From NCBI RefSeq assembly GCF_009295515.1, contig NZ_RQVV01000012.1, positions 17,038 to 81,037 on the forward strand: 64,000 nucleotides of DNA, read 5' to 3'. Positions 1 to 64,000 of the stretch are shown piece by piece. Under the pieces are notes generated by a model that was not told where the DNA came from, searched no databases, and was given only the letters and a program-made list of their open reading frames with translations. The position numbers and the translations under genes are program-made. The stretch comes from Erwinia endophytica. GTDB lineage: Bacteria > Pseudomonadota > Gammaproteobacteria > Enterobacterales > Enterobacteriaceae. Numbering within the stretch: position 1 is the first letter of the stretch; each line of letters starts with the position of its first letter.

Positions 1-682
1 CCACGTCTGTGCTGGTAGTGAAATCCAGCGCCAGAGTAACCTGGGCCACACGTTCATCAGCGCGCAATCCTTTCCAGGTGTAATCATCAAATTTGATGAA
101 ATTACCCTCGCTGTCACGGAAGCCGTTCCAGATGTAGTCAACATACTGCCGACGAACGTCATTTGTAGAACTGGTCTGAGCGTCAGACAGTGATGACAGA
201 GCAGATCCCTTATTGAACACCGGATCACGCCAGTTAAATTTAAATCCGCTGTCGTGAATTGGCACCATCGTACCGTCAAATGTGTACGACCGGGCATCCA
301 GCGCAGCACCGATCTGACCAGACATTGACGTATGCGCCCAGCCGCGACCACCAGTGCGTGCGTACTCGTACACAGACTCTTCCAGGCGAACAGAACGGGA
401 CAACGGCAGCAGGTCATTCAGCAGGGTAAACTCGGTGTTGGGTTCAAATTCTGCCAGGACTGTCTGGTCGTATGCTTTATACAGACGGCGGATATCATCG
501 ATAGCATTAACCGCGTTCAGCTCAGGCGTGTTTTCAGCCGCACCGTGCCAGCGTGTACGTGCAATGAAATCAGCCACGGCCTGAGCAGAGGCATTACGCG
601 CCGCAGTCAGTTCGCGAAACTGAGCCTGGTTAACCGCGAGATTGCCGGTCTCAGTGGCCTTTTTAGTTGAGAATACAAACAT
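1..682 (-). CDS. Major capsid protein (N-terminal part, runs off the window)
   Basis: An open frame of about 227 codons reads from an ATG at 682 to the window edge, after a good ribosome site (AAGGAG). The translation starts MFVFSTKKATETG and contains RLEESVYEYARTGGRGWAHT. I take it to be a major capsid protein of a non-P22, non-lambda head type because it follows portal, head-morphogenesis, protease/scaffold and decoration-like genes in the usual order. The family assignment rests on context and general resemblance. The C-terminus is not visible. Confidence 0.7.
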   Translation of the reverse strand, partial: MFVFSTKKATETGNLAVNQAQFRELTAARNASAQAVADFIARTRWHGAAENTPELNAVNAIDDIRRLYKAYDQTVLAEFEPNTEFTLLNDLLPLSRSVRLEESVYEYARTGGRGWAHTSMSGQIGAALDARSYTFDGTMVPIHDSGFKFNWRDPVFNKGSALSSLSDAQTSSTNDVRRQYVDYIWNGFRDSEGNFIKFDDYTWKGLRADERVAQVTLALDFTTSTDV

Positions 683-694
683 TAATCGATCTCC

Positions 695-1123
695 TTACTT
701 GACCACTACGCGCAGCAGTTCGCCAGCGGTAGAAATTACGGTTTCTTCGTTTTCTTCAACAAAGAACTGGGCATCAGCGCCGCCACCAGTGGCCACCTGA
801 CCATTTACAACAGATAGCGCATCGCCTTTGTTGTACGTGCCAGCTACGGCTGGGATGTTCAAGAACACGCCGGGGGTCGGATGAAATGCAACGACCCATT
901 CGCCAGCAGCGATAGTGTCATCGACTGTTTTGCAGCGCAGATAATCGAAGTTAGCGACATATTTAATGCCAACATCGGCGTCACTGGCTGCGGTGAATAA
1001 ACCGTTTACAAACGTGCCTACAGTACCGGGCTGAGTATCAGCGGCTGCGGCACCCTCGCGGTGCAGTTGCGGATTAGCGAAAATACCACCCGCGTGAATT
1101 ACGTGTTTTCCGTCTCTGGCCAT
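695..1123 (-). CDS. Probable capsid decoration/cement protein
   Basis: A 142-residue protein rich in Gly, Ala and Val, with no membrane segment. It lies between the protease/scaffold gene and the major capsid gene, which is where tailed phages usually encode a head-stabilising protein. It begins MARDGKHVIHAGGIFAN and ends in a beta-rich stretch. Spacing is tight on both sides (7 and 12 bp), consistent with one late transcript. The role is inferred from position, composition and size; no catalytic motif is visible. Confidence 0.5.
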   Translation of the reverse strand: MARDGKHVIHAGGIFANPQLHREGAAAADTQPGTVGTFVNGLFTAASDADVGIKYVANFDYLRCKTVDDTIAAGEWVVAFHPTPGVFLNIPAVAGTYNKGDALSVVNGQVATGGGADAQFFVEENEETVISTAGELLRVVVK

Positions 1124-1129
1124 CAGTGA

Positions 1130-2335
1130 TTACTCCGGCATGTCTGAGAATGAATTTTTATTGTCTGAATGGTTGAATGCGCCATTCAGTCCGTGCGATG
1201 TGGCGCACTGTGCATACAGCTCGTTCAGTGCCTCGCCATCAAGAGCGTTAACGGCAACGTCAGTCATTTTGAATTTCTCTTTGACTGCGGTGCGTTTCTC
1301 ACCCTTTTCTTTATCAGCGTTGACTGCCAGGCTGTTTTTCAATGATTTCAATTCATCGGCGAAAGGCGTGAACCATTCGGGCGCTTCACTGTTTACAGTC
1401 GTACCCTTTTCCTTCTTATCCTTCTCTTCTTTTTCTTTCTTCGCCTTTTCTTCCTTAGCCTTTTCATCAGCGTCAGCTTTCGCCTTAGCATCATCGGCCA
1501 CCATCTGGTTATATGCGTCCATCAGCTCGGCGTCGGTCTTGCCTTCAACCTCTTGGCCCTTAGCTTTCAGCGCGTTTGTGATGAGTTCTTTCATCGGGTT
1601 TGTTTCCTCTTCGACTTCGACAGAATTGCTGTTGGCGCTGAAAAACGCCTTTAGCTGGTTAAAAAATGATTTGAATGCGGGATCTTGTGGATCAGGTTTC
1701 TCGGAGTCGGCCAGATTGACCGTTTCGATTTCCTGTTCAGAGCCATCAGCATTAACGAAAATGCCGACGCCTTCAGTTGGCGTGCCTGCCCCTGGCTCGT
1801 CCAGCAGTACGGCAACGTGGTCAAAATTCATGTTGGTGGCGATTTCGTCGTACTTTTTTCCCTTGGACTCGCCATTGGCCGCAATGCCGGAATACAGCAG
1901 GCCGGTAGAGATATGGATGGGCTCGACGTTTTTTCCTGCCGCCATATCATCCAGGCGGGTCAGCAGGCGCTTGCCCTTCTCTGTCCCCTCTGCATAGCGG
2001 CGATCAACGTACATATCACCGGTGACTTTCCCACTGGCATGATTGACGTTCTGTAACCAGGCTCCAACGTGGTATTCATTTACTGCCTGAACATCCCGCG
2101 CTGAAATGTGTTTCCCGTCCACTTTCGGGTGACCAAGCGGCATCGGGTTTCGCTCAAGCGTTTTGTAGCTTTTCTCTATTTCTGCTGCCGGGTACAGTTT
2201 CCGGTTCATCACAATGTCATCAACAACGGGCGTAACGCCGCGAACCACAATGTGTGGCCTGCCGTTGATGGTTTCAGTTGTGATATTTGACGCGGAGTTG
2301 ATGACCGACAGCACGTTAACGCAGTTGCGTTTCAT
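1130..2335 (-). CDS. DUF2213-like prohead protease fused to scaffold
   Basis: The 401-residue product has two parts. Residues about 1-210 form a folded domain resembling DUF2213-type prohead proteases. The rest is a long, highly charged Lys/Glu/Ala coiled-coil region of the kind found in scaffolding proteins. An in-frame ATG at 1,594 (start MKELITN), preceded by GAGGAAAC, could give a separate scaffold of about 154 residues, as with lambda C/Nu3. The gene lies between head morphogenesis and capsid genes. Protease activity is inferred, since I could not assign catalytic residues with confidence. Confidence 0.65.
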   Translation of the reverse strand: MKRNCVNVLSVINSASNITTETINGRPHIVVRGVTPVVDDIVMNRKLYPAAEIEKSYKTLERNPMPLGHPKVDGKHISARDVQAVNEYHVGAWLQNVNHASGKVTGDMYVDRRYAEGTEKGKRLLTRLDDMAAGKNVEPIHISTGLLYSGIAANGESKGKKYDEIATNMNFDHVAVLLDEPGAGTPTEGVGIFVNADGSEQEIETVNLADSEKPDPQDPAFKSFFNQLKAFFSANSNSVEVEEETNPMKELITNALKAKGQEVEGKTDAELMDAYNQMVADDAKAKADADEKAKEEKAKKEKEEKDKKEKGTTVNSEAPEWFTPFADELKSLKNSLAVNADKEKGEKRTAVKEKFKMTDVAVNALDGEALNELYAQCATSHGLNGAFNHSDNKNSFSDMPE

Positions 2336-2358
2336 GCTGTGCCCTCATTGATTGCGGG

Positions 2359-3336
2359 TTATTTACTCTTTGATTTTTTGGGTGCCGGTTGCCATGCTGC
2401 ACGCTCTTTCGCCAGACGCTCAACCATGCCGGGATTAACTACTTTTCCGTCATCGTCGAGAATGACCGGTATCTGTGAGCAATAACAGTTGTAGCGGTTG
2501 CCGCCTTCTGCATACCATTCTTCTACTTTTTCAGGTGTGTAGATATGTCCATGCCGCGCAACGTGCCATGAGCGGCTAGTAGGCTTTAATGCGGACAGGT
2601 GGATCATGGCAGTGTTCAGCCCCAGCCTCTCGCGAGACCATTCCGTTTCCAGCCGCTGAGCTTTGCGCAATGCTCCAACCTGTTCGGTCTGTGCCATGTT
2701 TTTGGCGCGAGACATTGATACATCGAGGCGTTTACTGACAATCTCTGCTGTCTCGCTGGGATTGATACCCCTGCCAACCGCATCTGATATCACGTTAGCC
2801 AGGTCACCACGCGCCTTGTCAGACTCCAGTCGCCAGTCACTGTACGTAGAGACGCTGGTGGCGGCGATCTGATTGAGGTATGCAGGACGGCTTAGCAACT
2901 GAGTTAGCGTTGTTTGCTGTTCGTAGATGGGTGACTGCACAGACAGATTAGTAAACGCCTGATGTGTGCCGCGTTCGTACTCAGCAATGATGTATTCCAG
3001 CGACCACAGGTTATTGCTGCCGCCATCCAGCAAATTGTTATCCAGGATCATCTGCACGCGCTGCAACAGATCAGCCAGTTGCGCTGCGGTCATGTCATAG
3101 ATATACGTACCGGCGTTAACCTGGTAAATAACATTGCCATGCACAGCGTATGACTGATTATTGCTGGCCTGCGCCCTGCCCGTCAGTTTCTCATCGAGTA
3201 GCCGCCTCATCGCCAGTTTTATTTGGTAATAACGGTTTTCGATGTCGCGGAACATCCGGCTAACTGGCCGCGCGGATTGGGTTGGGTCGGCTTTATTGCG
3301 TGGTATCACCGGTGTCCTGATCAGTTTCGTCGTCAC
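2359..3336 (-). CDS. Phage head morphogenesis protein (Mu F-like / SPP1 gp7-like)
   Basis: A 325-residue protein next to the portal gene, where the minor head protein of the Mu gpF/SPP1 gp7 family is normally found. The C-terminal third has family features: a stretch with AQTEQVGALRKAQ, then SRSWHVARHG and a Cys-containing NRYNCYCSQIPV segment. It overlaps the 3' end of the portal gene by 44 bp, suggesting coupled translation. Such proteins associate with the portal and enter the prohead during assembly. Confidence 0.75.
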   Translation of the reverse strand: MTTKLIRTPVIPRNKADPTQSARPVSRMFRDIENRYYQIKLAMRRLLDEKLTGRAQASNNQSYAVHGNVIYQVNAGTYIYDMTAAQLADLLQRVQMILDNNLLDGGSNNLWSLEYIIAEYERGTHQAFTNLSVQSPIYEQQTTLTQLLSRPAYLNQIAATSVSTYSDWRLESDKARGDLANVISDAVGRGINPSETAEIVSKRLDVSMSRAKNMAQTEQVGALRKAQRLETEWSRERLGLNTAMIHLSALKPTSRSWHVARHGHIYTPEKVEEWYAEGGNRYNCYCSQIPVILDDDGKVVNPGMVERLAKERAAWQPAPKKSKSK

Positions 3337-4726
3337 TTAACGGGTCTCCCGGTGGCACCTCTGGCGGCAGTTCATTTTCAGGTATTGGCTCCAGTTCACC
3401 GACAGCGCGTATTTCATTCTGAGTGATTGCCGGAGTGCCATATGCCGCCTGTGTTTTCTGCGCAACATCTGCCATCGCCTGCATGTTCGCGATCTTCTCC
3501 TGCTCACTCGGAGCCAGCAGATCAGACCATGCGAGAGTGACCTCTCCAGTAGATGGCGGGTCGATAGCACCCATCATCCAGAAACGCTCAATAAGACTGG
3601 TAATCAGTGCGGTCTGATGCCCCCAGCGACGGGTATTGCAGCGCTTCGCCCAGTCCGTCTTATCCTCGTCGGAGGCGAGCCGCCCGGTCTGCTGACCGTA
3701 CAGGATAGTGAATGGTATCTGAATTGATGCAGCAAATTCGTTAGCCGCCACTGTCCACGTAGGTTCAGGATCGGCAGCAGCAACAGACAGCACAGACGGC
3801 GTGCCAGCCTGCATAACCAGCGCAGCATCTGTCCCGCGGTTCATCCTTGCTATTTTTTCGTTCAGCGCGTCACCGATGTTATTGAACCCGGCCTCTTTAG
3901 CCTGTTTCGCCAGAACATTAAGATCTGTTTCTTTATCGAACGCTATACCTAACTGGCGGCTGGCGTTCTTCAGAAAACCTTCAGCACTACCACCGGAAAT
4001 CTTTTCGAGGTCCAGTATTTTGTTATATCCGGCACGCAGCAACGGGACGCCTGCCAGCATATTCTCGTCTTCAGAGCCTTCAGCAATGATGATGATGCGA
4101 TCCGGGTGGACATCCACGCTACGGACTGGACCATAAGTACCATCATCTCCAACCGGCTGCTCGTTAAACATGTATTTAACTGGCTGACCGTAGGTCTCTG
4201 ACATTGTGTCTATATCAAAATTACCAGGCTGAATTTGTGATTCCCATGCGGGGATCAGCCGAACTATAGATTTGTCTTTCAGCCTGCCGACTACATTCCG
4301 GTCAACTGGCTCTTTCCACTCTCTGCCATCGCGAAACTGAATGAGTAGCGCGGAATATCTTCCGATTAAGTTTCGCCGGTCGGCGTCTTTAATTTTAGCC
4401 CAGTGCTTCTTCAGGAGTTTGGTTACCTGAGTTTCCCACGGCGTGGTTTTGCTCGCTTCTTTCGACTCATCCCCATCAATAACAGTTGGGCTATCAGTCC
4501 AGCATGAGTCCAGTAGTTTATGCACTGCTGCATGAGCCACGGCATTACGTTCATAGGCGCGGTAATACAGGTCAAACTCCAGACCGTCTGGATAGCCGAA
4601 CTCACCCCAGAGTTTTGTACGTTTCGTATTGCCGTTAATCGCTCCAGCATAGAGCGCACGCTGCCGTCCGATGGATGCAGCCAGCGCATTAACGAGGAAT
4701 TCGACCTCGTTGCTTTGTTCAGTCAC
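3293..4726 (-). CDS. Portal protein (DUF1073-type)
   Basis: A 477-residue protein directly downstream of the large terminase gene, the canonical portal position. It is of usual portal size and has the DUF1073-type pattern, including a conserved central FTILYGQQTGRLAS segment and an acidic, Pro-rich C-terminal tail (ELPPEVPPGDP). It should form the dodecameric ring at the head vertex through which terminase pumps DNA. Assignment rests on position, length and family resemblance. Confidence 0.75.
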   Translation of the reverse strand: MTEQSNEVEFLVNALAASIGRQRALYAGAINGNTKRTKLWGEFGYPDGLEFDLYYRAYERNAVAHAAVHKLLDSCWTDSPTVIDGDESKEASKTTPWETQVTKLLKKHWAKIKDADRRNLIGRYSALLIQFRDGREWKEPVDRNVVGRLKDKSIVRLIPAWESQIQPGNFDIDTMSETYGQPVKYMFNEQPVGDDGTYGPVRSVDVHPDRIIIIAEGSEDENMLAGVPLLRAGYNKILDLEKISGGSAEGFLKNASRQLGIAFDKETDLNVLAKQAKEAGFNNIGDALNEKIARMNRGTDAALVMQAGTPSVLSVAAADPEPTWTVAANEFAASIQIPFTILYGQQTGRLASDEDKTDWAKRCNTRRWGHQTALITSLIERFWMMGAIDPPSTGEVTLAWSDLLAPSEQEKIANMQAMADVAQKTQAAYGTPAITQNEIRAVGELEPIPENELPPEVPPGDPLSDDETDQDTGDTTQ

Positions 4727-4736
4727 TGATTGCTCC

Positions 4737-5984
4737 TTAGAAAAATATTGCGCCGGTTGTCTGCTGTTTTATCAGTGGAGCCAGAGCGTAGCGTGTGCCG
4801 TCCATATAGTGGTTATGGGCATCAATGATGTCGGTGAGGACATCACCAGTCAGGCGATCTGTCTTGTAACTGTAGAGTCGAGCTTCTTTCAACCAGCCAG
4901 TACAACGAGGGTGAATGATAATTTCTTTGTAGCTTCTCAGGTGTGCTATTCCATCCTCTACGCTACCCTTCCACTTCTCAACACCAGTGATGCGAGGCAG
5001 ACATGCACGTCTGCCATTGCCGTCCTGTTTGACGTGACTGATTGTTTCCGGGCGTGCAGAGTCAGCCCTGACAACATGCTGCTCAATTCCTGGTATTCTC
5101 TGGATCATGAAATCAGCAATGTCATCATTTTCAAGCCCAACCATACCAGCCTCATACTCAATCAATAGCCTGTCCTCATGTACCCAACATTTTACGCCAA
5201 CAGTCGGATCCTGTGAGAAGCCCCAGTCAATGCCATAGTAAGGCCCATCCCATTCAGGTTGCGCCTCGAAATCTTCAACACGATATTTCCCGGCCAGTAT
5301 CTGAGCGTCGCTGTTCTCTCGATATGCTCCATCCCATACCCATGCATAGGTCTGGTCATCCAGCCGCCTACGGTCGCTCTGACGCTCCCCTTCCAGCACG
5401 TCAGGGAACCAGGGGTTATCCGTGTAGTTCATCTCGACAGTTACACAATCATCCCCAGCTTCTTTCCTGAATCGCTTGTCAGTAGGACTACCATCACGCT
5501 CAGGGTTCCACGTCACCCATATTTCTGAGCCTTCTTCACGCACTGTAGGGCTAAGTTTTTGCCAGGCTACTTCACTGACCGATTCAGCCTCGTCCACCCA
5601 GCACAATAAGATGCGAGCCTTAGACTTGATGCTGTCGAGGTTGTGGCGCAGTCCAGAGAAAACGTAATTAACGCTTTTATCGACAGTGCGGATGTACTTT
5701 TCGCCAATATCAAACTGTGCAGCCAGCCACGGGACGCCAAGTATTGCCTGTTTGACTTCCTGCATGCTCGACTCTTCCAGCGAGTTCATAAACTCACGGG
5801 CGCAGAGTATTACCCCTGACTCACCGTTCATCATCGACTGATACGCCTTAACTGCTGTCATCAGTGCGAATGTGCGAGTTTTTGCACTACCACGACCACC
5901 ATGAGAGCAGCGATAGCGCTTATTTGGAGCAGTGAACAACGGGGCGAGCTTAGCGGGTATCGGAAGCTGAACGGTATCACTCAT
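4737..5984 (-). CDS. terL: Terminase large subunit (PBSX type)
   Basis: A 415-residue DNA-packaging ATPase/nuclease. A Walker A motif GGRGSAKT is at residues 29-36, a Walker B-like ILLCWVDEAE follows at about 130, and the C-terminal nuclease half has YYGIDWGFSQDPT. This matches PBSX-type large terminases in length and motif order. It overlaps the small terminase gene by 8 bp at its 5' end and is followed by the portal gene. Confidence 0.92.
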   Translation of the reverse strand: MSDTVQLPIPAKLAPLFTAPNKRYRCSHGGRGSAKTRTFALMTAVKAYQSMMNGESGVILCAREFMNSLEESSMQEVKQAILGVPWLAAQFDIGEKYIRTVDKSVNYVFSGLRHNLDSIKSKARILLCWVDEAESVSEVAWQKLSPTVREEGSEIWVTWNPERDGSPTDKRFRKEAGDDCVTVEMNYTDNPWFPDVLEGERQSDRRRLDDQTYAWVWDGAYRENSDAQILAGKYRVEDFEAQPEWDGPYYGIDWGFSQDPTVGVKCWVHEDRLLIEYEAGMVGLENDDIADFMIQRIPGIEQHVVRADSARPETISHVKQDGNGRRACLPRITGVEKWKGSVEDGIAHLRSYKEIIIHPRCTGWLKEARLYSYKTDRLTGDVLTDIIDAHNHYMDGTRYALAPLIKQQTTGAIFF

Positions 5985-6414
5985 GTTTAGGCTCTACCGG
6001 CAGAAGCTGAATTGTCGTTGGTTTCGGCGACATGCTTCCGTCTGAAGATTTCACGTCGATATCCTGAGAAAGTTTGTCGCCATACTTCTTGGGGTTCATG
6101 CGAGACAGAACCCATTTACGCGTATCGATACGCAAGCGGGCCTTGGCTACAGCTGCGCTTTCCTCGGTGGCGTCATCGGATATCTCTACCAGCTCTTCGA
6201 ATATCGCGTCTTCACGAATGGAAGTTGCCTTTGCGTACTGGTCACGAAAGTCTTCATGCTCACGCAGCCAGCGAAACACTTTGGTCTTGTTAGGCATGCC
6301 GGGACGTTCGCATACCTTGCGCAGACTTTCACCATCGGCAAGCAGAGAGCAAATATCATCCGCCACCTCTGGTAAATAATCAGAAGGGCGGCCAGTCTTT
6401 TTCTTGGTCGCCAT
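5977..6414 (-). CDS. terS: Terminase small subunit
   Basis: A 145-residue protein beginning MATKKKTGRPSDYLPEVAD with a helix-turn-helix-like segment (ESLRKVCERPGMPNKTKVFRWL, split here as ESLRKVCERPGM and PNKTKVFRWL) at residues about 28-50. It immediately precedes and overlaps the large terminase gene. Small terminases recognise the packaging site and regulate the large subunit. Assignment rests on the DNA-binding segment, size and position. Confidence 0.85.
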   Translation of the reverse strand: MATKKKTGRPSDYLPEVADDICSLLADGESLRKVCERPGMPNKTKVFRWLREHEDFRDQYAKATSIREDAIFEELVEISDDATEESAAVAKARLRIDTRKWVLSRMNPKKYGDKLSQDIDVKSSDGSMSPKPTTIQLLPVEPKHE

Positions 6415-6479
6415 AAATTTTCCGTTTGTTTTTAAAATTGATTAGATTGATAGTAAGAGCTCAACACTAAGGAGAGCTT

Positions 6480-6740
6480 ATGTCTACGTTCAATCTTTCT
6501 AGTTACAGATCTTCAGGCAGTGCAGTCCGTCATGAAACAACCGATAAAGAGCATGGCATCGCACACGAAGTGCTTTTGGTTGCCATCATGACCTATCTAG
6601 CTAAACAAGAACAAACCAATCAGGGTTTGATTGAGGTCGGACAACTGGTTGAGGGAATTATAGGGAAAAGTCACCCAAACAGCCTTCGCATTGCTTCCGA
6701 TTTGATTAATGAAGCGAAAGAAAATTTCAAGAAGGCCTAA
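6480..6740 (+). CDS. Unknown small protein, counter-oriented accessory gene
   Basis: An 86-residue soluble protein (starts MSTFNLSSYRSSG) preceded by a strong ribosome site (AAGGAG, 7 bp before ATG). It is on the + strand while all surrounding late genes are on the minus strand, and its last codons overlap the convergent 6,737-6,919 gene. This is the layout of an independently expressed accessory gene (moron). No family recognised. Confidence 0.6.
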   Translation: MSTFNLSSYRSSGSAVRHETTDKEHGIAHEVLLVAIMTYLAKQEQTNQGLIEVGQLVEGIIGKSHPNSLRIASDLINEAKENFKKA

Positions 6741-6919
6741 CTACCATCCTGCGGAACGTACTCCATCTTGAGTACGTCGTCCGGTGCCAGGTAAATCCAT
6801 GAGCCGTCTTCTTTGGATAGCCCGACGAAACCGTTAACCAGTTCAGGCTGTGATCGGTTCATCAGCCCCTCATGGGTTTCACCAGATTTAGTTGTTACTG
6901 TGATTTGATATGTAGTCAT
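6737..6919 (-). CDS. Hypothetical small phage protein
   Basis: A 60-residue protein (MTTYQITVTTKSGETHEGLM...), probably a small beta-rich fold. It overlaps the 3' end of the convergent + strand gene by 4 bp. I do not recognise a family. The coding call rests on the clean frame and phage context. Confidence 0.5.
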   Translation of the reverse strand: MTTYQITVTTKSGETHEGLMNRSQPELVNGFVGLSKEDGSWIYLAPDDVLKMEYVPQDGS

Positions 6920-7210
6920 TTAGAATTATCCACTGTCTGGGTTTATATCACTCTCGTAAATTCCCTGACCATGAACCCCATATCCATTATGTTTGTTCTG
7001 CTATCTGTGCCTGTACGACACCATAAACAGAATATTATAAATTCGCTTTCATCTACCATCGCAGCGACGGGCGACTATGAGTGCTCACTCCTGGTTGTCA
7101 GCTCAGGAGACACGGTATCGGCGTTTTTGATTCGCTCTGTGCGCTGGCGTGCAGGAGTTGAACGGTCATAGCTAACACAGAGGACGGCGACGGCCTGCGC
7201 GTGGTGAATG
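6920..7210. other. About 290-bp gap without a convincing gene
   Basis: Short frames exist on both strands here (for example a 36-codon minus frame and the tail of a + frame at 6,872-7,171), but none has a good start site or protein-like composition. It may be untranslated spacer or the remnant of a lost gene. Confidence 0.5.
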
Positions 7211-7441
7211 CTATTCGGTGAATGTGGTCACTGTGACAGCTCCGTATTCCCCAGAGCCAACTTTCATCCAAAGCGTTACAGGAGGGGTGACATTCACTAC
7301 ACGACCTGCCCGGTGCCACGCATCGCTGTCTGCATCATCTGCGTACACAACGAATCCGTCAGTTACAGTGATGTGAGCACTGTTCTCACCAGTCGTTATC
7401 TGCACCGGCGTTTGTGTCAGCGTAATGCGTTCAGTACTCAT
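7211..7441 (-). CDS. Hypothetical phage protein, coupled to upstream gene
   Basis: A 76-residue, Thr/Val-rich, probably beta-structured protein (MSTERITLTQTPVQITTGEN...). Its start overlaps the stop of the 310-residue gene by 4 bp, so the two are probably co-translated and functionally linked. No family recognised; a structural role is possible. Confidence 0.55.
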   Translation of the reverse strand: MSTERITLTQTPVQITTGENSAHITVTDGFVVYADDADSDAWHRAGRVVNVTPPVTLWMKVGSGEYGAVTVTTFTE

Positions 7442-8370
7442 CGAAAGTCGATCCTCTTAATTAACCGGCGCTGCCAGTTCTTGCCAGCTGTCGGCAGTAT
7501 GAAAGTGTTGCCTGGTGTCTTGTACGTTTTGCTGCCGCCGAATTTGTAGACGAGCGTTATTGATTCGGCATCACTTGTGTCAATGACCGCTGACTGTGCT
7601 GCATATGTTTCACCAGTGATGTTTATTTCAATTGGTGATGTTGATATGTCTCCGGATTCAATTTGACCATCGAAAAACAGATCAAATCCTTTTTCAGTAT
7701 CGCCAGCATAAACCGGCTGATCATCGTTCGTGATTACGCTATCAGATGCGCAAAACATCGCAGTTCCCGCAACAGCACTAAAACTGGCTGTCAGCACTTT
7801 TATCTCATCTGTAATGCTGATTATTTCTGCCCGTGAAAATTCGGGGCTCTGATAACTGATTTCACCGTTGTTTATTCCGATTTGAGAGTAAACACCGTCG
7901 CTAATTATCTGCGCACGAAATGCCAAGTTTTCTCGACCGATGTGCCTGAAAACGAACTGAGCAGTGACAACCCCCGCGGTGAAATCGAGTAGTTGCGCAT
8001 GTTCTCCCGTTGAAGCAGTTTCTCTGTACTCTGTCCAGCCTGTTCCGCGTTGAGTGTTCGTTATCCCTGATGTGCTGATGCTGGTCACTAAATTTGATGT
8101 CGCGTGATTCAACTCAATTCTGCCAGCGGGAACACTATTGCGATACTCAACAGCCCAGGTGTTTTCAGATGCAAACTCGAATGCACTGGCGCTACCGAAC
8201 GTGATGTACTCTGGCCCGGTATATGTTATGCGTGAGTCGAGCGTTGCAGCGGTCATGTCGATTGAGTAAAACGGCTTAGACTGCTGAGCGCCGATGAGTA
8301 CAGAATCAGGAGTCCATACGCCGGGGTTGGCATCACCACCAATGATCGGAGCGCCGGGAATGCTTATCAT
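7438..8370 (-). CDS. Unknown 310-residue phage protein
   Basis: A soluble protein rich in Ser, Thr, Ile and Gly, beginning MISIPGAPIIGGDANPG, without signal peptide or transmembrane helix. Predominantly beta character suggests a structural or surface protein. It sits between terminase and the GrlR-like gene, outside the usual tail module. The 76-residue gene follows with a 4-bp overlap. I do not recognise the family. Confidence 0.55.
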   Translation of the reverse strand: MISIPGAPIIGGDANPGVWTPDSVLIGAQQSKPFYSIDMTAATLDSRITYTGPEYITFGSASAFEFASENTWAVEYRNSVPAGRIELNHATSNLVTSISTSGITNTQRGTGWTEYRETASTGEHAQLLDFTAGVVTAQFVFRHIGRENLAFRAQIISDGVYSQIGINNGEISYQSPEFSRAEIISITDEIKVLTASFSAVAGTAMFCASDSVITNDDQPVYAGDTEKGFDLFFDGQIESGDISTSPIEINITGETYAAQSAVIDTSDAESITLVYKFGGSKTYKTPGNTFILPTAGKNWQRRLIKRIDFR

Positions 8371-8492
8371 TTTTGCCCCTTTTTTAGAACTTTGTGCTGA
8401 TTCAGTTGATACATAGCCGTGATTTTTGCCATGAGATTTTATTTAAATCAGCAATATCGGGCATTCTCAGTGAAAACACCCTGTATTGCAGG

Positions 8493-8519
8493 TAATAAAA
8501 AACCGCCCGGAGGCGGCTT
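8493..8519 (-). terminator. Rho-independent terminator after the GrlR-like gene
   Basis: Read on the minus strand, a GC hairpin (CCGCC-tccg-GGCGG) is followed by TTTTTTATT. It lies 10-36 bp beyond the stop codon of the GrlR-like gene and ends that transcription unit. Confidence 0.75.
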
Positions 8520-8528
8520 GCTTTCGCT

Positions 8529-8861
8529 TCATGCCAGATTACTTAGGAAAGTTATTTTCCCGCTGATAGTTTTTGACTGATCATTTTTAATATGGCCTTT
8601 GAATTTATAATGATCACCATCCCCATCAATAGACAACTCAAGGTCTGATGTCCCTGTCCCATTAAATGCATTGGTATCATTCTTGTTGTACGGTACCGAC
8701 TTAACGAAAGCTTTGTTACCTTTTACTTCCCCTTTGTAAAAGCAAACATCATCACCGCCATTGATAGATCCATTGTTTACAATGACAATCCCGCCTAACT
8801 GACCATTCTGGTTAACATTAGTATCAAAAATAAGCTTATAAATTCCGTCTTTCATGCTCAC
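8529..8861 (-). CDS. GrlR-like regulatory protein (phage accessory gene)
   Basis: A 110-residue protein starting MSMKDGIYKLIFDTN, resembling the GrlR family (in enteropathogenic E. coli, a small beta-barrel protein that binds GrlA and represses type III secretion). The similarity I recognise is the MKDGIY-x-hIF N-terminus, the following IVIVNNGSINGGD segment and the overall size. It is flanked by a terminator on one side and a roughly 160-bp gap on the other, so it is probably expressed on its own. A host-regulating role is inference; the partner is unknown. Confidence 0.6.
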   Translation of the reverse strand: MSMKDGIYKLIFDTNVNQNGQLGGIVIVNNGSINGGDDVCFYKGEVKGNKAFVKSVPYNKNDTNAFNGTGTSDLELSIDGDGDHYKFKGHIKNDQSKTISGKITFLSNLA

Positions 8862-9023
8862 TCCTAAGTGGTTATGCCTTATGGCGTGAGCATTATATCA
8901 CCAACAATTTGGCATCAATTGCTGATTTTTCTACACTTTGCAGTGTGGCTAACTGTTCCCATGCGCCGGGTTTAAGAGCCGTTGTGAAAGTGGCTCTCAG
9001 TAAATGGTGGAGAAATCACGCCT

Positions 9024-9713
9024 TTATGCTGCAAGTCGGTGCTGCTCTTCTATCAGCGGTTGGCGGTGGTTACGCTCAAACATGCTTGTAAGCTCTGCCT
9101 TCCGCTTGTCATAGTCCCAGCCCATGGTGATAAACACCGTATCTGCACGCTGAAGTTCCGTGATTGCCCTGATTTGTTCAGCGGTCAGGTAATCCCGAAT
9201 AGCCTCGGTTTTGCCGATGTCATTCTCTTTTCTGAACTTTGCGGACGTTGTGCCGAGTACGATCCGGTTAATCATGTTGGCTTCGTTGCTGAAGTGGTAA
9301 TGCTCAGCCTCTTTCCCTTCTGATTCTCTACTGCTCTTGATGGCGTTGGTCATTGGCCGGTATTCTACTCGGGCCAAATCTCGTTCTGCCTGAATCAGCG
9401 ATTCCTTTCTGGCTTTCTCCCGGTACTCGATGAAGCTATCCACCAGGCGAACCTGACCATCCCTTGCTTTATCACCGCCAATGAATGGCATGGCAATCAG
9501 GAACCCACGTTCGGTAAGTTCGAAGCAAGGCTTTGACCTGTTTGATTTATCAACATAAGAGGTCTCCTTGAAATCAAGGGCACCTAAATGTTCCGTCTCA
9601 ATTAACGACCGGATGTTTTGCATCACGTTATCGTGGCGTCGACCAAATTCAGCCGCGATGACTTCAGTGCTAACAACTGGAGTTCCTTTGACGATCTTAA
9701 TCAGGTGTTTCAT
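9024..9713 (-). CDS. rha: Rha-family phage regulatory protein
   Basis: A 229-residue protein with the N-terminal Rha DNA-binding-type domain (VVSTEVIAAEFGRRHDNVMQ, then SYVDKSNRSKPCFELTERGF) and a helical C-terminal half. Rha proteins occur in lambdoid phages such as phi-80 and interfere with growth in hosts lacking IHF. The gene is isolated between the lysis region and the GrlR-like gene. Family assignment is fairly sure; the target is not known. Confidence 0.8.
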   Translation of the reverse strand: MKHLIKIVKGTPVVSTEVIAAEFGRRHDNVMQNIRSLIETEHLGALDFKETSYVDKSNRSKPCFELTERGFLIAMPFIGGDKARDGQVRLVDSFIEYREKARKESLIQAERDLARVEYRPMTNAIKSSRESEGKEAEHYHFSNEANMINRIVLGTTSAKFRKENDIGKTEAIRDYLTAEQIRAITELQRADTVFITMGWDYDKRKAELTSMFERNHRQPLIEEQHRLAA

Positions 9714-9897
9714 CGGAATTACCTTTTTAGTGATGAACCTTGTCGCACAGGAAAACGGCCCTCAGAAGGCTCCGACAGCCAGCCGGTTCCTCAAGGGTCA
9801 TCCTGAAAAGTTCTGAGTTGAAATGCGCTGCGATGCGCGGGGGATTTACTGCATAAAAAAGGCCGCCCGGTGGCGACCTCGTTATGTCTCGGGGCTA

Positions 9898-10188
9898 TCA
9901 GATCAACTTCTTAGCCAGCTCGACCAGATCATCAAAATACGCATGAGCCTGCGAGCCTGCTGTTTCAACCAGCTCTTTCAGTTTTGCTGCAAATCGCTCT
10001 AAATCTGACAGAACTGGCTCAGAGTCGGCTGTCTCAGTAGTAGTGACCACCGGCTCAGTCGTTACTGTTACTGTCTCTGCCGTGGTCGCTGTAGTGTCTG
10101 CTGCTGTAGTGTCGGTCATTGTTGTTGCCTCTTTTGATTTGATGAACAGGCTCTTCAGCCAGTTAAGGAGTTGTTTGAGATTTTGCAT
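9898..10188 (-). CDS. Hypothetical Thr-rich protein after Rz
   Basis: A 96-residue protein with a basic N-terminal helix ([19 protein letters not shown]), a central low-complexity Thr/Val/Ala tract and an acidic C-terminal helix. The ORF overlaps the end of Rz by 26 bp. It may be a membrane-associated lysis accessory protein, but no family is recognised. The repeated Thr codons make the middle compositionally odd. Confidence 0.5.
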   Translation of the reverse strand: MQNLKQLLNWLKSLFIKSKEATTMTDTTAADTTATTAETVTVTTEPVVTTTETADSEPVLSDLERFAAKLKELVETAGSQAHAYFDDLVELAKKLI

Positions 10189-10717
10189 TCTGCCGATCCT
10201 TCTCTATCTGCCGGATTGCAGAGAGTTGATTGTTTGCCTGGTCAATGGCTGTCAGTAGTGGATCTATCCACAACACAGCCTGACAGTAGGTCATTGTGCC
10301 GGGGGCAGCGGTGGCAGGACTGGCGCTGTCAGATTTGACGGTATCGGGGTGCATTGCGCTGGAACGTAGACTGTTCGCGTAGTCGAGCAACCGGTCAGCA
10401 ACATCAGCAGAAATAGCGAGACTGCACGTCGGCTGTTTCTTGAGAATTGTTCTGTACTCAATCTCTTTCTCCTGCGCGTTGCCTGTGATTGTCGCTGTGT
10501 ATTGCTGTGCGGTGGCCGCTATCTCGTTCGCGCGCTGAAAACTCAGTGCCTGAGTGGAGATAATTGCTGTCTGTGTTGCCGTTTCGCGCTGAAGCTGTTT
10601 GATGCTGGCCTGAGCTGTTACCGATTTTCCGTGATAATGCAGGGCCACCATCACCAGACCAATAACTGTCAGCAACAGAACCAGAACGGCAACCGCTGAC
10701 CATTTGATGCTGCTCAC
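10163..10717 (-). CDS. Rz: Rz i-spanin
   Basis: A 184-residue protein with an N-terminal transmembrane segment (about residues 7-27) and a long helical periplasmic part. It begins in a 4-bp overlap with the endolysin stop, the standard lambdoid lysis order. The outer-membrane partner Rz1 is encoded inside it in another frame (10,291-10,461). Rz/Rz1 pairs join inner and outer membranes in the last step of lysis. Confidence 0.85.
10291..10461 (-). CDS. Rz1: Rz1 outer-membrane lipoprotein nested in Rz
   Basis: A 56-codon frame lies wholly inside Rz in the +1 frame. It starts at a TTG (10,461) seven bases after AGGAG. The product has a basic N-terminus, a hydrophobic stretch and a clear lipobox LLTGCST, followed by a Pro-rich tail (VLPPLPPAQ). 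This is the hallmark Rz1 layout: a small, Pro-rich lipoprotein embedded in Rz. The TTG start was chosen because no ATG or GTG precedes the signal sequence in frame. Confidence 0.85.
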   Translation of the reverse strand: MSTEQFSRNSRRAVSLFLLMLLTGCSTTRTVYVPAQCTPIPSNLTAPVLPPLPPAQ

Positions 10718-11199
10718 GATTGCCCCCAGTTGCAGACTTCGCGCTCAATCTCGCGTCGATTCATTAGCCCCTTCCACTTCTTGCCACCAGCATAAACCCA
10801 GCGACGCAGCTGATCGCATGCGCCAGCGGTATCTCCCTGGTTGATTTTGTACAGCAGTGTTGAGGTTTTGAAATTGCCAGCGCCAACGTTGTACGCAAAT
10901 GAGTACAACGCAGCGCGGGTCATGTCAGGGATCGGGCGCTTAATATACGGGTCAATCTGTGCAGCAGTTGTGCGCAGATCTTTGTCCAGAAGGGCGTTAC
11001 ATTCCTGCTCTGTGTACGTCTTGCCGAGCATAATGTCTTTACCTGTATGGCCGTAACAAACAGTCAACACGCCAGCGACATCTTTATACGGTTTATACTC
11101 AACGCCTTCCAGACTCGGTATTAAAACTGCGGCCATTGCCAGGGCACCACCGGCAGATGCTGCGATCAGTTTGTTGCGCAGCGCAGGAGAAATAGCCAT
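10714..11199 (-). CDS. R: SAR endolysin (T4-type lysozyme, phage 21 R-like)
   Basis: A 161-residue muramidase. The N-terminus (residues about 12-30, [18 protein letters not shown]) is weakly hydrophobic with many Ala and Gly, typical of a signal-arrest-release sequence. The catalytic pattern E-x8-D-x5-T is met by E31, D40 and T46. Such enzymes are exported by Sec, tethered inactive and released when the membrane is depolarised. It shares a base with the holin stop (TAATG) and overlaps Rz by 4 bp. Confidence 0.93.
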
Positions 11200-11447
11200 T
11201 AATCCTCCTGCCCAGGAGGAGAAAGTATCCCCCTGGAGGTCGCATTTCTGTATGTTTTCAACATCTGATGTTTGTACCAGACGTTAACAATGAACGTAGC
11301 GATACCAATAACAACGCCACTCACTATTGCCACCTGATTCCAGTCCAGACTATGTATCCACTGCGACACGCTACCCCCGCATACCAGGGTGCCGGATACG
11401 CAATAACTCGCTGCTGATGCGATTTTATCTGGCATGATTTTGATCAT
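11199..11447 (-). CDS. S: Holin (pinholin-like, class II)
   Basis: An 82-residue membrane protein with two hydrophobic segments (about 13-31 and 38-58) and a charged C-terminus, resembling phage 21 S. It is the first lysis gene and is directly followed by a SAR endolysin, the enzyme type that pairs with pinholins. A start at M5 is also possible, which could give the dual-start holin/antiholin arrangement known for S21. Confidence 0.8.
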
Positions 11448-11544
11448 CCGTACCTCCCGTCATCGGGGGCTGTGTGTATTGTTGAAAGAGGAAAGTGCGC
11501 CGTCCCGACTAACCAGGGAATGTTGTTATTGATTCGGGAGGCGC

Positions 11545-11572
11545 AAAAGAAAAGGCCCACCGATGTGAGCCC
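11545..11572 (-). terminator. Hairpin terminator upstream of the lysis genes
   Basis: Read on the minus strand, GGCTCAC-atcg-GTGGGCC is followed by TTTTCTTTT. It lies between the counter-oriented cassette and the holin, so late transcripts would have to read through it (as Q-modified polymerase does). Confidence 0.5.
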
Positions 11573-11621
11573 TTGAATAGATGCGGGCGCGACCCCGCTT
11601 TATCGCGTGTTATGTGGTGAA

Positions 11622-11675
11622 TGTCATGTTTTTATGACAAAAGTACTTGTCATGGTTTTATGACAATGGTAGTAT
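11622..11675 (+). promoter_or_regulatory. Promoter with two 18-bp palindromic operators
   Basis: Two near-identical palindromes, TGTCATGTTTTTATGACA (11,622-11,639) and TGTCATGGTTTTATGACA (11,648-11,665), repeat at a 26-bp interval. The second covers the -35 element TTGTCA (11,647-11,652), which is followed by a 17-bp spacer and -10 TAGTAT (11,670-11,675). This looks like a strong promoter repressed by a dimeric helix-turn-helix protein, probably the one encoded at 12,150-12,722. Aca-regulated anti-CRISPR promoters have this architecture. Confidence 0.8.
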
Positions 11676-11729
11676 CTATTCATCGGCAGGGGCATAAGGC
11701 CCGGCCAATAAACCAGAAGGGTTTTCGAA

Positions 11730-12110
11730 ATGACTAAATCAGAAATCTTCAAAACAGCACACGAAATCGCTAAATCAACTAACGCTGTCGTGGGCTGCTA
11801 TCAGATCGCTTTTTCTCTCGCTCTTAAATCTGTTTACGCGTCACTGACCCAGACAATGGAAGAAAAGTTGATCGACATGGGGATGCACGTTTGGGAAAAA
11901 GGTGACTATCGTCGAATCTATATAAAAGCAGAACATTATGAGGCTGTTTTCGGACTCAAAACCCAGCACTACAAAACCGGCAACATAAAAAGCGCAATGC
12001 TGAACGGTCAGGAAATCAGCAACAGTAAGGCATACAAATTATGCAGCACAGCTAGTTATTTTGACTGCAACACTCAGCAGTTCGTATCAAACATGACACC
12101 AATTATCTGA
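11730..12110 (+). CDS. Unknown 126-residue protein, candidate anti-defence gene
   Basis: A soluble protein starting MTKSEIFKTAHEIAKST with a good ribosome site (AGAAGGG). The first 40 residues form a likely helical domain; the rest is mixed and contains AVFGLKTQHYKTGNI and ISNSKAYKL. It is the first gene after the palindromic promoter and is followed by a GC hairpin and the HTH gene, on the strand opposite to the late genes. I do not recognise a characterised family. A role in blocking a host defence such as CRISPR-Cas is inferred only from the locus layout. Confidence 0.7.
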   Translation: MTKSEIFKTAHEIAKSTNAVVGCYQIAFSLALKSVYASLTQTMEEKLIDMGMHVWEKGDYRRIYIKAEHYEAVFGLKTQHYKTGNIKSAMLNGQEISNSKAYKLCSTASYFDCNTQQFVSNMTPII

Positions 12111-12118
12111 TTAACAGC

Positions 12119-12134
12119 GCCCCGGAAACGGGGC
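12119..12134 (+). other. Intercistronic GC hairpin
   Basis: GCCCCG-GAAA-CGGGGC, a six-pair stem with a GNRA loop, lies between the two + strand genes without a T-tract. It may attenuate or stabilise the upstream message. Confidence 0.5.
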
Positions 12135-12149
12135 GTAACAGGAAACAAT

Positions 12150-12722
12150 ATGACGCCCGAATTTTTAGAATCCGCTGGCAAATTGCTGTTCGGCGACAGA
12201 TGGCAGACTGATACCGCCGAGCTACTCGGCGTTACGTATCGTACTGTCCGCCGCTGGATATCCGGTGAATCAGCAATTCCATCTGGAATAAAAAAAGATT
12301 TGCTCGCAGCTCTGGAAAACAGACAGCAGATGATCGCTGAACTCATTAAACATGAAACCAACAAAAAGGAATTGTCTATGTATCTCGTTGATTACAAAAT
12401 CGTTCATAAAAATGATAATGGAACAGTCCTGATCCTGAAAAATATCAGAACAAAAAGTAAAGATTGTTATCGGATTGTTCGAAAAATTGATAACTCATTC
12501 CGCAACATGACAGACACCAGAACAGCGAATGCATGTGATGAGGGAGCCGAGCACGTCGCTAGGGCACTCCCAAAAAATATTGCAATATGCCAGGCGATTG
12601 AGGCGGAGATCGGGATCGGCGGCATGATTGATGTTCTGGACGACCATAATATGATCCCAAAATATAATGATAAAAAAACAGAACAGTATAAAAATGCAGG
12701 TTTATGGTTCGATATCGAATAA
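12150..12722 (+). CDS. HTH protein, Aca-like regulator candidate with extra C-terminal domain
   Basis: A 190-residue protein. Residues about 15-55 hold a helix-turn-helix (TAELLGVTYRTVRRWISG) as in small Cro-like repressors and anti-CRISPR-associated (Aca) proteins. Residues 77-190 form a second, unrecognised domain. An in-frame ATG at 12,378 (Met77) follows AAGGA at 7-bp spacing, so the C-terminal part could also be made alone (114 residues). As second gene of the cassette it is the likely binder of the palindromes at 11,622-11,665. Its stop codon touches the first CRISPR-like half repeat. Confidence 0.75.
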   Translation: MTPEFLESAGKLLFGDRWQTDTAELLGVTYRTVRRWISGESAIPSGIKKDLLAALENRQQMIAELIKHETNKKELSMYLVDYKIVHKNDNGTVLILKNIRTKSKDCYRIVRKIDNSFRNMTDTRTANACDEGAEHVARALPKNIAICQAIEAEIGIGGMIDVLDDHNMIPKYNDKKTEQYKNAGLWFDIE

Positions 12723-12840
12723 TAAACCGCTAAACATCGTCCACTGCCTGTAATACTATCAACGTTCCCCGCGTCAGCGGGGATAAACCACATTCACTCT
12801 CACCTTAAACATTGTTCCCCGCATTAGCGGGGCTAAACCG
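12722..12840 (+). CRISPR. Degenerate type I-E-like CRISPR mini-array in the prophage
   Basis: Two 29-nt units match the enterobacterial type I-E repeat: 12,762-12,790 (core GTTCCCCGCGTCAGCGGGG followed by ATAAACC) and 12,812-12,840 (core GTTCCCCGCATTAGCGGGG followed by CTAAACCG). Both keep the perfect CCCCGC/GCGGGG stem with a 4-nt loop. A half repeat ATAAACCG (12,722-12,729) lies exactly 32 nt before the first unit, the normal I-E spacer length. The second interval is only 21 nt. No cas genes are in the window. Phage-borne solitary repeats of this sort are known as RNA anti-CRISPRs (Racr). Confidence 0.75.
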
Positions 12841-12855
12841 AAGTGAGCATGAATT

Positions 12856-12880
12856 GTTCCCCGCCACGGCGGGGATTTTA
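12856..12880 (+). terminator. Repeat-like hairpin ending as terminator
   Basis: GTTCCCCGC-CACG-GCGGGGATTTTATT has the same stem and 4-nt loop geometry as the CRISPR-like units, but the 3' tag is replaced by a short T-tract. It probably ends the + strand cassette transcript and defines the 3' end of a small hairpin RNA. Confidence 0.6.
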
Positions 12881-13234
12881 TTGGTCACCCCGCGCCTTAA
12901 GCGATAGCTTCCGTACTCGTCAGTACCGGGGTGAATTTGGTGCCACCGCAAGCCAGCATGCAGACCCTAAATATTATCTGCGACCGGCAGCGATGGTCTT
13001 TATCAACATCAACGCACCCATCCAGAGTGCGGCCTGCCGATCCGCAATCTTTGCAGGTCTTCAAATCCCGTACGGGTTGTTGTGGTGGCCTTTCTGTCCT
13101 CAGTCTTTCGACCTTTCACCATATTGGGCAACCTGTGATTCGATATTCACCACAACGAGAAAAACACTCAACGTCTCTAAAGCGCTCAAAAGCACCCGCT
13201 GAATGTTTTTCTCTGTTGTGCAGATTTCAGACAT
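12881..13234. other. Late leader region without a clear gene
   Basis: About 350 bp between the repeat hairpins and the putative late terminator. A + strand frame (12,843-13,202) translates to a Cys/Trp-rich sequence (NAPIQSAACRSAIFAGLQIP) reminiscent of the poorly defined Ash/Icd-like ORFs annotated in many enterobacterial prophages, but it lacks a convincing start and overlaps the terminator. I treat it as conserved non-coding leader or a degenerate gene. Confidence 0.35.
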
Positions 13235-13276
13235 AAAAAAAGCCGCCGTGATGTCCCTAAGAACACGTACGGCAGC
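13235..13276 (-). terminator. Strong terminator in the tR' position
   Basis: On the minus strand an eight-pair stem (GCTGCCGT with ACGGCGGC) is followed by seven Ts. It lies just after the Q-position gene, where lambdoid phages have the terminator that Q protein overrides. Confidence 0.7.
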
Positions 13277-13286
13277 TTATGCAATA

Positions 13287-13315
13287 ATGATTGCTCATTT
13301 GTTCATTAATGTCAA
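13287..13315 (-). promoter_or_regulatory. Putative late promoter pR'
   Basis: A perfect -35 TTGACA (13,315-13,310, minus strand) lies 6 bp after the stop of the Q-position gene, with a weak -10 (AATCAT at 17-bp spacing). Position directly after Q and before the terminator matches pR'. The -10 is the doubtful part. Confidence 0.45.
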
Positions 13316-13321
13316 CACGTT

Positions 13322-13906
13322 CTACGCAACCTTCCCAATTTTATTTACCTTTTTCCGTTCGTTCATCGCTTTTAGCAGCGGGAAATAGATCATGTACTGA
13401 CTTGCGGCCAGAATTTCGCTCACCTCCCGGCGACAGGTAGACATCGACGGGCGTTTCAGCCGGTTCCCTCCCCTCGTTGCGATTTTGCGTGGAGTTGCAA
13501 CCTTGTGGATATACACTGCAATGGCGTATTCAGATGAACCATGCGCGTAGTAGCTCAGCAAAATACCAAACGCCTTTTTGTCAATGCACATGACGGAATC
13601 TACGACCTGAGAAATCAACATTCCGTCATCGTCATTGCATATCGGACGAGACATACCAGGCTGAGGCTCTACCGTTGCCATATACTGCGCTATCACACTG
13701 CTCTGGCGTTTTTCCAGCCTGCCTGAGTAGACCCATGCGCCCCACAGCTCCAGCCAGCCATTAAGCCAGTCGTGCTGTTCTTTTGTCAGGCTCAGTTCAC
13801 GGACAGTCACAACGTCCTCCACTTCATCAGATGGCTGAAATTTTGCAGGATTTTGTAGTCGTACATAAACGAGTGCTTGCTTTTGTAGAGACGTAACAAT
13901 TGCCAT
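13322..13906 (-). CDS. DUF1133-like protein in the position of late antiterminator Q
   Basis: A 194-residue basic protein. The C-terminal third has the pattern seen in DUF1133 phage proteins: KVATPRKIATRGGNRLKRP then CRREVSEIL, a probable DNA-binding helix-turn-helix. It is the last gene of the early right operon, followed by a candidate promoter and terminator, which is exactly the Q location. Function as late-gene antiterminator is inferred from position and DNA-binding character. Confidence 0.65.
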   Translation of the reverse strand: MAIVTSLQKQALVYVRLQNPAKFQPSDEVEDVVTVRELSLTKEQHDWLNGWLELWGAWVYSGRLEKRQSSVIAQYMATVEPQPGMSRPICNDDDGMLISQVVDSVMCIDKKAFGILLSYYAHGSSEYAIAVYIHKVATPRKIATRGGNRLKRPSMSTCRREVSEILAASQYMIYFPLLKAMNERKKVNKIGKVA

Positions 13907-13925
13907 TTATGGCGCAGGTAGTCAG

Positions 13926-14312
13926 TCATTGCTCTATCCTCTCGTTTTGCCAGAGTGGCAATGGTTCTTTATGCCCGGCTTTACGGATCCGGGCCTTTGC
14001 GTTTCGTTCAATCTGAATCAACTTTTCGATGTTCTGACGACGCTGCTTTTCCTCCTGTCGGAGATATTTAACTGTGTCAGCCAACTGGGTCTCTTTTTTC
14101 GCAACAGAGAGCATGTAGACAAATGGATCGAGAACAAACTCACAGCGACGACACCGCACCTGACGATCCTGTTCATTAACCCAAACAATGTCGTGAGGAC
14201 AGAGCCGCTTACCCGTTCCCTCGGGCAAAAAAGGCAAGCTGTTTTTCTCACTCTCTTCCCTCGCTGGGAACGCCAGGACATTACTTAACTCGTCTTCGGT
14301 TTCTGTTGTCAT
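13926..14312 (-). CDS. Hypothetical nin-region protein with Cys cluster
   Basis: A 128-residue protein. The ATG at 14,312 (MTTETEDEL) is preferred over an upstream TTG because it follows GGAGGGG and overlaps the upstream stop as ATGA. A possible zinc site is formed by CPHD and CRRCEF around residues 38-60; the C-terminal half is charged and helical. No family recognised. Confidence 0.6.
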   Translation of the reverse strand: MTTETEDELSNVLAFPAREESEKNSLPFLPEGTGKRLCPHDIVWVNEQDRQVRCRRCEFVLDPFVYMLSVAKKETQLADTVKYLRQEEKQRRQNIEKLIQIERNAKARIRKAGHKEPLPLWQNERIEQ

Positions 14313-14695
14313 GCTGGCATCCCCTCCCAATAAATTCTTATGAGAACTCTCGACCCAAATGATTCCAGGCCGGTAACAAGAATTGGCGCGTGGTAGTGCC
14401 TGTATCCTTTTTCTATCTTCTTGAATGTTTTCAGCCTAATTAGGTCAATCGTATAGCCGTAAGCATCTATTTCAGTGCATCCATTAAGATGAGATACATA
14501 GCAATAAAGCGGGCTTTGTCTTTTAAAGATCACTCCCACAGCTTCGTAACCACTGGAAAAAGTAGCTGCTCTTTCTTTTACGGATTTGATCCTTTCAGAT
14601 TCCAGAAAATTAAGGTTTTCTTGATGAATATCTGAGAGAGATACGTTCCGTCTGCTGTAGATTTCAGGTAGAGACATGGTGTTTTGAGTGCTCAT
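14309..14695 (-). CDS. Hypothetical nin-region protein
   Basis: A 128-residue protein (MSTQNTMSLPEIYSRRN...) translationally coupled by 4-bp overlaps to the HNH gene upstream and the Cys-cluster gene downstream. Lower GC than its neighbours suggests a mosaic insertion. I do not recognise a family. Confidence 0.55.
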   Translation of the reverse strand: MSTQNTMSLPEIYSRRNVSLSDIHQENLNFLESERIKSVKERAATFSSGYEAVGVIFKRQSPLYCYVSHLNGCTEIDAYGYTIDLIRLKTFKKIEKGYRHYHAPILVTGLESFGSRVLIRIYWEGMPA

Positions 14696-15111
14696 GCTGC
14701 CTGCTCCTTCTGATATCTCTCGAACCAGAAAACGATGGGTGATTCCGTTACATGTACCTGACCAAACCTCTCAGCAGTGCGGAAATTGACGCTATGCCTT
14801 CTGGCTCTGGAGACTTGCTGCGCTATTTCATTTCTGAATGATTCAACACTGAATGTGGCTTTAAACAGATTGCATGGAGCACATGCAGGGAACAGGTTTT
14901 CATACACGTCATTTTCAGGTAGCCAGTGCTCGCCTGTTGCAATGGCACGGCGGACACCATTAGCCTGTCGTGGGCTAAACTCCCATTTGCGTAGCGCAGC
15001 CTCAACGTGATCAGCATGCCAGCCCCTTTCTGGCAATTCGCATCCGCAATATGCACATCTGCCGCTAAATTTATTTCTAAGCTCAGCTCGCTGGGATTTT
15101 GTCAGTTTCAT
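14692..15111 (-). CDS. HNH endonuclease
   Basis: A 139-residue protein with a zinc-binding CAYCGCEL motif near the N-terminus, GWHADHVEA (the HNH catalytic His-Asp-His element) at residues about 29-37 and CAPCNLFK later, the standard HNH layout. Small HNH enzymes are common among lambdoid nin genes. It overlaps NinG by 4 bp. Whether it acts in recombination, packaging or as a free homing enzyme cannot be told. Confidence 0.85.
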   Translation of the reverse strand: MKLTKSQRAELRNKFSGRCAYCGCELPERGWHADHVEAALRKWEFSPRQANGVRRAIATGEHWLPENDVYENLFPACAPCNLFKATFSVESFRNEIAQQVSRARRHSVNFRTAERFGQVHVTESPIVFWFERYQKEQAA

Positions 15112-15740
15112 GCTGCCTGCTCCTGTTGCCGTTTGCGGAGTTTTTCGTAATGACTAGCCCGGCGCGTGAATATGGTTTTCACACGTTTCAGGTACTCGAT
15201 GTCGAATTTTCGAACCTTGTTGTCATGCTCTATGCGCTCAACCGTGCCCAGGCCAAACTTTTCGATGAGGTTGATGCGATAGGGGATCGGATTGCCGGAT
15301 AAGTCGCGGTTGCAGTGGACGCAGCTCGCGTTGTTGTTGAAAACATTGAAGCGGAGCCAGGGCGCTGCGCCACGAGAACGATAATGGCTGGCATCTACTG
15401 CGCCGCCACGAACGCCGTAATTCAGAGGCCTACCACAGGATATGCAGGGGTCTCCATAATCACGCCAAAAAATGTACCGATTAACCGCTGCCTGAGCCTC
15501 TCTGTTCCACTCCGGTTTCCCCTTAAGCCTTTCCCTTCGCTGTCGCAAATCATCACGCTGCAACTTCTCCTGCTTGCGCTGCTCACGCGCAGCATTACGC
15601 TCATCAACCTGTTTGTTGAAAGCGATAGCGCATTTGTAGTTGTGGCAGACTTTCTGGAGAGAACTTCGGGGGGTGTATTCAGTTGAACAGATTGGGCACT
15701 TTTTCAGTTTCGGCGGCTTCGGCGTTATGCCTTTAGCCAT
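15108..15740 (-). CDS. ninG: NinG / Rap recombination nuclease
   Basis: A 210-residue protein with the lambda NinG (Rap) pattern: an N-terminal zinc motif (CPICSTEY), a basic coiled region, then YGDPCISCGRPL, DASHYRSRGAAP and a final Cys motif. Rap is a structure-specific nuclease acting on branched recombination intermediates. It sits among other nin genes with overlapping starts and stops. Confidence 0.93.
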   Translation of the reverse strand: MAKGITPKPPKLKKCPICSTEYTPRSSLQKVCHNYKCAIAFNKQVDERNAAREQRKQEKLQRDDLRQRRERLKGKPEWNREAQAAVNRYIFWRDYGDPCISCGRPLNYGVRGGAVDASHYRSRGAAPWLRFNVFNNNASCVHCNRDLSGNPIPYRINLIEKFGLGTVERIEHDNKVRKFDIEYLKRVKTIFTRRASHYEKLRKRQQEQAA

Positions 15741-16038
15741 TGGTCAATTCCTTCTGTCGTTCACCTTCACGCTGGAAGTCGTTACCATCGATGGGCATCA
15801 GAAAATGCGAGAAACATAGCGCCCAGTCGTTAAGCAGGGTTCCATCACCCAGCCTCACCTGTAACTTTTCTGAGTAAATAAGCCATCTGACGCTACCACC
15901 ATTAGAGAATTTTCGACCATTAGGCAGTGCAATAACTTCACTCGATGCAACGAGTCTCACAGTCGTAACCACTGTGCCAACAGCCTCGGGGTCACCACCG
16001 ATCAAAATCGCAAGCCCTCCGGCTCTTAACTCACTCAT
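15733..16038 (-). CDS. Hypothetical nin-region protein
   Basis: A 101-residue soluble protein (MSELRAGGLAILIGGDPEA...), beta-rich at the N-terminus. It overlaps the small Cys-rich gene by 8 bp upstream and ninG by 8 bp downstream, so it belongs to the same operon. Small proteins of this kind recur in lambdoid nin regions; the function is unknown. Confidence 0.6.
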   Translation of the reverse strand: MSELRAGGLAILIGGDPEAVGTVVTTVRLVASSEVIALPNGRKFSNGGSVRWLIYSEKLQVRLGDGTLLNDWALCFSHFLMPIDGNDFQREGERQKELTNG

Positions 16039-16162
16039 CCCCTTCCCCTCTCATGTCAGTATTCGGATCAGTCATTTCGTAGAACGATGTGCAGCTATCG
16101 CAAACGTATGTTCCATCTGTTGATAATGGCGTGCCGCAACCGGCGCAGATTTGCTCGTTCAT
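16031..16162 (-). CDS. Small zinc-ribbon-like protein
   Basis: A 43-residue frame with two CxxC pairs (CAGC at residues 6-9 and CDSC at 21-24), a probable zinc ribbon. Its ATG shares a base with the upstream stop (TGATG) and its stop lies within the next gene's start. Tight coupling on both sides supports it as a real gene. Confidence 0.65.
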   Translation of the reverse strand: MNEQICAGCGTPLSTDGTYVCDSCTSFYEMTDPNTDMRGEGDE

Positions 16163-16392
16163 CAGTGCAACCTCACTATAGTCCCTTCATGAAGACCGTC
16201 CTCAAATCCAATAACGATTGACTTGTCTTCAAATTGCCAGAAAAATTCTGTATCAGGGCTGTCTCCTGTCACTCCCTCAACGTATCCGGCTATCCAGCTC
16301 ATCATCATGTTTACAGAGTCGACACCATCCGATTCCATATCATCAAGTAAGTCACTGAGGCGATCTGCATATTCGCTGCTTTTATCTGTCAT
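16162..16392 (-). CDS. Hypothetical nin-region protein
   Basis: A 76-residue acidic protein (MTDKSSEYADRLSDLLDDME...) of no recognised family. It starts in a 3-bp overlap with ninE and ends at the TGATG junction with the zinc-ribbon gene. Confidence 0.6.
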   Translation of the reverse strand: MTDKSSEYADRLSDLLDDMESDGVDSVNMMMSWIAGYVEGVTGDSPDTEFFWQFEDKSIVIGFEDGLHEGTIVRLH

Positions 16393-16559
16393 CTGCTCTT
16401 CCTCGTTTTGTCAGCCACACGCGCACGCAAGCCATCCACATATTCAAATGTGGTTACCTGGCTCTCGGTGGGTATTTTTCGGGATGTGCGTTTCTGGCGG
16501 GGTCGTCTTAGTTTTGCGTGCTCACAGATGAGATAGGTTATGCTGACGTTCTGTCGCAT
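16389..16559 (-). CDS. ninE: NinE-like protein
   Basis: A 56-residue basic protein starting MRQNVSITYLICEHAKL and containing IPTESQVTTFEYV, matching the short lambda NinE pattern (SITDIIC...IPKESDVKTFNY). It overlaps the 3' end of the winged-helix gene and the start of the next gene, as nin genes do. Function unknown in lambda as well. Confidence 0.75.
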   Translation of the reverse strand: MRQNVSITYLICEHAKLRRPRQKRTSRKIPTESQVTTFEYVDGLRARVADKTRKSR

Positions 16560-16827
16560 TTGCCGCCCTCACGGTTCCTATTAATCGCTGAAACTCGGAC
16601 ATTCTTTCGCTAACACCGAACTCGCACTGTGTGTTGCCTTTTTTAAACATTGACCCGTTTATGCGGGTAGGATCGTCTTTTTTGAAAACCAACCCTTTCC
16701 CGCACAGCCACGTTAATTTCACACTGACAGATGACTTTTTGAACCCCGACCCCGCCGCTATCTCAGCAACTGTCATCCATTCGCCAGACTCCAGTGCCTC
16801 AATTACTGCTATCTGTAATTTGCTCAT
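16522..16827 (-). CDS. Winged-helix-like small protein
   Basis: A 101-residue protein with an N-terminal helix-turn-helix-like segment (WMTVAEIAAGSGFKKSSVSV). A DNA-binding role is likely from this segment. It overlaps the Dam-type methylase gene by 4 bp. The specific function is unknown. Confidence 0.6.
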   Translation of the reverse strand: MSKLQIAVIEALESGEWMTVAEIAAGSGFKKSSVSVKLTWLCGKGLVFKKDDPTRINGSMFKKGNTQCEFGVSERMSEFQRLIGTVRAANATERQHNLSHL

Positions 16828-17369
16828 GCTGCCCTCTCAATCAGTCTCGCGCCGAATCTCATCAGCACATCACGATCAACGGTTTTAAACTCACAATGGG
16901 TTCGCGGCCATGGATGCCAGATAACAAGCATCTGCCCTCTGTTATTTCCCGATACTGGCTTACCCGTTGTGGCGTTCAGGAAAGAAAGTCGTCCTCCGGT
17001 GATAAATCTGACTTCATGCGCCGAACTGATCGCCTCGCGGAACCAGCCAACTGAGGTGTCAGAATTCAGCAGCATCACGCAGCCGATAGCGTTATCTGCA
17101 TTCTCCGCTGCTGCTTTTTGTACAAATGGACAAACATCGCTGTACGGAGGGTTAAGCCATACGTAGCCGGGGATGTCAGGCTTTGCGGCTTTCCACGATG
17201 TTTCGAGTGTATTTTGTTCTTCTGTGATGTAATGCCGACACAACGCGTTATCTGCATCAGCCGCTGCATCCAGGGTGAAACTGAACTCAGCATTGAGCGC
17301 TAAAAATATCTCTGGCGGCGTCTGCCAGGCATCCTTGATTTCTGCTGCGGTGTTTGATTTATCAGTCAT
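16824..17369 (-). CDS. Phage N6-adenine DNA methyltransferase (Dam-like)
   Basis: A 181-residue protein with DAWQTPPEIFLALN at the start, FTLDAAAD as the SAM-binding region and the catalytic NPPY motif (WLNPPYSD). This matches the short phage DNA N-6-adenine-methyltransferase family found in nin regions. It probably methylates phage DNA and may protect it from restriction. The Lar-family gene nearby fits the same purpose. Confidence 0.9.
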   Translation of the reverse strand: MTDKSNTAAEIKDAWQTPPEIFLALNAEFSFTLDAAADADNALCRHYITEEQNTLETSWKAAKPDIPGYVWLNPPYSDVCPFVQKAAAENADNAIGCVMLLNSDTSVGWFREAISSAHEVRFITGGRLSFLNATTGKPVSGNNRGQMLVIWHPWPRTHCEFKTVDRDVLMRFGARLIERAA

Positions 17370-17812
17370 GCTGCACTCCTGCTATCGCCGAACCGCTTCG
17401 CCAGTTCGTCGGCCAATATTGTTTCGTCCTTCCACTTAACGTCATGCTCAGTACCGAATGCGTAGGCACATTCGATAACGTCACACATCTCGCGGATGGT
17501 CATTTTGCTGGTAGACAGCCCCAGAACAACGAAACCGCCGTTAATGCCTGGAACAGTTTTCTGTCCCTTTAGCGCGGCGGTTATCACGTGTTTCCATTCC
17601 TCCGGTTCCAGCCAGTTGCTGTACCACTCGACCTGTTTTGAAATGTCAGTCAGCATGGCCCACATTTTGTCGTTCTGAGCGACTGAACGGGTCATTTCTG
17701 AGATGGTGACAACGAGGGGGTGTTTCAGGTCAGTAGGCAGGTCGCGGATAATCTGGATTACGTTTTGTTTCTGGGCGTCGGTAGCAAGGTAATACTTCGG
17801 CTTTTTAGCCAT
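17366..17812 (-). CDS. ninB: NinB recombination mediator
   Basis: A 148-residue protein with the NinB (Orf) pattern: KHPLVVTISEMTRSVAQNDK and KMWAMLTDISKQVEW near the N-terminus and a family-typical C-terminal half. Lambda Orf binds single-stranded DNA and SSB and replaces RecFOR in phage recombination. It overlaps the Dam-like gene by 4 bp. Confidence 0.93.
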   Translation of the reverse strand: MAKKPKYYLATDAQKQNVIQIIRDLPTDLKHPLVVTISEMTRSVAQNDKMWAMLTDISKQVEWYSNWLEPEEWKHVITAALKGQKTVPGINGGFVVLGLSTSKMTIREMCDVIECAYAFGTEHDVKWKDETILADELAKRFGDSRSAA

Positions 17813-17824
17813 GGTCTACCTCCT

Positions 17825-18082
17825 CTAATCTCCCTTAATGGATATGCCTGCATTGGTATCCTCATTGATGAGGGCACCATCACTCTTCTCCAGATTGGCG
17901 CGGGTGTTCCAGGCGGTAATAGCAGCTCCATCAGTCTCATGGAATCCAGTGCGAGAATCGCATCTCCTGCATTCAACGTAATACCAGTACTGCCCTTCCC
18001 CTGTTCCATCCTCAGTAAAGCAGTCAGAATCTACGCCACCACAGAACGGGCAAGGCTTCATCTCAAGCTCATCGTTGGTCAT
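17825..18082 (-). CDS. lar: Lar-family restriction alleviation protein
   Basis: An 85-residue protein. The ATG at 18,082 (MTNDELEMKPCPFCGG) is chosen over an upstream start because it follows GAGAGGTG. It has two CxxC pairs (CPFC and CRRC) and AITAWNTRA, the signature of the Lar family, which in the Rac prophage relieves type I restriction. It sits next to ninB. Confidence 0.85.
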   Translation of the reverse strand: MTNDELEMKPCPFCGGVDSDCFTEDGTGEGQYWYYVECRRCDSRTGFHETDGAAITAWNTRANLEKSDGALINEDTNAGISIKGD

Positions 18083-18284
18083 GATCACACCTCTCAATAG
18101 GTTGACCGGTAAGAATTCGGTCATGAAAAACTAAGCCAAGGCATTTTGATCTAAGCGCCTGGCGACTTATATATCCTCGCTGGAAAACTGAATGCCACTT
18201 AGATTGGATCCGCGTCCATGAGTCAGCTGATTTATGCATTTCAGATAGTGCATAAAGCGCACATTTTACAATGCCCTCCATCAC
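18069..18284 (-). CDS. Hypothetical small phage protein
   Basis: A 71-residue basic protein, read from a GTG at 18,284 (or ATG at 18,281) that overlaps the upstream stop. It ends 14 bp inside the Lar gene. The coupling supports it; no family recognised. Confidence 0.5.
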   Translation of the reverse strand: MMEGIVKCALYALSEMHKSADSWTRIQSKWHSVFQRGYISRQALRSKCLGLVFHDRILTGQPIERCDHDQR

Positions 18285-18502
18285 TCCCCTCCCTTACGCG
18301 CTGGCTCGGCCAACAAAAATAACGCCTTCTCCATCTCCCGCCTCATGATGCTGTGCAGCACCCGGTCACGCCGATACTGGCACCCCTTGGGCTTGTGCTT
18401 TCGGCGTTCCGCAAACGGGAGAGATGATGATTTGTAATACTGCTGCATCTGACGTCCACTTTCGGTTATGTCGATGCGGATAAGCTCTTGTGCTGTGGTC
18501 AT
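18281..18502 (-). CDS. Hypothetical small basic protein
   Basis: A 73-residue protein from the ATG at 18,502 (MTTAQELIRIDITESGR), which overlaps the preceding stop as ATGA. The longer frame that extends to 18,649 runs through the membrane-protein gene and is not used. Strongly basic C-terminal half; function unknown. Confidence 0.6.
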   Translation of the reverse strand: MTTAQELIRIDITESGRQMQQYYKSSSLPFAERRKHKPKGCQYRRDRVLHSIMRREMEKALFLLAEPARKGGE

Positions 18503-18690
18503 CCGATGTATCTCCATCCAAATTTTACGATTGCTACAGGCACGAAGCCGATAACAAACCAGGCTAAGGCGAGTGCGAAGAGTGCCGCGAAAGGGTCTTT
18601 CCCCTCCAAAGTCAGATTTATGCATGAGCGCAAAAGGGTCCAGAACCACACCAGCATCCAGCCGACCCCGATTATTTTGGCGATTATCAT
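18499..18690 (-). CDS. Small membrane protein
   Basis: A 63-residue protein with two hydrophobic segments (about 2-22 and 33-56) and a short charged loop between. It is coupled to both neighbours by 4-bp overlaps. Small phage membrane proteins of this type can act in exclusion, but nothing here proves a role. Confidence 0.6.
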   Translation of the reverse strand: MIIAKIIGVGWMLVWFWTLLRSCINLTLEGKDPFAALFALALAWFVIGFVPVAIVKFGWRYIG

Positions 18691-18920
18691 GGTTTCACCC
18701 GATGACTTTGTACGCTGTTAATAACACTCACCCCAGCGCTGGTTATCCGATAGCCAGCGAGTTCGACAAACCCCTTCAACCTCACTGACTCGAACGCAAG
18801 ATAGCCGTCACGCGCCAGACGTTTTGTCGTCTCCGACCACGAGTTGATTAGTCCCGGACTATCAGGATCTGTCTCAGCAGCAAAAGCTCGTTCAAGTATT
18901 GATAGTTGTGTTTTGTTCAT
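18687..18920 (-). CDS. Hypothetical protein following the P-position gene
   Basis: A 77-residue protein (MNKTQLSILERAFAAETD...), plausibly a small winged-helix fold ending in a beta hairpin (YRITSAGVSVINS). It starts at the stop of the P-position gene. No family recognised. Confidence 0.6.
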   Translation of the reverse strand: MNKTQLSILERAFAAETDPDSPGLINSWSETTKRLARDGYLAFESVRLKGFVELAGYRITSAGVSVINSVQSHRVKP

Positions 18921-19513
18921 CAGGCCACCCCCTTGTTTTCTATCAGGTACATTCCATTGCGGATCTGCTTAGCTTTGCTGCGGTCACCCAACAGAAACGG
19001 CTGCGGCTCTTTCTGGAACCCTGCCCGGATGTTCTGCGCATCATCCATGCCAATCAGAACGCTCTCGCATTTCTGTATTCCGGTCAGCAGGTAGGCCCGA
19101 TACCGTTTTTCGAACTCTTTGGCGCGGAACGGTATTTCGTCCTCAGTCATCCCGGCAAACTCAACCCAACCGCCCATGTCAGCGACAATTGCGTGGATAA
19201 TCGGATCGTCGAATACAACACTGTTACGGCGGCCATAGCTGCAAATTGCTTTATGGCATTTCGACCAGGCCAATAACGCCTTGCCATCTTTGTTGCCCTC
19301 GATATGACGCAGAAGGTCAGCGGGTTTCGGGAAGAACTGACCGTTGTCGGTGTCGCGGGTATGCCCCTGGAATGATCTGGAGACGTCTTCAATCGGGTAT
19401 GGCTTCAGGGCGTTCCAGTAAATACCAATCATCACCTCGGATATGTCTTTGCCGTAAATCTCGCCAATGGCGGCCATCGACTGAGCGAACTTTGGTTTTT
19501 CAGAATCAATCAT
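18920..19513 (-). CDS. Replication accessory protein in the P position (DUF6475-like)
   Basis: A 197-residue protein directly after the O-like initiator, where lambda has the helicase loader P. The N-terminus (FAQSMAAIGEIYGKDISEVM, then ALKPYPIEDVSRSF) matches phage proteins commonly annotated beside O. A helicase-loading role is inferred from position; no ATPase motif is visible, so it is not DnaC-like. Confidence 0.65.
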   Translation of the reverse strand: MIDSEKPKFAQSMAAIGEIYGKDISEVMIGIYWNALKPYPIEDVSRSFQGHTRDTDNGQFFPKPADLLRHIEGNKDGKALLAWSKCHKAICSYGRRNSVVFDDPIIHAIVADMGGWVEFAGMTEDEIPFRAKEFEKRYRAYLLTGIQKCESVLIGMDDAQNIRAGFQKEPQPFLLGDRSKAKQIRNGMYLIENKGVA

Positions 19514-20454
19514 CAGAACGGTGCTCCTGTGTCTTTGGCCCCGGCCCAGCGCTGAAGGGTGTCTAGGTTACGTGCGGTGGTTGCAGTGTACTGACCTTCG
19601 GCTATCGCCCTTGCATGCTCGTTGTCGGCCAGGTCACGCAGTTTCTCAACCTGAGCAGCGTCTCTGAGCAGCGTCTCAATACCGTCATAACGCTTGTTAG
19701 ACGGGTTTTTGCCCATCAGCCAGATGTCGAATTTGGCACCAGTGATCGCCTTGCAAAGTTCGTCAACCGTGAAGCCCTGAGCCAGTCGGGCTTTGATCCG
19801 TCTTCTGCGCTTGTCGTCGAGTTTTGATGCCTGGTGGTTATGCTCGGCCTGCCAGTGGGTGAATACCTGCCTGACCGGATCAACAACAGGCTGTTCAGGT
19901 GGTGGCGATTCAATGGGTACTTGCGGGGTTATTTTTTCTTTCACGTCCCCCGTGGGGACTATAGGGGCATTAGTGTCTTTCTTTGTCTTTAGAGTATGTC
20001 TTTTGTGTGTCTCTGACTTAGAGACTTCGTTTGTCTCTAACTTAGAGACATTCCGTGTCTCTGGTTTAGAGACAAGGTTGCTAACTTGGAGACACTTGCT
20101 GAATTGCCACGCTGAAACCTCCTTGTTAACACCGATTTGATTTCCATCCATCAGAAGGCAATTCATTGAAATCAGTTCTTTTTTTGCCTTGTTGACGTTC
20201 TGGCGAGATATGCCTGTAAGCAGGGCTATCTGTTCGTCGGCAATGCGATCTGTTTTCTTGTTAAAGCCATAGGTTTTACGGATGTAGGCCAGCATTATTT
20301 TTAACTGCCGGGCCGTTAAATCGGCACTTGCGATAGCCTCAAGCAGCTCGTTAGCGATTCTGGTATAACCATTATCGGTATCGACCACGCGGCGCTCCAC
20401 GACCTGCAAATCAGGTCTTATTGCTCTGACATTGTTAAGGGCTGGCTCTGCCAT
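19513..20454 (-). CDS. O: Replication initiator O
   Basis: A 313-residue protein with the O-type N-terminal winged-helix domain (YTRIANELLEAIASADLTAR, RTYGFNKKTDRIADEQIAL-like region and ISRQNVNKAKKELISM). The middle is a low-complexity Ser/Glu/Thr/Lys linker encoded by the iterons at 20,009-20,093, and the C-terminal domain would contact the helicase loader. As in lambda, the origin is inside the gene. Confidence 0.92.
   Translation of the reverse strand: MAEPALNNVRAIRPDLQVVERRVVDTDNGYTRIANELLEAIASADLTARQLKIMLAYIRKTYGFNKKTDRIADEQIALLTGISRQNVNKAKKELISMNCLLMDGNQIGVNKEVSAWQFSKCLQVSNLVSKPETRNVSKLETNEVSKSETHKRHTLKTKKDTNAPIVPTGDVKEKITPQVPIESPPPEQPVVDPVRQVFTHWQAEHNHQASKLDDKRRRRIKARLAQGFTVDELCKAITGAKFDIWLMGKNPSNKRYDGIETLLRDAAQVEKLRDLADNEHARAIAEGQYTATTARNLDTLQRWAGAKDTGAPF
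20009..20093. repeat. Iterons of the phage replication origin inside O
   Basis: Three palindromic 17-mers of form GTCTCTnnnTTAGAGAC (20,009-20,025; 20,033-20,049; 20,057-20,073) repeat every 24 bp, followed by a degenerate fourth (20,077-20,093). An AT-rich stretch adjoins at about 19,960-20,005. This is the lambda ori layout: O-binding iterons beside a melting region within the O gene. Confidence 0.85.
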
Positions 20455-20471
20455 GAGTTGACCCTCCCCTG

Positions 20472-20500
20472 TTTACATATCCAGTTATTCCTGGCATAAT
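20472..20500 (+). promoter_or_regulatory. pO-like promoter for OOP-type antisense RNA
   Basis: -35 TTTACA (20,472-20,477), exactly 17 bp, -10 CATAAT (20,495-20,500), on the strand opposite to O and cII. It lies just upstream of O, as lambda pO does. Confidence 0.7.
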
Positions 20501-20506
20501 TACCTC

Positions 20507-20571
20507 GCTGAATTTTTTCAGAAATCGATTGTTATCTGCACTGAATCCTCGGCTGCAACCGGGGATTTTTT
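20507..20571 (+). ncRNA. oop: OOP-like antisense RNA
   Basis: A predicted transcript of about 65 nt from the pO-like promoter ends in a terminator at 20,547-20,571 (CCTCGG-ctgcaa-CCGGGG then ATTTTTTATTGG). Lambda OOP RNA ends with a very similar hairpin and the same TTTTTTATTGG. In lambda it is antisense to the cII 3' end; here an 83-residue gene lies between O and cII, so the RNA ends just before that gene's 3' end instead. Confidence 0.7.
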
Positions 20572-20576
20572 ATTGG

Positions 20577-20828
20577 TCAGAACAGCGCAGGTGTTGATTT
20601 TTTTGCTCTGCCCTTCTTTGGTTTTTCAGCTGGGAGTGATGTTTTATCAGCCCACTGTTTTGCGTAATAAAAACAGTCGTCAAACATCGCTCCTTTCTTG
20701 CTGGCCTGCGAACATCGCTTATAGTGGTCGACACCACGGAACGCGCTGCTTTGCGCGACAGATTCCGGGTAGCCGAGTTTGATAAGCTGACTTCTGATAT
20801 TCTGTTCAATAAATTCAATGTGATTCAC
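20577..20828 (-). CDS. Conserved small phage protein between cII and O
   Basis: An 83-residue protein (MNHIEFIEQNIRSQLIKLGY...) with GVDHYKRCSQASKKGAMFDD in the middle and a basic tail. I recognise this pattern as a recurrent lambdoid early protein of unknown function. Chosen over an overlapping frame (20,570-20,818) because of its composition and fit with the operon. Confidence 0.7.
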   Translation of the reverse strand: MNHIEFIEQNIRSQLIKLGYPESVAQSSAFRGVDHYKRCSQASKKGAMFDDCFYYAKQWADKTSLPAEKPKKGRAKKSTPALF

Positions 20829-20837
20829 TACATCCTC

Positions 20838-21158
20838 CTATGCGGAAAATGATTCCTCTTTTGGCTCAGTCATTTCCAGCTGCAACTTTGCGAATTCCAT
20901 CGCAACTGTCATCAGCCACCGGTATTGATCCAGTGGTAATTTTTTCTCCCCGTGCATGACAAAATCCTCCACACCGCAGGCGGCGAGAGTTTCCATGATT
21001 TCCGGGTATTTCCTGGTGCGATGCAGAATTGTCGAGTCAGCTACATTCAGCAGACTGGCCACTACTGTCTGACGCGTATTACTTAATGCCTGGTGTGCGG
21101 TAGCCAGCAAATGGCGACCGATAAACGAAATGCTTTTGCGTGTTTTTGCATGTTCCAT
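20838..21158 (-). CDS. cII: CII-type transcriptional activator
   Basis: A 106-residue protein from ATG 21,158 (MEHAKTRKSIS), preceded by GGAG; an upstream start would add 25 unconvincing residues. A helix-turn-helix is apparent (RQTVVASLLNVADSTILHRT) and the position after cro and nutR is that of cII. CII activates cI establishment, int and antisense promoters in lambdoid phages. It is divergent from lambda CII itself; identity rests mainly on layout and the HTH. Confidence 0.7.
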   Translation of the reverse strand: MEHAKTRKSISFIGRHLLATAHQALSNTRQTVVASLLNVADSTILHRTRKYPEIMETLAACGVEDFVMHGEKKLPLDQYRWLMTVAMEFAKLQLEMTEPKEESFSA

Positions 21159-21221
21159 CTGTGATAATTCTCCGTGTTGATTTACATGTGGCGGTGCCGT
21201 GGGGCTGCCACTTAATGTTTG

Positions 21222-21260
21222 CGGGTGAATCACCCGGCGGCCTGATTGTGTAAAGAGCGG
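21222..21260 (-). promoter_or_regulatory. nutR: nutR antitermination site (boxA and boxB)
   Basis: On the minus strand boxA CGCTCTTTACACAATC is followed by a boxB hairpin CGGGTGATTCACCCG. The boxB core GGGTGATTCACCC is identical to that in nutL (22,653-22,665), so both bind the same N protein. It lies between cro and cII as in lambda. Confidence 0.85.
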
Positions 21261-21266
21261 TGTTAC

Positions 21267-21497
21267 TTAAGCGGCTGTTTCCTGTGATGAAAACACCAGA
21301 CTTTCTTTAGTTACCGGCTGGATGGCTGGAAACTCTTTTGACGCTGTTTCAATTTTTTTGGCTTTTCCGGGTGAAGGTCGGCGGACCCCGTAGGCGATCA
21401 GGTTCAAGTAGCCTGGTGTTGTATCCGCCAGTGCCGCGAGCCTCGACCATTCGTCGGCACTGGCTTCCTTCCTCCAACGGAGTAAATCGTTGAGCAT
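21267..21497 (-). CDS. cro: Cro-like repressor
   Basis: A 76-residue DNA-binding protein (MLNDLLRWRKEASADEWSRL) with a YdaS/Cro-like helix-turn-helix (SRLAALADTTPGYLNLIAYG). It is the first gene from pR, divergent from cI, with the shared operators between them. It should turn down early transcription and cI maintenance. Confidence 0.85.
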   Translation of the reverse strand: MLNDLLRWRKEASADEWSRLAALADTTPGYLNLIAYGVRRPSPGKAKKIETASKEFPAIQPVTKESLVFSSQETAA

Positions 21498-21527
21498 GGT
21501 CTTGTCCTCGTTATGACTACAGACAAG

Positions 21528-21595
21528 ACTTTATCATTATGATAAATGAACTGCAAGCGCATTTTATCAACTTGCATATTTATCAAGAAGATAAA
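21528..21595. promoter_or_regulatory. oR operators and pR promoter
   Basis: Palindromic 17-mers TTTATCATTATGATAAA (21,530-21,546) and TTTATCAAGAAGATAAA (21,579-21,595), with a degenerate copy at 21,563-21,579, give a three-site operator. On the minus strand pR has -35 TTGCAG (21,556-21,551), 17 bp, -10 TAAAGT (21,533-21,528), which the first operator covers. Confidence 0.85.
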
Positions 21596-21613
21596 TGATG
21601 AAAAAATAGGGGT

Positions 21614-22315
21614 ATGGAAAATAAAGAAATCAGGCGTAAAAATCTCGCCGATCTTCTAAGTAGGCATTTAGAAGAAAATCCTGAATCTAACAGAGCAAAG
21701 TTCGCTGAACTCTGCGGATTAGTACCGGCGCAGTTAAGTCAACTGCTGGGGAATAAATCTTTCCGTAACATCGGCGACGCGCTTGCCAGAAGGGTTGAGG
21801 CGGCGTTGGAATTAAATCATGGGTGGATGGATTCATTGCATGATGTAGTCCAGCAAAATTCTGAATTAGAGTTTGCGGGTCCGATCAGAAGTGGCTATGT
21901 TCCAGTAATGGGCGAGGCCATTCTGGGGATAGGTGGATCTGTGGATATGATCGAATTCCAGGCTGGCTGGCTGCGAGTTTATAGCGGAGATAAAGATGCC
22001 TACGGGCTGAAAGTCAAAGGGGATAGCATGTGGCCGCGCATACAGTCTGGCGAGTTTGTTGTTATTGAACCGAACACCGCAGTTCGGGCCGGGGATGAAG
22101 TTTTTGTACGAACTAAAGAGGGTCACAACATGATAAAAATCATGAATAAGACCAGGGACGGAAACTATAAATTTTCAAGCGTGAACAATGATCACAGGCC
22201 GGAGACACTAACGCCAGGTGATGTTGAAACGATGCATTTTGTGGCAGCAATCGTGAAACCAACCCGCTATATAGCGTATGAAGACATTTCAGTTGACGAA
22301 AACAGATTAGCGTAA
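21614..22315 (+). CDS. cI: CI repressor (S24 autoprotease type)
   Basis: A 233-residue repressor. Residues about 10-70 hold the helix-turn-helix (FAELCGLVPAQLSQLLG). The C-terminal half is an S24/LexA-type domain with nucleophile Ser138 (KGDSMWP) and general base Lys175 (NMIKIMNK). It maintains lysogeny from oL/oR and should self-cleave with RecA after DNA damage. I see no canonical Ala-Gly cleavage pair in the linker (around VMGEAILG, residues 98-105), so the scissile bond is uncertain. Confidence 0.93.
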   Translation: MENKEIRRKNLADLLSRHLEENPESNRAKFAELCGLVPAQLSQLLGNKSFRNIGDALARRVEAALELNHGWMDSLHDVVQQNSELEFAGPIRSGYVPVMGEAILGIGGSVDMIEFQAGWLRVYSGDKDAYGLKVKGDSMWPRIQSGEFVVIEPNTAVRAGDEVFVRTKEGHNMIKIMNKTRDGNYKFSSVNNDHRPETLTPGDVETMHFVAAIVKPTRYIAYEDISVDENRLA

Positions 22316-22325
22316 ATAAAACCAA

Positions 22326-22353
22326 CAACCCGGTCACTGTGCCGGGTTTTTTG
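22326..22353 (+). terminator. Terminator after cI
   Basis: ACCCGG-tcactgtg-CCGGGT followed by TTTTT, 10 bp after the cI stop. Confidence 0.8.
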
Positions 22354-22544
22354 TGTCCTCGATCCTCATCCGGCCAGCACCGGATTCCCCGCATAATACA
22401 TTGATTTATTTATCTTAATATCTAAAACAATCTCCCACCGACGCCATCTTGCCCCCCCACCCCTGGCTTGATTAGCCGCACTGTAGCGTAATTTAAAAAT
22501 AAATATCCTTATAAATCATTTTTATAAATACAAAAGTGAATTTA

Positions 22545-22588
22545 TTTATCATTTTGCTATTGTGATTAATTTATCATTTAGATAAAGT
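22545..22588 (+). promoter_or_regulatory. oL operators and pL promoter
   Basis: Operator TTTATCATTTAGATAAA (22,570-22,586), the same palindrome family as oR, plus a half-site at 22,545-22,561. pL: -35 TTGTGA (22,560-22,565), 17 bp, -10 TAAAGT (22,583-22,588), the same -10 as pR and likewise covered by the operator. The 22,354-22,544 stretch before it is AT-rich with no gene. Confidence 0.8.
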
Positions 22589-22629
22589 ATATCCATCAGC
22601 ACGACACACCGCTACACAGTCAGCTGATT

Positions 22630-22665
22630 TGCTCTTTAACAATCAGGATTGAGGGTGATTCACCC
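22630..22665 (+). promoter_or_regulatory. nutL: nutL antitermination site
   Basis: boxA TGCTCTTTAACAATC (22,630-22,644) and boxB GGGTGATTCACCC (22,653-22,665), the latter identical to nutR. It precedes the N gene in the pL transcript. Confidence 0.85.
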
Positions 22666-22772
22666 CACCAAAGGCAGTTGGCTTTGGACTGGATGAAATG
22701 CAGCTGCATCGACAGCAACCGCGAAGATAAGCAACGCGGCGTCCAGTACCTAAGCCAATTGAGGAGTCCACC

Positions 22773-23057
22773 ATGCCACGTAATCCACAAAAGAACCTGG
22801 CTCGTGCAATCGTGCATCACGAACGCAAAGAGTACATCCGCAAAATTGACCGGGCATTTAATCGACTGGCGGCGGATTGCAGTAGCGACAGAGTACTGAC
22901 AGCAGTAACGCATGCACCTGACTGGCGCTGCAAATCATCTGATGAGCCTGAGTTCATCAATATGGAGAATTCGCAGTACAGGAAAGTGCTGAACGAAGCT
23001 GGGCGTCAGATAAATGCTCGGCAGAAACAGCGCGGTAAATCAATTCCATTAATTTAA
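22773..23057 (+). CDS. N: Antitermination protein N
   Basis: A 94-residue basic protein. Its C-terminus ARQKQRGKSIPLI matches the lambda N C-terminus (RQKIKGKSIPLI), the part that contacts RNA polymerase. The N-terminus is Arg/Lys/His-rich (ARAIVHHERKEYIRKIDR) as expected for boxB RNA binding. It is the first gene after pL and nutL. The rest is diverged from lambda N, in line with the different boxB loop. Confidence 0.9.
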   Translation: MPRNPQKNLARAIVHHERKEYIRKIDRAFNRLAADCSSDRVLTAVTHAPDWRCKSSDEPEFINMENSQYRKVLNEAGRQINARQKQRGKSIPLI

Positions 23058-23070
23058 CAGCGAGGCAGGT

Positions 23071-23286
23071 ATGGATAAGATATATTTCGAATTCGCAAAA
23101 AAATCATCAATAAACAAAAGTAGGGAGGAAGGAGCTTTCAGCTTTTTTCAATACAACCTTTCAGCAGAAATGGCAATAACGGAAATAGCCAGTCAGTTGA
23201 AAATTGAGGACGCTGAGATTTTCGACAAAAATCAGGCTGAGCATATCAGGGCCGTGCTTAGCATAGCCCTGAAGATGATTAGTTAA
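23071..23286 (+). CDS. Hypothetical early-left protein
   Basis: A 71-residue protein (MDKIYFEFAKKSSINKSREE...) 13 bp after N, with GAGGCAGGT before the ATG. Mixed helical character; no family recognised. Confidence 0.6.
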   Translation: MDKIYFEFAKKSSINKSREEGAFSFFQYNLSAEMAITEIASQLKIEDAEIFDKNQAEHIRAVLSIALKMIS

Positions 23287-23489
23287 AAGAAAACCTTTCC
23301 TTTTGGTTCGGGATTCTCTTCGTTAAATTTCTTCTTTGCCACTTCCCGACATGAGGGAAGAATATCAGCAATGCGCTGTATCAGCTTTTCCGGTGTGATT
23401 ATCGACTGGTCTCCTGAAGCGAGAGCCAGTGCCAAATCATAAGCGACAGACTCAATATTTCTGTCGCCAGCAAAGACATTTGCAGACAT
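23283..23489 (-). CDS. Hypothetical small protein, counter-oriented
   Basis: A 68-residue protein (MSANVFAGDRNIESVAYDLA...) on the strand opposite to the pL operon, convergent with and overlapping its neighbour by 4 bp. It could be separately expressed in the lysogen. No family recognised. Confidence 0.55.
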   Translation of the reverse strand: MSANVFAGDRNIESVAYDLALALASGDQSIITPEKLIQRIADILPSCREVAKKKFNEENPEPKGKVFF

Positions 23490-23603
23490 AAAACATTCCT
23501 TATTTTGACTGTGGAAACAGCAGTCTACGCCTTTCCTTTGACTGTGGAAAGCAGGGAAACCACGCGCCGGGCGTGGCTAAATATCCCGGCATGAACTGTT
23601 AAC

Positions 23604-23629
23604 AAGCCGCCACCTGAGCGGCTTTTTTA
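23604..23629 (+). terminator. Terminator in the pL operon
   Basis: GCCGC-cacctga-GCGGC followed by TTTTTT; N-modified polymerase would be expected to read through it. Confidence 0.75.
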
Positions 23630-23649
23630 TTACCTGAATAGGTGGTCAC

Positions 23650-23751
23650 ATGAGCTATCGCGGCATGTCGTGGACGGTCACGTTTTCATTATGTGGCCTG
23701 TTATTTGCGTTGGTTATTTATGGAATTGTGGAGATGTTAATATGGGTATAG
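23650..23751 (+). CDS. Small single-pass membrane protein
   Basis: A 33-residue frame (MSYRGMSWTVTFSLCGLLFA...) with one transmembrane segment. I recall near-identical short proteins in many lambdoid early regions. Its stop overlaps the next gene's start by 10 bp. Confidence 0.65.
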   Translation: MSYRGMSWTVTFSLCGLLFALVIYGIVEMLIWV

Positions 23752-23969
23752 ATACAGGCGGGCCAGCGTTTCCAGAGATGGGTAATGTTGCACATAATTC
23801 TGACTGGTTGCTTGATAATGGCATGACGCTGCGTGATTATTTTGCTGCTAAGGCTATTAACGGAATCCTTTCTGACCCTGATGCTGGACTGATGGATGAT
23901 GACTTAGAACGGTACGCAAAGATTTCATTTAAAGTCGCCGACGCCATGATTAAGGCGCGCAACCAATAA
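23742..23969 (+). CDS. Hypothetical early-left protein
   Basis: A 75-residue protein from ATG 23,742 (MGIDTGGPAFPEMGN), with the GMTLRDYFAAKAI motif common to short phage proteins of unknown function. The upstream 24-codon extension overlaps the membrane-protein gene and is not used. Confidence 0.7.
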   Translation: MGIDTGGPAFPEMGNVAHNSDWLLDNGMTLRDYFAAKAINGILSDPDAGLMDDDLERYAKISFKVADAMIKARNQ

Positions 23970-23985
23970 CCGGTAAGGAGAGGAT

Positions 23986-24258
23986 ATGGGCGATATGGGG
24001 GATTACTGGCGTGACTTAAAGCCCGAACTGAAGGAACGGAAAAGGAAAGCAAGAGATGGCGCTCACGAAGGAATTAAGTCTTTTTTCATGAAAAATGGAA
24101 TTGAATTTGAAGAGGGAAATAACACGATAATATTCAGGACTCCACACGGAACAGTAGCATATTACCCACCAAGCCAGCGCATGCAGCACAAAAACAAGTG
24201 GAAAGATTGCAGCCCGACATACTGCATGAATTACGTTAATAAACTCAGAACCCAGTAA
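23986..24258 (+). CDS. Hypothetical early-left protein
   Basis: A 90-residue basic protein (MGDMGDYWRDLKPELKERKR...) with TPHGTVAYYPPSQRMQ and KWKDCSPTYCMNYV. A recurrent lambdoid accessory protein in my recollection; function unknown. Confidence 0.7.
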   Translation: MGDMGDYWRDLKPELKERKRKARDGAHEGIKSFFMKNGIEFEEGNNTIIFRTPHGTVAYYPPSQRMQHKNKWKDCSPTYCMNYVNKLRTQ

Positions 24259-24353
24259 TTGAGTAACAACGCAGAGCTGATTACCGGTCAGCTCTCCAAT
24301 GTATTCAGAGCGCCCTCTTTTGAGGGCTTTTTTATGCCCACAGGAGAGGAATA

Positions 24354-25499
24354 ATGAGCGAGACAACGGATATAGCGATACTCGAAATAAAGCCCGAACA
24401 GGCACCGGCGCTTTACGTTCCGAATGGTCTTGATACCTATCTCGACCACATCCGGGAAATGGCGAAGGAAACGCCAGATGTGACCACTGCAAAAGGACGC
24501 GAACGCATAGGATCACTGGCGCGGCAAGTAGGTAGCAGCAAGACGGCAATAGAGAAGCCGGGGCGTGACTACCTCCGTCGTCTTAAAGAAGCGGTAAAGC
24601 CAGCAGAAGAAGAATTGCGGCGATTCACTCGCGAGTGTGACGCCATCCGTGATGCAATTCTTGCTCCGCGCATTGAATGGGAAGCCGAACAGGAACGGTT
24701 AAAGGCCGAAGAAGAGGCAAGGATTGCTGCTGAAAAACTGGCGGCGAAAATCGAATCTGACCACGAATTAGCCCTGTTGTTGAATGAGAAATTCGACAGC
24801 GACGCAGCACAAAAAGCAGAAGAAGCCGAACGCCAGCGCATTGCACATGAAGAAGAGCTAAAGCGTCAGGTGGTTGAGCAGGCACGAAATGAAGCTGAAG
24901 CCGCTGCACAGCAGGAACGACAACAGCATCAAGACGCACTGAGCGAAATAAATGGCATACAACAACAGGTCATTATCGCGCAGACAGGACGGGCTGGCGT
25001 CCGCGAGGGCGGCACTATCGAATGCATCCGCGAGACGCTGGCAGAAACTGAAGCGTGGCCCATTGATAAGCGATTTGGTTCACTGCAAGGCACTGCTGAG
25101 AAAGTGAAACAACAATCTGTCGAGCAAATTAAACAGATGCTTGTTGCAGCAGAGATCATTCAAAGGCAACAGGATGAATTAGCCAAAGCGGAGCGTGAAA
25201 AGCAGGCAGCTATTGCCGAGGCACAGCGGAAAGCGCAGGAAGAGGCAGATCGCATTAAGCGCGAGGCTGAGCAAAAGGAAGCTGCCCGACTGGCTGAAGA
25301 AAAGCGCATCGCTGATGAGGCTGAAAAGAAGGCCGCAAACAAGGCGCATCAGGCAGAAGTGAACAACGCCGCGATGGCTGTTCTCACCAAGACTGGGATC
25401 AGCGATGAGTGTGCAAAACAGGCAATTATCGCAATTGCACAACATCAGATCTCATCAGCTAAATCTGGTGATCGCCCGATAATTCAACTCAATTACTAA
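24354..25499 (+). CDS. Long coiled-coil phage protein (TolA-like composition)
   Basis: A 381-residue protein. Residues about 30-110 form a globular helical part; residues about 110-200 and 260-345 are Ala/Glu/Lys/Arg-rich coiled coils that resemble TolA only by composition. There is no membrane segment. It lies upstream of the recombination genes, where phages often carry such a protein, so a link to recombination is possible but unproven. Confidence 0.7.
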   Translation: MSETTDIAILEIKPEQAPALYVPNGLDTYLDHIREMAKETPDVTTAKGRERIGSLARQVGSSKTAIEKPGRDYLRRLKEAVKPAEEELRRFTRECDAIRDAILAPRIEWEAEQERLKAEEEARIAAEKLAAKIESDHELALLLNEKFDSDAAQKAEEAERQRIAHEEELKRQVVEQARNEAEAAAQQERQQHQDALSEINGIQQQVIIAQTGRAGVREGGTIECIRETLAETEAWPIDKRFGSLQGTAEKVKQQSVEQIKQMLVAAEIIQRQQDELAKAEREKQAAIAEAQRKAQEEADRIKREAEQKEAARLAEEKRIADEAEKKAANKAHQAEVNNAAMAVLTKTGISDECAKQAIIAIAQHQISSAKSGDRPIIQLNY

Positions 25500-25519
25500 T
25501 CAACCACAGGAAGCAACCC

Positions 25520-25693
25520 ATGCTAGCAACAGCAGCTCATGGGGCGGCATTGGGCTGCCCTAAATTCAACGCGTTCGGTTATATCGAGCGCCATCCGTCA
25601 AACATTCTGACAAGTGCGTCATTCACCCCGCCACCGCGTAAAAGCCTTCTAGAAAAACTGGTTGAGTTCCTGAGCAGGAGTATTCAGCCGTGA
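25520..25693 (+). CDS. Small protein in the CIII/Kil position
   Basis: A 57-residue protein (MLATAAHGAALGCPKFNAFG...) ending in an amphipathic helix RKSLLEKLVEFLSRSI. Its place between N and the recombination genes, the ALGCP element and the C-terminal helix (compare SLLERITRKL in lambda CIII) suggest a CIII-like protease inhibitor, but this is weak. It overlaps the next gene as GTGA. Confidence 0.45.
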   Translation: MLATAAHGAALGCPKFNAFGYIERHPSNILTSASFTPPPRKSLLEKLVEFLSRSIQP

Positions 25694-25995
25694 AACTGAC
25701 CATTAAAGATAACGAGGAAATAGACGGAATTATTTCAAACCTCACAGAAGGAGACAGGGAAATAATTCAACTGGAATTAGAGCGACTAACGAAACAGCGT
25801 AATCCGTTTTTGGCTGCTATCCGCAATCATGATCCTGATGAGTTTACCCAAGAGGCATGTGACTGGCTTGAGGATGACGTCGATTATCAGAATAAAATTG
25901 ATGGCATGTTTTGGGAGGCGCTCGTTTACCGACTCACCCGCGAGTACGCAATTAACATCTGGCGGGATAAACACAGTTATTGGGAGGTGGCGTGA
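25690..25995 (+). CDS. Hypothetical protein before the recombinase
   Basis: A 101-residue acidic protein (GTG start, MKLTIKDNEEIDGIISNLTE...), coupled upstream (GTGA) and downstream (TGATG). Its position suggests a role with the recombination genes; no family recognised. Confidence 0.65.
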   Translation: MKLTIKDNEEIDGIISNLTEGDREIIQLELERLTKQRNPFLAAIRNHDPDEFTQEACDWLEDDVDYQNKIDGMFWEALVYRLTREYAINIWRDKHSYWEVA

Positions 25996-26927
25996 TGAAC
26001 CAGCAATTGGTTAATCAAATTTTCGAAATAGTAAATCCCCTGAAAGTTGAATTTGAACAGGTATGTTCTGAGAAGTCAGTAACGTTCAAGCGTGAGTCTG
26101 AGTTTGCAATGCAGATATTTGCAAATAACGACTATCTGGCGGGGGTGGCAGTACAAAACCCAACATCAACACGTAGTGCCATCATGAACGTGTCAGCTAT
26201 CGGGATAACACTGAACCCGGCACAAAAACTGGCTTATCTGGTGCCAAGAAAGGGCGCTATCTGCCTCGACATTAGCTACATGGGCTTGATGCATATTGCA
26301 CAACAGTCAGGCGCTATTAAATGGTGCCAGTCAGCAATAGTCAGAAAAAACGATAAGTTCATGCGTTCCGGTATCGATAAAGCCCCAAGACATGATTTCA
26401 ACGAGTTCGACACTCAGGAACAGCGTGGAGATGTCGTAGGAGCCTACACGGTCATTAAGACCGATGAAGGTGATTACCTGACCCACACCATGCGGGCCGA
26501 AGATATCTTTTCCATCCGTGACCGCTCAGAAGCGTGGAAGGCATACAAGACAAAGGGGAAATCATGCCCATGGGTCACTGACGAAGAGCAAATGATCCTC
26601 AAGACCGTGGTCAAACAGGCCGCGAAGTACTGGCCACGGCGTGAGCGACTGGATGCCGCAATCGACTATGTGAATACAGAAGGTGGCGAAGGGATTGCTT
26701 TTAACAATGACAGCCAGCAAGAGCGCGATGTTTCACCCGCAAGCCAGGAAACAATAGCGAGAATTAATGATCTGCTTTTGTCGATGGGTAAGACGTGGGA
26801 TGACGACATGTTACCTCTTTGCTCAAACATTTTCCGACGCCCTATCACATCACCTTCTGAAATGACTGAGCCTGAAGCGGTCCGCGCTCTGGACTTTCTT
26901 GCTAAAAAGGCTAAGGCGGCAGCATGA
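25995..26927 (+). CDS. RecT-family annealing protein with lambda Bet-like C-terminus
   Basis: A 310-residue single-strand annealing protein from ATG 25,995 (TGATG coupling). Residues about 1-235 match the RecT superfamily ([51 protein letters not shown]). Residues about 243-310 instead follow the C-terminal domain of lambda Bet ([36 protein letters not shown]), which binds lambda exonuclease. The downstream gene is lambda Exo. It therefore looks like a natural RecT-Bet chimera. Confidence 0.88.
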
Positions 26928-27604
26928 CACCGGAGATCATAAAGGATCGCACAGGGATTGACATTATCCACGTCGAACAGGGAAGCGAGGACTGGCTAAG
27001 GCTAAGGCTCGGAGTGATTACGGCCTCTGAGGTTTCAAACGTCATTGCAAAGCCTCGGAGCGGCACAAAGTGGACGGACATGAAAATGTCCTATTTTCAC
27101 ACCCTGCTGGCAGAAGTCTGCACCGGCGTATCACCTGAAGTCAACGCAAAGCCGCTGGAATGGGGCAAACAGCACGAAGACGCAGCGCGGGCGTTGTTTG
27201 AGTTCACATCAGGTGTGCAAGTAACTGAAGCGCCGATCCTGTTTCGCGATGAAACATTGCGTACCGCCTGCTCCCCTGATGGCCTGTGCAGCGATGGCCG
27301 TGGACTCGAATTGAAATGCCCTTTCACCTCCCGAGACTTTATGAAATTTCGCCTTGGCGGGTTTGACGCAATAAAAAGTGCATACATGGCACAGGTTCAA
27401 TACAGCATGTGGATAACCGGCAAGGATGCATGGTATTTCGCCAATTACGACCCGCGAATGAAGCGTGAAGGGATTCACCACATCGTCGTCGAGCGAGACG
27501 AAAAATACATGTCAGATTTTGAAGAAATGGTGCCGGAGTTCATCGAAAAAATGGATGAAGCGCTGGCGGTTATCGGGTTTAAATTCGGCGACCAGTGGAG
27601 ATGA
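26924..27604 (+). CDS. exo: Lambda-type exonuclease
   Basis: A 226-residue protein, the same length as lambda Exo and very similar throughout ([68 protein letters not shown]). The catalytic D and ExK are within SPDGL and LELKCP. It degrades the 5' strand of double-stranded DNA ends to give tails for the annealing protein encoded immediately upstream (4-bp overlap). Confidence 0.97.
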
Positions 27605-27607
27605 GGC

Positions 27608-28024
27608 ATGAAAAAAATCGCAATGTACCGGCGAGGCAAAGGGTATGCGAACGAGGGTCTGAAAGAGCGGATCCTTTGGCAACTCAGCAAGCGCCCTATG
27701 ACCGCAAAAGAATTAGCCGCAACACTCAAAATTGACGTTCGCTATATCGTCGTTCAGATGCGCGACAGAACGCTCTCAATAGACAAAGTAGCAAAAATAA
27801 CGGCGGGGGAATGGTTCACAGACGAAACAGGATTCAGAGACAGACTGTACAGTCTCGCAGCCAGTCCACGGCGGCAGTCACCAAAAACCACCCGGTCACA
27901 GAACATCCTCATCAGCAAAAAATCACTCTCGTCACTCGGCGAAGAGCAGCGCCAAAAGAACATCCTCGCTGCTCAGCGTCGCGCCAGGCTGATTGCTGCT
28001 GGCCTCTACATAACGGAGCTATGA
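27608..28024 (+). CDS. Winged-helix-like phage protein
   Basis: A 138-residue basic protein. Residues about 17-60 look like a winged helix (LKERILWQLSKRPMTAKELA). The Arg/Lys-rich C-terminal half is probably disordered or nucleic-acid binding. It follows exo by 3 bp. A regulatory role is possible. Confidence 0.6.
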   Translation: MKKIAMYRRGKGYANEGLKERILWQLSKRPMTAKELAATLKIDVRYIVVQMRDRTLSIDKVAKITAGEWFTDETGFRDRLYSLAASPRRQSPKTTRSQNILISKKSLSSLGEEQRQKNILAAQRRARLIAAGLYITEL

Positions 28025-28025
28025 A

Positions 28026-28622
28026 ATGACAGTTAAACGATATGAACCAAGCACTTGTGGTGCCGTACAATTCATGGTTGAGCACACATCTGGTGAATAC
28101 GTCAAATATGAAGACTATGCCGCCCTGCAAGCGCAGGTGAACGCGCTGGCGGCTGAGAATGTGGTGATGAAAAATATCATTCACCCCATAGCTAATGAGC
28201 ATACTAACGTTGAGTGCACTGACCGCCCAGTTTGGTATGTATGCGACCCGCGTCAGATGATGTCTCCTGATGCCTCGAGTCTATGCAGTATGTTTCATGG
28301 GCCATTCTGGAGTCGGGAACGCGCTACTGATTTTATGAAAAACACATGCTACCGCTACGGTAAAAATGCTTCTGTGTTTTGCACCAGTCTTTACCATTAT
28401 CCAGAAATGCGAAATTTATATGACGCCTCAAAAGAACTAAAAACCCCAGCCACCGATGCCGCCATTCGGAGATTGCAAAATTACTCAGATATTGATCTTG
28501 TGCAGAAATTTAACGAACACATTGTGCGTGCTGGGCTATCCGATGCTGAATCAGTAACTATTCAAGAGTGCAGAGACGCATTACTGCATGTTGTTACACG
28601 TCGAAACGGTGAGGTGAAATGA
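28026..28622 (+). CDS. Hypothetical Ead-like accessory protein
   Basis: A 198-residue protein with a coiled stretch typical of Ead/Ea22-type mosaics (YEDYAALQAQVNALAAENVV) and a C-terminal helical part. The middle (WYVCDPRQMMSPDA...) is Cys-rich and unrecognised. These genes recombine often between phages. Confidence 0.6.
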   Translation: MTVKRYEPSTCGAVQFMVEHTSGEYVKYEDYAALQAQVNALAAENVVMKNIIHPIANEHTNVECTDRPVWYVCDPRQMMSPDASSLCSMFHGPFWSRERATDFMKNTCYRYGKNASVFCTSLYHYPEMRNLYDASKELKTPATDAAIRRLQNYSDIDLVQKFNEHIVRAGLSDAESVTIQECRDALLHVVTRRNGEVK

Positions 28623-28798
28623 TGGCTAACTACTGTGATAACTGCGGATGCCGTAAATTAAATGGCTACTGCACAGGCTGCGAAGAAGAAGCATATATAG
28701 CATTCGTTCAGGCTCCTGATTATGAGTTCAGTGAACCATTTATGGAAAAAGCGTGGCAACAGGAAAAAGACCGAAATAAGGGAGGCGACCATGCGTGA
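28622..28798 (+). CDS. Small Cys-rich protein
   Basis: A 58-residue frame with CDNCGCRKLNGYCTGC, a likely zinc knuckle, followed by an acidic helix. It begins at a TGATG junction with the preceding gene (a start one codon earlier is equally possible). Confidence 0.65.
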   Translation: MANYCDNCGCRKLNGYCTGCEEEAYIAFVQAPDYEFSEPFMEKAWQQEKDRNKGGDHA

Positions 28799-28844
28799 GC
28801 GCCCATACGACAAAACTCTACCTACTGCTCAGTAGGAGGTAATA

Positions 28845-29057
28845 ATGATCAGTTTCGATAAATGGCTAAATTCACAGGGTAAAGACACTGAAATAAATGA
28901 GGATGATTTACCCGATGGAATTACGGAACGTGATGGAAAGTTTTATGCAGATTGCTGTAGATGCGAACGTGAAACAGAGATTTATTGCGATATATCAGAA
29001 ATTCCAAATGACGGATATGAGCATTATTGCGGAGGTAGCCCAAGGTGCTGTCCGTAA
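28845..29057 (+). CDS. Small Cys-rich protein
   Basis: A 70-residue acidic protein with DCCRCERETEIYC and YCGGSPRCC, suggesting zinc binding, preceded by AGGAGG. No family recognised. Confidence 0.65.
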   Translation: MISFDKWLNSQGKDTEINEDDLPDGITERDGKFYADCCRCERETEIYCDISEIPNDGYEHYCGGSPRCCP

Positions 29058-29096
29058 ATAATCAGCCGTGACTTTTCACCAGTCCGAGGAATAATC

Positions 29097-30053
29097 ATGA
29101 CAATTACAGAAGAAGAATTAGAACATATCATGAACCGACAACGTATTGTTGAAATATCTAATGGTGCAGCGGTCATAATGGGAGAAAAAGAAAAACTCGC
29201 AAAAACAGCATTGCATTACATTGAAGAGAACACTGATTCAATAAAAGCATTCCAAGAAATAGCACTGAATTTACTCAAGGCTCAGGACCACATCGACGCA
29301 CAGGCGGCGCAGATTGCTGAACTGGAATCTCGCTACGCTGAGGTTTCCGGGTGGTATGCAAAAATAAAGACCAGAATGTTGGAAGCAGAAAAAGAACTGG
29401 CGGCGCTGCGGGAACAGGAACCTGTTTATTGGCAATTTATGTCAGTGAATGGAGACTGGTTAGGTATTGGCGAATCTGGGAAAGATCAAGCGGTTAAGGA
29501 AGGGTGCGAAGTTCGCCCCCTATTCAGCCAGCCAGTACCACCCGCACCGGTTGCTGTGCCGGATGAGATGAATTTTTCGGATGCCGTAAATTTTGTTCAC
29601 ATCAACGGAATGCCATGCGAGGACAGGCCAACTTTAGTTAGCGAAGATTATTCTGAGCTTTTAAGGCTTCGTGAGGATGTGAAGGGTCCGGAAGGGTTTG
29701 ATACATGGAAAGATGCCGCAATAGCTGAAAGGATTGCAAGGGTAAGTTTAGAAAGAAAGGTTGTTAACAGTAAGCATGGAATAGACTATTTAACCGCAAT
29801 GGGTGCTTTCAATTCAAATCAGTGGCACAAGATGGATCCGATAACTGGCTATATGCACGGGTATAACCAGGCCATTGCTGACAAATCGCTTATCTGCAAG
29901 GAGTTCGTGGTTAAATTGCCAAAACGGCATAGCCCTGAAGGATACCACATAGATGAGGCCTATCTAGTTGAAGATGATGAGGGGAATTGGTTAGACCGTG
30001 ATGAGGTTATAGAAGCCATAAAAGCCGCTGGCGGGAGCGTGGAAGATGAATGA
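29097..30053 (+). CDS. Ead/Ea22-like mosaic coiled-coil protein
   Basis: A 318-residue protein built of modules: an N-terminal helical part, a coiled coil (AQAAQIAELESRYAEVSGWY), a WQFMSVNGDWLGIGE-type small domain seen in phage accessory proteins, a Pro linker and a C-terminal acidic part. This modular pattern is typical of Ea22-like genes. Function unknown. Confidence 0.6.
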   Translation: MTITEEELEHIMNRQRIVEISNGAAVIMGEKEKLAKTALHYIEENTDSIKAFQEIALNLLKAQDHIDAQAAQIAELESRYAEVSGWYAKIKTRMLEAEKELAALREQEPVYWQFMSVNGDWLGIGESGKDQAVKEGCEVRPLFSQPVPPAPVAVPDEMNFSDAVNFVHINGMPCEDRPTLVSEDYSELLRLREDVKGPEGFDTWKDAAIAERIARVSLERKVVNSKHGIDYLTAMGAFNSNQWHKMDPITGYMHGYNQAIADKSLICKEFVVKLPKRHSPEGYHIDEAYLVEDDEGNWLDRDEVIEAIKAAGGSVEDE

Positions 30054-30339
30054 AGAAGAAAAGCAGGCGCTTATTATCCGTGCTGAGCAACTGATTAATC
30101 ACGCCGAGGAGGCGCGAGACGAAACCCCCTTTGGTCTTAGTGAAGATGTTGAGAGTGAGCTAGCGCTGATTAAAATCGCCCTGTCCGCGATGACGGCTGA
30201 GCCGGTCGCGTGGCGTCATAATAATGGGCCGTTTGGAAAAATTGCAACCTGTAGCGAGAATGCAGCCAAAAGATGGGAGCGTGAAGGATTCGACATATCA
30301 CCCCTTTACACCACGCCTCCAGCCCCAGAGGGGCCGTAA
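30046..30339 (+). CDS. Hypothetical accessory protein
   Basis: A 97-residue protein (MNEEEKQALIIRAEQLINHA...), helical N-terminus then a small module (EPVAWRHNNGPFG ... SPLYTTPPAP) common to mosaic phage accessory proteins. It overlaps the previous gene by 8 bp. Confidence 0.6.
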   Translation: MNEEEKQALIIRAEQLINHAEEARDETPFGLSEDVESELALIKIALSAMTAEPVAWRHNNGPFGKIATCSENAAKRWEREGFDISPLYTTPPAPEGP

Positions 30340-30407
30340 TAATAGGCAGAGGTTTACCGATAGCCGCGAATGCGGTTTTTTTATGCCCATAATTTGGAAT
30401 AACAGAA

Positions 30408-30614
30408 ATGGCCGATATTGCAGATGAGGCGTTTGAACGCGAGGAATTAACGCGGCAGTTAGCTATTCGTAACAGAGCTGTGCCGCAAATGACATACACC
30501 GGAGAGTGTCACAATTGCGAAATACCAATAGACAGCGGATATTTCTGTAGCACTGAATGCAGAGACGACCACGCTAAATTTATTCGGGCTGAACAGCAGA
30601 GGAAAATAGGATGA
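30408..30614 (+). CDS. Small zinc-ribbon-like protein
   Basis: A 68-residue protein with CHNCEIPI and YFCSTECRDDH, a treble-clef-like zinc motif resembling DUF2116-type proteins. It overlaps the next gene by 4 bp. Confidence 0.65.
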   Translation: MADIADEAFEREELTRQLAIRNRAVPQMTYTGECHNCEIPIDSGYFCSTECRDDHAKFIRAEQQRKIG

Positions 30615-30931
30615 GTGTTGAATGGGATGGTCATGGGCTACCACCTGTAGGGTGTGAGTGCGAAGCGCTAAATGGATTGGCATGGTACCCATGTATTATT
30701 GTTGCTCACTATGATGGGTTCGCCTTTGCCTGGAATTACGACAGGAGAATTACATTTACTATTAATGCCATCAAGGCGCATGAGAATTTTCGCCCAATCC
30801 GCACCAAAGCAGAGCGGAATCGTGAGGATTTCCTGAAATACTGCCATGAAAAGCCTGTTAGCACTTTCTCAGAGCTTTATGCTGACATCGCAGCCGGTAA
30901 AATTCCCGGCATAAGGCTGACAGATGAATGA
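30611..30931 (+). CDS. Hypothetical accessory protein
   Basis: A 106-residue protein (MSVEWDGHGLPPVGCECEAL...) with a beta-rich front and a charged C-terminal part (PIRTKAERNREDFLKYC) that I recall from several phage early proteins. Coupled to both neighbours. Confidence 0.65.
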   Translation: MSVEWDGHGLPPVGCECEALNGLAWYPCIIVAHYDGFAFAWNYDRRITFTINAIKAHENFRPIRTKAERNREDFLKYCHEKPVSTFSELYADIAAGKIPGIRLTDE

Positions 30932-31115
30932 ACTATTCGAGCAGTATCTCAACGAGGTAATAACTCACAACGGGCAGACAGGCAAGCGCAAGCACGTTCA
31001 CAGCCTGGAATGGCGTCCTATTGCTGAACAGGTCTGGAATGACTGCATGGAGATAACAAATGCAGACAGAGCACGAAAACGCAATACGCGCAGTCGCGAA
31101 AAGGTGTTGAGATGA
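30924..31115 (+). CDS. Hypothetical accessory protein
   Basis: A 63-residue basic protein (MNELFEQYLNEVITHNGQTG...). It overlaps the upstream gene by 8 bp and the start of the broken gene at 31,060. No family recognised. Confidence 0.6.
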   Translation: MNELFEQYLNEVITHNGQTGKRKHVHSLEWRPIAEQVWNDCMEITNADRARKRNTRSREKVLR

Positions 31116-31284
31116 AATAATCTCAGCAAAGAAAGGCAAGCCGAAATCCCTGCACGATGAAATAACAACCCGCCTGTTAGACAAATACACCAAACAAATC
31201 ACCGCCCTGCCGCCTGATACGTTCTCAGCCAAACGCTGGCTGACGTATTACGTGCGCGTGGTGGATAAGGAGTTACGAACATGA
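31060..31284 (+). pseudogene. Small phage gene interrupted by an in-frame TGA
   Basis: From ATG 31,060 a 75-codon frame runs to a TGA that overlaps the next ATG (ATGA), but codon 17 (31,108-31,110) is TGA. Both halves look coding: MQTEHENAIRAVAKRC before and DEIISAKKGKPKSLHDE onward to YYVRVVDKELRT. A single CGA or TGG to TGA change would explain it. Readthrough or sequencing error are alternatives. Confidence 0.65.
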
Positions 31285-31751
31285 GTGATGCATCTATTTT
31301 AGATATGTGCTGCGGCTCCCGCATGTTCTGGCTGGATAAGCAGGACAGCAGAGCTATTTTTATGGACGCACGAAAAGAGTCTCATATTTTATGTGACGGT
31401 AGAGCACTGCATATTAGCCCGGACATTATCGCAGATTTTCGCAGTATCCCGTTTCCTGACAACACGTTTTCTCAGGTTGTTTTCGATCCACCGCATCTGG
31501 TGCGTGTTGGTGAAAAATCGTGGATGGGTAAAAAATACGGAGCATTGGATAGGGATACATGGTGCGATGATATTCGGCAGGGATTTGCCGAAGCATTCAG
31601 GGTGCTGCGGCCACAAGGAACTCTCGTTTTCAAATGGAATGAAACGCAGGTGCCAGTCAGTCAGGTTATCGCATTGACCGACCATAAACCGACTATCTGG
31701 CAGCGGACAGGGAAGGCGGACAAAACGCACTGGATCCTGTTCCTCAAGTAA
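31281..31751 (+). CDS. SAM-dependent methyltransferase
   Basis: A 156-residue class I methyltransferase-like protein: motif I ILDMCCGSRMFWLD, an acidic strand IFMDAR, FSQVVFDPPHLV as a DPPH motif IV and a C-terminal strand pair. The DPPH motif suggests an N-methyltransferase acting on DNA or RNA, but it is shorter than typical adenine methylases and has no clear target-recognition domain. Confidence 0.75.
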   Translation: MSDASILDMCCGSRMFWLDKQDSRAIFMDARKESHILCDGRALHISPDIIADFRSIPFPDNTFSQVVFDPPHLVRVGEKSWMGKKYGALDRDTWCDDIRQGFAEAFRVLRPQGTLVFKWNETQVPVSQVIALTDHKPTIWQRTGKADKTHWILFLK

Positions 31752-31826
31752 CCCACCCCACTATCTCAATAGCATTAGCAATCATCGCCCGGGCGGTGTT
31801 CATATTATTATCAGAGGTAACTAACT

Positions 31827-32174
31827 ATGGAAAAATACAGCCTCTCTCGCGAAGAGGCGGCTCAGTTTATGGGTATCGACCGGGACACGCTGACGCAATG
31901 GTGTCGTTCCGGACGGATCATCTTCACAAAGAAAAACCCTCTAAAACCAAACTCACCATACCTGTTCACCCGTACCGCCTGTATTGCAGCTTTAAAAAAT
32001 CCACTGCAAACTGTCGGCGTGAGCGCGGCGAATGCACATGAGGAGAGCACATGTCACTTTTCCGCAGAAATGATACCTGGTACGCCAGTTTCATCAAGCC
32101 GGACGGCAAACGTTTTAAGCGATCTCTTGGGACGACGGACAAAAGGCAGGCTCAGGAACTCCACGACAGGCTGA
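31827..32174 (+). CDS. xis: Excisionase, P22 Xis-like
   Basis: A 115-residue protein similar to P22 Xis along its length: [20 protein letters not shown] (winged helix), [20 protein letters not shown] and [17 protein letters not shown]. It overlaps the start of int by 124 bp in another frame. It should bind the attachment site and drive excision. Confidence 0.9.
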
Positions 32175-33214
32175 AGGCCGAGGCGTGGCGGGTCAGCCGG
32201 ATGGGGGAAACTCCAGGCATAACTTTTGAGGATGCCTGTGTTCGCTGGCTGGAAGAGAAAGCACATAAAAAATCGTTGGACGATGATAAAAGCCGGATCG
32301 GCTTCTGGCTGCAACACTTTGCAGGGATGCAGCTGAAGGAAATAACAGAAGTAAGGATTTACAACGCTACAAAGAAGATGACTAACCGCCGGCATGAGGA
32401 GAACTGGCGACTGATGGCTGAGGCGTACAGGAAGAAAGGAAAGGAACCACCTGAGTACAGGCCAAAGGCGGCGTCCACAGCAACGAAGGCGACGCACCTC
32501 GCCTTTATTAAGTCGCTACTCAGGATGGCTGAGAGAAGCTGGAAAATGCTGGACAAAGCGCCAATAGTCACAGTGCCGCAGCCAAAGAACAAGCGCATTC
32601 GCTGGCTGGAACCGCATGAGGCTCAGAGGCTGATTCAGGAATGCCCGGAACCACTCAAGTCTGTTGTCAATTTTGCGCTGGCTACTGGACTTCGCCGGTC
32701 AAACATCATCAATCTGGAATGGCAACAGATAGACATGCAGCGCCGGGTTGCGTGGATCAACCCGGAAGACAGTAAGTCAAATCAGGCCATTGGCGTGGCG
32801 CTGAATGAGACCGCATGTCAAGTACTGAAAAAACAGATTGGACGCCATCATAAATGGGTTTTTGTTTACACAGAACGCAGCACCCGGCCAGATGGAACCA
32901 ATACGGATGTTGTCAGGAAGATGCGCTACGACGCTAACACAGCATGGAGAGCAGCGCTGAGGCGTGCAGGTATAGATAACTTCCGCTTTCACGATCTGAG
33001 ACATACGTGGGCAAGCTGGCTTGTTCAGTCAGGAACGCCTATTTCAGTGCTACAGGAAATGGGCGGCTGGGAAAGTATCGAGATGGTACGCAGGTATGCA
33101 CACCTGGCACCGAACCATCTCACCGAACACGCCAGGCAGATTGACGCCATTTTTAATGCCTGTGTCCCAAATCTGTCCCACCTTGATGCTAAGGATGGTA
33201 CAAATGACACCTAA
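32051..33214 (+). CDS. int: Tyrosine integrase, P22 Int-like
   Basis: A 387-residue recombinase with the P22 Int start [13 protein letters not shown]. The catalytic domain has the first Arg in [14 protein letters not shown], the HxLR box [11 protein letters not shown], a Trp in place of the second His (GGWES) and the nucleophile Tyr in [10 protein letters not shown]. It lies 14 bp from thrW, as in P22. It integrates the phage into the tRNA gene. Confidence 0.96.
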
Positions 33215-33228
33215 CTCGTTGAAACTAT

Positions 33229-33274
33229 TGGTGCCGATAATAGGAGTCGAACCTACGACCTTCGCATTACGAAT
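33229..33274. other. Phage attachment core (att) in the 3' half of thrW
   Basis: The part of the tRNA from the anticodon stem to CCA corresponds to the 46-bp core that P22 shares with the Salmonella chromosome. The duplicate copy at the far end of the prophage is outside the window, so the exact core length here is taken from P22. Confidence 0.7.
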
Positions 33275-33304
33275 GCGCTGCTCTACCAACTGAGCTATAT
33301 CGGC
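33229..33304 (-). tRNA. thrW: tRNA-Thr(CGT)
   Basis: 76 nt including encoded CCA. The acceptor arms GCCGATA and TATCGGC pair, the anticodon loop reads ATTCGTAAT with anticodon CGT, and the T loop has GGTTCGACTCC. The gene is intact, so the phage restores the 3' half on integration. Confidence 0.97.
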
Positions 33305-33623
33305 CTGGAGAGAGGGTGTAACGGGGGCATACGTTAAGAAAATCCAGCCGTCTCGTCAAGCTCCATTGTTGCGTATGCCTGATTTCTCACCACTATGCTT
33401 AATAGCTTTACATAATAATGTCCCCCTTGCGAGGGATGGCATCTCAGCCAGTACTGGTTTTGTGTGCTGAGAAGCATCAATGTGCAGCGTTATTTAATCA
33501 GCTCTACGGTTACTGTTATCGTCCCTCTCCCTTGCCCCTCGGGTCTGTCCCGTACCCAACGCGCTTTATCAATGACCCGCCATCAGCGATAATGGCGGTT
33601 TGCGCTTTCTCGAAGGGAAGATG
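33305..33623. other. Intergenic region before dcuS
   Basis: About 320 bp between thrW and dcuS. I see no gene and no convincing regulatory palindrome. A possible promoter (TTTACATAATAATG at 33,409-33,422) is too weak to call. Confidence 0.5.
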
Positions 33624-35246
33624 ATGAGCGGCTCGCAACAAAGCCTGTCGGCGCACAAACGGCCGATGAAACTGAGTACCTCGATTACATTGATGGTTTG
33701 CAGCGTTATGGTTTCGGTACTGTTGGTAGTCTATGCCCTGTATTTTGTGCAAATCAGTCATATTACCCGCGACGGATTGAAAGCGGCCGCCTTCGCCGTC
33801 GCCAGAACCCTAGCTGACGATCCCGTGGTGAAGCAGGCGCTGACTTATCCTCCCGACAGAAAGATTATCCAGCCAGTGGCGAGCCACGTGCAACAACGCA
33901 ACAATCTGCTGTTTGTGGTCGTGACCAATATGGACGGCATCCGTTACTCTCATCCCGACGCCCGCGTTATTGGCGAGCATTTTATTGGCGATGACCTGCA
34001 GCCAGCGCTGGCTGGCCACGAAAACACCTCAATTAACCGGGGCATGCTGGATGAAGCAATGCGGGTCTTCACGCCAGTCTATAACAACCAGCAACAGCAA
34101 ATAGGCGTGGTTTCGGTCGGTATTTCTCTGCGTAACGTTGCTGAGCAGATAAACCGCAGTCGCTGGAATATGTTGTGGGCCGTGCTGTTCAGTGTCCTGG
34201 TCGGCTCTCTGGGGATCTGGGTACTGGTACGGATCCTTAAGCGCATTCTGTTCGGTCTCGAACCTTACGAAATCTCCTCCCTGCTTGAGCAACGCCAGGC
34301 GATGTTGCAATCCCTGAAGGAAGGGGTGATCGCCATTGACCATGAAGGAAGAGTGACGCTGATTAATCACGCGGCACGTAAGATGCTGCTCTCGCCAGAC
34401 GAGTTGCTGCAGGGTAGACGCGTGGAGCCGGGAGCTCTGGTCGCGACGCTGCGTGAAGTCGTTCGCAGCGGCACCCCTGTTCAGGATCGAGAAATCAGCA
34501 GCTATGGCCGACTGTTTCTGTGTAATATTCTGCCAGTACGCAGTAACAACCAGGTGATTGGCGCCATCAGTACCTTCCGTGACAAGACCGAGATCCGCTT
34601 GCTGATGCAACGCCTGGATGGCATGGTCAGTTATGTCGATGCGCAGCGCGAGCGCTCGCACGAATTTATGAATAAGCTACACGTCATTCTTGGCCTGCTG
34701 CATATGAAGAATTATCCGCAACTGGAAGATTACATCCTACAGACGGCCAATAACTATCAGGAAGAAATCGGCGCCCTGCAGCATAAAATTCGCTCGCCAG
34801 TCATTGCCGGTTTTCTGTTGGGCAAAATGAACCGCGCCAAAGACGCCGGCCATACCCTGACGCTGTCCGAAGAATGTCTGGTGCCGGATAATCCCAATAA
34901 GCAGCAGGTTGCCGTACTGATTACCGTGCTGGGCAACCTGATTGAGAATGCCCTTGATGCGATGGCGGAGCATCCCGATGGCGAAATCAGCGTACTGCTG
35001 CATTATCATAACGGTTGGTTGGGCTGTGAGGTCAGCGACGATGGCCCCGGTATTGCGCCTGAACATATTCAGGCTATTTTTGATAAAGGTTTTACCAGCA
35101 AAGGCGGTGAACACGGCATAGGTCTGACGCTTGCCAGACAGCAAACCGAGGACATCGGCGGCAGCATCACGGTGGAATCCGAGCCCGGTGTGTTTACTCA
35201 ATTTTTTATTCAGTTACCCTGGGACATCGAAAGGAAGAGTGTGTGA
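33624..35246 (+). CDS. dcuS: Sensor histidine kinase DcuS
   Basis: 540 residues from ATG 33,624 (AAGGGA five bases before). Two transmembrane segments flank a periplasmic PAS/PDC sensor domain of about 140 residues (TRDGLKAAAFAVARTLADDP); then come a cytoplasmic PAS domain and the kinase core with H box RSHEFMNKLHVILGLL, N box NLIENALDAM and G boxes DDGPGIAP and GGEHGIGL. Similar to E. coli DcuS (543 aa) throughout. It senses external C4-dicarboxylates or citrate and phosphorylates DcuR, whose gene overlaps by 4 bp. Confidence 0.95.
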   Translation: MSGSQQSLSAHKRPMKLSTSITLMVCSVMVSVLLVVYALYFVQISHITRDGLKAAAFAVARTLADDPVVKQALTYPPDRKIIQPVASHVQQRNNLLFVVVTNMDGIRYSHPDARVIGEHFIGDDLQPALAGHENTSINRGMLDEAMRVFTPVYNNQQQQIGVVSVGISLRNVAEQINRSRWNMLWAVLFSVLVGSLGIWVLVRILKRILFGLEPYEISSLLEQRQAMLQSLKEGVIAIDHEGRVTLINHAARKMLLSPDELLQGRRVEPGALVATLREVVRSGTPVQDREISSYGRLFLCNILPVRSNNQVIGAISTFRDKTEIRLLMQRLDGMVSYVDAQRERSHEFMNKLHVILGLLHMKNYPQLEDYILQTANNYQEEIGALQHKIRSPVIAGFLLGKMNRAKDAGHTLTLSEECLVPDNPNKQQVAVLITVLGNLIENALDAMAEHPDGEISVLLHYHNGWLGCEVSDDGPGIAPEHIQAIFDKGFTSKGGEHGIGLTLARQQTEDIGGSITVESEPGVFTQFFIQLPWDIERKSV

Positions 35247-35962
35247 TTAATCTATTAATAGTTGATGATGATGCCATGGTCGCAGAGCTTAACCGCATCT
35301 ATATCAGCCAAATCCCGGGCTTCAGTTGTTGCGGTACCGCCGCCACGCTCCGACAGGCCAGGGAGATGATTAATGACCCGGCACAGGACATCGATCTGAT
35401 CCTGCTGGATGTTTATCTGCAGCAGGATAATGGACTGGATCTACTGCCGATGCTACGTACCACGCACAGCCCCATCGATGTGATTGTAATTTCGTCCGCC
35501 TCTGATGCGGCAACAATTCAGAAATCAATGCATTACGGCGTGGTGGATTACCTGATCAAACCGTTCCAGTTTTCTCGCTTTGAAGAAGCGTTAACTAACT
35601 GGCGCGAAAAGAAAAACCTGATGAGATCGCATCAATATTACGAGCAGGCGGATGTGGACCGCCTGATGCACGGCGGCGCGTCGGTGGCCGCAGATACACG
35701 CCGTCTGCCCAAAGGACTGACTCAGCAAACGCTGCGCACCCTTTGTCAGTGGATTGACCAGCATCCAACCACTGAGTTTTCAACCGATGAACTGGCGAAT
35801 GCGGTAAACATTTCGCGGGTATCCTGCCGCAAATATCTGCTCTGGCTGGCACAGATCAATATCCTGTTCACCAGCGTTCATTATGGCCTGACGGGTCGAC
35901 CGGTCTACCATTATCGCCTGCAGGCAGAGCACCATGAGCTGCTTAAGCAATATTGTCAGTGA
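35243..35962 (+). CDS. dcuR: Response regulator DcuR
   Basis: 239 residues, identical in length to E. coli DcuR. Receiver domain with acidic pocket (VDDDAMVAELNR), phosphorylation site Asp56 (LILLDVYLQ) and Lys in YLIKPFQ; C-terminal helix-turn-helix (STDELANAVNISRVSCRKYL). It activates genes for anaerobic C4-dicarboxylate uptake and fumarate metabolism; here the neighbouring transporter, fumarase and reductase genes are the likely targets. Confidence 0.95.
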   Translation: MINLLIVDDDAMVAELNRIYISQIPGFSCCGTAATLRQAREMINDPAQDIDLILLDVYLQQDNGLDLLPMLRTTHSPIDVIVISSASDAATIQKSMHYGVVDYLIKPFQFSRFEEALTNWREKKNLMRSHQYYEQADVDRLMHGGASVAADTRRLPKGLTQQTLRTLCQWIDQHPTTEFSTDELANAVNISRVSCRKYLLWLAQINILFTSVHYGLTGRPVYHYRLQAEHHELLKQYCQ

Positions 35963-36911
35963 CCAGCCGGTAGTCACTATCCAGCAAGGTAAAGCGAAAC
36001 TGATGGCCAGAAGAGCAGATCACTTCACGCTGCTTAGTGACAAATATCGCCTCTATACCAGGTTGATGGCGTAGCGCCGCACAGCCTTTCTCCACGCCCA
36101 TGCCGTAAATCAGCGTGCTCCAGATATCACCGTCGAGAGAGTCGGTGGAGATGATGGTCACGCTATCCAGTTCGTTATCTAACGGGTAGCCGTTACGTGG
36201 GTCAAGAATATGGTGATAACACCGCCCATCTTGCTCAAAGTAACGTTCATATACGCCAGAGGTGACCACTGATTTATTCTCCACAAGAAGCGTCCCAACC
36301 AGGCTATCCACTGTGGAAAACGGCTTTTTCAATCCGACTGACCAACCTCCTGGCGGCGAGCCCAGCGTCTGCACGTTGCCACCAAGGTTAATTAATCCCT
36401 GCGTGACCCCTTGCGACTTCAGGTAGTCACGTACGCGATCGGCAATAAAACCTTTAGCAATGGCGCCCAAATCGATTTCCATCCCGGGCTGGGTCAAAAA
36501 TACCGTTTCTGCGGATTGATCGAGCTGTACCAATTCGGGTCGGGTACGGGGCAACAGTGCCGCAATCTCTTCAACTGACGGCACGCTGGCACCGCAAAAA
36601 CCAATGCGCCAGCGTTTCACCAAAGGTCCAATGGCCAGATTAAAACAACTGTCTTTCACCAAGCTGGCCGCCAAAGCACATTTAATCAATGCAAACACCG
36701 GCGCACTGACCGCCACCGCTGCACGGCCTGCCGCGTGATTAATCGCCATCACCTCAGATTGGGCACGGTTTACGGTCAGTAAATCTTCGTATTTTTTGAT
36801 TAAACGGAAGACCCGGGAGACAAGAGCCTCATTGTGTTCAAACAGTTTCAGCAGGATCGGCGAACCCATTAATACGGCGGAATAACCATAAACACCACGC
36901 TCAGACAACAT
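35943..36911 (-). CDS. apbE: ApbE-type FAD:protein FMN transferase
   Basis: 322 residues from ATG 36,911, preceded by GAGGAG. The ApbE signature is present: EIDLGAIAKGFIADRVRDYL, LINLGGNVQTLG and HHILDPRNGYPL. It lacks the lipoprotein signal of periplasmic ApbE, so it should act in the cytoplasm. It would attach FMN through a phosphoester to the Thr in the DAIAGAT motif of the adjacent reductase. A terminator hairpin (36,928-36,955) separates the two genes, so apbE may be made at a lower level. Confidence 0.92.
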   Translation of the reverse strand: MLSERGVYGYSAVLMGSPILLKLFEHNEALVSRVFRLIKKYEDLLTVNRAQSEVMAINHAAGRAAVAVSAPVFALIKCALAASLVKDSCFNLAIGPLVKRWRIGFCGASVPSVEEIAALLPRTRPELVQLDQSAETVFLTQPGMEIDLGAIAKGFIADRVRDYLKSQGVTQGLINLGGNVQTLGSPPGGWSVGLKKPFSTVDSLVGTLLVENKSVVTSGVYERYFEQDGRCYHHILDPRNGYPLDNELDSVTIISTDSLDGDIWSTLIYGMGVEKGCAALRHQPGIEAIFVTKQREVICSSGHQFRFTLLDSDYRLVTDNIA

Positions 36912-36927
36912 AAAGGGCTCCTCGCAT

Positions 36928-36955
36928 AAAAAACGCCCCGGCAATCACCGGGGCG
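36928..36955 (-). terminator. Terminator or attenuator between reductase and apbE
   Basis: Minus strand: CGCCCCGG-tgattg-CCGGGGCG followed by TTTTTT, directly after the reductase stop and before the apbE ribosome site. Confidence 0.8.
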
Positions 36956-36963
36956 CAGAGTGC

Positions 36964-39744
36964 TTAACGTTTTGCCCAGCTTGCCGCCTGATGACCCGCC
37001 AGGGTGCCAAAGATGATAATATCAGCCACCGCGTTACCGCCAATACGGTTACCCCCGTGGATGCCGCCAACCACCTCACCAGCGGCGTAAGCGCCAGGGA
37101 TCACCTGTTGCTGTTTATCCAGCACGGCGGTGTCGGTATTAATGGTCACGCCGCCCATCGTATGATGAACCCCTGGCGCAATGCGAATAGCATAGAACGG
37201 CCCCTGCTTTAACGGATTACGCATGCCGGTTTTGCGGCCAAAGTCCAGATCATTCTGCTGCTCCACAAAACCATTGTAACGCTCCAGCGTCGCCAGAAAG
37301 CGATGCGGGTCCATCTCCAGTTTAGCCGCCAGCTCGCACGGTGAATCAGCGCTGACCACAAAACCTTTTGCAAGGTACTCATCGGCGGCTTTATTTTTCA
37401 CCCGGACGTTCTCATCAAACACGATCCAGGCGTAATGCTCCGGCAACGCGATAATCGCCGCGGATACCTTATCGCGAGTTTCCATTTCATTGTAGAAGCG
37501 GTTGCCCTGTTGGTTAACCAGGATCGCCCCACCGCCGCGAATAGATTCTGAGATCAGATAGGAAGTGGTCTGTTCTACGGTGGGATGGATCTGGATTTCC
37601 CCCATATCTACCGTTCCCGCGCCGATATGCTCCAACAACGCAATACCACCGCCCGTGGCGCCTTTGTGGTTGGTGGTCACAAACCCCGCCAGATCCGGGC
37701 GATATTTCACCACCATTTGGCTATTGGCACTGAAACCGCCAGTGGCGACGATCACGCTTTTGGTACGGATGTGCAGTTCTTCGTGTTCATCTGTCAGCAA
37801 ACGCACACCGCTGATCGTACCGTGTTCAGTCAAAATTTCGCTCACTGAGGTATCAAGCATTACCTCAATTTCACGTTTAGTAATGTTACGCACCAGGCCG
37901 CTGATCAGATAACCGCCGACAGCGGATCCATCTCGCGGACGATGAGTACGATCGATGCTCATTCCTCCGGTGGTGGTGATGTCGTTGAGCATAATGCCGC
38001 GGTTGGCGAGCCACTCAATAGCCAGCGGCGCGTTTTCAACAAAGCGATGCAGCAGTGCCGGGTTGTTTTTGTTTTTGCCGCCTTTTAACGTTTCGGCAAA
38101 AAACAGCTCTTTGCTATCGTTGATGCCTTTCACCCGCTGGAAGCGGGTTTCCGCCGCATTCATCCCGGCGGATGCCTTAATGGTGTTACCGCCAATCGTG
38201 GGCATTTTTTCCACGATCAGCACCCGGGCCCCCTCGTCATGCGCCTGGATGGCGGCAGCCAGGCCGGCACCACCACTGCCAACAACCACAACATCATAAT
38301 CCTGTGGGACGGAGGGATTCATCCCTTCTTCCACCCTCCGCGCCTTGCTGGACTTCACCATGGCTTTCGAGACCGCTTTTTTCACTGCTTCGCTCTGCGC
38401 GGTGGCGCCAGCAATGGCGTCCACATGAGGGCTGTTAGCATGCAGAATACGCTCACGGATCGCTTCAAAATGGGTCACAAAGCTGACGTCATCCTCCGGA
38501 CCAGCAGCCAGCTCAATATCCGCGATACGGTCAGTATCAAGGCTGACGCTGATCACCCGTTCGTTTTGCTCATCCTGCACCTTCTCAATAAAAGTACCGA
38601 CTTTGAATTTCGCCGACGCCATGCTCATGTCACGGATTATTGCTTCAACCAGTGAGAAGCGCCACAGCGGCTCAGGAATGTGTTTCGCTTCACGTTGGGT
38701 GCTGTCGATAAGCAGCGGCAGATTTTCACCGCTGGCAATACGCTCAGCCCAGTCTGGATAGGCAATGCAGGCACGGCCTACCGCCACCAGGTCATAACCG
38801 TGCTCTATTGCCTGTTCGGCATCGACGGCATTAACCACACCGCCTACGCCCATCACCGGGATCTGCGCCAGTGTGGCGGAACGCATTGCCAGATAGTGGG
38901 TGATTAATGGTGTTGGATCACGGGTCTCAACGATCGACGGGCGCAAGGTGGAGCCCATGGAAAAATGCAGGTAGTCCAGGCCCCGTACTGCCAGTTTTTC
39001 CAGCAGATACAGAGTATCTTCAAACCTGATGCCAGGAACTTCCCTTTCTTCAGGTGAGAAACGATAGCCAATGATGAAGGAATCGTCAGCATACTGACGC
39101 ACCATCTGGTGGGTGATATCCAGCACAGCCAGAGGAAATTTAGCGCGGTTATCACGACTACCGCCCCATTGATCATCACGCTGATTAGAGTTGGGAGAGT
39201 AAAATTGCTGGATCAGATAGGTGTTAGCACCGTGAATTTCGACACCATCGAAGCCCGCCTGAATAGCCCGGCGCACGCCTTCGCCAAACTTAGCCACCAT
39301 ACCGTCCACTTCGTCAGTGGTTAATGCAATCGGGGTCACGGCACCCTCACGCGGCGTAGCCAGCGCACTGGGGGCAACTGGCGTACGACCGCCAATCAAC
39401 GTCGGCTCAACCATCCGGCCGCCGTGGTAAATCTGCAAAATGGCTTTAGAACCTTCAGCTTTGATCGCTTCGGCGATTTTTGCCAGTCCGGCGATCTTTT
39501 CATCATGATCGATACCAATGGCGCCGGGAAACGCCAGACCGAGATCATCGACAAAACAGCATTCCACCACGATGGCGCCAATGCTGCCAGCGCGTGCCCG
39601 ATAATACTCCACCAGATCGTGGGTAACCGAGCCGTCAAAGTAGCCGCTACAGGTAGTCATCGGCGCCATCAACAACCGATTTTTCAGTTCTGTACCATTC
39701 GGCAAAGTAAAGGGACTAAACATAAGTGATTTCGTGCTGATCAT
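36964..39744 (-). CDS. Soluble NADH:fumarate reductase-like flavoprotein (OYE + FMN_bind + FAD domains)
   Basis: 926 residues from ATG 39,744 (GGAG upstream). Residues about 5-360 form an Old Yellow Enzyme-type NADH oxidoreductase domain (EIHGANTYLIQQFYSPNSNQ). About 375-470 is an FMN_bind domain with the ApbE-target motif DAIAGAT. About 485-926 is a fumarate reductase flavoprotein domain (DVVVVGSGGAGLAAAIQA; HGGNRIGGNA). No signal peptide. This is the architecture of the cytoplasmic NADH:fumarate oxidoreductase described in Klebsiella. Fumarate is the likely acceptor given the fumarase and DcuSR next door, though related acids are possible. Confidence 0.9.
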   Translation of the reverse strand: MISTKSLMFSPFTLPNGTELKNRLLMAPMTTCSGYFDGSVTHDLVEYYRARAGSIGAIVVECCFVDDLGLAFPGAIGIDHDEKIAGLAKIAEAIKAEGSKAILQIYHGGRMVEPTLIGGRTPVAPSALATPREGAVTPIALTTDEVDGMVAKFGEGVRRAIQAGFDGVEIHGANTYLIQQFYSPNSNQRDDQWGGSRDNRAKFPLAVLDITHQMVRQYADDSFIIGYRFSPEEREVPGIRFEDTLYLLEKLAVRGLDYLHFSMGSTLRPSIVETRDPTPLITHYLAMRSATLAQIPVMGVGGVVNAVDAEQAIEHGYDLVAVGRACIAYPDWAERIASGENLPLLIDSTQREAKHIPEPLWRFSLVEAIIRDMSMASAKFKVGTFIEKVQDEQNERVISVSLDTDRIADIELAAGPEDDVSFVTHFEAIRERILHANSPHVDAIAGATAQSEAVKKAVSKAMVKSSKARRVEEGMNPSVPQDYDVVVVGSGGAGLAAAIQAHDEGARVLIVEKMPTIGGNTIKASAGMNAAETRFQRVKGINDSKELFFAETLKGGKNKNNPALLHRFVENAPLAIEWLANRGIMLNDITTTGGMSIDRTHRPRDGSAVGGYLISGLVRNITKREIEVMLDTSVSEILTEHGTISGVRLLTDEHEELHIRTKSVIVATGGFSANSQMVVKYRPDLAGFVTTNHKGATGGGIALLEHIGAGTVDMGEIQIHPTVEQTTSYLISESIRGGGAILVNQQGNRFYNEMETRDKVSAAIIALPEHYAWIVFDENVRVKNKAADEYLAKGFVVSADSPCELAAKLEMDPHRFLATLERYNGFVEQQNDLDFGRKTGMRNPLKQGPFYAIRIAPGVHHTMGGVTINTDTAVLDKQQQVIPGAYAAGEVVGGIHGGNRIGGNAVADIIIFGTLAGHQAASWAKR

Positions 39745-39756
39745 TGTCAACTCCAA

Positions 39757-40381
39757 AATTTTTAAAAAATTAAATTAAAAATTCGATTGCCGACAATATT
39801 TTTAGTTCTGATTATTTGTCGATGGCATGACACCAATATAATCCTATTTTTAATTACTAAAGCCATTACATTAGTTAAATAAGTATTGAAGCACACCAAT
39901 GACCTAAATAAACTTGTAGGACAAATCTTCCCAAGATATAAAAATTCACAACAGGAGAATAAATTTAACTTTTATTTTACCATCACCAAACCAGATAACC
40001 ATGCCGCCTTCACCAAGGCCTGCCGGGCTGGTAAGTTGATTCTTCCCTTTACGGATCACATGGGAAAAATCCCAATCTCTTTTAAACCGAGGGTTGAGTA
40101 AAATAAATTCGGCAATTTATTAGGCACCAAAAATATTAAACACTGAGTAAACGAATATGATTTATTGATCTTGATCAAAAGCAATCATTCCAGAAAGCGC
40201 AGAATATAAATATCATATGGATTTATTGTGAAAAAAATTAATGTACTGAGTTGCTATTCATAAAAATGAGGGCCGCCGCTTTTTACTCACCGATTAAGTA
40301 AAACAGTAACCACTAAAAAAAGCGACAACCAGACGAGACGAATAGCACAAACGAATCTTAAACTACTAGCAGACATGTACC
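39757..40381. promoter_or_regulatory. Divergent intergenic control region with a perfect FNR box
   Basis: About 625 AT-rich base pairs between the reductase (-) and transporter (+) genes. At 40,165-40,178 it has TTGATCTTGATCAA, a perfect match to the FNR consensus TTGAT-N4-ATCAA, about 200 bp before the transporter start. Oxygen-sensing FNR would induce the cluster anaerobically, alongside DcuR. A short frame at 39,886-40,101 is not convincing. Confidence 0.8.
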
Positions 40382-41893
40382 ATGACTGATAAAACACTCT
40401 CTCTGCCGCTAAAAAAAGCGGGCAATGCGAAGGCCGGTAAGAAAAATCGCCTGGTGATGATGGCGATCCCCGTTATCGTGGCCCTACTATTGTTGTGCGT
40501 GCCGACGCCGACAGGGCTTCCACCTTATGCATGGCACTTCTTCGCTATCTTCGTCGGCGTTATTGTCGGCCTGATTTTCGAGCCACTTCCCGGAGCCGTT
40601 ATCGGCCTGACTGGCGTGGTAGTTATCGCGCTGGGTAGCCAGTGGCTGTTATTCAGCCCGGAACAACTGGCTGATCCGAAATTCAAGCTCGCCGGTCAAT
40701 CGTTCAAATGGGCGGTAAGCGGCTTCGGTAACTCCACCGTATGGTTGATCTTTGGCGCTTTCATGTTCGCGGCTGGTTATGACAAGACCCAGTTAGGTCG
40801 CCGTCTGGCGCTGATCCTGGTGAAATACCTCGGCCGTCGCAGCCTGACGCTGGGCTATGCCATCACGCTGGCTGATCTGTTGTTGGCCCCCTTTACTCCA
40901 TCCAACACCGCACGCAGTGGCGGAACCATTTTTCCGATTATCTCCAACCTTCCGCCGCTGTACGGTTCTAAACCTAACGATCCCAGCGCACGTAAAATTG
41001 GTTCTTACCTGATGTGGGTCGCCATTACCGCAGCCTGTATCACCAGCTCAATGTTTCTGTCCGCTCTGGCACCAAACCTGCTGGCACTGGCGCTGGTAAA
41101 AAGCACGGTCGGTATCAATATCTCCTGGGGTACATGGTTTATCGCCTTCCTGCCGGTAGGCCTGTTATTGATCCTGACCATGCCGCTGTTGGCTTACTGG
41201 TTCTACCCGCCAGAAGTAAAAGTGAACGATGAGGTTCCACGATGGGCGAGCCGCGAGCTGGAAAAACTCGGCAGAATGTCACGTAATGAAATCCTGTTAC
41301 TGCTGTTCGTGTGTTGTGCGCTCATCATGTGGATTTTCGCAACCAGTTTTATTGAGCCCGCTCTCGCGGCGCTGCTGGTGATTGTGCTAATGCTGTGGAC
41401 GGGAGTGCTGGAATGGAATGATATCACCGGCAACAAAGCCGCCTGGAACACCTTCGCCTGGTTCGCCACACTGGTGGCGCTGGCTGACGGTCTCTCCTCT
41501 ACTGGTTTTATCGCCTGGCTGGGTAAGGAGGGCGGCGCACTGATGGGCGATATCTCTCCAGGAACCGCGACCATCGTCCTGCTGCTGGCGTTCTACCTGC
41601 TGCATTATCTGTTTGCCAGCACCACGGCGCACACCACCGCGTTGCTGCCTGCCGTACTGACTATCGCCGCCACCATTCCGGGTATCAATATGGAGGTATT
41701 CTGTCTGTTGACCGTCACCTCGCTGGGGATCATGGGAATTATTACGCCTTATGGCACCGGCCCAAGCCCGATATACTATGGTAGCGGCTATCTGCCGACG
41801 AAAGATTACTGGCGGTTGGGGACTATCTTCGGCGCCATTTTCCTGGCCGCTCTGTTAATGATTGGTTATCCGTGGATGGTAATGATGTTCTGA
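40382..41893 (+). CDS. DASS-family dicarboxylate/tartrate/citrate transporter (CitT/TtdT type)
   Basis: 503 residues with about twelve hydrophobic segments. DASS signatures include TPSNTARSGGTIFPI and, near the end, TPYGTGPSPIYYGSGYLPT. CitT and TtdT exchange citrate or tartrate for succinate. Between DcuSR, fumarase and a fumarate reductase, the likely role is uptake of malate, fumarate, tartrate or citrate in exchange for succinate. Substrate cannot be settled by eye. Confidence 0.88.
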   Translation: MTDKTLSLPLKKAGNAKAGKKNRLVMMAIPVIVALLLLCVPTPTGLPPYAWHFFAIFVGVIVGLIFEPLPGAVIGLTGVVVIALGSQWLLFSPEQLADPKFKLAGQSFKWAVSGFGNSTVWLIFGAFMFAAGYDKTQLGRRLALILVKYLGRRSLTLGYAITLADLLLAPFTPSNTARSGGTIFPIISNLPPLYGSKPNDPSARKIGSYLMWVAITAACITSSMFLSALAPNLLALALVKSTVGINISWGTWFIAFLPVGLLLILTMPLLAYWFYPPEVKVNDEVPRWASRELEKLGRMSRNEILLLLFVCCALIMWIFATSFIEPALAALLVIVLMLWTGVLEWNDITGNKAAWNTFAWFATLVALADGLSSTGFIAWLGKEGGALMGDISPGTATIVLLLAFYLLHYLFASTTAHTTALLPAVLTIAATIPGINMEVFCLLTVTSLGIMGIITPYGTGPSPIYYGSGYLPTKDYWRLGTIFGAIFLAALLMIGYPWMVMMF

Positions 41894-41901
41894 TTAACAA
41901 C

Positions 41902-41928
41902 TGCCGGGGAGAGCCCCCCGGCAGTGAT
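41902..41928 (+). other. Hairpin between transporter and fumarase genes
   Basis: CTGCCGGGG-agagcc-CCCCGGCAG, nine pairs, without a proper T-tract; probably sets the relative levels or stability of the two messages. Confidence 0.6.
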
Positions 41929-41948
41929 ATTTTAGGAGCAAAAAAACA

Positions 41949-43595
41949 ATGTCGAACAAGCCGTTTTATTATCAGAACCCTTTTCCACTGGCGCCTGATC
42001 AGACCGACTATTATCTGCTGAGCCGCGACCATGTGTCGGTAACCGAGTTTAACGGCCAGCCGATATTGCAAGTTGAGCCGGAAGCGCTGACACTACTGGC
42101 AAAGCAAGCCTTCCACGACGCATCCTTCATGCTACGCCCCGCCCACCAACGGCAGGTCGCGGATATCCTTGATGATCCCGAAGCGAGCGAAAACGACAAA
42201 TATGTCGCACTACAGTTCCTGCGTAATTCAGAGATCGCCGCCAAAGGCATTCTGCCCTCCTGTCAGGACACCGGCACCGCGATTATCATCGGCAAAAAAG
42301 GTCAATGCGTCTGGACTGGCGGCGGCGATGAGGCCGCACTGTCTCAGGGGGTTTATCACACCTATATCGAAGATAACCTGCGTTATTCGCAAAACGCCGC
42401 GCTGGATATGTATAAAGAGGTGAATACGGGAACCAATCTCCCCGCACAAATTGACCTGTATAGCGTGGATGGCGAAGAGTACAAATTCCTCTGTATCGCC
42501 AAAGGCGGTGGTTCTGCCAACAAAACCTATCTGTACCAGGAAACCAAAGCGCTGTTAGCGCCAGGCAAATTGCTGGCTTATCTGGTTGAGAAAATGCGTA
42601 CGCTGGGGACCGCCGCCTGCCCACCGTACCACGTGGCGTTTGTTATCGGCGGCACATCCGCCGAAGCCACGCTGAAAACCGTTAAACTGGCCTCCACACA
42701 TTACTACGATGGCCTGCCGATCACAGGCAATGAACATGGCCAGGCGTTCCGCGATGTGCAACTGGAACAGGAATTGTTGAAAGCCGCGCAGAAACTTGGC
42801 CTTGGCGCACAATTCGGCGGCAAATATTTCGCTCACGATATCCGCGTGATCCGCCTGCCGCGTCACGGCGCGTCCTGCCCGGTGGGAATGGGGGTTTCCT
42901 GCTCAGCCGACCGCAACATTAAAGCGAAGATTAATCGCGACGGTATCTGGATCGAAAAACTGGAAGATAATCCGGGTAAATTCATCCCTGAAAGCCTGCG
43001 TCATGCGGGTGAAGGTGAAGCGGTGAAGGTGAATCTGAACCGTCCGATGAAGGCGATCCTCGCGCAACTTTCCGACTTCCCGGTCTCTACGCGTCTGTCG
43101 CTGAGCGGTACCATTATCGTGGCACGCGATATCGCCCACGCCAAACTGAAAGAACGTATTGATAACGGCGAAGACCTGCCGCAGTACGTAAAAGATCACC
43201 CGATCTATTACGCGGGCCCGGCTAAAACACCTGAAGGCTATGCCTCCGGTTCGCTCGGTCCGACCACGGCGGGACGCATGGACTCCTATGTCGATCTGCT
43301 GCAATCTCACGGCGGCAGTATGATAATGCTGGCAAAAGGCAATCGCAGCCAGCAGGTCACCGATGCCTGCCACAAGCACGGTGGTTTCTACCTCGGCAGC
43401 ATCGGCGGCCCGGCCGCGGTACTGGCACAGCAAAGTATCAAGAGTCTTGAGTGCGTGGAATACCCTGAGCTGGGGATGGAAGCTATCTGGAAAATCGAGG
43501 TGGAAAATTTTCCGGCATTCATTCTGGTCGACGACAAGGGCAATGACTTCTTCCAGCAGATTCAGAGCAATCAGTGTGCCAGTTGCCATAAATAA
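41949..43595 (+). CDS. fumA: Class I iron-sulfur fumarate hydratase (FumA/FumB type)
   Basis: 548 residues, the length of E. coli FumA/FumB. Candidate Cys ligands for the 4Fe-4S cluster are in [22 protein letters not shown] and [10 protein letters not shown]; the C-terminal beta domain has [13 protein letters not shown]. It interconverts malate and fumarate. In this cluster it would make fumarate from malate as electron acceptor, which is the FumB-like role; the symbol A versus B is not decided by sequence. Confidence 0.94.
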
Positions 43596-43612
43596 GGTTG
43601 AGTGAGACACAG

Positions 43613-43640
43613 CGGGCGCCTCACGCGCCCGTTTATTTTA
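43613..43640 (+). terminator. Terminator after the fumarase gene
   Basis: CGGGCGC-ctcac-GCGCCCG followed by TTTATTTT, between the convergent fumarase and LysE-family genes; it may serve both strands weakly. Confidence 0.75.
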
Positions 43641-44267
43641 CTTTCGTCCGTCAAATACCATACGTAAGGCCAGTCCGGTCAACACCGTTCCCATCAACCA
43701 TCGCTGCATTTTCTGCCAGCCAGGACGCAGAGAGAGGAAACGGGCAATGGTCCCGGCAGCAAAGATAATCATGCCGTTAACCAGTACACTGATGGCTATT
43801 TGACTGAACCCCAGGGTCAGCGACTGTGCCAACACATGACCCTGTTCGGGTTTGATAAACTGCGGTAGCAGGGTGAGATAGATAACGGCCGCTTTCGGAT
43901 TCAGCAAATTGGTCAGCAGCCCCATGATAAACAGCTTACGCCAACTGTCGGCGGGAAGGTCACGCAGTTGAAAAGGTGATTTGCCGCCGAAAATGGCCTG
44001 CCAGGCCATATACAGTAGATAGACAGCTCCGGCAATGCGCAGCGCGTCATACGCCAACGGGACGGCCATAATCAGCGCGGTAATGCCCATCGCGGCACAC
44101 AACATATAAAACATAAAACCCAGCGCCACACCGCTCAACGAGATGTATCCGGCTTTTCGTCCCTGACACAACGAGCGAGAAATCAGATAAAGCATATTGG
44201 GGCCCGGCGTCAGTACCAACCCCAAAGCGATAGTGGCGAAAGGCAGCAGTTGGGAAAGCGTGACCAT
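43638..44267 (-). CDS. LysE/RhtB-family amino acid exporter
   Basis: 209 residues, about six hydrophobic segments, with the family N-terminus (LGLVLTPGPNMLYLISRSL, Gly/Pro motif in the first helix) and GLLTNLLNPKAAVIYLTLLP. RhtB-type proteins export amino acids such as threonine or homoserine lactone. It is monocistronic, downstream of proA with a hairpin between. Substrate unknown. Confidence 0.9.
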   Translation of the reverse strand: MVTLSQLLPFATIALGLVLTPGPNMLYLISRSLCQGRKAGYISLSGVALGFMFYMLCAAMGITALIMAVPLAYDALRIAGAVYLLYMAWQAIFGGKSPFQLRDLPADSWRKLFIMGLLTNLLNPKAAVIYLTLLPQFIKPEQGHVLAQSLTLGFSQIAISVLVNGMIIFAAGTIARFLSLRPGWQKMQRWLMGTVLTGLALRMVFDGRK

Positions 44268-44323
44268 CGCAAAATGTCCTGTTGACGTTGAACAATCGGC
44301 AACGACGATACCTCTGGGGATAC

Positions 44324-44355
44324 CCGGTGAGCCGCATCCCTGCGGCCTTCACCGG
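44324..44355. other. Hairpin after proA
   Basis: An imperfect inverted repeat (CCGGTGA ... TCACCGG around a GCCGC/GCGGC inner stem) lies just after the proA stop. It has no T-tract, so it may stabilise mRNA 3' ends rather than terminate. Confidence 0.5.
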
Positions 44356-44361
44356 ATTCAC

Positions 44362-45615
44362 TTAACTGCGAATCGTATCATCGCCGAAGGCCACCCATTT
44401 GTAGGTAGTCAGCGCTTCCAACCCCATAGGACCACGGGCATGCAGCTTCTGTGTACTCACCGCCACTTCCGCGCCCAGACCAAACTGGGCACCATCGGTA
44501 AAGCGGGTGCTGGCATTGACAAACACAGCGGCGGAATCCACCTCATTCACAAAGCGGTCGGCATTACGGATGCTGCGCGTGAGGATCGCATCAGAATGCC
44601 GCGTACCATATTCGCGGATGTGGGCAATACCTTCATCAAGGCCATCAACCAGCTTAACGTTGAGATCCAGAGACAGCCACTCGTCACGGTACTGCTCATC
44701 CGTTACTGCACTCACCTCAGCCGGGCCGTGTTGCAACAATGGCAACGCGCGAGAATCGGCATGCAGTCTGATACCTTCCTGTTTCATCCGCTGGCTTAAC
44801 GCTGGCAGAAAACGCCCGGCAATGGCGGAATGCACCAGCAGTGTTTCCACTGAATTACAGGCACTGGGACGTTGCTTTTTCGCATTGACGATCACCTTCA
44901 GCGCCGCGTCCAGTTCAATGTCGCTATCGACAAAAATATGGCAAACGCCAATGCCGCCAGTAATCACCGGAATGGTCGACTGTTCACGGCACAGCTTATG
45001 CAAACCCGCGCCACCGCGGGGGATCAACATATCAACGTAGCGATCCAGTTTTAGCAACTGACTGACCAGTTCACGGTCCGGACTTTCGATAGCCTGTACC
45101 GCCCCCGTGGGTAAACCATGCTGTTTTAACGCTTGCTGGATAACCCGAACGGTTGCACTGTTGGTACGATAGGTTTCTTTACCACCGCGCAAGATAACCG
45201 CGTTGCCGGTTTTCAGGCACAAAGAAGCGACATCCACCGTAACGTTAGGGCGCGCTTCATAAATCACCCCAACCACGCCCAACGGAACACGACGGCGTTC
45301 AATACGCAGGCCACTATCCAGCAGGCCGCCGTCGATCACTTCACCGACTGGCGAGGCAAGTCGGCAGACCTGACGCACATCATTGGCGATACCTTGCAGA
45401 CGCGCCGGGTCCAGCATCAGGCGGTCAATCAGCGCTTCACTCAGGCCGTTTTTACGGGCATCCGCCAGATCCAGCTCATTGGCCGCCAGGATCATTGTGC
45501 TCTGTGATTCCAGATAGTCAGCAATGGCCATCAGGACCTGATTTTTTTGTGCGCTGGAGAGCACCGACAGGTGGTAAGATGCGGCTTTCGCCGCTTTACC
45601 CATTTCTTCTAACAT
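44362..45615 (-). CDS. proA: Gamma-glutamyl phosphate reductase
   Basis: 417 residues from ATG 45,615 (AAGGAA upstream), the exact E. coli length; a longer frame adds seven residues inside the ribosome site. Aldehyde-dehydrogenase fold with NAD(P) region ([21 protein letters not shown]) and catalytic Cys in [15 protein letters not shown]. It reduces glutamyl-5-phosphate to the semialdehyde, the second proline step, and follows proB by 10 bp. Confidence 0.98.
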
Positions 45616-45625
45616 ACTCAGTTCC

Positions 45626-46729
45626 TTAACTGACAATCATATCGTCGCGGTGAACGGCGACCGGGCCATATTCGTAGCCCAGAATTTCGCTGATCTGCTG
45701 GGAGTGATGCCCGGCGATCATCCGCATTGCATCGCTGTTGTAACGGCATACGCCGTGAGCCACATCACGCCCCTGCAAGCTGCGAATGCGGATGACTTCT
45801 CCCCGAGAGAAGTTACCGCTGATGTCGCGAATGCCTTTTGGCAACAACGAACTACCACGATCCAAAATGGCGGATAGCGCTCCATCATCCACGGTGATTT
45901 CACCCGCAGGCGGCGCACCGAAAATCCAGCGTTTGCGGTTCTCCAGTGGCGTCTGCAAGGCATGGAAACAGGTTCCCACTGGCTGGTTGTCAATCACATC
46001 GCCAATCACACCGGCACGGCTTCCCGCGGCAATGATCGTATCAATCCCGGCACGGCAGGCGATATCAGCGGCCTGCAACTTGGTTGCCATTCCGCCGGTT
46101 CCCAGCCCGGAAACACTGTCTCCGGCCAACGCACGCAACGCATCATCAATGCCGCGCACGTCACGGATCAGCTCAGCCTGTGGATTATTGCGCGGGTCGG
46201 CGGTAAACAAGCCGGCCTGATCGGTCAGCAGTAACAATTTATCTGCACCCGCCAGGATCGCCGCCAGCGCTGACAGGTTGTCATTGTCACCCACTTTAAT
46301 TTCCGCCGTCGCCACCGCGTCGTTTTCATTAATTACCGGTACAATATGATTGTCCAGCAACGCCCGCAGGGTATCCCGGGCATTAAGGAAACGCTCACGA
46401 TCTTCCAGGTCCGCTCGGGTTAACAGCATCTGACCGATATGAATACCGTAAATCGAGAACAACTGCTCCCACAGCTGAATTAACCGGCTCTGTCCCACCG
46501 CAGCCAGTAGCTGCTTTGAGGCGATGGTCGGCGGCAATTCCGGGTAGCCAAGGTGCTCACGTCCGGCTGCCATCGCACCCGAGGTAACGATCACAATCCG
46601 GTGGCCTGCCGCATGCTGGTGTGCGCACTGGCGCACCAACTCAACAATATGCGCCCGGTTTAGCCGACGCGATCCGCCGGTTAATACGCTGGTCCCCAGT
46701 TTCACGACCAGGGTCTGGCTGCTGCTCAT
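45626..46729 (-). CDS. proB: Glutamate 5-kinase
   Basis: 367 residues as in E. coli. N-terminal amino acid kinase domain ([54 protein letters not shown]) and a C-terminal PUA domain (from about 275). It phosphorylates glutamate in the first, proline-inhibited step of proline synthesis. First gene of the proBA operon. Confidence 0.98.
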
Positions 46730-46946
46730 TATTTCCTGCCATAACTAAAAAAATGGTAAAGAAGTCTTTGTATCAGGTGTGATTGCGAAAGCCAACAAGC
46801 TGCACAGGAAAAGGCGAAAAATTACCGGAAAAGGCGAAAGAGTAAAGGTAAAACTATCGAAGACCAAGACGATCCTGTTGCTGTCGGTATGCGCTATCAG
46901 TGATAAGCGCCCTTTTTCCCCATCGCGTTATATGGCGAAAACGAGT

Positions 46947-47354
46947 CTAATGCCGCTCATTTAAAATAACCGGCTCATTGGCAGAGTCTGCCGCCGCTTT
47001 CAGCCCCAACACCATTTCTTCCATCAGCGCTTCCAGCCGCTCGTGAAAATTACACAGCGTCTCTTCAACCCGTTGGTTGTTTTCCTTCCCTTTAATCGTC
47101 TCCGCCTTCCAGTTGCCTTCTTTATCGTACAATCCGAAGTGATACTTGTAGGTGAAATGGTCGCTCTGCGCTTCCAGCTCCATCCACCATCCCCAAAACT
47201 CCCGATGCTCGGGGGCCGGTTTCACATTGACGCAAACGGCCAGGCAGTCAAAGAAAAAACGATCATCGACACATTTAGCTTCGCGAATATAAGGTCCCAG
47301 AGAACCAAAACGCTTCATTAAGCGACTCTTGGGATGCCCACCAGGTAACGTCAT
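46947..47354 (-). CDS. crl: Sigma-S activator Crl
   Basis: 135 residues from ATG 47,354 (GAGGT upstream; [12 protein letters not shown] as in E. coli). Conserved blocks [20 protein letters not shown] and [20 protein letters not shown] include the residues that contact RpoS. Crl helps RpoS form holoenzyme. Location next to proBA is conserved in enterobacteria. Confidence 0.96.
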
Positions 47355-47563
47355 CGTATAACCTCCATTCATTATAGCGCTTGGCTTTCCCCATATTACA
47401 GCGGCACAACGCCCCTCTGAGACCTAATGGGTATAGACCCGTCATACGGCAAGCCGCAAGCGCATCAGCGGTGTTCTTTCCCTTCTGCGGATTGCCACAT
47501 TGACTGTCTGCCTGCCACTTGAACCCTTTAGGGTATAGCAAACTCTTGAATTTTCGCCAGTCA

Positions 47564-48811
47564 TCAGGTTAATCGATGCGCTAACCAATCGACAATATCA
47601 TGTAATGCCTTATCAAAACCGCTGAGTAATGGAGAAAGAGAAACAGGCATCAGCTTCCCCCCGGCAGAAGACTGCACAATCAGGCGGGATTCCTCTTCCG
47701 GGCTGAACGGATCGTCCGCCCAGTAGCCGGACAACATAGGAAGCGGAGTGCGTCTGCCCAGCAGTCCCTGCGTCTTCAATGAATAACGTTTCAGCTCTGC
47801 CCGCAGCGCTGAATCTGCTGCCGAGGCCATGCCTAATCGGCTGGCCAGCACATCCATATACATCTCTGGTACCTGATCCTGCCGCTGCTGATCACACAAC
47901 AGACTGTGTACAATCGGGCCAAGGCAAGCCACCGCGCGCAGACGGTGAGATTCCAGATAGGCCAGCCGCACCGCGACATTCGCCCCAAACCGTACCCCCA
48001 GCGCGGCAACCCGACTATGATCAACCCAGGGGACGTTTGCCAATTGCTGCAGCACCTGTTGATGCAGGAAACTGGTATCCTGAGTCAACTTCCATTTAGA
48101 AGATAAGCCGATAGAGGGCATATCAATGGTCAGCATCGCAATACCACGCGGTGCCAGATAATCATGGAACAGGCGATAGTGATCGATCTGCAACACATCC
48201 AGACTGCCGCACAGCAAGACCGTCGGATAAGGTGCCCGGGTCTGTTCTGGCATGTGCAGAAAGCCACTAATCGGGCTGCCGTCAGGAATAGAGAATTCGA
48301 TTTCCTTCAACTCACCCGGCAAACGCGAGGTGGCTTCTTCATAAGATCGGATCGCCAACTGTTGCGCCTGTTCGGCCAGCTCGTCGCCTTTCAAATGAGG
48401 ATAGCCGGCAATACTGAACAGGTTAGCCGCATGCAACCAATAATGACCGGCCTCTTCATTGTTTTCTTCTCTGACGGCCCGTTCCTGCCACAGTACCGCC
48501 TGTTTTGACCATTCGTAAATCCAGTTACCACCACGATACCCCACCACCGTATCCAGCAGTTGGTCATCGGTGTGTTCCACATCACTGTGGGCTATCCTCG
48601 CCAGTACTTCGCCAATTTCCTGCGGCGGCAGGCCACGCCACGTCCACAACAAACGATTAATCATGCGATACCAGCCCGCATGATTTTCCCCTTCCAGGGC
48701 AGAATGAATCGGCAACGGTTTATGATGCTCAAGGCGGCGAATTAATATTGAGGTTTCAGGATGTTTGAAGCGAGGTTTAAACAGCTCCTCGCTCAGGTTT
48801 TTTTCTGTCAT
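47564..48811 (-). CDS. frsA: Esterase FrsA
   Basis: 415 residues (E. coli 414). N-terminal helical part with [20 protein letters not shown], then an alpha/beta hydrolase-like domain ([40 protein letters not shown]). The GVRFG element replaces a classic GxSxG, as in FrsA, consistent with its debated catalytic mechanism. Known to bind the dephosphorylated glucose phosphotransferase protein IIA(Glc). Confidence 0.95.
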
Positions 48812-48883
48812 AGCGTGACGATCCTCCGGCGCACAGGGGCTTCAGCCCAGTCTATCGCAGGCAGGGAGGTGACGCTAACGGTA

Positions 48884-48915
48884 AAAACAACAACGCCCGG
48901 TAAAACCGGGCGTTG
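48884..48915 (-). terminator. Terminator after gpt
   Basis: Minus strand CAACGCCCGG-tttta-CCGGGCGTTG followed by TTGTTTTT. Confidence 0.8.
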
Positions 48916-48931
48916 CAATGACTTGCATCAA

Positions 48932-49390
48932 TCAACCTTTGACGATCGGTGGAATGTAAACCACGCCCATGTCCCAGGGTTGCTCAATCCAGGTATCCTG
49001 CGGAATATCCACCACGTAATCATCCACCAGCGGACGTCCGGCTGGTTTGGCGAAAATAGTGACAAAACGCGCTTTCGGATACATTTCACGGATGGCCTGG
49101 GCTGTACCGCCGGTGTCCACCAGATCATCAATGACGATAAAACCTTCACCGTCGCCTTCTGCACGCTTCAACACTTTCATTTCACGCTGACTATCGTGAT
49201 CATAGCTGGAGATGCACACAGTATCGACATAACGGATGCACAGCTCACGGGCCAGTAAAGACGCTGGAACCAGGCCACCGCGGCTGACCGCGATGATGCC
49301 TTTCCACTGCTCAACAGGAAGCAGGCGCTGAGCCAGTTTACGGGCATGAATCTGCAGCATGTCCCAGGTGACGACGTATTTTTCGCTCAT
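48932..49390 (-). CDS. gpt: Xanthine-guanine phosphoribosyltransferase
   Basis: 152 residues from ATG 49,390 (AAAGGAG upstream), the E. coli length; the longer frame reads through the leader. PRPP-binding motif [14 protein letters not shown] and family blocks [18 protein letters not shown] and [16 protein letters not shown]. It salvages guanine and xanthine. Confidence 0.98.
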
Positions 49391-49652
49391 TAAAGGAGTC
49401 CCGACCAGACAAACTGGCTTAAAAATGTACAATGGGATGGGTTGCGCGAAATTATAGAGATATGAGCCACTAAAAACCAGCACCCGCTACCCGGAGAACC
49501 GCTTTTTTCCTGCTGTGAAGTAAGCATAGCCCACTAAACAGTGATATTCTCTCCCCATCTCGTCAGGTGGTCTGACGGGAACCGACTTACTCGCAAATGC
49601 TCACCATCCACCGCCGCAACTGGCTTGATGGTGCCTGGCCAGGAGATTCATT

Positions 49653-51110
49653 GTGTCTGAATTGTCTCAACTGTCACCACAGCCTCTGTGGGACATTTTT
49701 GCCAAAATCTGTTCCATTCCGCACCCTTCTTACCATGAAGAGCAACTGGCGCAGTACATTCTGTCCTGGGCTGCTGAGCAAGGTCTGGCAACTGATCGCG
49801 ATGAAGTGGGCAATATCCTGATCCGTAAACCTGCCACCCCCGGTATGGAAAACCTTAAACCGGTCGCTCTGCAGGCGCACCTCGATATGGTGCCGCAAAA
49901 AAACAATGATACCGTCCACGACTTCAGCAAAGACCCTGTCCAGCCGTGGATTGATGGTGAATGGGTCAAAGCCCGCGGAACCACCCTGGGGGCGGATAAC
50001 GGTATCGGCATGGCTTCCGCTTTAGCTGTTCTGGCGGACAAAACCGTGGAGCACGGCCCACTGGAAGTGCTACTGACCATGACTGAAGAAACCGGCATGG
50101 TGGGAGCGTTCGGCCTGCAACCCAACTGGTTACAGGCGGAAATTCTGATCAACACTGACTCAGAAGAAGAAGGCGAGATTTACATGGGCTGCGCGGGCGG
50201 AATTGATTTCACTGCCACGCTGCCAATCAACCGTGAAACCATTCCCGCTGGATTCACCCACCAGCAACTGATCCTGAAAGGCCTGAAAGGCGGCCACTCC
50301 GGTGCCGATATTCATCTTGGTCTGGGCAATGCCAACAAACTGCTGGCGCGTTTCCTGTTTACCCATGCCAGGCAGCTTGATCTGCGTTTGGTGGACTTCA
50401 CCGGCGGTACGTTACGCAACGCGATCCCACGTGAAGCGGTGGCCACACTGGCCGTTCCCGCCGCAAAAGTTGATGAATTGAAAAGCCTGGCGCGGAGCTA
50501 TCAGGAAACGTTGCAAAATGAGCTGGGCCTGAAAGAGAAGAACATCAACCTGGCGCTGGAAAACGTGACGGCGGGGGAACCGGCTTTAACCGCGAACAGC
50601 CGTGACACGTTTATCGCATTGCTGAACAGTATGCCGAATGGCGTGATCCGCAATTCTGACGTGATGAAAGGCGTGGTAGAAACCTCACTGAATATCGGTG
50701 TGGTGGCTATCAGCCCGCACGAAGCGAAAATCAACTGTCTGGTCCGTTCGCTGATCGACAGCGGCAAAGATTATCTGGTGGAAACGCTGACCGCACTGGG
50801 CGAGCTGGCTGGCGCCAAAACAGTGGCAAAAGGCAGCTATCCTGGCTGGCAGCCCGATGCCTCTTCACCCATAATGGCCATTGTTGGCGCAACCTACAAA
50901 AAGTTGTTTAACAAAACACCGAACATCCAGGTAATCCATGCGGGTCTGGAATGCGGCCTGTTCAAAAAACCCTATCCGAAAATGGATATGGTCTCGATCG
51001 GCCCAACCATCACCGGCCCCCACTCACCGGATGAACAAGTGCATATCGGCAGCGTCGGCCTGTACTGGCAACTGCTGACCGCGTTGCTGAAGGCTATCCC
51101 AGTTAAATAA
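49653..51110 (+). CDS. pepD: Aminoacyl-histidine dipeptidase (peptidase D)
   Basis: 485 residues from a GTG start (49,653), as long as E. coli PepD. Metal ligands are within LQAHLDMVPQ, GADNGIGMA, TMTEETGM and LINTDSEEEGE, and a late HAGLECG. M20 family cytosolic metallopeptidase with broad dipeptide specificity including carnosine. Divergent from gpt. Confidence 0.97.
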   Translation: MSELSQLSPQPLWDIFAKICSIPHPSYHEEQLAQYILSWAAEQGLATDRDEVGNILIRKPATPGMENLKPVALQAHLDMVPQKNNDTVHDFSKDPVQPWIDGEWVKARGTTLGADNGIGMASALAVLADKTVEHGPLEVLLTMTEETGMVGAFGLQPNWLQAEILINTDSEEEGEIYMGCAGGIDFTATLPINRETIPAGFTHQQLILKGLKGGHSGADIHLGLGNANKLLARFLFTHARQLDLRLVDFTGGTLRNAIPREAVATLAVPAAKVDELKSLARSYQETLQNELGLKEKNINLALENVTAGEPALTANSRDTFIALLNSMPNGVIRNSDVMKGVVETSLNIGVVAISPHEAKINCLVRSLIDSGKDYLVETLTALGELAGAKTVAKGSYPGWQPDASSPIMAIVGATYKKLFNKTPNIQVIHAGLECGLFKKPYPKMDMVSIGPTITGPHSPDEQVHIGSVGLYWQLLTALLKAIPVK

Positions 51111-51118
51111 CGCCCTGC

Positions 51119-51146
51119 CGGGGCGGAATAAAAATTCCGCCCCGGC
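51119..51146. terminator. Bidirectional terminator between pepD and dinB
   Basis: A perfect twelve-pair hairpin, CCGGGGCGGAAT-aaaa-ATTCCGCCCCGG, between two convergent genes. Confidence 0.65.
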
Positions 51147-51187
51147 TACGCTCGCCGTAATGTACGGGCTCCGGTCTTCGTTCTGTA

Positions 51188-52243
51188 TTAAAAGCCCAGC
51201 AATAATTGCCGTTCCAACTGGGGATCCGGCAACATCACATGCAGCCCTACCAGCCTCACGCCCCGCTCACCCCGACGCTCTTCCCAGGTTTTCTTCGCTA
51301 CCGCAATAAAATCAGCCTTATTTAAGACTGGCCAGACATGTTCCTGAGTGGTCTGCTGAAAATCGTTAAATTTCAGCTTTACCCCCTGACGGGCAATCTG
51401 CAAATCCGGTTTTATTTTCATCAACCGGCGTTCCAACTCCTCATACAGATAATCAATAATCACCAGGCAGTCTTCCCAGTGGTGGATATCCTCCGCTAAC
51501 GTGCGCTCCACGCCCAACGATTTCCGTAATCGCTCAGTCACCACTTCACGCGCATCAATCCCATGACAGCGCTCCCAGAGTATCCTGCCAAACTTACCAA
51601 AGCGCTTAAGTAGCGCCGACAGATCGGTTTTCTGCACATCAGCGCAAATCAACAGTCCCTGCTCCTCCAGTTTTTTCGCCGTGACCTTGCCCACCCCGGG
51701 AATTTTCCCGAGCGGCAACGTCAGTAAAAAATCAGGCATCTCAGCAGGCGTAATAACAAATTGCCCATCAGGCTTATTAAGGTCGGAAGCAATCTTGGCG
51801 AGAAATTTCACTGGCGCAATCCCGGCTGACGCAGTGAGGCCCAGTTCACGAGCGATAGTCTGGCGGATCTCACGCGCGATTAACGTGGCCGAACCGTAGC
51901 AGTGCGGGCTGTCAGTGACATCCAGGTAGGCTTCATCCAGCGACAACGGCTCAATCAACGCGGTATAGCGGGAAAAAATATCACGAATATGGGCGCTGGC
52001 TTCTTTGTAAGCCTCAAATCGGCCAGGGATCACTTTCAAATGAGGACACAGCTTCAGCGCCATCGCGGTGGACATCGCACTATGGACGCCAAACACCCTT
52101 GCCGGATAATTGGCGGTACTGACCACTCCACGTTGTAGATGACTGCCGCCGATCGCGATGGGGATATCACGCAGACTGGGATCGTCGCGCATTTCCACTG
52201 CGGCAAAAAAGCAGTCCATATCAACGTGAATGATCTTACGCAT
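51188..52243 (-). CDS. dinB: DNA polymerase IV
   Basis: 351 residues from ATG 52,243 (MRKIIHVDMDCFFAAVEMRD), the E. coli length; the frame upstream crosses the SOS box and is not used. Y-family motifs: HVDMDCFFAAVE, SLDEAYLDVT and the helix-hairpin-helix IPGVGKVTAKKLEEQG. A C-terminal QLERQLLLGF is the beta-clamp binding tail. Error-prone translesion polymerase induced by DNA damage. Confidence 0.98.
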   Translation of the reverse strand: MRKIIHVDMDCFFAAVEMRDDPSLRDIPIAIGGSHLQRGVVSTANYPARVFGVHSAMSTAMALKLCPHLKVIPGRFEAYKEASAHIRDIFSRYTALIEPLSLDEAYLDVTDSPHCYGSATLIAREIRQTIARELGLTASAGIAPVKFLAKIASDLNKPDGQFVITPAEMPDFLLTLPLGKIPGVGKVTAKKLEEQGLLICADVQKTDLSALLKRFGKFGRILWERCHGIDAREVVTERLRKSLGVERTLAEDIHHWEDCLVIIDYLYEELERRLMKIKPDLQIARQGVKLKFNDFQQTTQEHVWPVLNKADFIAVAKKTWEERRGERGVRLVGLHVMLPDPQLERQLLLGF

Positions 52244-52259
52244 ATGCCCTCCGCAACAA

Positions 52260-52275
52260 CTGTATAAGTATACAG
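52260..52275 (-). promoter_or_regulatory. LexA (SOS) box of dinB
   Basis: CTGTATAAGTATACAG, a match to the CTGT-N8-ACAG consensus with the favoured TATA core, 17 bp upstream of the dinB start. Confidence 0.9.
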
Positions 52276-52482
52276 TTGAAAAAGGTGATTTCAATAGGCG
52301 ATTTCACTGCAACAAGTGGCGGCAAGGGCGGTAACCATTTTTCTTTCGTTTTTTCTGAATCGTTCTCTTGCTAAAAAAACAGACAATGATAATGTGACGC
52401 TGCGATAGTGGAATTTTCCGAGATTGCACGTTACAGCGTCCCCGGACGTAGCATTTAACCCTCTTTTTTCAAGGGAACCAGA

Positions 52483-53220
52483 ATGGGCAAAATCGCACTG
52501 TTGTTTGCGATGTTTTTTCTGCCAGCCGTTGTTTTCGCCAGCATCCCTGCCGTACAGGTCACCCCGCTGGCGCCGGTAAGCAAAGTGTTAAAGAAACAGT
52601 TACTCGGCACTCCTGTGTATATTCAGATCTTTAAAGAAGAACGCACGCTGGAGTTGTACGGCAAAATCGGCACTGAGTATCGATTACTCGACAGCTACCG
52701 GATTTGTAATTTTTCTGGCGGCCTTGGCCCTAAACGCCACCAGGGCGATTTTAAAAGCCCGGAAGGATTTTATAGCATTGGCCTTTCCCAACTGAAGCCG
52801 GACAGCCGTTTCTATCGCGCGATTAACCTTGGGTTCCCCAACGAATATGATCGCCAGCAGGGTTATGATGGTAAATACCTGATGATCCATGGCGACTGCG
52901 TATCTATTGGTTGCTATGCGATGACCGACGCCAATATTGAGGATATTTATCATTATGTGGAAGCGGCCTTGCGCAATGGTCAGTTGCAAGTGCAAGTGAG
53001 TATTTACCCATTCCGCATGACCGACAGTAATTTGCAGCGGCATCGTAACTCCGTGTATTACAATTTCTGGAAACAGTTACAGCCGGCTTATGCTGAATTT
53101 GTGCAATACCATCAGCCGCCGAACATCAGTGTCAGTGACGGCCATTATGTGCTGAACAGTCCGCTATTGAACAGCACAGCCCCCAGCAATTCAGCGCTCG
53201 CGTTCTCCGAAATAAAATAA
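52483..53220 (+). CDS. dpaA: DpaA (YafK), murein-Lpp amidase of the L,D-transpeptidase family
   Basis: 245 residues with an N-terminal signal peptide ([19 protein letters not shown]). The YkuD-type domain has [18 protein letters not shown] with the catalytic His and Cys. E. coli YafK (DpaA, also LdtF) cleaves the link between Braun lipoprotein and peptidoglycan. It ends inside the convergent yafJ gene (30-bp overlap). Confidence 0.93.
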
Positions 53221-53958
53221 CGCCCAGTCTCCTGGCGCAATCTTGTGCCAGGTTTCATTGCCCGTCAGCGGCTGAGTGGCAATCACTGTAACCACATCGT
53301 CTGGCGAGGTCTGCTGCTGAAAATCAATCTCAACATCCTGATCCAGCAGCGTGGCTTTACCGAACGGCGCACGCCGGGTTATCCAGTATAGATTAGTGGA
53401 ACAGAACGCCATCAGATAACGGCCGTCTGACAGCAACATGTTAAACACCCCCATCTCACGGAGCTCCGCCGCCAGTTCCGCAATATAGCGAAACACCGCC
53501 GGCCAGTGACCCGGCGTTCGTGGATAACGGGTGGTCAGTTGGTGCAACAGCCAGCAAAACGCCTGCTCACTGTCCGTCTCACCAACCGGACGGAACGCGC
53601 CAGTCTCCAGGCTGCGATAACCTTTCAATTGCCCGTTATGGGCATAGGTCCAGTGACGTCCCCAAACTTCACGGGTGAACGGATGCGTATTCTCAAGCGA
53701 CACTTTACCGCGATTAGCCTGGCGAATATGCGCCACCACCGAGCAGGACTTGATCGGATATTCCTGTACCAACCGGGCAATGGGCGAATTAAAACTCGGA
53801 AGGGGATCTTTGAATGTCCGACACCCTTTCCCTTCGTAAAAGGTAATACCCCAGCCATCCTTGTGCGGACCGGTTCCCCCGCCCCGCTGCACCAGCCCGG
53901 TAAAGCTAAAACAGATGTCCGTAGGAACATTCGCGCTCATCCCGAGCAATTCGCACAT
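53191..53958 (-). CDS. yafJ: Class II glutamine amidotransferase YafJ
   Basis: 255 residues, as in E. coli. Catalytic Cys2 ([12 protein letters not shown]), then [34 protein letters not shown] and [11 protein letters not shown], the N-terminal nucleophile glutaminase pattern. Stand-alone glutaminase domain; partner and product unknown. Confidence 0.94.
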
Positions 53959-54003
53959 AGAGAAATTCCTCGCTAAATAATCATGCGGAGATGACTGGAA
54001 AGA

Positions 54004-54582
54004 TTATTTAACCATTTCCTTTTCAATCAGCAGGATCAGGATATGAATAACTTTAATGTGGATTTCCTGAATACGGTCAGCGTAACCAAAGTGCGGCACG
54101 CGAATATCCACATCGGCCAGTCCGTCCATTTTCCCGCCATCTTTGCCCGTCAGCGTAATCACTTTAATGCCCTGCGCACGAGCAGCTTCAATGGCTTTGA
54201 TAACGTTCGCGGAATTACCTGATGTGGAGATCCCCAACAGGACATCGCCCGGTTTACCCACGGCTTCGAGATAGCGAGAGAACACATAATCATAACCGAA
54301 ATCATTACTGACGCAGGACAGATGGCTGACATCAGAAATAGCAATCGCCGGGTAGCCTGGACGGTTGTCACGGTAGCGCCCCGTCAGCTCTTCAGCGAAG
54401 TGCATAGCATCACAGTGTGAACCACCGTTACCGCAGGAGAGCACTTTTCCTCCGGCTTTAAAAGCATCGGCCAGCAGCACGGCGGCGCGCTGGATGGCGT
54501 GAATGTTGGCTTCATCGCTGAGGAATTTATTGAGCGTATCCGCTGCTTCGTTAAGTTCAGCACGAATGATGTCCTGGTACAT
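54004..54582 (-). CDS. gmhA: Sedoheptulose-7-phosphate isomerase
   Basis: 192 residues, E. coli GmhA length. SIS domain with [20 protein letters not shown] and [13 protein letters not shown]. Catalyses the first step in ADP-heptose synthesis for the LPS inner core. Location beside fadE and yafJ is conserved. Confidence 0.98.
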
Positions 54583-54755
54583 AGGAGAATCCTTTTAGGT
54601 GAGGTCTGTATCAGTTTATCAAGTTGCAGGTTAGGCGAAAAGCGCCCTTCCCGCCTGTTCAAAATTTGACTATTAATGCGACCGGATTGTGACCTGCATT
54701 GTAATTATCATGTGATCAAATTGATAAGAAAACGCATCTCATATAAACCTGAAAT

Positions 54756-54772
54756 TAACAGGTCAGACCTCT
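54756..54772 (+). promoter_or_regulatory. Possible FadR operator upstream of fadE
   Basis: TAACAGGTCAGACCTCT resembles the FadR box core GGTC-n-GACC and lies 23 bp before the fadE start. FadR represses fadE in E. coli. The flanks fit the consensus only partly. Confidence 0.45.
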
Positions 54773-54794
54773 CACTCGTTACGGAGCATTGCTT

Positions 54795-57227
54795 ATGATG
54801 GTTCTCAGTTGCATAGCGACAATTGTGCTAATTGGCGTGCTGTTTTATCACCGCGTAAATCTGCGGCTGAGCAGCCTGACTGTATTGCTATGGGCGGCAG
54901 CATGGGCCATGGCGCATATCTGGACGCCATGGCTACTGATCCCGTTGGTGATTATTCTATTGCCCTTGAATGTGCTGACGATACGCCGAAAATGGCTGTC
55001 AAAACCCCTGCTACGAGTCTTTCAGCAGGTGATGCCGCCGATGTCCCGTACTGAAAAAGAGGCTATCGAGGCTGGAACCACCTGGTGGGAAGGGGAACTG
55101 TTTCACGGCACCCCTGACTGGCAAAAACTGCATAATTATCCGCAACCACGGCTAACAGCAGAAGAACAGGCCTTCCTGGAGGGGCCGGTGGCTGAAGCCT
55201 GCCGCCTGGCGAACGATTTCCAGATAACTCATGAAATGGCCGATCTGCCGCCTGAACTGTGGCGTTTGCTAAAAGAGCACCGCTTCTTCGCAATGATCAT
55301 CAAGAAAGAGTATGGCGGGCTGGAATTCTCGGCATGGGCACAAACTTGTGTGCTGCAAAAGCTGGCAGGAGTCTCCGGCATTCTGGCCATTACCGTTGGC
55401 GTACCAAACTCACTCGGCCCAGGAGAATTACTGCAGCATTACGGCACCCCTGAACAAAAAGATCATTATCTGCCGCGCCTGGCTCGTGGGCAGGAAATTC
55501 CCTGCTTTGCGCTGACCAGCCCGGAAGCCGGTTCTGATGCCGGCGCCATTCCTGATACCGGCGTGGTCTGCATGGGCGAATGGCAGGGTCAACAGGTGCT
55601 GGGAATGCGCCTGAACTGGAACAAACGCTATATCACTCTGGCCCCCATAGCCACCGTGCTTGGCCTGGCGTTTAAACTTTTTGACCCGGAGCATCTGCTG
55701 GGTGAAATCGAAGATCTGGGCATTACCTGCGCACTCATTCCCACCCAGACGCCAGGTGTGGAAATGGGTAAACGCCACTTCCCGCTGAACATTCCATTCC
55801 AGAACGGCCCGACGCGGGGTAAAGATATTTTCGTGCCGATCGACTACATCATTGGCGGTCCCAGGATGGCTGGCCAGGGCTGGCGAATGCTGGTTGAATG
55901 TCTCTCCGTGGGACGCGGCATCACCCTGCCTGCCAACTCGACTGGTAGCCTGAAAAGCATCGCGCTGGCGATTGGCGCCTACGCGCATATCCGCCGCCAG
56001 TTCCATCTGCCCATCGGTAAAATGGAAGGCATTGAAGAGCCGCTGGCACGTATCGCCGGCAATGCTTACGTGATGGATGCCGCCGCGTCGCTTATCACCT
56101 ACGGTATTGTGATGGGCGAAAAACCCGCAGTGCTTTCCGCTATTGTTAAATATCACTGCACCCACCGTGGACAACGGGCGATTATCGATGCGATGGACAT
56201 TGCCGGGGGTAAAGGCATCATGCTTGGCGGCAGCAACTTCCTCGCACGGGCTTATCAGGGGGCGCCCATTGCCATCACTGTGGAAGGCGCCAATATTCTA
56301 ACCCGCAGTATGATTATCTTTGGTCAGGGGGCCATTCGTTGTCACCCTTATCTGCTGACTGAGATGGAAAGCACACAGAACCATGACCTTGTCGCTTTTG
56401 ATAAGGCGCTATTCCGCCATATCGGCCACATTGGCAGCAATAATCTACGCAGCCTGTGGCTGGGCCTGACCAGCGGACGCACCAGCAAGGCACCAACGCA
56501 CGATGCCACCCGCCGTTATTATCAACATCTCAACCGCCTGAGCGCTAACCTGGCGCTCCTGGCAGATATCGCAATGGCGTTGCTGGGCGGCGACCTGAAA
56601 CGTCGCGAACGTATTTCGGCACGGCTGGGCGACGTGCTGAGCCAGCTGTATCTGGCCTCGGCGACGCTAAAACGCTATGAAGATGAAGGCCGTAATGAAG
56701 CCGATCTGCCGCTGCTGCACTGGGGCGTACAGGATGCATTGCATCAGGCAGAAATCGCCATCGACGATCTGCTGCGTAACTTTCCGAATCGGGTTGTGGC
56801 AGCCCTGCTGCGCGGGGTGATTTTTCCGCTGGGCCGCCGCTGTCGCGCACCGTCAGACCGTCTGGATCATCAGTTGGCGCAGATCCTGCAAATCCCGTCA
56901 GCGACCCGCAGTCGGTTAGGTCGGGGCCAGTACCTCACACCGAGCGAACATAACCCAGCGGGTCAGTTGGAACAGGCGCTGCAAGAGGTGATGGCGGCTG
57001 AAGTTATTCATGATCGTTTGTGTAAACAGTTGAAAAAACGTCTGTCGTTTACCCGCCTGGATGCGCTGGCGACACGCGGATTACAGGAGAAATGGCTGAA
57101 TGAAGAAGAAGCCGCCGTACTGACGCGTGCGGAAGCCAGTCGTCTACGTTCGATTAACGTCGATGAATTTACGGCGGATGCACTGGCGACTCACCCCCTA
57201 AAGAGCGGCAAGCAACAGGCCGCTTGA
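54795..57227 (+). CDS. fadE: Acyl-CoA dehydrogenase FadE
   Basis: 810 residues from ATG 54,795 (E. coli 814). Two N-terminal membrane segments (about 1-55), then the acyl-CoA dehydrogenase domains ([78 protein letters not shown]) and a FadE-type C-terminal domain. It catalyses the first dehydrogenation of fatty acid beta-oxidation. Confidence 0.97.
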
Positions 57228-57332
57228 GCCCCTGGATATCCGCCCTGACAAGAATCATTGGCAATAGACTGAGTGCCATACTGACAGGCGGCAGCACGGC
57301 AATATTTCCGCCCAGCCGCCTGAGTGACAACA

Positions 57333-58532
57333 TCACCCGTTCTGCCGTACCCGGGCGATCAACGCGACGACATCGTCAATATTATCAGCGGCCAGGATCA
57401 GCGTCCGACCCAGCGTCACGGCCTGACGAACGCACTCAATACGCATCGCCTCATCGCCAATCGTTTTAATATCCGCGACCTGGGACATACCCACGGTACG
57501 ACGAATCAGCTCAGTACCGCAGTAACCCAGCGTGTCACGCCAGATCTTGCTCAGAAACGCCGCCGCATAACCGGGATAAGCCAGTGCGCGGTCGCGGGTT
57601 TTCTCTGCCGCCAGCGCAAGGAAACCCTCAGCAAAGCTCTGCCAGGTTGTCCGTACATCATTCAGACGCTGCTCACGCGCTGCCGCAGCCTCGCGGGGCG
57701 CCAGCAAACCCGGTAGTGCACAATAGTTGATGAGCAGGTTACCGAGCACACTGCCGACATCAAAACCTATCGGACCGTAGAAACCAAATTCAGCATCAAT
57801 CACTTTCAGACTGCCAGTCGCAACAAATATCGAGCCACTGTGAACATCGCCATGCAACAGCGCTTCGGCATTAGACAGAAAGCGATGTTTCAGGCCAGCC
57901 ACCTTACGACGCAGTTCATCGTCAGTGCGCAGAGTGGCAATCAGCGGCTCCAGCGCGCGTGGATAGCCATTACGCTCATGTTCTTCATACGGTTCATTGA
58001 AAAACAACTCCTCGGTGATATCACACAATTCAGGGTTGGTGAAACGGATAACATCCGCTTTCTTCTGATGAGGATGTTGATAAAAATCAGAGGTGTGGAA
58101 CAGCGTTTGCGCCAGGTATGAGCCTAACTGGGCAGCGGCCTGGGGGTAATCATTCCCCTTAACCAGTTCACCGCGCCAGATAGCATGGCTGGAGAGATCC
58201 TCCATCACCATTACCGCCAGGACCGGATCGTAATGCAGGATTTTCACCGTATGATCCGGGCAAAACTCACCATGAATTTGCAACACTTCCGCTTCAATAC
58301 GGGCACGCTCAAGCGTCAACGGCCAGGAGTCGCCGACACAACGCACATAAGGGAGAGCCTGCTTGATTATCACGCGGCTGCTACCTTCATGGTCAAAAAT
58401 CTTAAACACCAGGTTCAGATTACCGTCACCAATTTCCTGCGCGCTGATCAAACTGTCTGGATTTTCAATACCACCAAACTGGCGGGCGTATTCCACTGCA
58501 TCCGCGGCAGTGAAGGTACGGTATTGCGACAT
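57333..58532 (-). CDS. mtnK: Methylthioribose kinase
   Basis: 399 residues from ATG 58,532 ([16 protein letters not shown]; the Klebsiella enzyme is 399 aa). Kinase-like fold with [13 protein letters not shown] (P-loop), [12 protein letters not shown] (catalytic loop) and [15 protein letters not shown] (DxE). Phosphorylates methylthioribose in methionine salvage. Divergent from mtnA; MetJ boxes lie between. Confidence 0.96.
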
Positions 58533-58626
58533 GACTTCATCCTCATCAAAACGTTCAGTTCTGTACGTCCACAGGTATGGCGGCTGTTTTATCTTTTGCC
58601 CCATTTTTATTACCCGCAAGCCGTTC

Positions 58627-58642
58627 AGACGTCTATACATCC
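58627..58642. promoter_or_regulatory. MetJ operator between mtnK and mtnA
   Basis: A perfect met box AGACGTCT (58,627-58,634) followed by a degenerate copy ATACATCC. MetJ needs at least two tandem boxes; a second, better pair lies before mtnE. Confidence 0.7.
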
Positions 58643-58696
58643 GAAAAGCATGTTGGCACAATATGCCCTGATAACGCAACCAGGATTTAACTTCTT

Positions 58697-59731
58697 ATGC
58701 AGACACTCAGCACGACCAGCTTACAAGTCCGTGACAACCAACTGTGGATCCTCGATCAACAGGCCCTGCCCCAGCAAAAAAAATGGTGCCCAGCGCCTGG
58801 CGTGGCGGAACTGGTCGATCATATCAAAACACTGCGTGTACGTGGCGCACCGCTGATTGGCCTTGCAGCCAGCCTGCTGATGGCGCTGTTGGCGGAAAAA
58901 GGGATGTCGAAACCGGAACTGGCGGTCGCGCTGGAAGTGCTCCGGGCCTCCCGTCCAACCGCCGTCAACCTGATGAACAATCTTGATCGAATGAAGCGGG
59001 CGCTGGCGCAGGAAAACTTCATCAGCGCGTTGACCGCTGAAGCACTGCGATTAGTGGACGAAGATAAAACCCTGTGCGATAACATTGCCGCCTCAGGCGC
59101 GAAACTGATCAAACCAGGCAGCCGGTTGCTGACGCACTGCAACACTGGCGGTCTGGCGACTGCGGGGGTGGGAACGGCGCTGGGCGTGATTTCCCGCGGC
59201 TGGCAGGAAGGCAAGGTAGAGCAGGTTTGGGTTGATGAGACCCGCCCACTGCTACAGGGTGGTCGTCTGACCGCCTGGGAACTGGGTGAACTGGGCGTGC
59301 CCTATCGGCTAATTTGCGACAACATGGCGGCAAGCCTGATGGCACAGCAGCAGGTGGACGCGGTTTGGGTTGGTGCCGACCGTATTGCCGCTAATGGTGA
59401 TGTGGCCAACAAAATCGGCACCTACAGTCTGGCGGTGCTGGCGCATTATCACGGTATTCCATTTTACATTGCCGCACCGCATACCACGCTGGACCCGACC
59501 TGCCCGGATGGCAGCGCCATTCCGATTGAGCAACGCGCTGCCAGCGAAGTCACTGGCGTGGCAGGCAGTTTTGGCGAAGTACAGTGGGCGCCGGAAAACA
59601 CGCAGGTGTACAACCCAGCCTTTGACGTAACGCCCGCGGCGCTCATCAGTGGCTGGGTACTGGATACCGGAGTGGTGACACCAGCACAGGTGAATGACGG
59701 GATTTTTAAAATTTCACAGTCGGTGGTTTAA
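58697..59731 (+). CDS. mtnA: Methylthioribose-1-phosphate isomerase
   Basis: 344 residues. eIF2B-like fold with [19 protein letters not shown], the catalytic Cys in [20 protein letters not shown] and the catalytic Asp in [20 protein letters not shown]. Converts the aldose phosphate from MtnK to methylthioribulose-1-phosphate. Confidence 0.97.
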
Positions 59732-59860
59732 GCGCAGATCAACCTGTCACCACCGATGCCGGAACGGATGCCCGTTATCATGGGCAACAGCCATGGAAGG
59801 CCCGGCATCAGTTCCCATACATTTCGAACTCACGAGATAAAACGCTAAATACCCATAAAA

Positions 59861-60403
59861 TTACGGCAAACGCGGATAAGCGTCGGCAATATTGTCGCCG
59901 GTAAATTTCGCGATCCACCCTTCCGGGTTATCAAAAATACGGATCGCCGTGAAATTCGGCTCCGATCCCATATCGAACCAATGCGGCGTACCTGCCGGCA
60001 CCGAGATCAGATCGCTCTTTTCACACAGCAACTGATAAATATGCCCATCCAGATGCAGGCAGAATAATCCCGCCCCTTCCACAAAGAAACGCACTTCATC
60101 TTCGCCGTGCGTATGTTCGGAAAGAAACTTACCGCGCAGCGACTCTTTCTGCGGATTATCCGCCCGCATGCTGATAACATCCCAGCTCTGATAACCTTTT
60201 TCTGCCACCAACTTATCAATCGCATGTTGATAAGCGGTGATCACGGCGTCCGGTTCCGGGTTTTCCCCCAAATCACAGTCGGCTTGCCACCGTTCAAAAC
60301 GCACCCCTTTCGCATTCAGTCGCTGGCGAATCGCTTCAGCATCGGTACTGTGCCATACCGGCGTCGTCGCCTCGTTATCAGTAAAAATAGTCAGTGCACT
60401 CAT
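59861..60403 (-). CDS. mtnD: Acireductone dioxygenase
   Basis: 180 residues, cupin fold. Metal ligands are in [15 protein letters not shown] (two His and a Glu) with the fourth His in HLDGH or GTPHWFD. Cleaves acireductone to the 2-oxo acid precursor of methionine (iron form). Overlaps mtnC by 4 bp. Confidence 0.96.
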
Positions 60404-61086
60404 GAAAACAGCTCCAGATTAATTTGATCAAAATGGTTCACCTGACGGTGGCGGCTTACAGCATCCGCTCCTTCGCGGACTAACTGCACGGTGTTCCAGC
60501 CCGCTTCCTGTGCGGCATCAAGCTCCTGATGAATATCCGATAAAAACAGCAACTCGCCAGGGGGAAGCGCGATTTCAGCGGCAATATTGCGGTAGGACGA
60601 CGTTTCACGCTTCGCGCCGACATGAGTATCAAAATAGCCGCTGAATAACGATGTAATATCACCCGCATCGCTGTAGCCAAATAACAATTTCTGCGCAGCG
60701 ACTGACCCGGAGGAATAAACATACAAATCAATCCCCTGCTTCCGCCATGCGCTAAATGCTGGCAGTACGTCCGGATAAAGATGTCCGGTAAAGCTGCCGT
60801 TAACGTAGCCATCTCGCCAAATCATCCCCTGCAACGCTTTCAGTGCGGTCGACTTGCGATCCTCATCCATAAAACCGAACAGCACGTTGATCAACTCTTC
60901 AACGGTCGCCTGTGGCTGGGCAATTTCATCACGCAGAGAGTTCAGCGCCTGCGCCACCTCTTCCCGCTGCTGGAACGCGGCGATAAAAGCCGCCAGGTTT
61001 TTCCGCGCATAAGGGAACAATACGTTGTGCACAAAGCGAATATCGCTGGTAGTCCCTTCAATATCGGTGATAATCGCACGGATCAT
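60400..61086 (-). CDS. mtnC: Enolase-phosphatase
   Basis: 228 residues. HAD fold with the nucleophile motif [35 protein letters not shown] and the acidic [13 protein letters not shown]. Performs both enolisation and dephosphorylation giving acireductone. Overlaps both neighbours by 4 bp. Confidence 0.97.
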
Positions 61087-61697
61087 TTAGCCTCCAGTAC
61101 ACGACGCTGTAGTTCACACTGGAACAGGAATTCCAACCCTTCAAGGTGGCGTTTCGCTTCATTGACGTCCTGGCCCCAACAGGTCAGTCCGTGACCACGC
61201 AGCAAAAAACCGTACCGCAGCGGAGTCTGGGCGGCAAACTGCTCAATCCGCGCGGCCAGAGCCGCAATATCCTGATCATTGTCGAACAGTGCAATGGGAA
61301 CGCAGTCAAGATGCGAATGTTGTCCGGTTAATGTTTTTTGCATCTCATAGCCTTGCAGTTCTAATGCCGCGCCCTTCTCAACACGGGAGAGTACCGTGGA
61401 GTTAACCGTGTGGGTATGCAACACCGCGCCTGCGTCCGGAAACAGGCGGTAAATCAGCGTGTGCAGCCCGGTTTCCGCTGAGGGTCTGCGACCAGAAGGC
61501 ACCTGATTACTGGCAATCTCAACCTGAATAAAATCATCACGCGTCAGCGCCCCCTTATCCTTTCCTGATTCACTGATCAGGCAAAACGCCGAATCCTGAC
61601 GCACCGACATATTGCCGCCGGTCGCCGGCGCCCACCCTCTGGCCCCGATCCAGTGGCAGACAGCCACCAACTGATCCAACTGTGAAATTACGCTCAT
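61083..61697 (-). CDS. mtnB: Methylthioribulose-1-phosphate dehydratase
   Basis: 204 residues, class II aldolase fold. Zinc ligands are the His residues of LHTHTVNS and [10 protein letters not shown]. First gene of the mtnBCD operon, divergent from mtnE with tandem met boxes between. Confidence 0.97.
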
Positions 61698-61744
61698 TTT
61701 CGTCCTGTTCTCAATCCGCTCAATCCGGTGCTACATTAGCATTT

Positions 61745-61760
61745 AGACGTCTAAGCGTCT
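61745..61760. promoter_or_regulatory. Tandem MetJ boxes between mtnB and mtnE
   Basis: AGACGTCTAAGCGTCT, one perfect and one seven-of-eight... near-consensus met box in tandem, placed to control both divergent units (mtnBCD and mtnE-yafV). Confidence 0.85.
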
Positions 61761-61849
61761 CGATTGCCAAATAGTAACATCGACGCTATAGTGGCAGCAA
61801 TACAAGGTAAACACATCATAAAAGCCGCGTTATATAAGGGTTAACATTC

Positions 61850-63010
61850 ATGAGCCAGACGTCGATCACTCCCGAGAGCAAGCTCCCCGCTCTGGGCACT
61901 ACCATCTTTACGCAAATGAGTGCGCTGGCGGCACAGTACAACGCCATCAACCTGTCCCAGGGATTCCCTGATTTCGATGGTCCTGACTATCTGAAGGCCC
62001 GTCTGGCGCACCACGTCAGCCAGGGGGCTAACCAGTATGCGCCGATGACCGGTGTCCAGCCGCTGCGTGATGCCATTGCCGCCAAAACCGCCGCGCTGTA
62101 TGGCTACCAGCCAGACAGTAATAATGAAATAACCGTGACCGCCGGTGCCACTGAAGCACTGTATGCAGCCATTACCGCCCTGGTTCGCCCTGGCGATGAG
62201 GTCATCTGTTTCGACCCAAGTTATGACAGCTATGCGCCCGCGGTGACGCTGGCCGGCGGCGTAATGAAACGCATCGCTCTGCAGCCGCCTTCATTTCGCG
62301 TTGACTGGCAATCGTTTGCCGCTCTGCTGTCGCCACGCACCCGTCTGGTTATCCTGAATACACCGCACAACCCTTCAGCCACCGTCTGGGGAAAAAGTGA
62401 CTTCGAGTCGCTGTGGCAGGCAGTGAAAGCGCAGGAAATTTACATCCTGAGCGATGAAGTCTATGAGCACATCTGCTTTGCGGCAGAAGGCCACGCCAGC
62501 GTACTGGAACATCCGCAGTTGCGCGAACGCGCCATCGCCGTCTCATCTTTTGGTAAAACTTATCATATGACGGGCTGGAAAGTCGGTTACTGCGTGGCCC
62601 CGGTCGCCCTGACGGCGGAAGTGCGCAAAGTGCATCAATATCTAACCTTCTCAGTCAATACACCAGCGCAGCTGGCGCTGGCTGATATGCTGAATGCCGA
62701 ACCGGAACACTACCGCCATCTGCCGGATTTTTATCGCGCACGCCGTGATCGCTTTATACAGGCGCTGGCGAAAAGCCGTCTGGAAGTACTACCGTGCGCC
62801 GGAACCTATTTCCTGCTGGCGGATTACAGCGCGATCTCCAGCCTGGATGATGTGGCTTTCTGCCAGTGGCTGACCAAAGAAGTCGGGGTAGCGGCCATTC
62901 CGCTGTCAGTATTTTGTGCCGATCCTTTCCCTCATAAACTGATCCGCCTGTGCTTCGCCAAACAGGAAGCCACGCTGGACGCTGCCGCGGAGCGCCTGTG
63001 TCAACTTTAA
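61850..63010 (+). CDS. mtnE: Methionine aminotransferase (KMTB transaminase)
   Basis: 386 residues, PLP fold type I, YbdL-like. NTPHNPSATVWGKSD, LSDEVYEHICF and the PLP lysine in SSFGKTYHMTGWKVGY. Transaminates 2-oxo-4-methylthiobutyrate to methionine with glutamine or aromatic donors, the last salvage step. Overlaps yafV by 13 bp. Confidence 0.95.
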   Translation: MSQTSITPESKLPALGTTIFTQMSALAAQYNAINLSQGFPDFDGPDYLKARLAHHVSQGANQYAPMTGVQPLRDAIAAKTAALYGYQPDSNNEITVTAGATEALYAAITALVRPGDEVICFDPSYDSYAPAVTLAGGVMKRIALQPPSFRVDWQSFAALLSPRTRLVILNTPHNPSATVWGKSDFESLWQAVKAQEIYILSDEVYEHICFAAEGHASVLEHPQLRERAIAVSSFGKTYHMTGWKVGYCVAPVALTAEVRKVHQYLTFSVNTPAQLALADMLNAEPEHYRHLPDFYRARRDRFIQALAKSRLEVLPCAGTYFLLADYSAISSLDDVAFCQWLTKEVGVAAIPLSVFCADPFPHKLIRLCFAKQEATLDAAAERLCQL

Positions 63011-63765
63011 AACTTAGCCTGTTACAACAACCGCTGGTCTGGATGGACGGTGAAGCCAATCTGCGCTTTTTCGACACGCTGATCGCTGAACTACACGGTC
63101 GCGATATGATAGTGCTACCGGAGATGTTCACCACTGGCTTCGCGATGGAAGCGGCTCAACGCTCGCTGCCGGAAGCCCGCGTGATTGACTGGCTGCATGA
63201 GAAAGCCCAGGCCACTGATGCCCTGGTCGGCGGTAGTGCGGCAATCCAGACCGATAAAGGCGCGGTGAACCGCTTTCTGTTAGTCGAGCCGGAAGGCACC
63301 GTCCATCGTTACGACAAGCGCCATCTGTTCCGCATGGCCGACGAGCATCATCATTATCTGGCGGGGGATCGTCGTGAAGTGTTTACGTGGCGCGGCTGGC
63401 GGATCCTGCCGCAGGTTTGCTACGACCTGCGTTTCCCGGTGTTCTCCCGCAATCACAATGATTACGATCTGGCGCTGTACGTCGCTAACTGGCCTGAGCC
63501 ACGCGCTGGACACTGGCAGGCACTGCTGCTGGCGCGCGCGATTGAAAACCAGGCGTATATCGCCGGGTGTAACCGGGTCGGCAGCGACGGTAACCAGCAT
63601 CAATACAGCGGCGACAGCCGGATTATCAGCCCACTGGGAGAAATCCTGGCGGCAGGCGAACCTCATCAACCCACGATCCTCAATGCGGAATTGTCGCTGG
63701 ATAGCTTGCGTGAATATCGCGAACGCTTCCCGGCATGGCGTGATGCGGATCCGTTCAGTCTGTGA
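62998..63765 (+). CDS. yafV: Omega-amidase YafV
   Basis: 255 residues from GTG 62,998 (E. coli YafV is 256); the longer frame lies inside mtnE. Nitrilase triad: Glu in VLPEMFTTGF, Lys in RYDKRHLFRMAD and Cys in LPQVCYDLRFP. It hydrolyses 2-oxoglutaramate left when glutamine is the amino donor, which explains its coupling to mtnE. Confidence 0.95.
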   Translation: MSTLKLSLLQQPLVWMDGEANLRFFDTLIAELHGRDMIVLPEMFTTGFAMEAAQRSLPEARVIDWLHEKAQATDALVGGSAAIQTDKGAVNRFLLVEPEGTVHRYDKRHLFRMADEHHHYLAGDRREVFTWRGWRILPQVCYDLRFPVFSRNHNDYDLALYVANWPEPRAGHWQALLLARAIENQAYIAGCNRVGSDGNQHQYSGDSRIISPLGEILAAGEPHQPTILNAELSLDSLREYRERFPAWRDADPFSL

Positions 63766-63987
63766 TCAAACGGGTTTCCCTCGCCGTTGCGAGGAGGGAA
63801 GCCACACTGAAGGCGGCTCGCCGGTAACCCGATGGAACCAGGTCGAGAACGACGAGCCGCTATCATAGCCCATCTCCAGCGCAATCGTATTGACAGACTG
63901 GCCTTCCAGCGGTTCTGTCGCATTAACGGAGGATAGTTGCCAGATGTTGTGTTGACTGTTTTTTATACAGTCAACAGGTAAAACTGT
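63766..63987 (-). pseudogene. C-terminal remnant of an AraC-family regulator
   Basis: A minus frame of 74 codons ends with TIALEMGYDSGSSFSTWFHR and VTGEPPSVWL, the second helix-turn-helix of AraC-type regulators. Upstream the resemblance fades and the frame closes with TGA at 63,988-63,990; no start codon precedes the domain. A 9-bp inverted repeat (63,951-63,975) sits where the homology stops. The rest may lie beyond the window in another frame. Confidence 0.55.
63951..63975. repeat. Perfect 9-bp inverted repeat within the AraC remnant
   Basis: GTTGACTGT-tttttat-ACAGTCAAC, at the point where the AraC-like translation loses its family pattern. It could be a small insertion footprint or a terminator from a neighbouring unit. 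Confidence 0.5.
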
Positions 63988-64000
63988 TCAGCCGGGGACA

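Follow-up and report, generated by a model that had tools for sequence, protein, structure and literature searches.

A lambdoid prophage of Erwinia endophytica carries a cassette of three tandem mimics of the type I-E CRISPR repeat, which, judging from sequence and context, is very probably an RNA anti-CRISPR directed against the type I-E system of its own host. The context is supportive because the cassette lies within a prophage, the host has a matching system, and cse1 is present in 6/6 prophage-cassette genomes tested (the host, G000, together with G025, G267, G447, G457 and G452). As to its mode of action, we favour over a pure decoy, at roughly even chances of being right, a reading in which the cassette RNA would be guided to silence the host cas operon while also occupying Cas6e and Cascade. 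The window, that is, the whole stretch of DNA that was analysed, is 64,000 nt long, and the features of the cassette region are as follows.

11647..11675, + strand: sigma70-like site TTGTCA-17-TAGTAT with TG (promoter scan; near chance level)
11730..12110, + strand: 126-aa protein, function not assigned (ORF; similar-looking ORFs, by eye only, near the G447 and G457 cassettes)
12150..12722, + strand: 190-aa protein with N-terminal HTH (weak Aca2/YdiL similarity, below cut-off)
12628..12655, + strand: sigma70-like site TTGATG-16-TATGAT, 9/12 (promoter scan; near chance level)
12699..12728, + strand: imperfect palindrome, 30 nt, just 5' of the cassette (repeat search, folding)
12722..12729, + strand: handle tag ATAAACCG, 32 nt before unit 1 (sequence)
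12730..12761, + strand: interspace 0, 32 nt (own-genome and phage-record searches)
12762..12790, + strand: unit 1, ACGTTCCCCGCGTCAGCGGGGATAAACCA, 26/29 nt as in host repeat 13 (repeat search, BLAST, folding)
12791..12811, + strand: interspace 1, 21 nt, pairs with interspace 2 (target and duplex tests)
12812..12840, + strand: unit 2, TTGTTCCCCGCATTAGCGGGGCTAAACCG, 24/29 nt as in the host consensus (repeat search, folding)
12841..12853, + strand: interspace 2, 13 nt, AAG PAM match near host cse1 (target search, null tests)
12854..12882, + strand: unit 3, TTGTTCCCCGCCACGGCGGGGATTTTATT, predicted terminator fused to a repeat mimic (repeat, terminator and folding searches)

The sequence-only reading had described 29-nt I-E-like units with differing loops and a third unit that ends as a terminator, and sequence, repeat search and folding all bear this out. 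A direct-repeat search recovers all three copies, which are separated by 21 nt (units 1 and 2) and 13 nt (units 2 and 3); each has the stem CCCCGC/GCGGGG, the loops are unlike one another, and each is predicted to fold into a 6-7 bp hairpin resembling that of the host repeat. The stem of unit 3 is followed by the T-tract ATTTTATT, and this unit is the sole terminator-like site on the + strand within 11300-13400, a stretch in which the scan returned 5 sites over both strands vs 2.2 expected. The half repeat reported upstream of unit 1 is a real 8-nt tag at exactly 32 nt that coincides with the final 8 nt of the host repeat, the crRNA 5' handle; nevertheless, it may have another cause, since it overlaps both the stop codon at 12720-12722 and the 3' arm of the palindrome. 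The palindrome itself is possibly an operator, or a hairpin that covers the handle tag. A scan for sigma70-like sites gave 6 vs 3.6 expected, and the site at 11647-11675 is a possible operon promoter at a score near chance level.

Lambdoid genes surround the cassette, which had been placed in a prophage from the sequence alone: the prophage encodes homologues of terminase, portal, holin, lysozyme, Q, NinG, replication protein O, a CI-like repressor and RecT, and the cassette is flanked by Q and holin and lies on the other strand, 3' of the 126-aa gene and then the 190-aa gene. Between these two genes, at 12118-12135, there is a GAAA-capped hairpin, CGCCCCG/CGGGGCG, followed by no T-tract (by eye). 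A large protein search with the 190-aa protein returned the protein itself and one partial relative, none of its relatives in genome contigs was confirmed, and the six matches in phage records cover only its first 72 residues, while the predicted structure is confident for about residues 1-62 only (mean pLDDT 52.7). HTH proteins of this kind occur near the cassettes of L019 and L116 (aligned) and near those of G457 and G452 (by eye and from weak HTH matches). A DUF1456-like protein of about 91-95 aa lies directly 5' of the prophage cassettes L019, L045, L080, L116 and L267, the Pfam match of the L267 protein being just below cut-off. No close relatives of the cassette region were found in phage and E. 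coli records, and the one partial match in a plasmid collection is confined to the segment that holds units 1 and 2.

The presence of an HTH gene and a gene without assigned function beside the cassette might suggest a Cascade-dependent regulator of one of the prophage's own genes, in the way that CreA controls a toxin. However, no toxin family appears among the matches of the two genes, and the best interspace match in the prophage's own flank, which has an ATG PAM and falls within the 190-aa gene, reaches a run of 7, so that this explanation is very improbable.

The host genome has a complete I-E operon, cas3-cse1-cse2-cas7-cas5-cas6e-cas1-cas2, and a CRISPR array whose 15 repeats mostly read GTGTTCCCCGCGCCAGCGGGGATAAACCG and are degenerate at one end; this repeat is nearly the same as the mimics. 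The absence of cas genes noted earlier therefore applies to the surroundings of the cassette, which is on contig C4, and not to the genome, whose cas genes are on C53. Alignment with the host repeats, which had been proposed as a check, gives 3/29 differences between unit 1 and array repeat 13 and 5/29 between unit 2 and the consensus, the best BLAST match between the cassette region and the array having an E value of 1.7e-7. Self-targeting by the host array was considered and dropped: the longest match of the 15 host spacers to the window is 15 nt and lacks a seed, and no argument can be drawn from self-targeting because none of these spacers has a seed match in the prophage. Within the host's genus, cse1 is present in 6/37 genomes, and a tandem pattern search gave matches in 2/37 (0 with a reversed control pattern), both among the six with cse1. 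The cse1 assignments were confirmed by TIGR02547 for G000, G002, G011, G018, G025, G031, G166, G267, G447, G452, G457 and G707, and in genomes other than the host's most remaining cas genes were assigned by eye, on the basis of ORF starts and gene order.

Further tandem cassettes, both in other prophages and beside cas operons, came to light when viral and genome collections were scanned with sequence patterns and with a covariance model. The viral numbers are lower bounds, one selection comprised 12 listed loci of 184, from which L123 (GC-rich repeats) and L173 (the end of a true array) were rejected, and in one scan the top rows were inspected and the matches below them taken as arrays. Inspection of 12 of 21 genome matches (G000 and 11 others) gave 5 cassettes and 7 ordinary arrays. 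That the cassettes of G447, G452 and G457 lie in prophages was concluded by eye from the ORFs around them, and the cassettes of G025 (Pantoea sp. BAV 3049) and G447 occur also in IMG/VR contigs (L010 and L116, respectively). In the prophages of G267 and G452, proteins adjoining the cassette show weak, below cut-off similarity to Cse1; such proteins beside prophage cassettes measure 363 aa (L217:9328-10419) and 437 aa (L270:4787-6100), and those of L217 and L270 are possibly viral Cse1 decoys, on the strength of this resemblance. A single 772-kb contig of G452 bears two similar cassettes (L270 and L271), each with an HTH gene and a Cse1-like gene nearby.

The last unit is fused to a T-tract in L045, L080, L125, L116, L061, L067, L021 and G457 and in at least 5 genomes of genus g61. 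On the viral contig L021, the I-E-like units with the terminator-fused last unit lie at about 8600-9160, and the interspaces resemble stretches of a neighbouring gene. Among 22 unit spacings, 49-50 nt occurs in 7/22 (the window and L010 included) and 59-63 nt in 11/22, the remainder being 71 nt twice (the near-identical L080 and L125), 42 and 153 nt; most cas-adjacent creR-type cassettes found here are likewise spaced at 49-50 nt. It had been argued that the short interval in the window is unlike an ordinary immune array, and the non-immune character is upheld, with the addition that 49-50 nt is typical of creR-type cassettes. In nine aligned cassettes all 108/108 pair cells are paired, although part of this stem pairing is a selection effect, because the search script required paired stems. 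Thirteen cells are changed on both sides vs 4.6 in shuffles, a value reached by 0/500 shuffles; 4 pairs with double changes were reached by 42/500 shuffles, and 6 further pair types by 500/500. The cassette might also be a decayed, functionless remnant of a host CRISPR array that the prophage acquired. Units that are unequal, with a 5' unit reduced to a tag, would lead one to think so, but three intact stems with differing loops, and the recurrence of a terminator-fused last unit and a spacing of about 50 nt with different sequences, make decay a highly unlikely origin.

CreR is a cas-regulating crRNA-like RNA that is partly complementary to the cas promoter (PMC13131331, PMC12737573, from the portions of both texts available), and its occurrence in type I-E is stated in a review (PMC13131331, likewise in its available portion). 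In 7/8 genomes examined of genus g61, the cassette and the start of cse1 are about 250-500 nt apart and the cassette is divergent from the cas operon, the genes having been named by eye and cse1 assigned by model in G166 and G267; in the eighth, G267, it lies beside phage tail genes. Guide matches were scored by PAM, by a seed rule and by a sixth-base rule under which every sixth base is ignored when runs are counted. All seven cas-adjacent cassettes have an AAG PAM match with a run of 7-14 in the cas-side intergenic stretch, while runs on the opposite side measure 1-3. Three further g61 cassettes show an AAG match in 1 (run 13) and not in 2, so that the creR pattern holds for 8/10 overall, cas adjacency being established for the first seven only. 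From their sequences, the cas-adjacent cassettes look like elements of CreR design, the primary paper on which is reportedly Liu et al. 2023. The creR-type spacers found here are 20-22 nt long, with one of about 34 nt. In L234 (G011, of the same genus as the host), the creR-like element upstream of cse1 has a spacing of 49 nt, and its second unit is fused to a terminator.

Two sister prophage cassettes carry a guide nearly identical to the creR-like guide of their host. In G025, a creR-like element with the spacer GTTACACCATAGTCTTATTATA lies between cse1 and an ORF taken as cas3, and the prophage interspace GTTACACCTTAGTCTTATTGTA is identical to this spacer at 20/22 positions; against the target beside the creR-like element, the prophage interspace scores 20/22 with an AAG PAM, and the host spacer 19. 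The G447 prophage interspace begins with the same 17 nt as the creR-like spacer that stands upstream of cse1 in that genome, and within the first 15 nt both depart from the target at the same two positions. When 10 interspaces from 6 prophage genomes were tested against their own hosts, a canonical PAM with a run of at least 8 upstream of cse1 was found for three (G025, run 16; window interspace 2, run 10; G447, run 8) and was absent for the other 7/10; five interspaces of G267, G457 and G452 had no cas match, one of the two G452 cassettes having been included. When 17 interspaces were compared with 18 cas loci, three canonical-PAM runs of at least 10 emerged: those of G025 and of the window against their own loci, and that of L061 against G287, the last presumed to be chance.

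In the window, the candidate guide is interspace 2, AAGTGAGCATGAA, which matches the host sequence AAG|AAGTGgGCATGAc at 11/13 positions (mismatches at positions 6 and 13) at L014:5093 on the + strand, 46 nt upstream of the cse1 start. This target is inside the 3' end of cas3 and is not a recognised promoter, and the 13-nt interspace is shorter than the creR-type spacers found here. For a run of 10 within the 1.4 kb upstream of cas3 and cse1, the null P is 3.3e-4 per interspace, the same for random window 13-mers and for shuffles, and three interspaces of the cassette were tried against the host cas genes; over the whole 10.9 kb, it is 0.002 (random 13-mers) or 0.0013 (shuffles). The 12-nt core of interspace 2 has two genome sites outside the cassette, one of which is that upstream of cse1. 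Interspaces 0 and 1 have no comparable match at the host cas locus, and a scan of two stretches of G000 revealed no creR belonging to the host itself. Interspaces 1 and 2 are mutually complementary (duplex P ~0.025), and this pairing may be a competing reason for their sequence.

The remaining interspaces were considered as spacers in their own right. Interspace 0 is of exact immune length, 32 nt, and virus-borne mini-arrays are known (PMC6858448, as far as its available text goes), so that a viral mini-array which enlists host Cascade to attack competing phages might be envisaged. This is improbable, as interspace 0 has only one weak partial match among 50,697 phage records and its first 21 nt are found in 0 viral contigs, interspace 1 matches one viral contig, and the repeats are unlike the host's and unlike each other. 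As an immune spacer, interspace 0 was rejected, the genome having no other match at up to 3 mismatches. A target of interspace 1 in other hosts was likewise rejected: 9/392 genomes of the family have AAG plus its first 16 nt (two wild positions) with at most 1 mismatch, in 10 places, none with cse1 in the surrounding locus, and these were taken as chance.

The lack of targets for interspaces 0 and 1 is what one would expect of a tandem Racr-like decoy, whose mimics would draw off Cas6e and Cas7 into complexes that are aberrant or too small and whose interspaces need no target. RacrIF1 acts in this manner and two I-E Racrs inhibit (PMC10651486, in the part available). Self-structure in some long prophage-cassette interspaces (P <=0.1 in 5/13 vs 1/15 host CRISPR spacers) points the same way, yet 3/10 creR-type spacers show it too. 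Against a decoy alone stand the creR-like guides of the two sister prophages and the unlikely match of window interspace 2 upstream of cse1, and we regard it as a possible explanation that is somewhat less probable than guided silencing but close behind it. Titration of Cas6e or Cascade, as first proposed, may accordingly not be the whole mechanism, given the creR-type spacing of 49-50 nt and the guides in the sister prophages.

On the favoured reading of guided silencing, the prophage cassette would be transcribed, with the RNA ending at the predicted terminator in unit 3, and the host's own Cas6e would bind and cut this RNA, leading to its loading into Cascade. Interspace 2, 13 nt long, would then guide Cascade to the site that lies 46 nt before cse1, silencing cas, as a short or partly matching guide would keep Cascade on the cas DNA without cutting; the RNA would also tie up Cas6e and Cas7. 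Such an RNA would be a virus-borne version of CreR. More generally, temperate phages may take the guide of host CreR into prophage cassettes, turning host Cascade on the host cas operon, with the window being a compact multi-hairpin version in which a 13-nt guide is directed to the region before cse1 and one repeat mimic also serves as terminator; we put this proposal at slightly under even chances. If true, RNA anti-CRISPRs would include guided silencers that hijack the host cas feedback loop, and guides common to prophages and host creR genes, found here in two genomes, would be predicted. No account of prophage-borne creR guides was found in the literature searched, a body that excluded preprints and most subscription papers.

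Comparison with known systems places the cassette between several of them. Like Racr (PMC10651486, from its available part), it is a virus-borne CRISPR repeat mimic with no cas genes beside it, in a host with the same subtype; RacrIE1 and RacrIE2 are I-E solitary repeats that inhibit. Unlike the solitary repeat of Racr, it comprises three tandem units within 121 nt, with a predicted terminator last and a possible guide; the anti-CRISPR proposal is therefore well supported by context but does not extend to a Racr of solitary-repeat type. The survey rule (SRUFinder), as printed in the available part of PMC10651486, discards clustered units and units with partial flank matches, and the units of the cassette are clustered; tandem forms were set aside by that survey because by design it kept only solitary repeats. 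The resemblance to virus-borne mini-CRISPR arrays, as described in the accessible text of PMC6858448, lies in few repeats, no cas genes and the prospective use of host effectors. In contrast to such arrays, the cassette has unequal repeats that differ from the host's at 3/29 and 5/29 positions rather than being identical to them, shortened intervals and no convincing viral protospacer for interspace 0. In CreTA/CrePA, a crRNA-like antitoxin guides Cascade to a promoter (PMC12737573, from its available portion), and guidance of Cascade by a crRNA-like RNA is proposed for the cassette as well, but the latter has neither an adjoining toxin family match nor a good match in its own flank. With CreR, as the accessible text of the sources describes it, the cassette shares the arrangement of repeat, short spacer and repeat, and two sister prophage cassettes share the host creR-like guide; CreR is encoded beside the cas operon and targets the cas promoter, whereas the cassette is prophage-borne on a contig other than that of cas, with its candidate target in the 3' end of cas3. 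Having the full defining features of neither, the cassette, as its sequence indicates, resembles both Racr and CreR in its predicted action.
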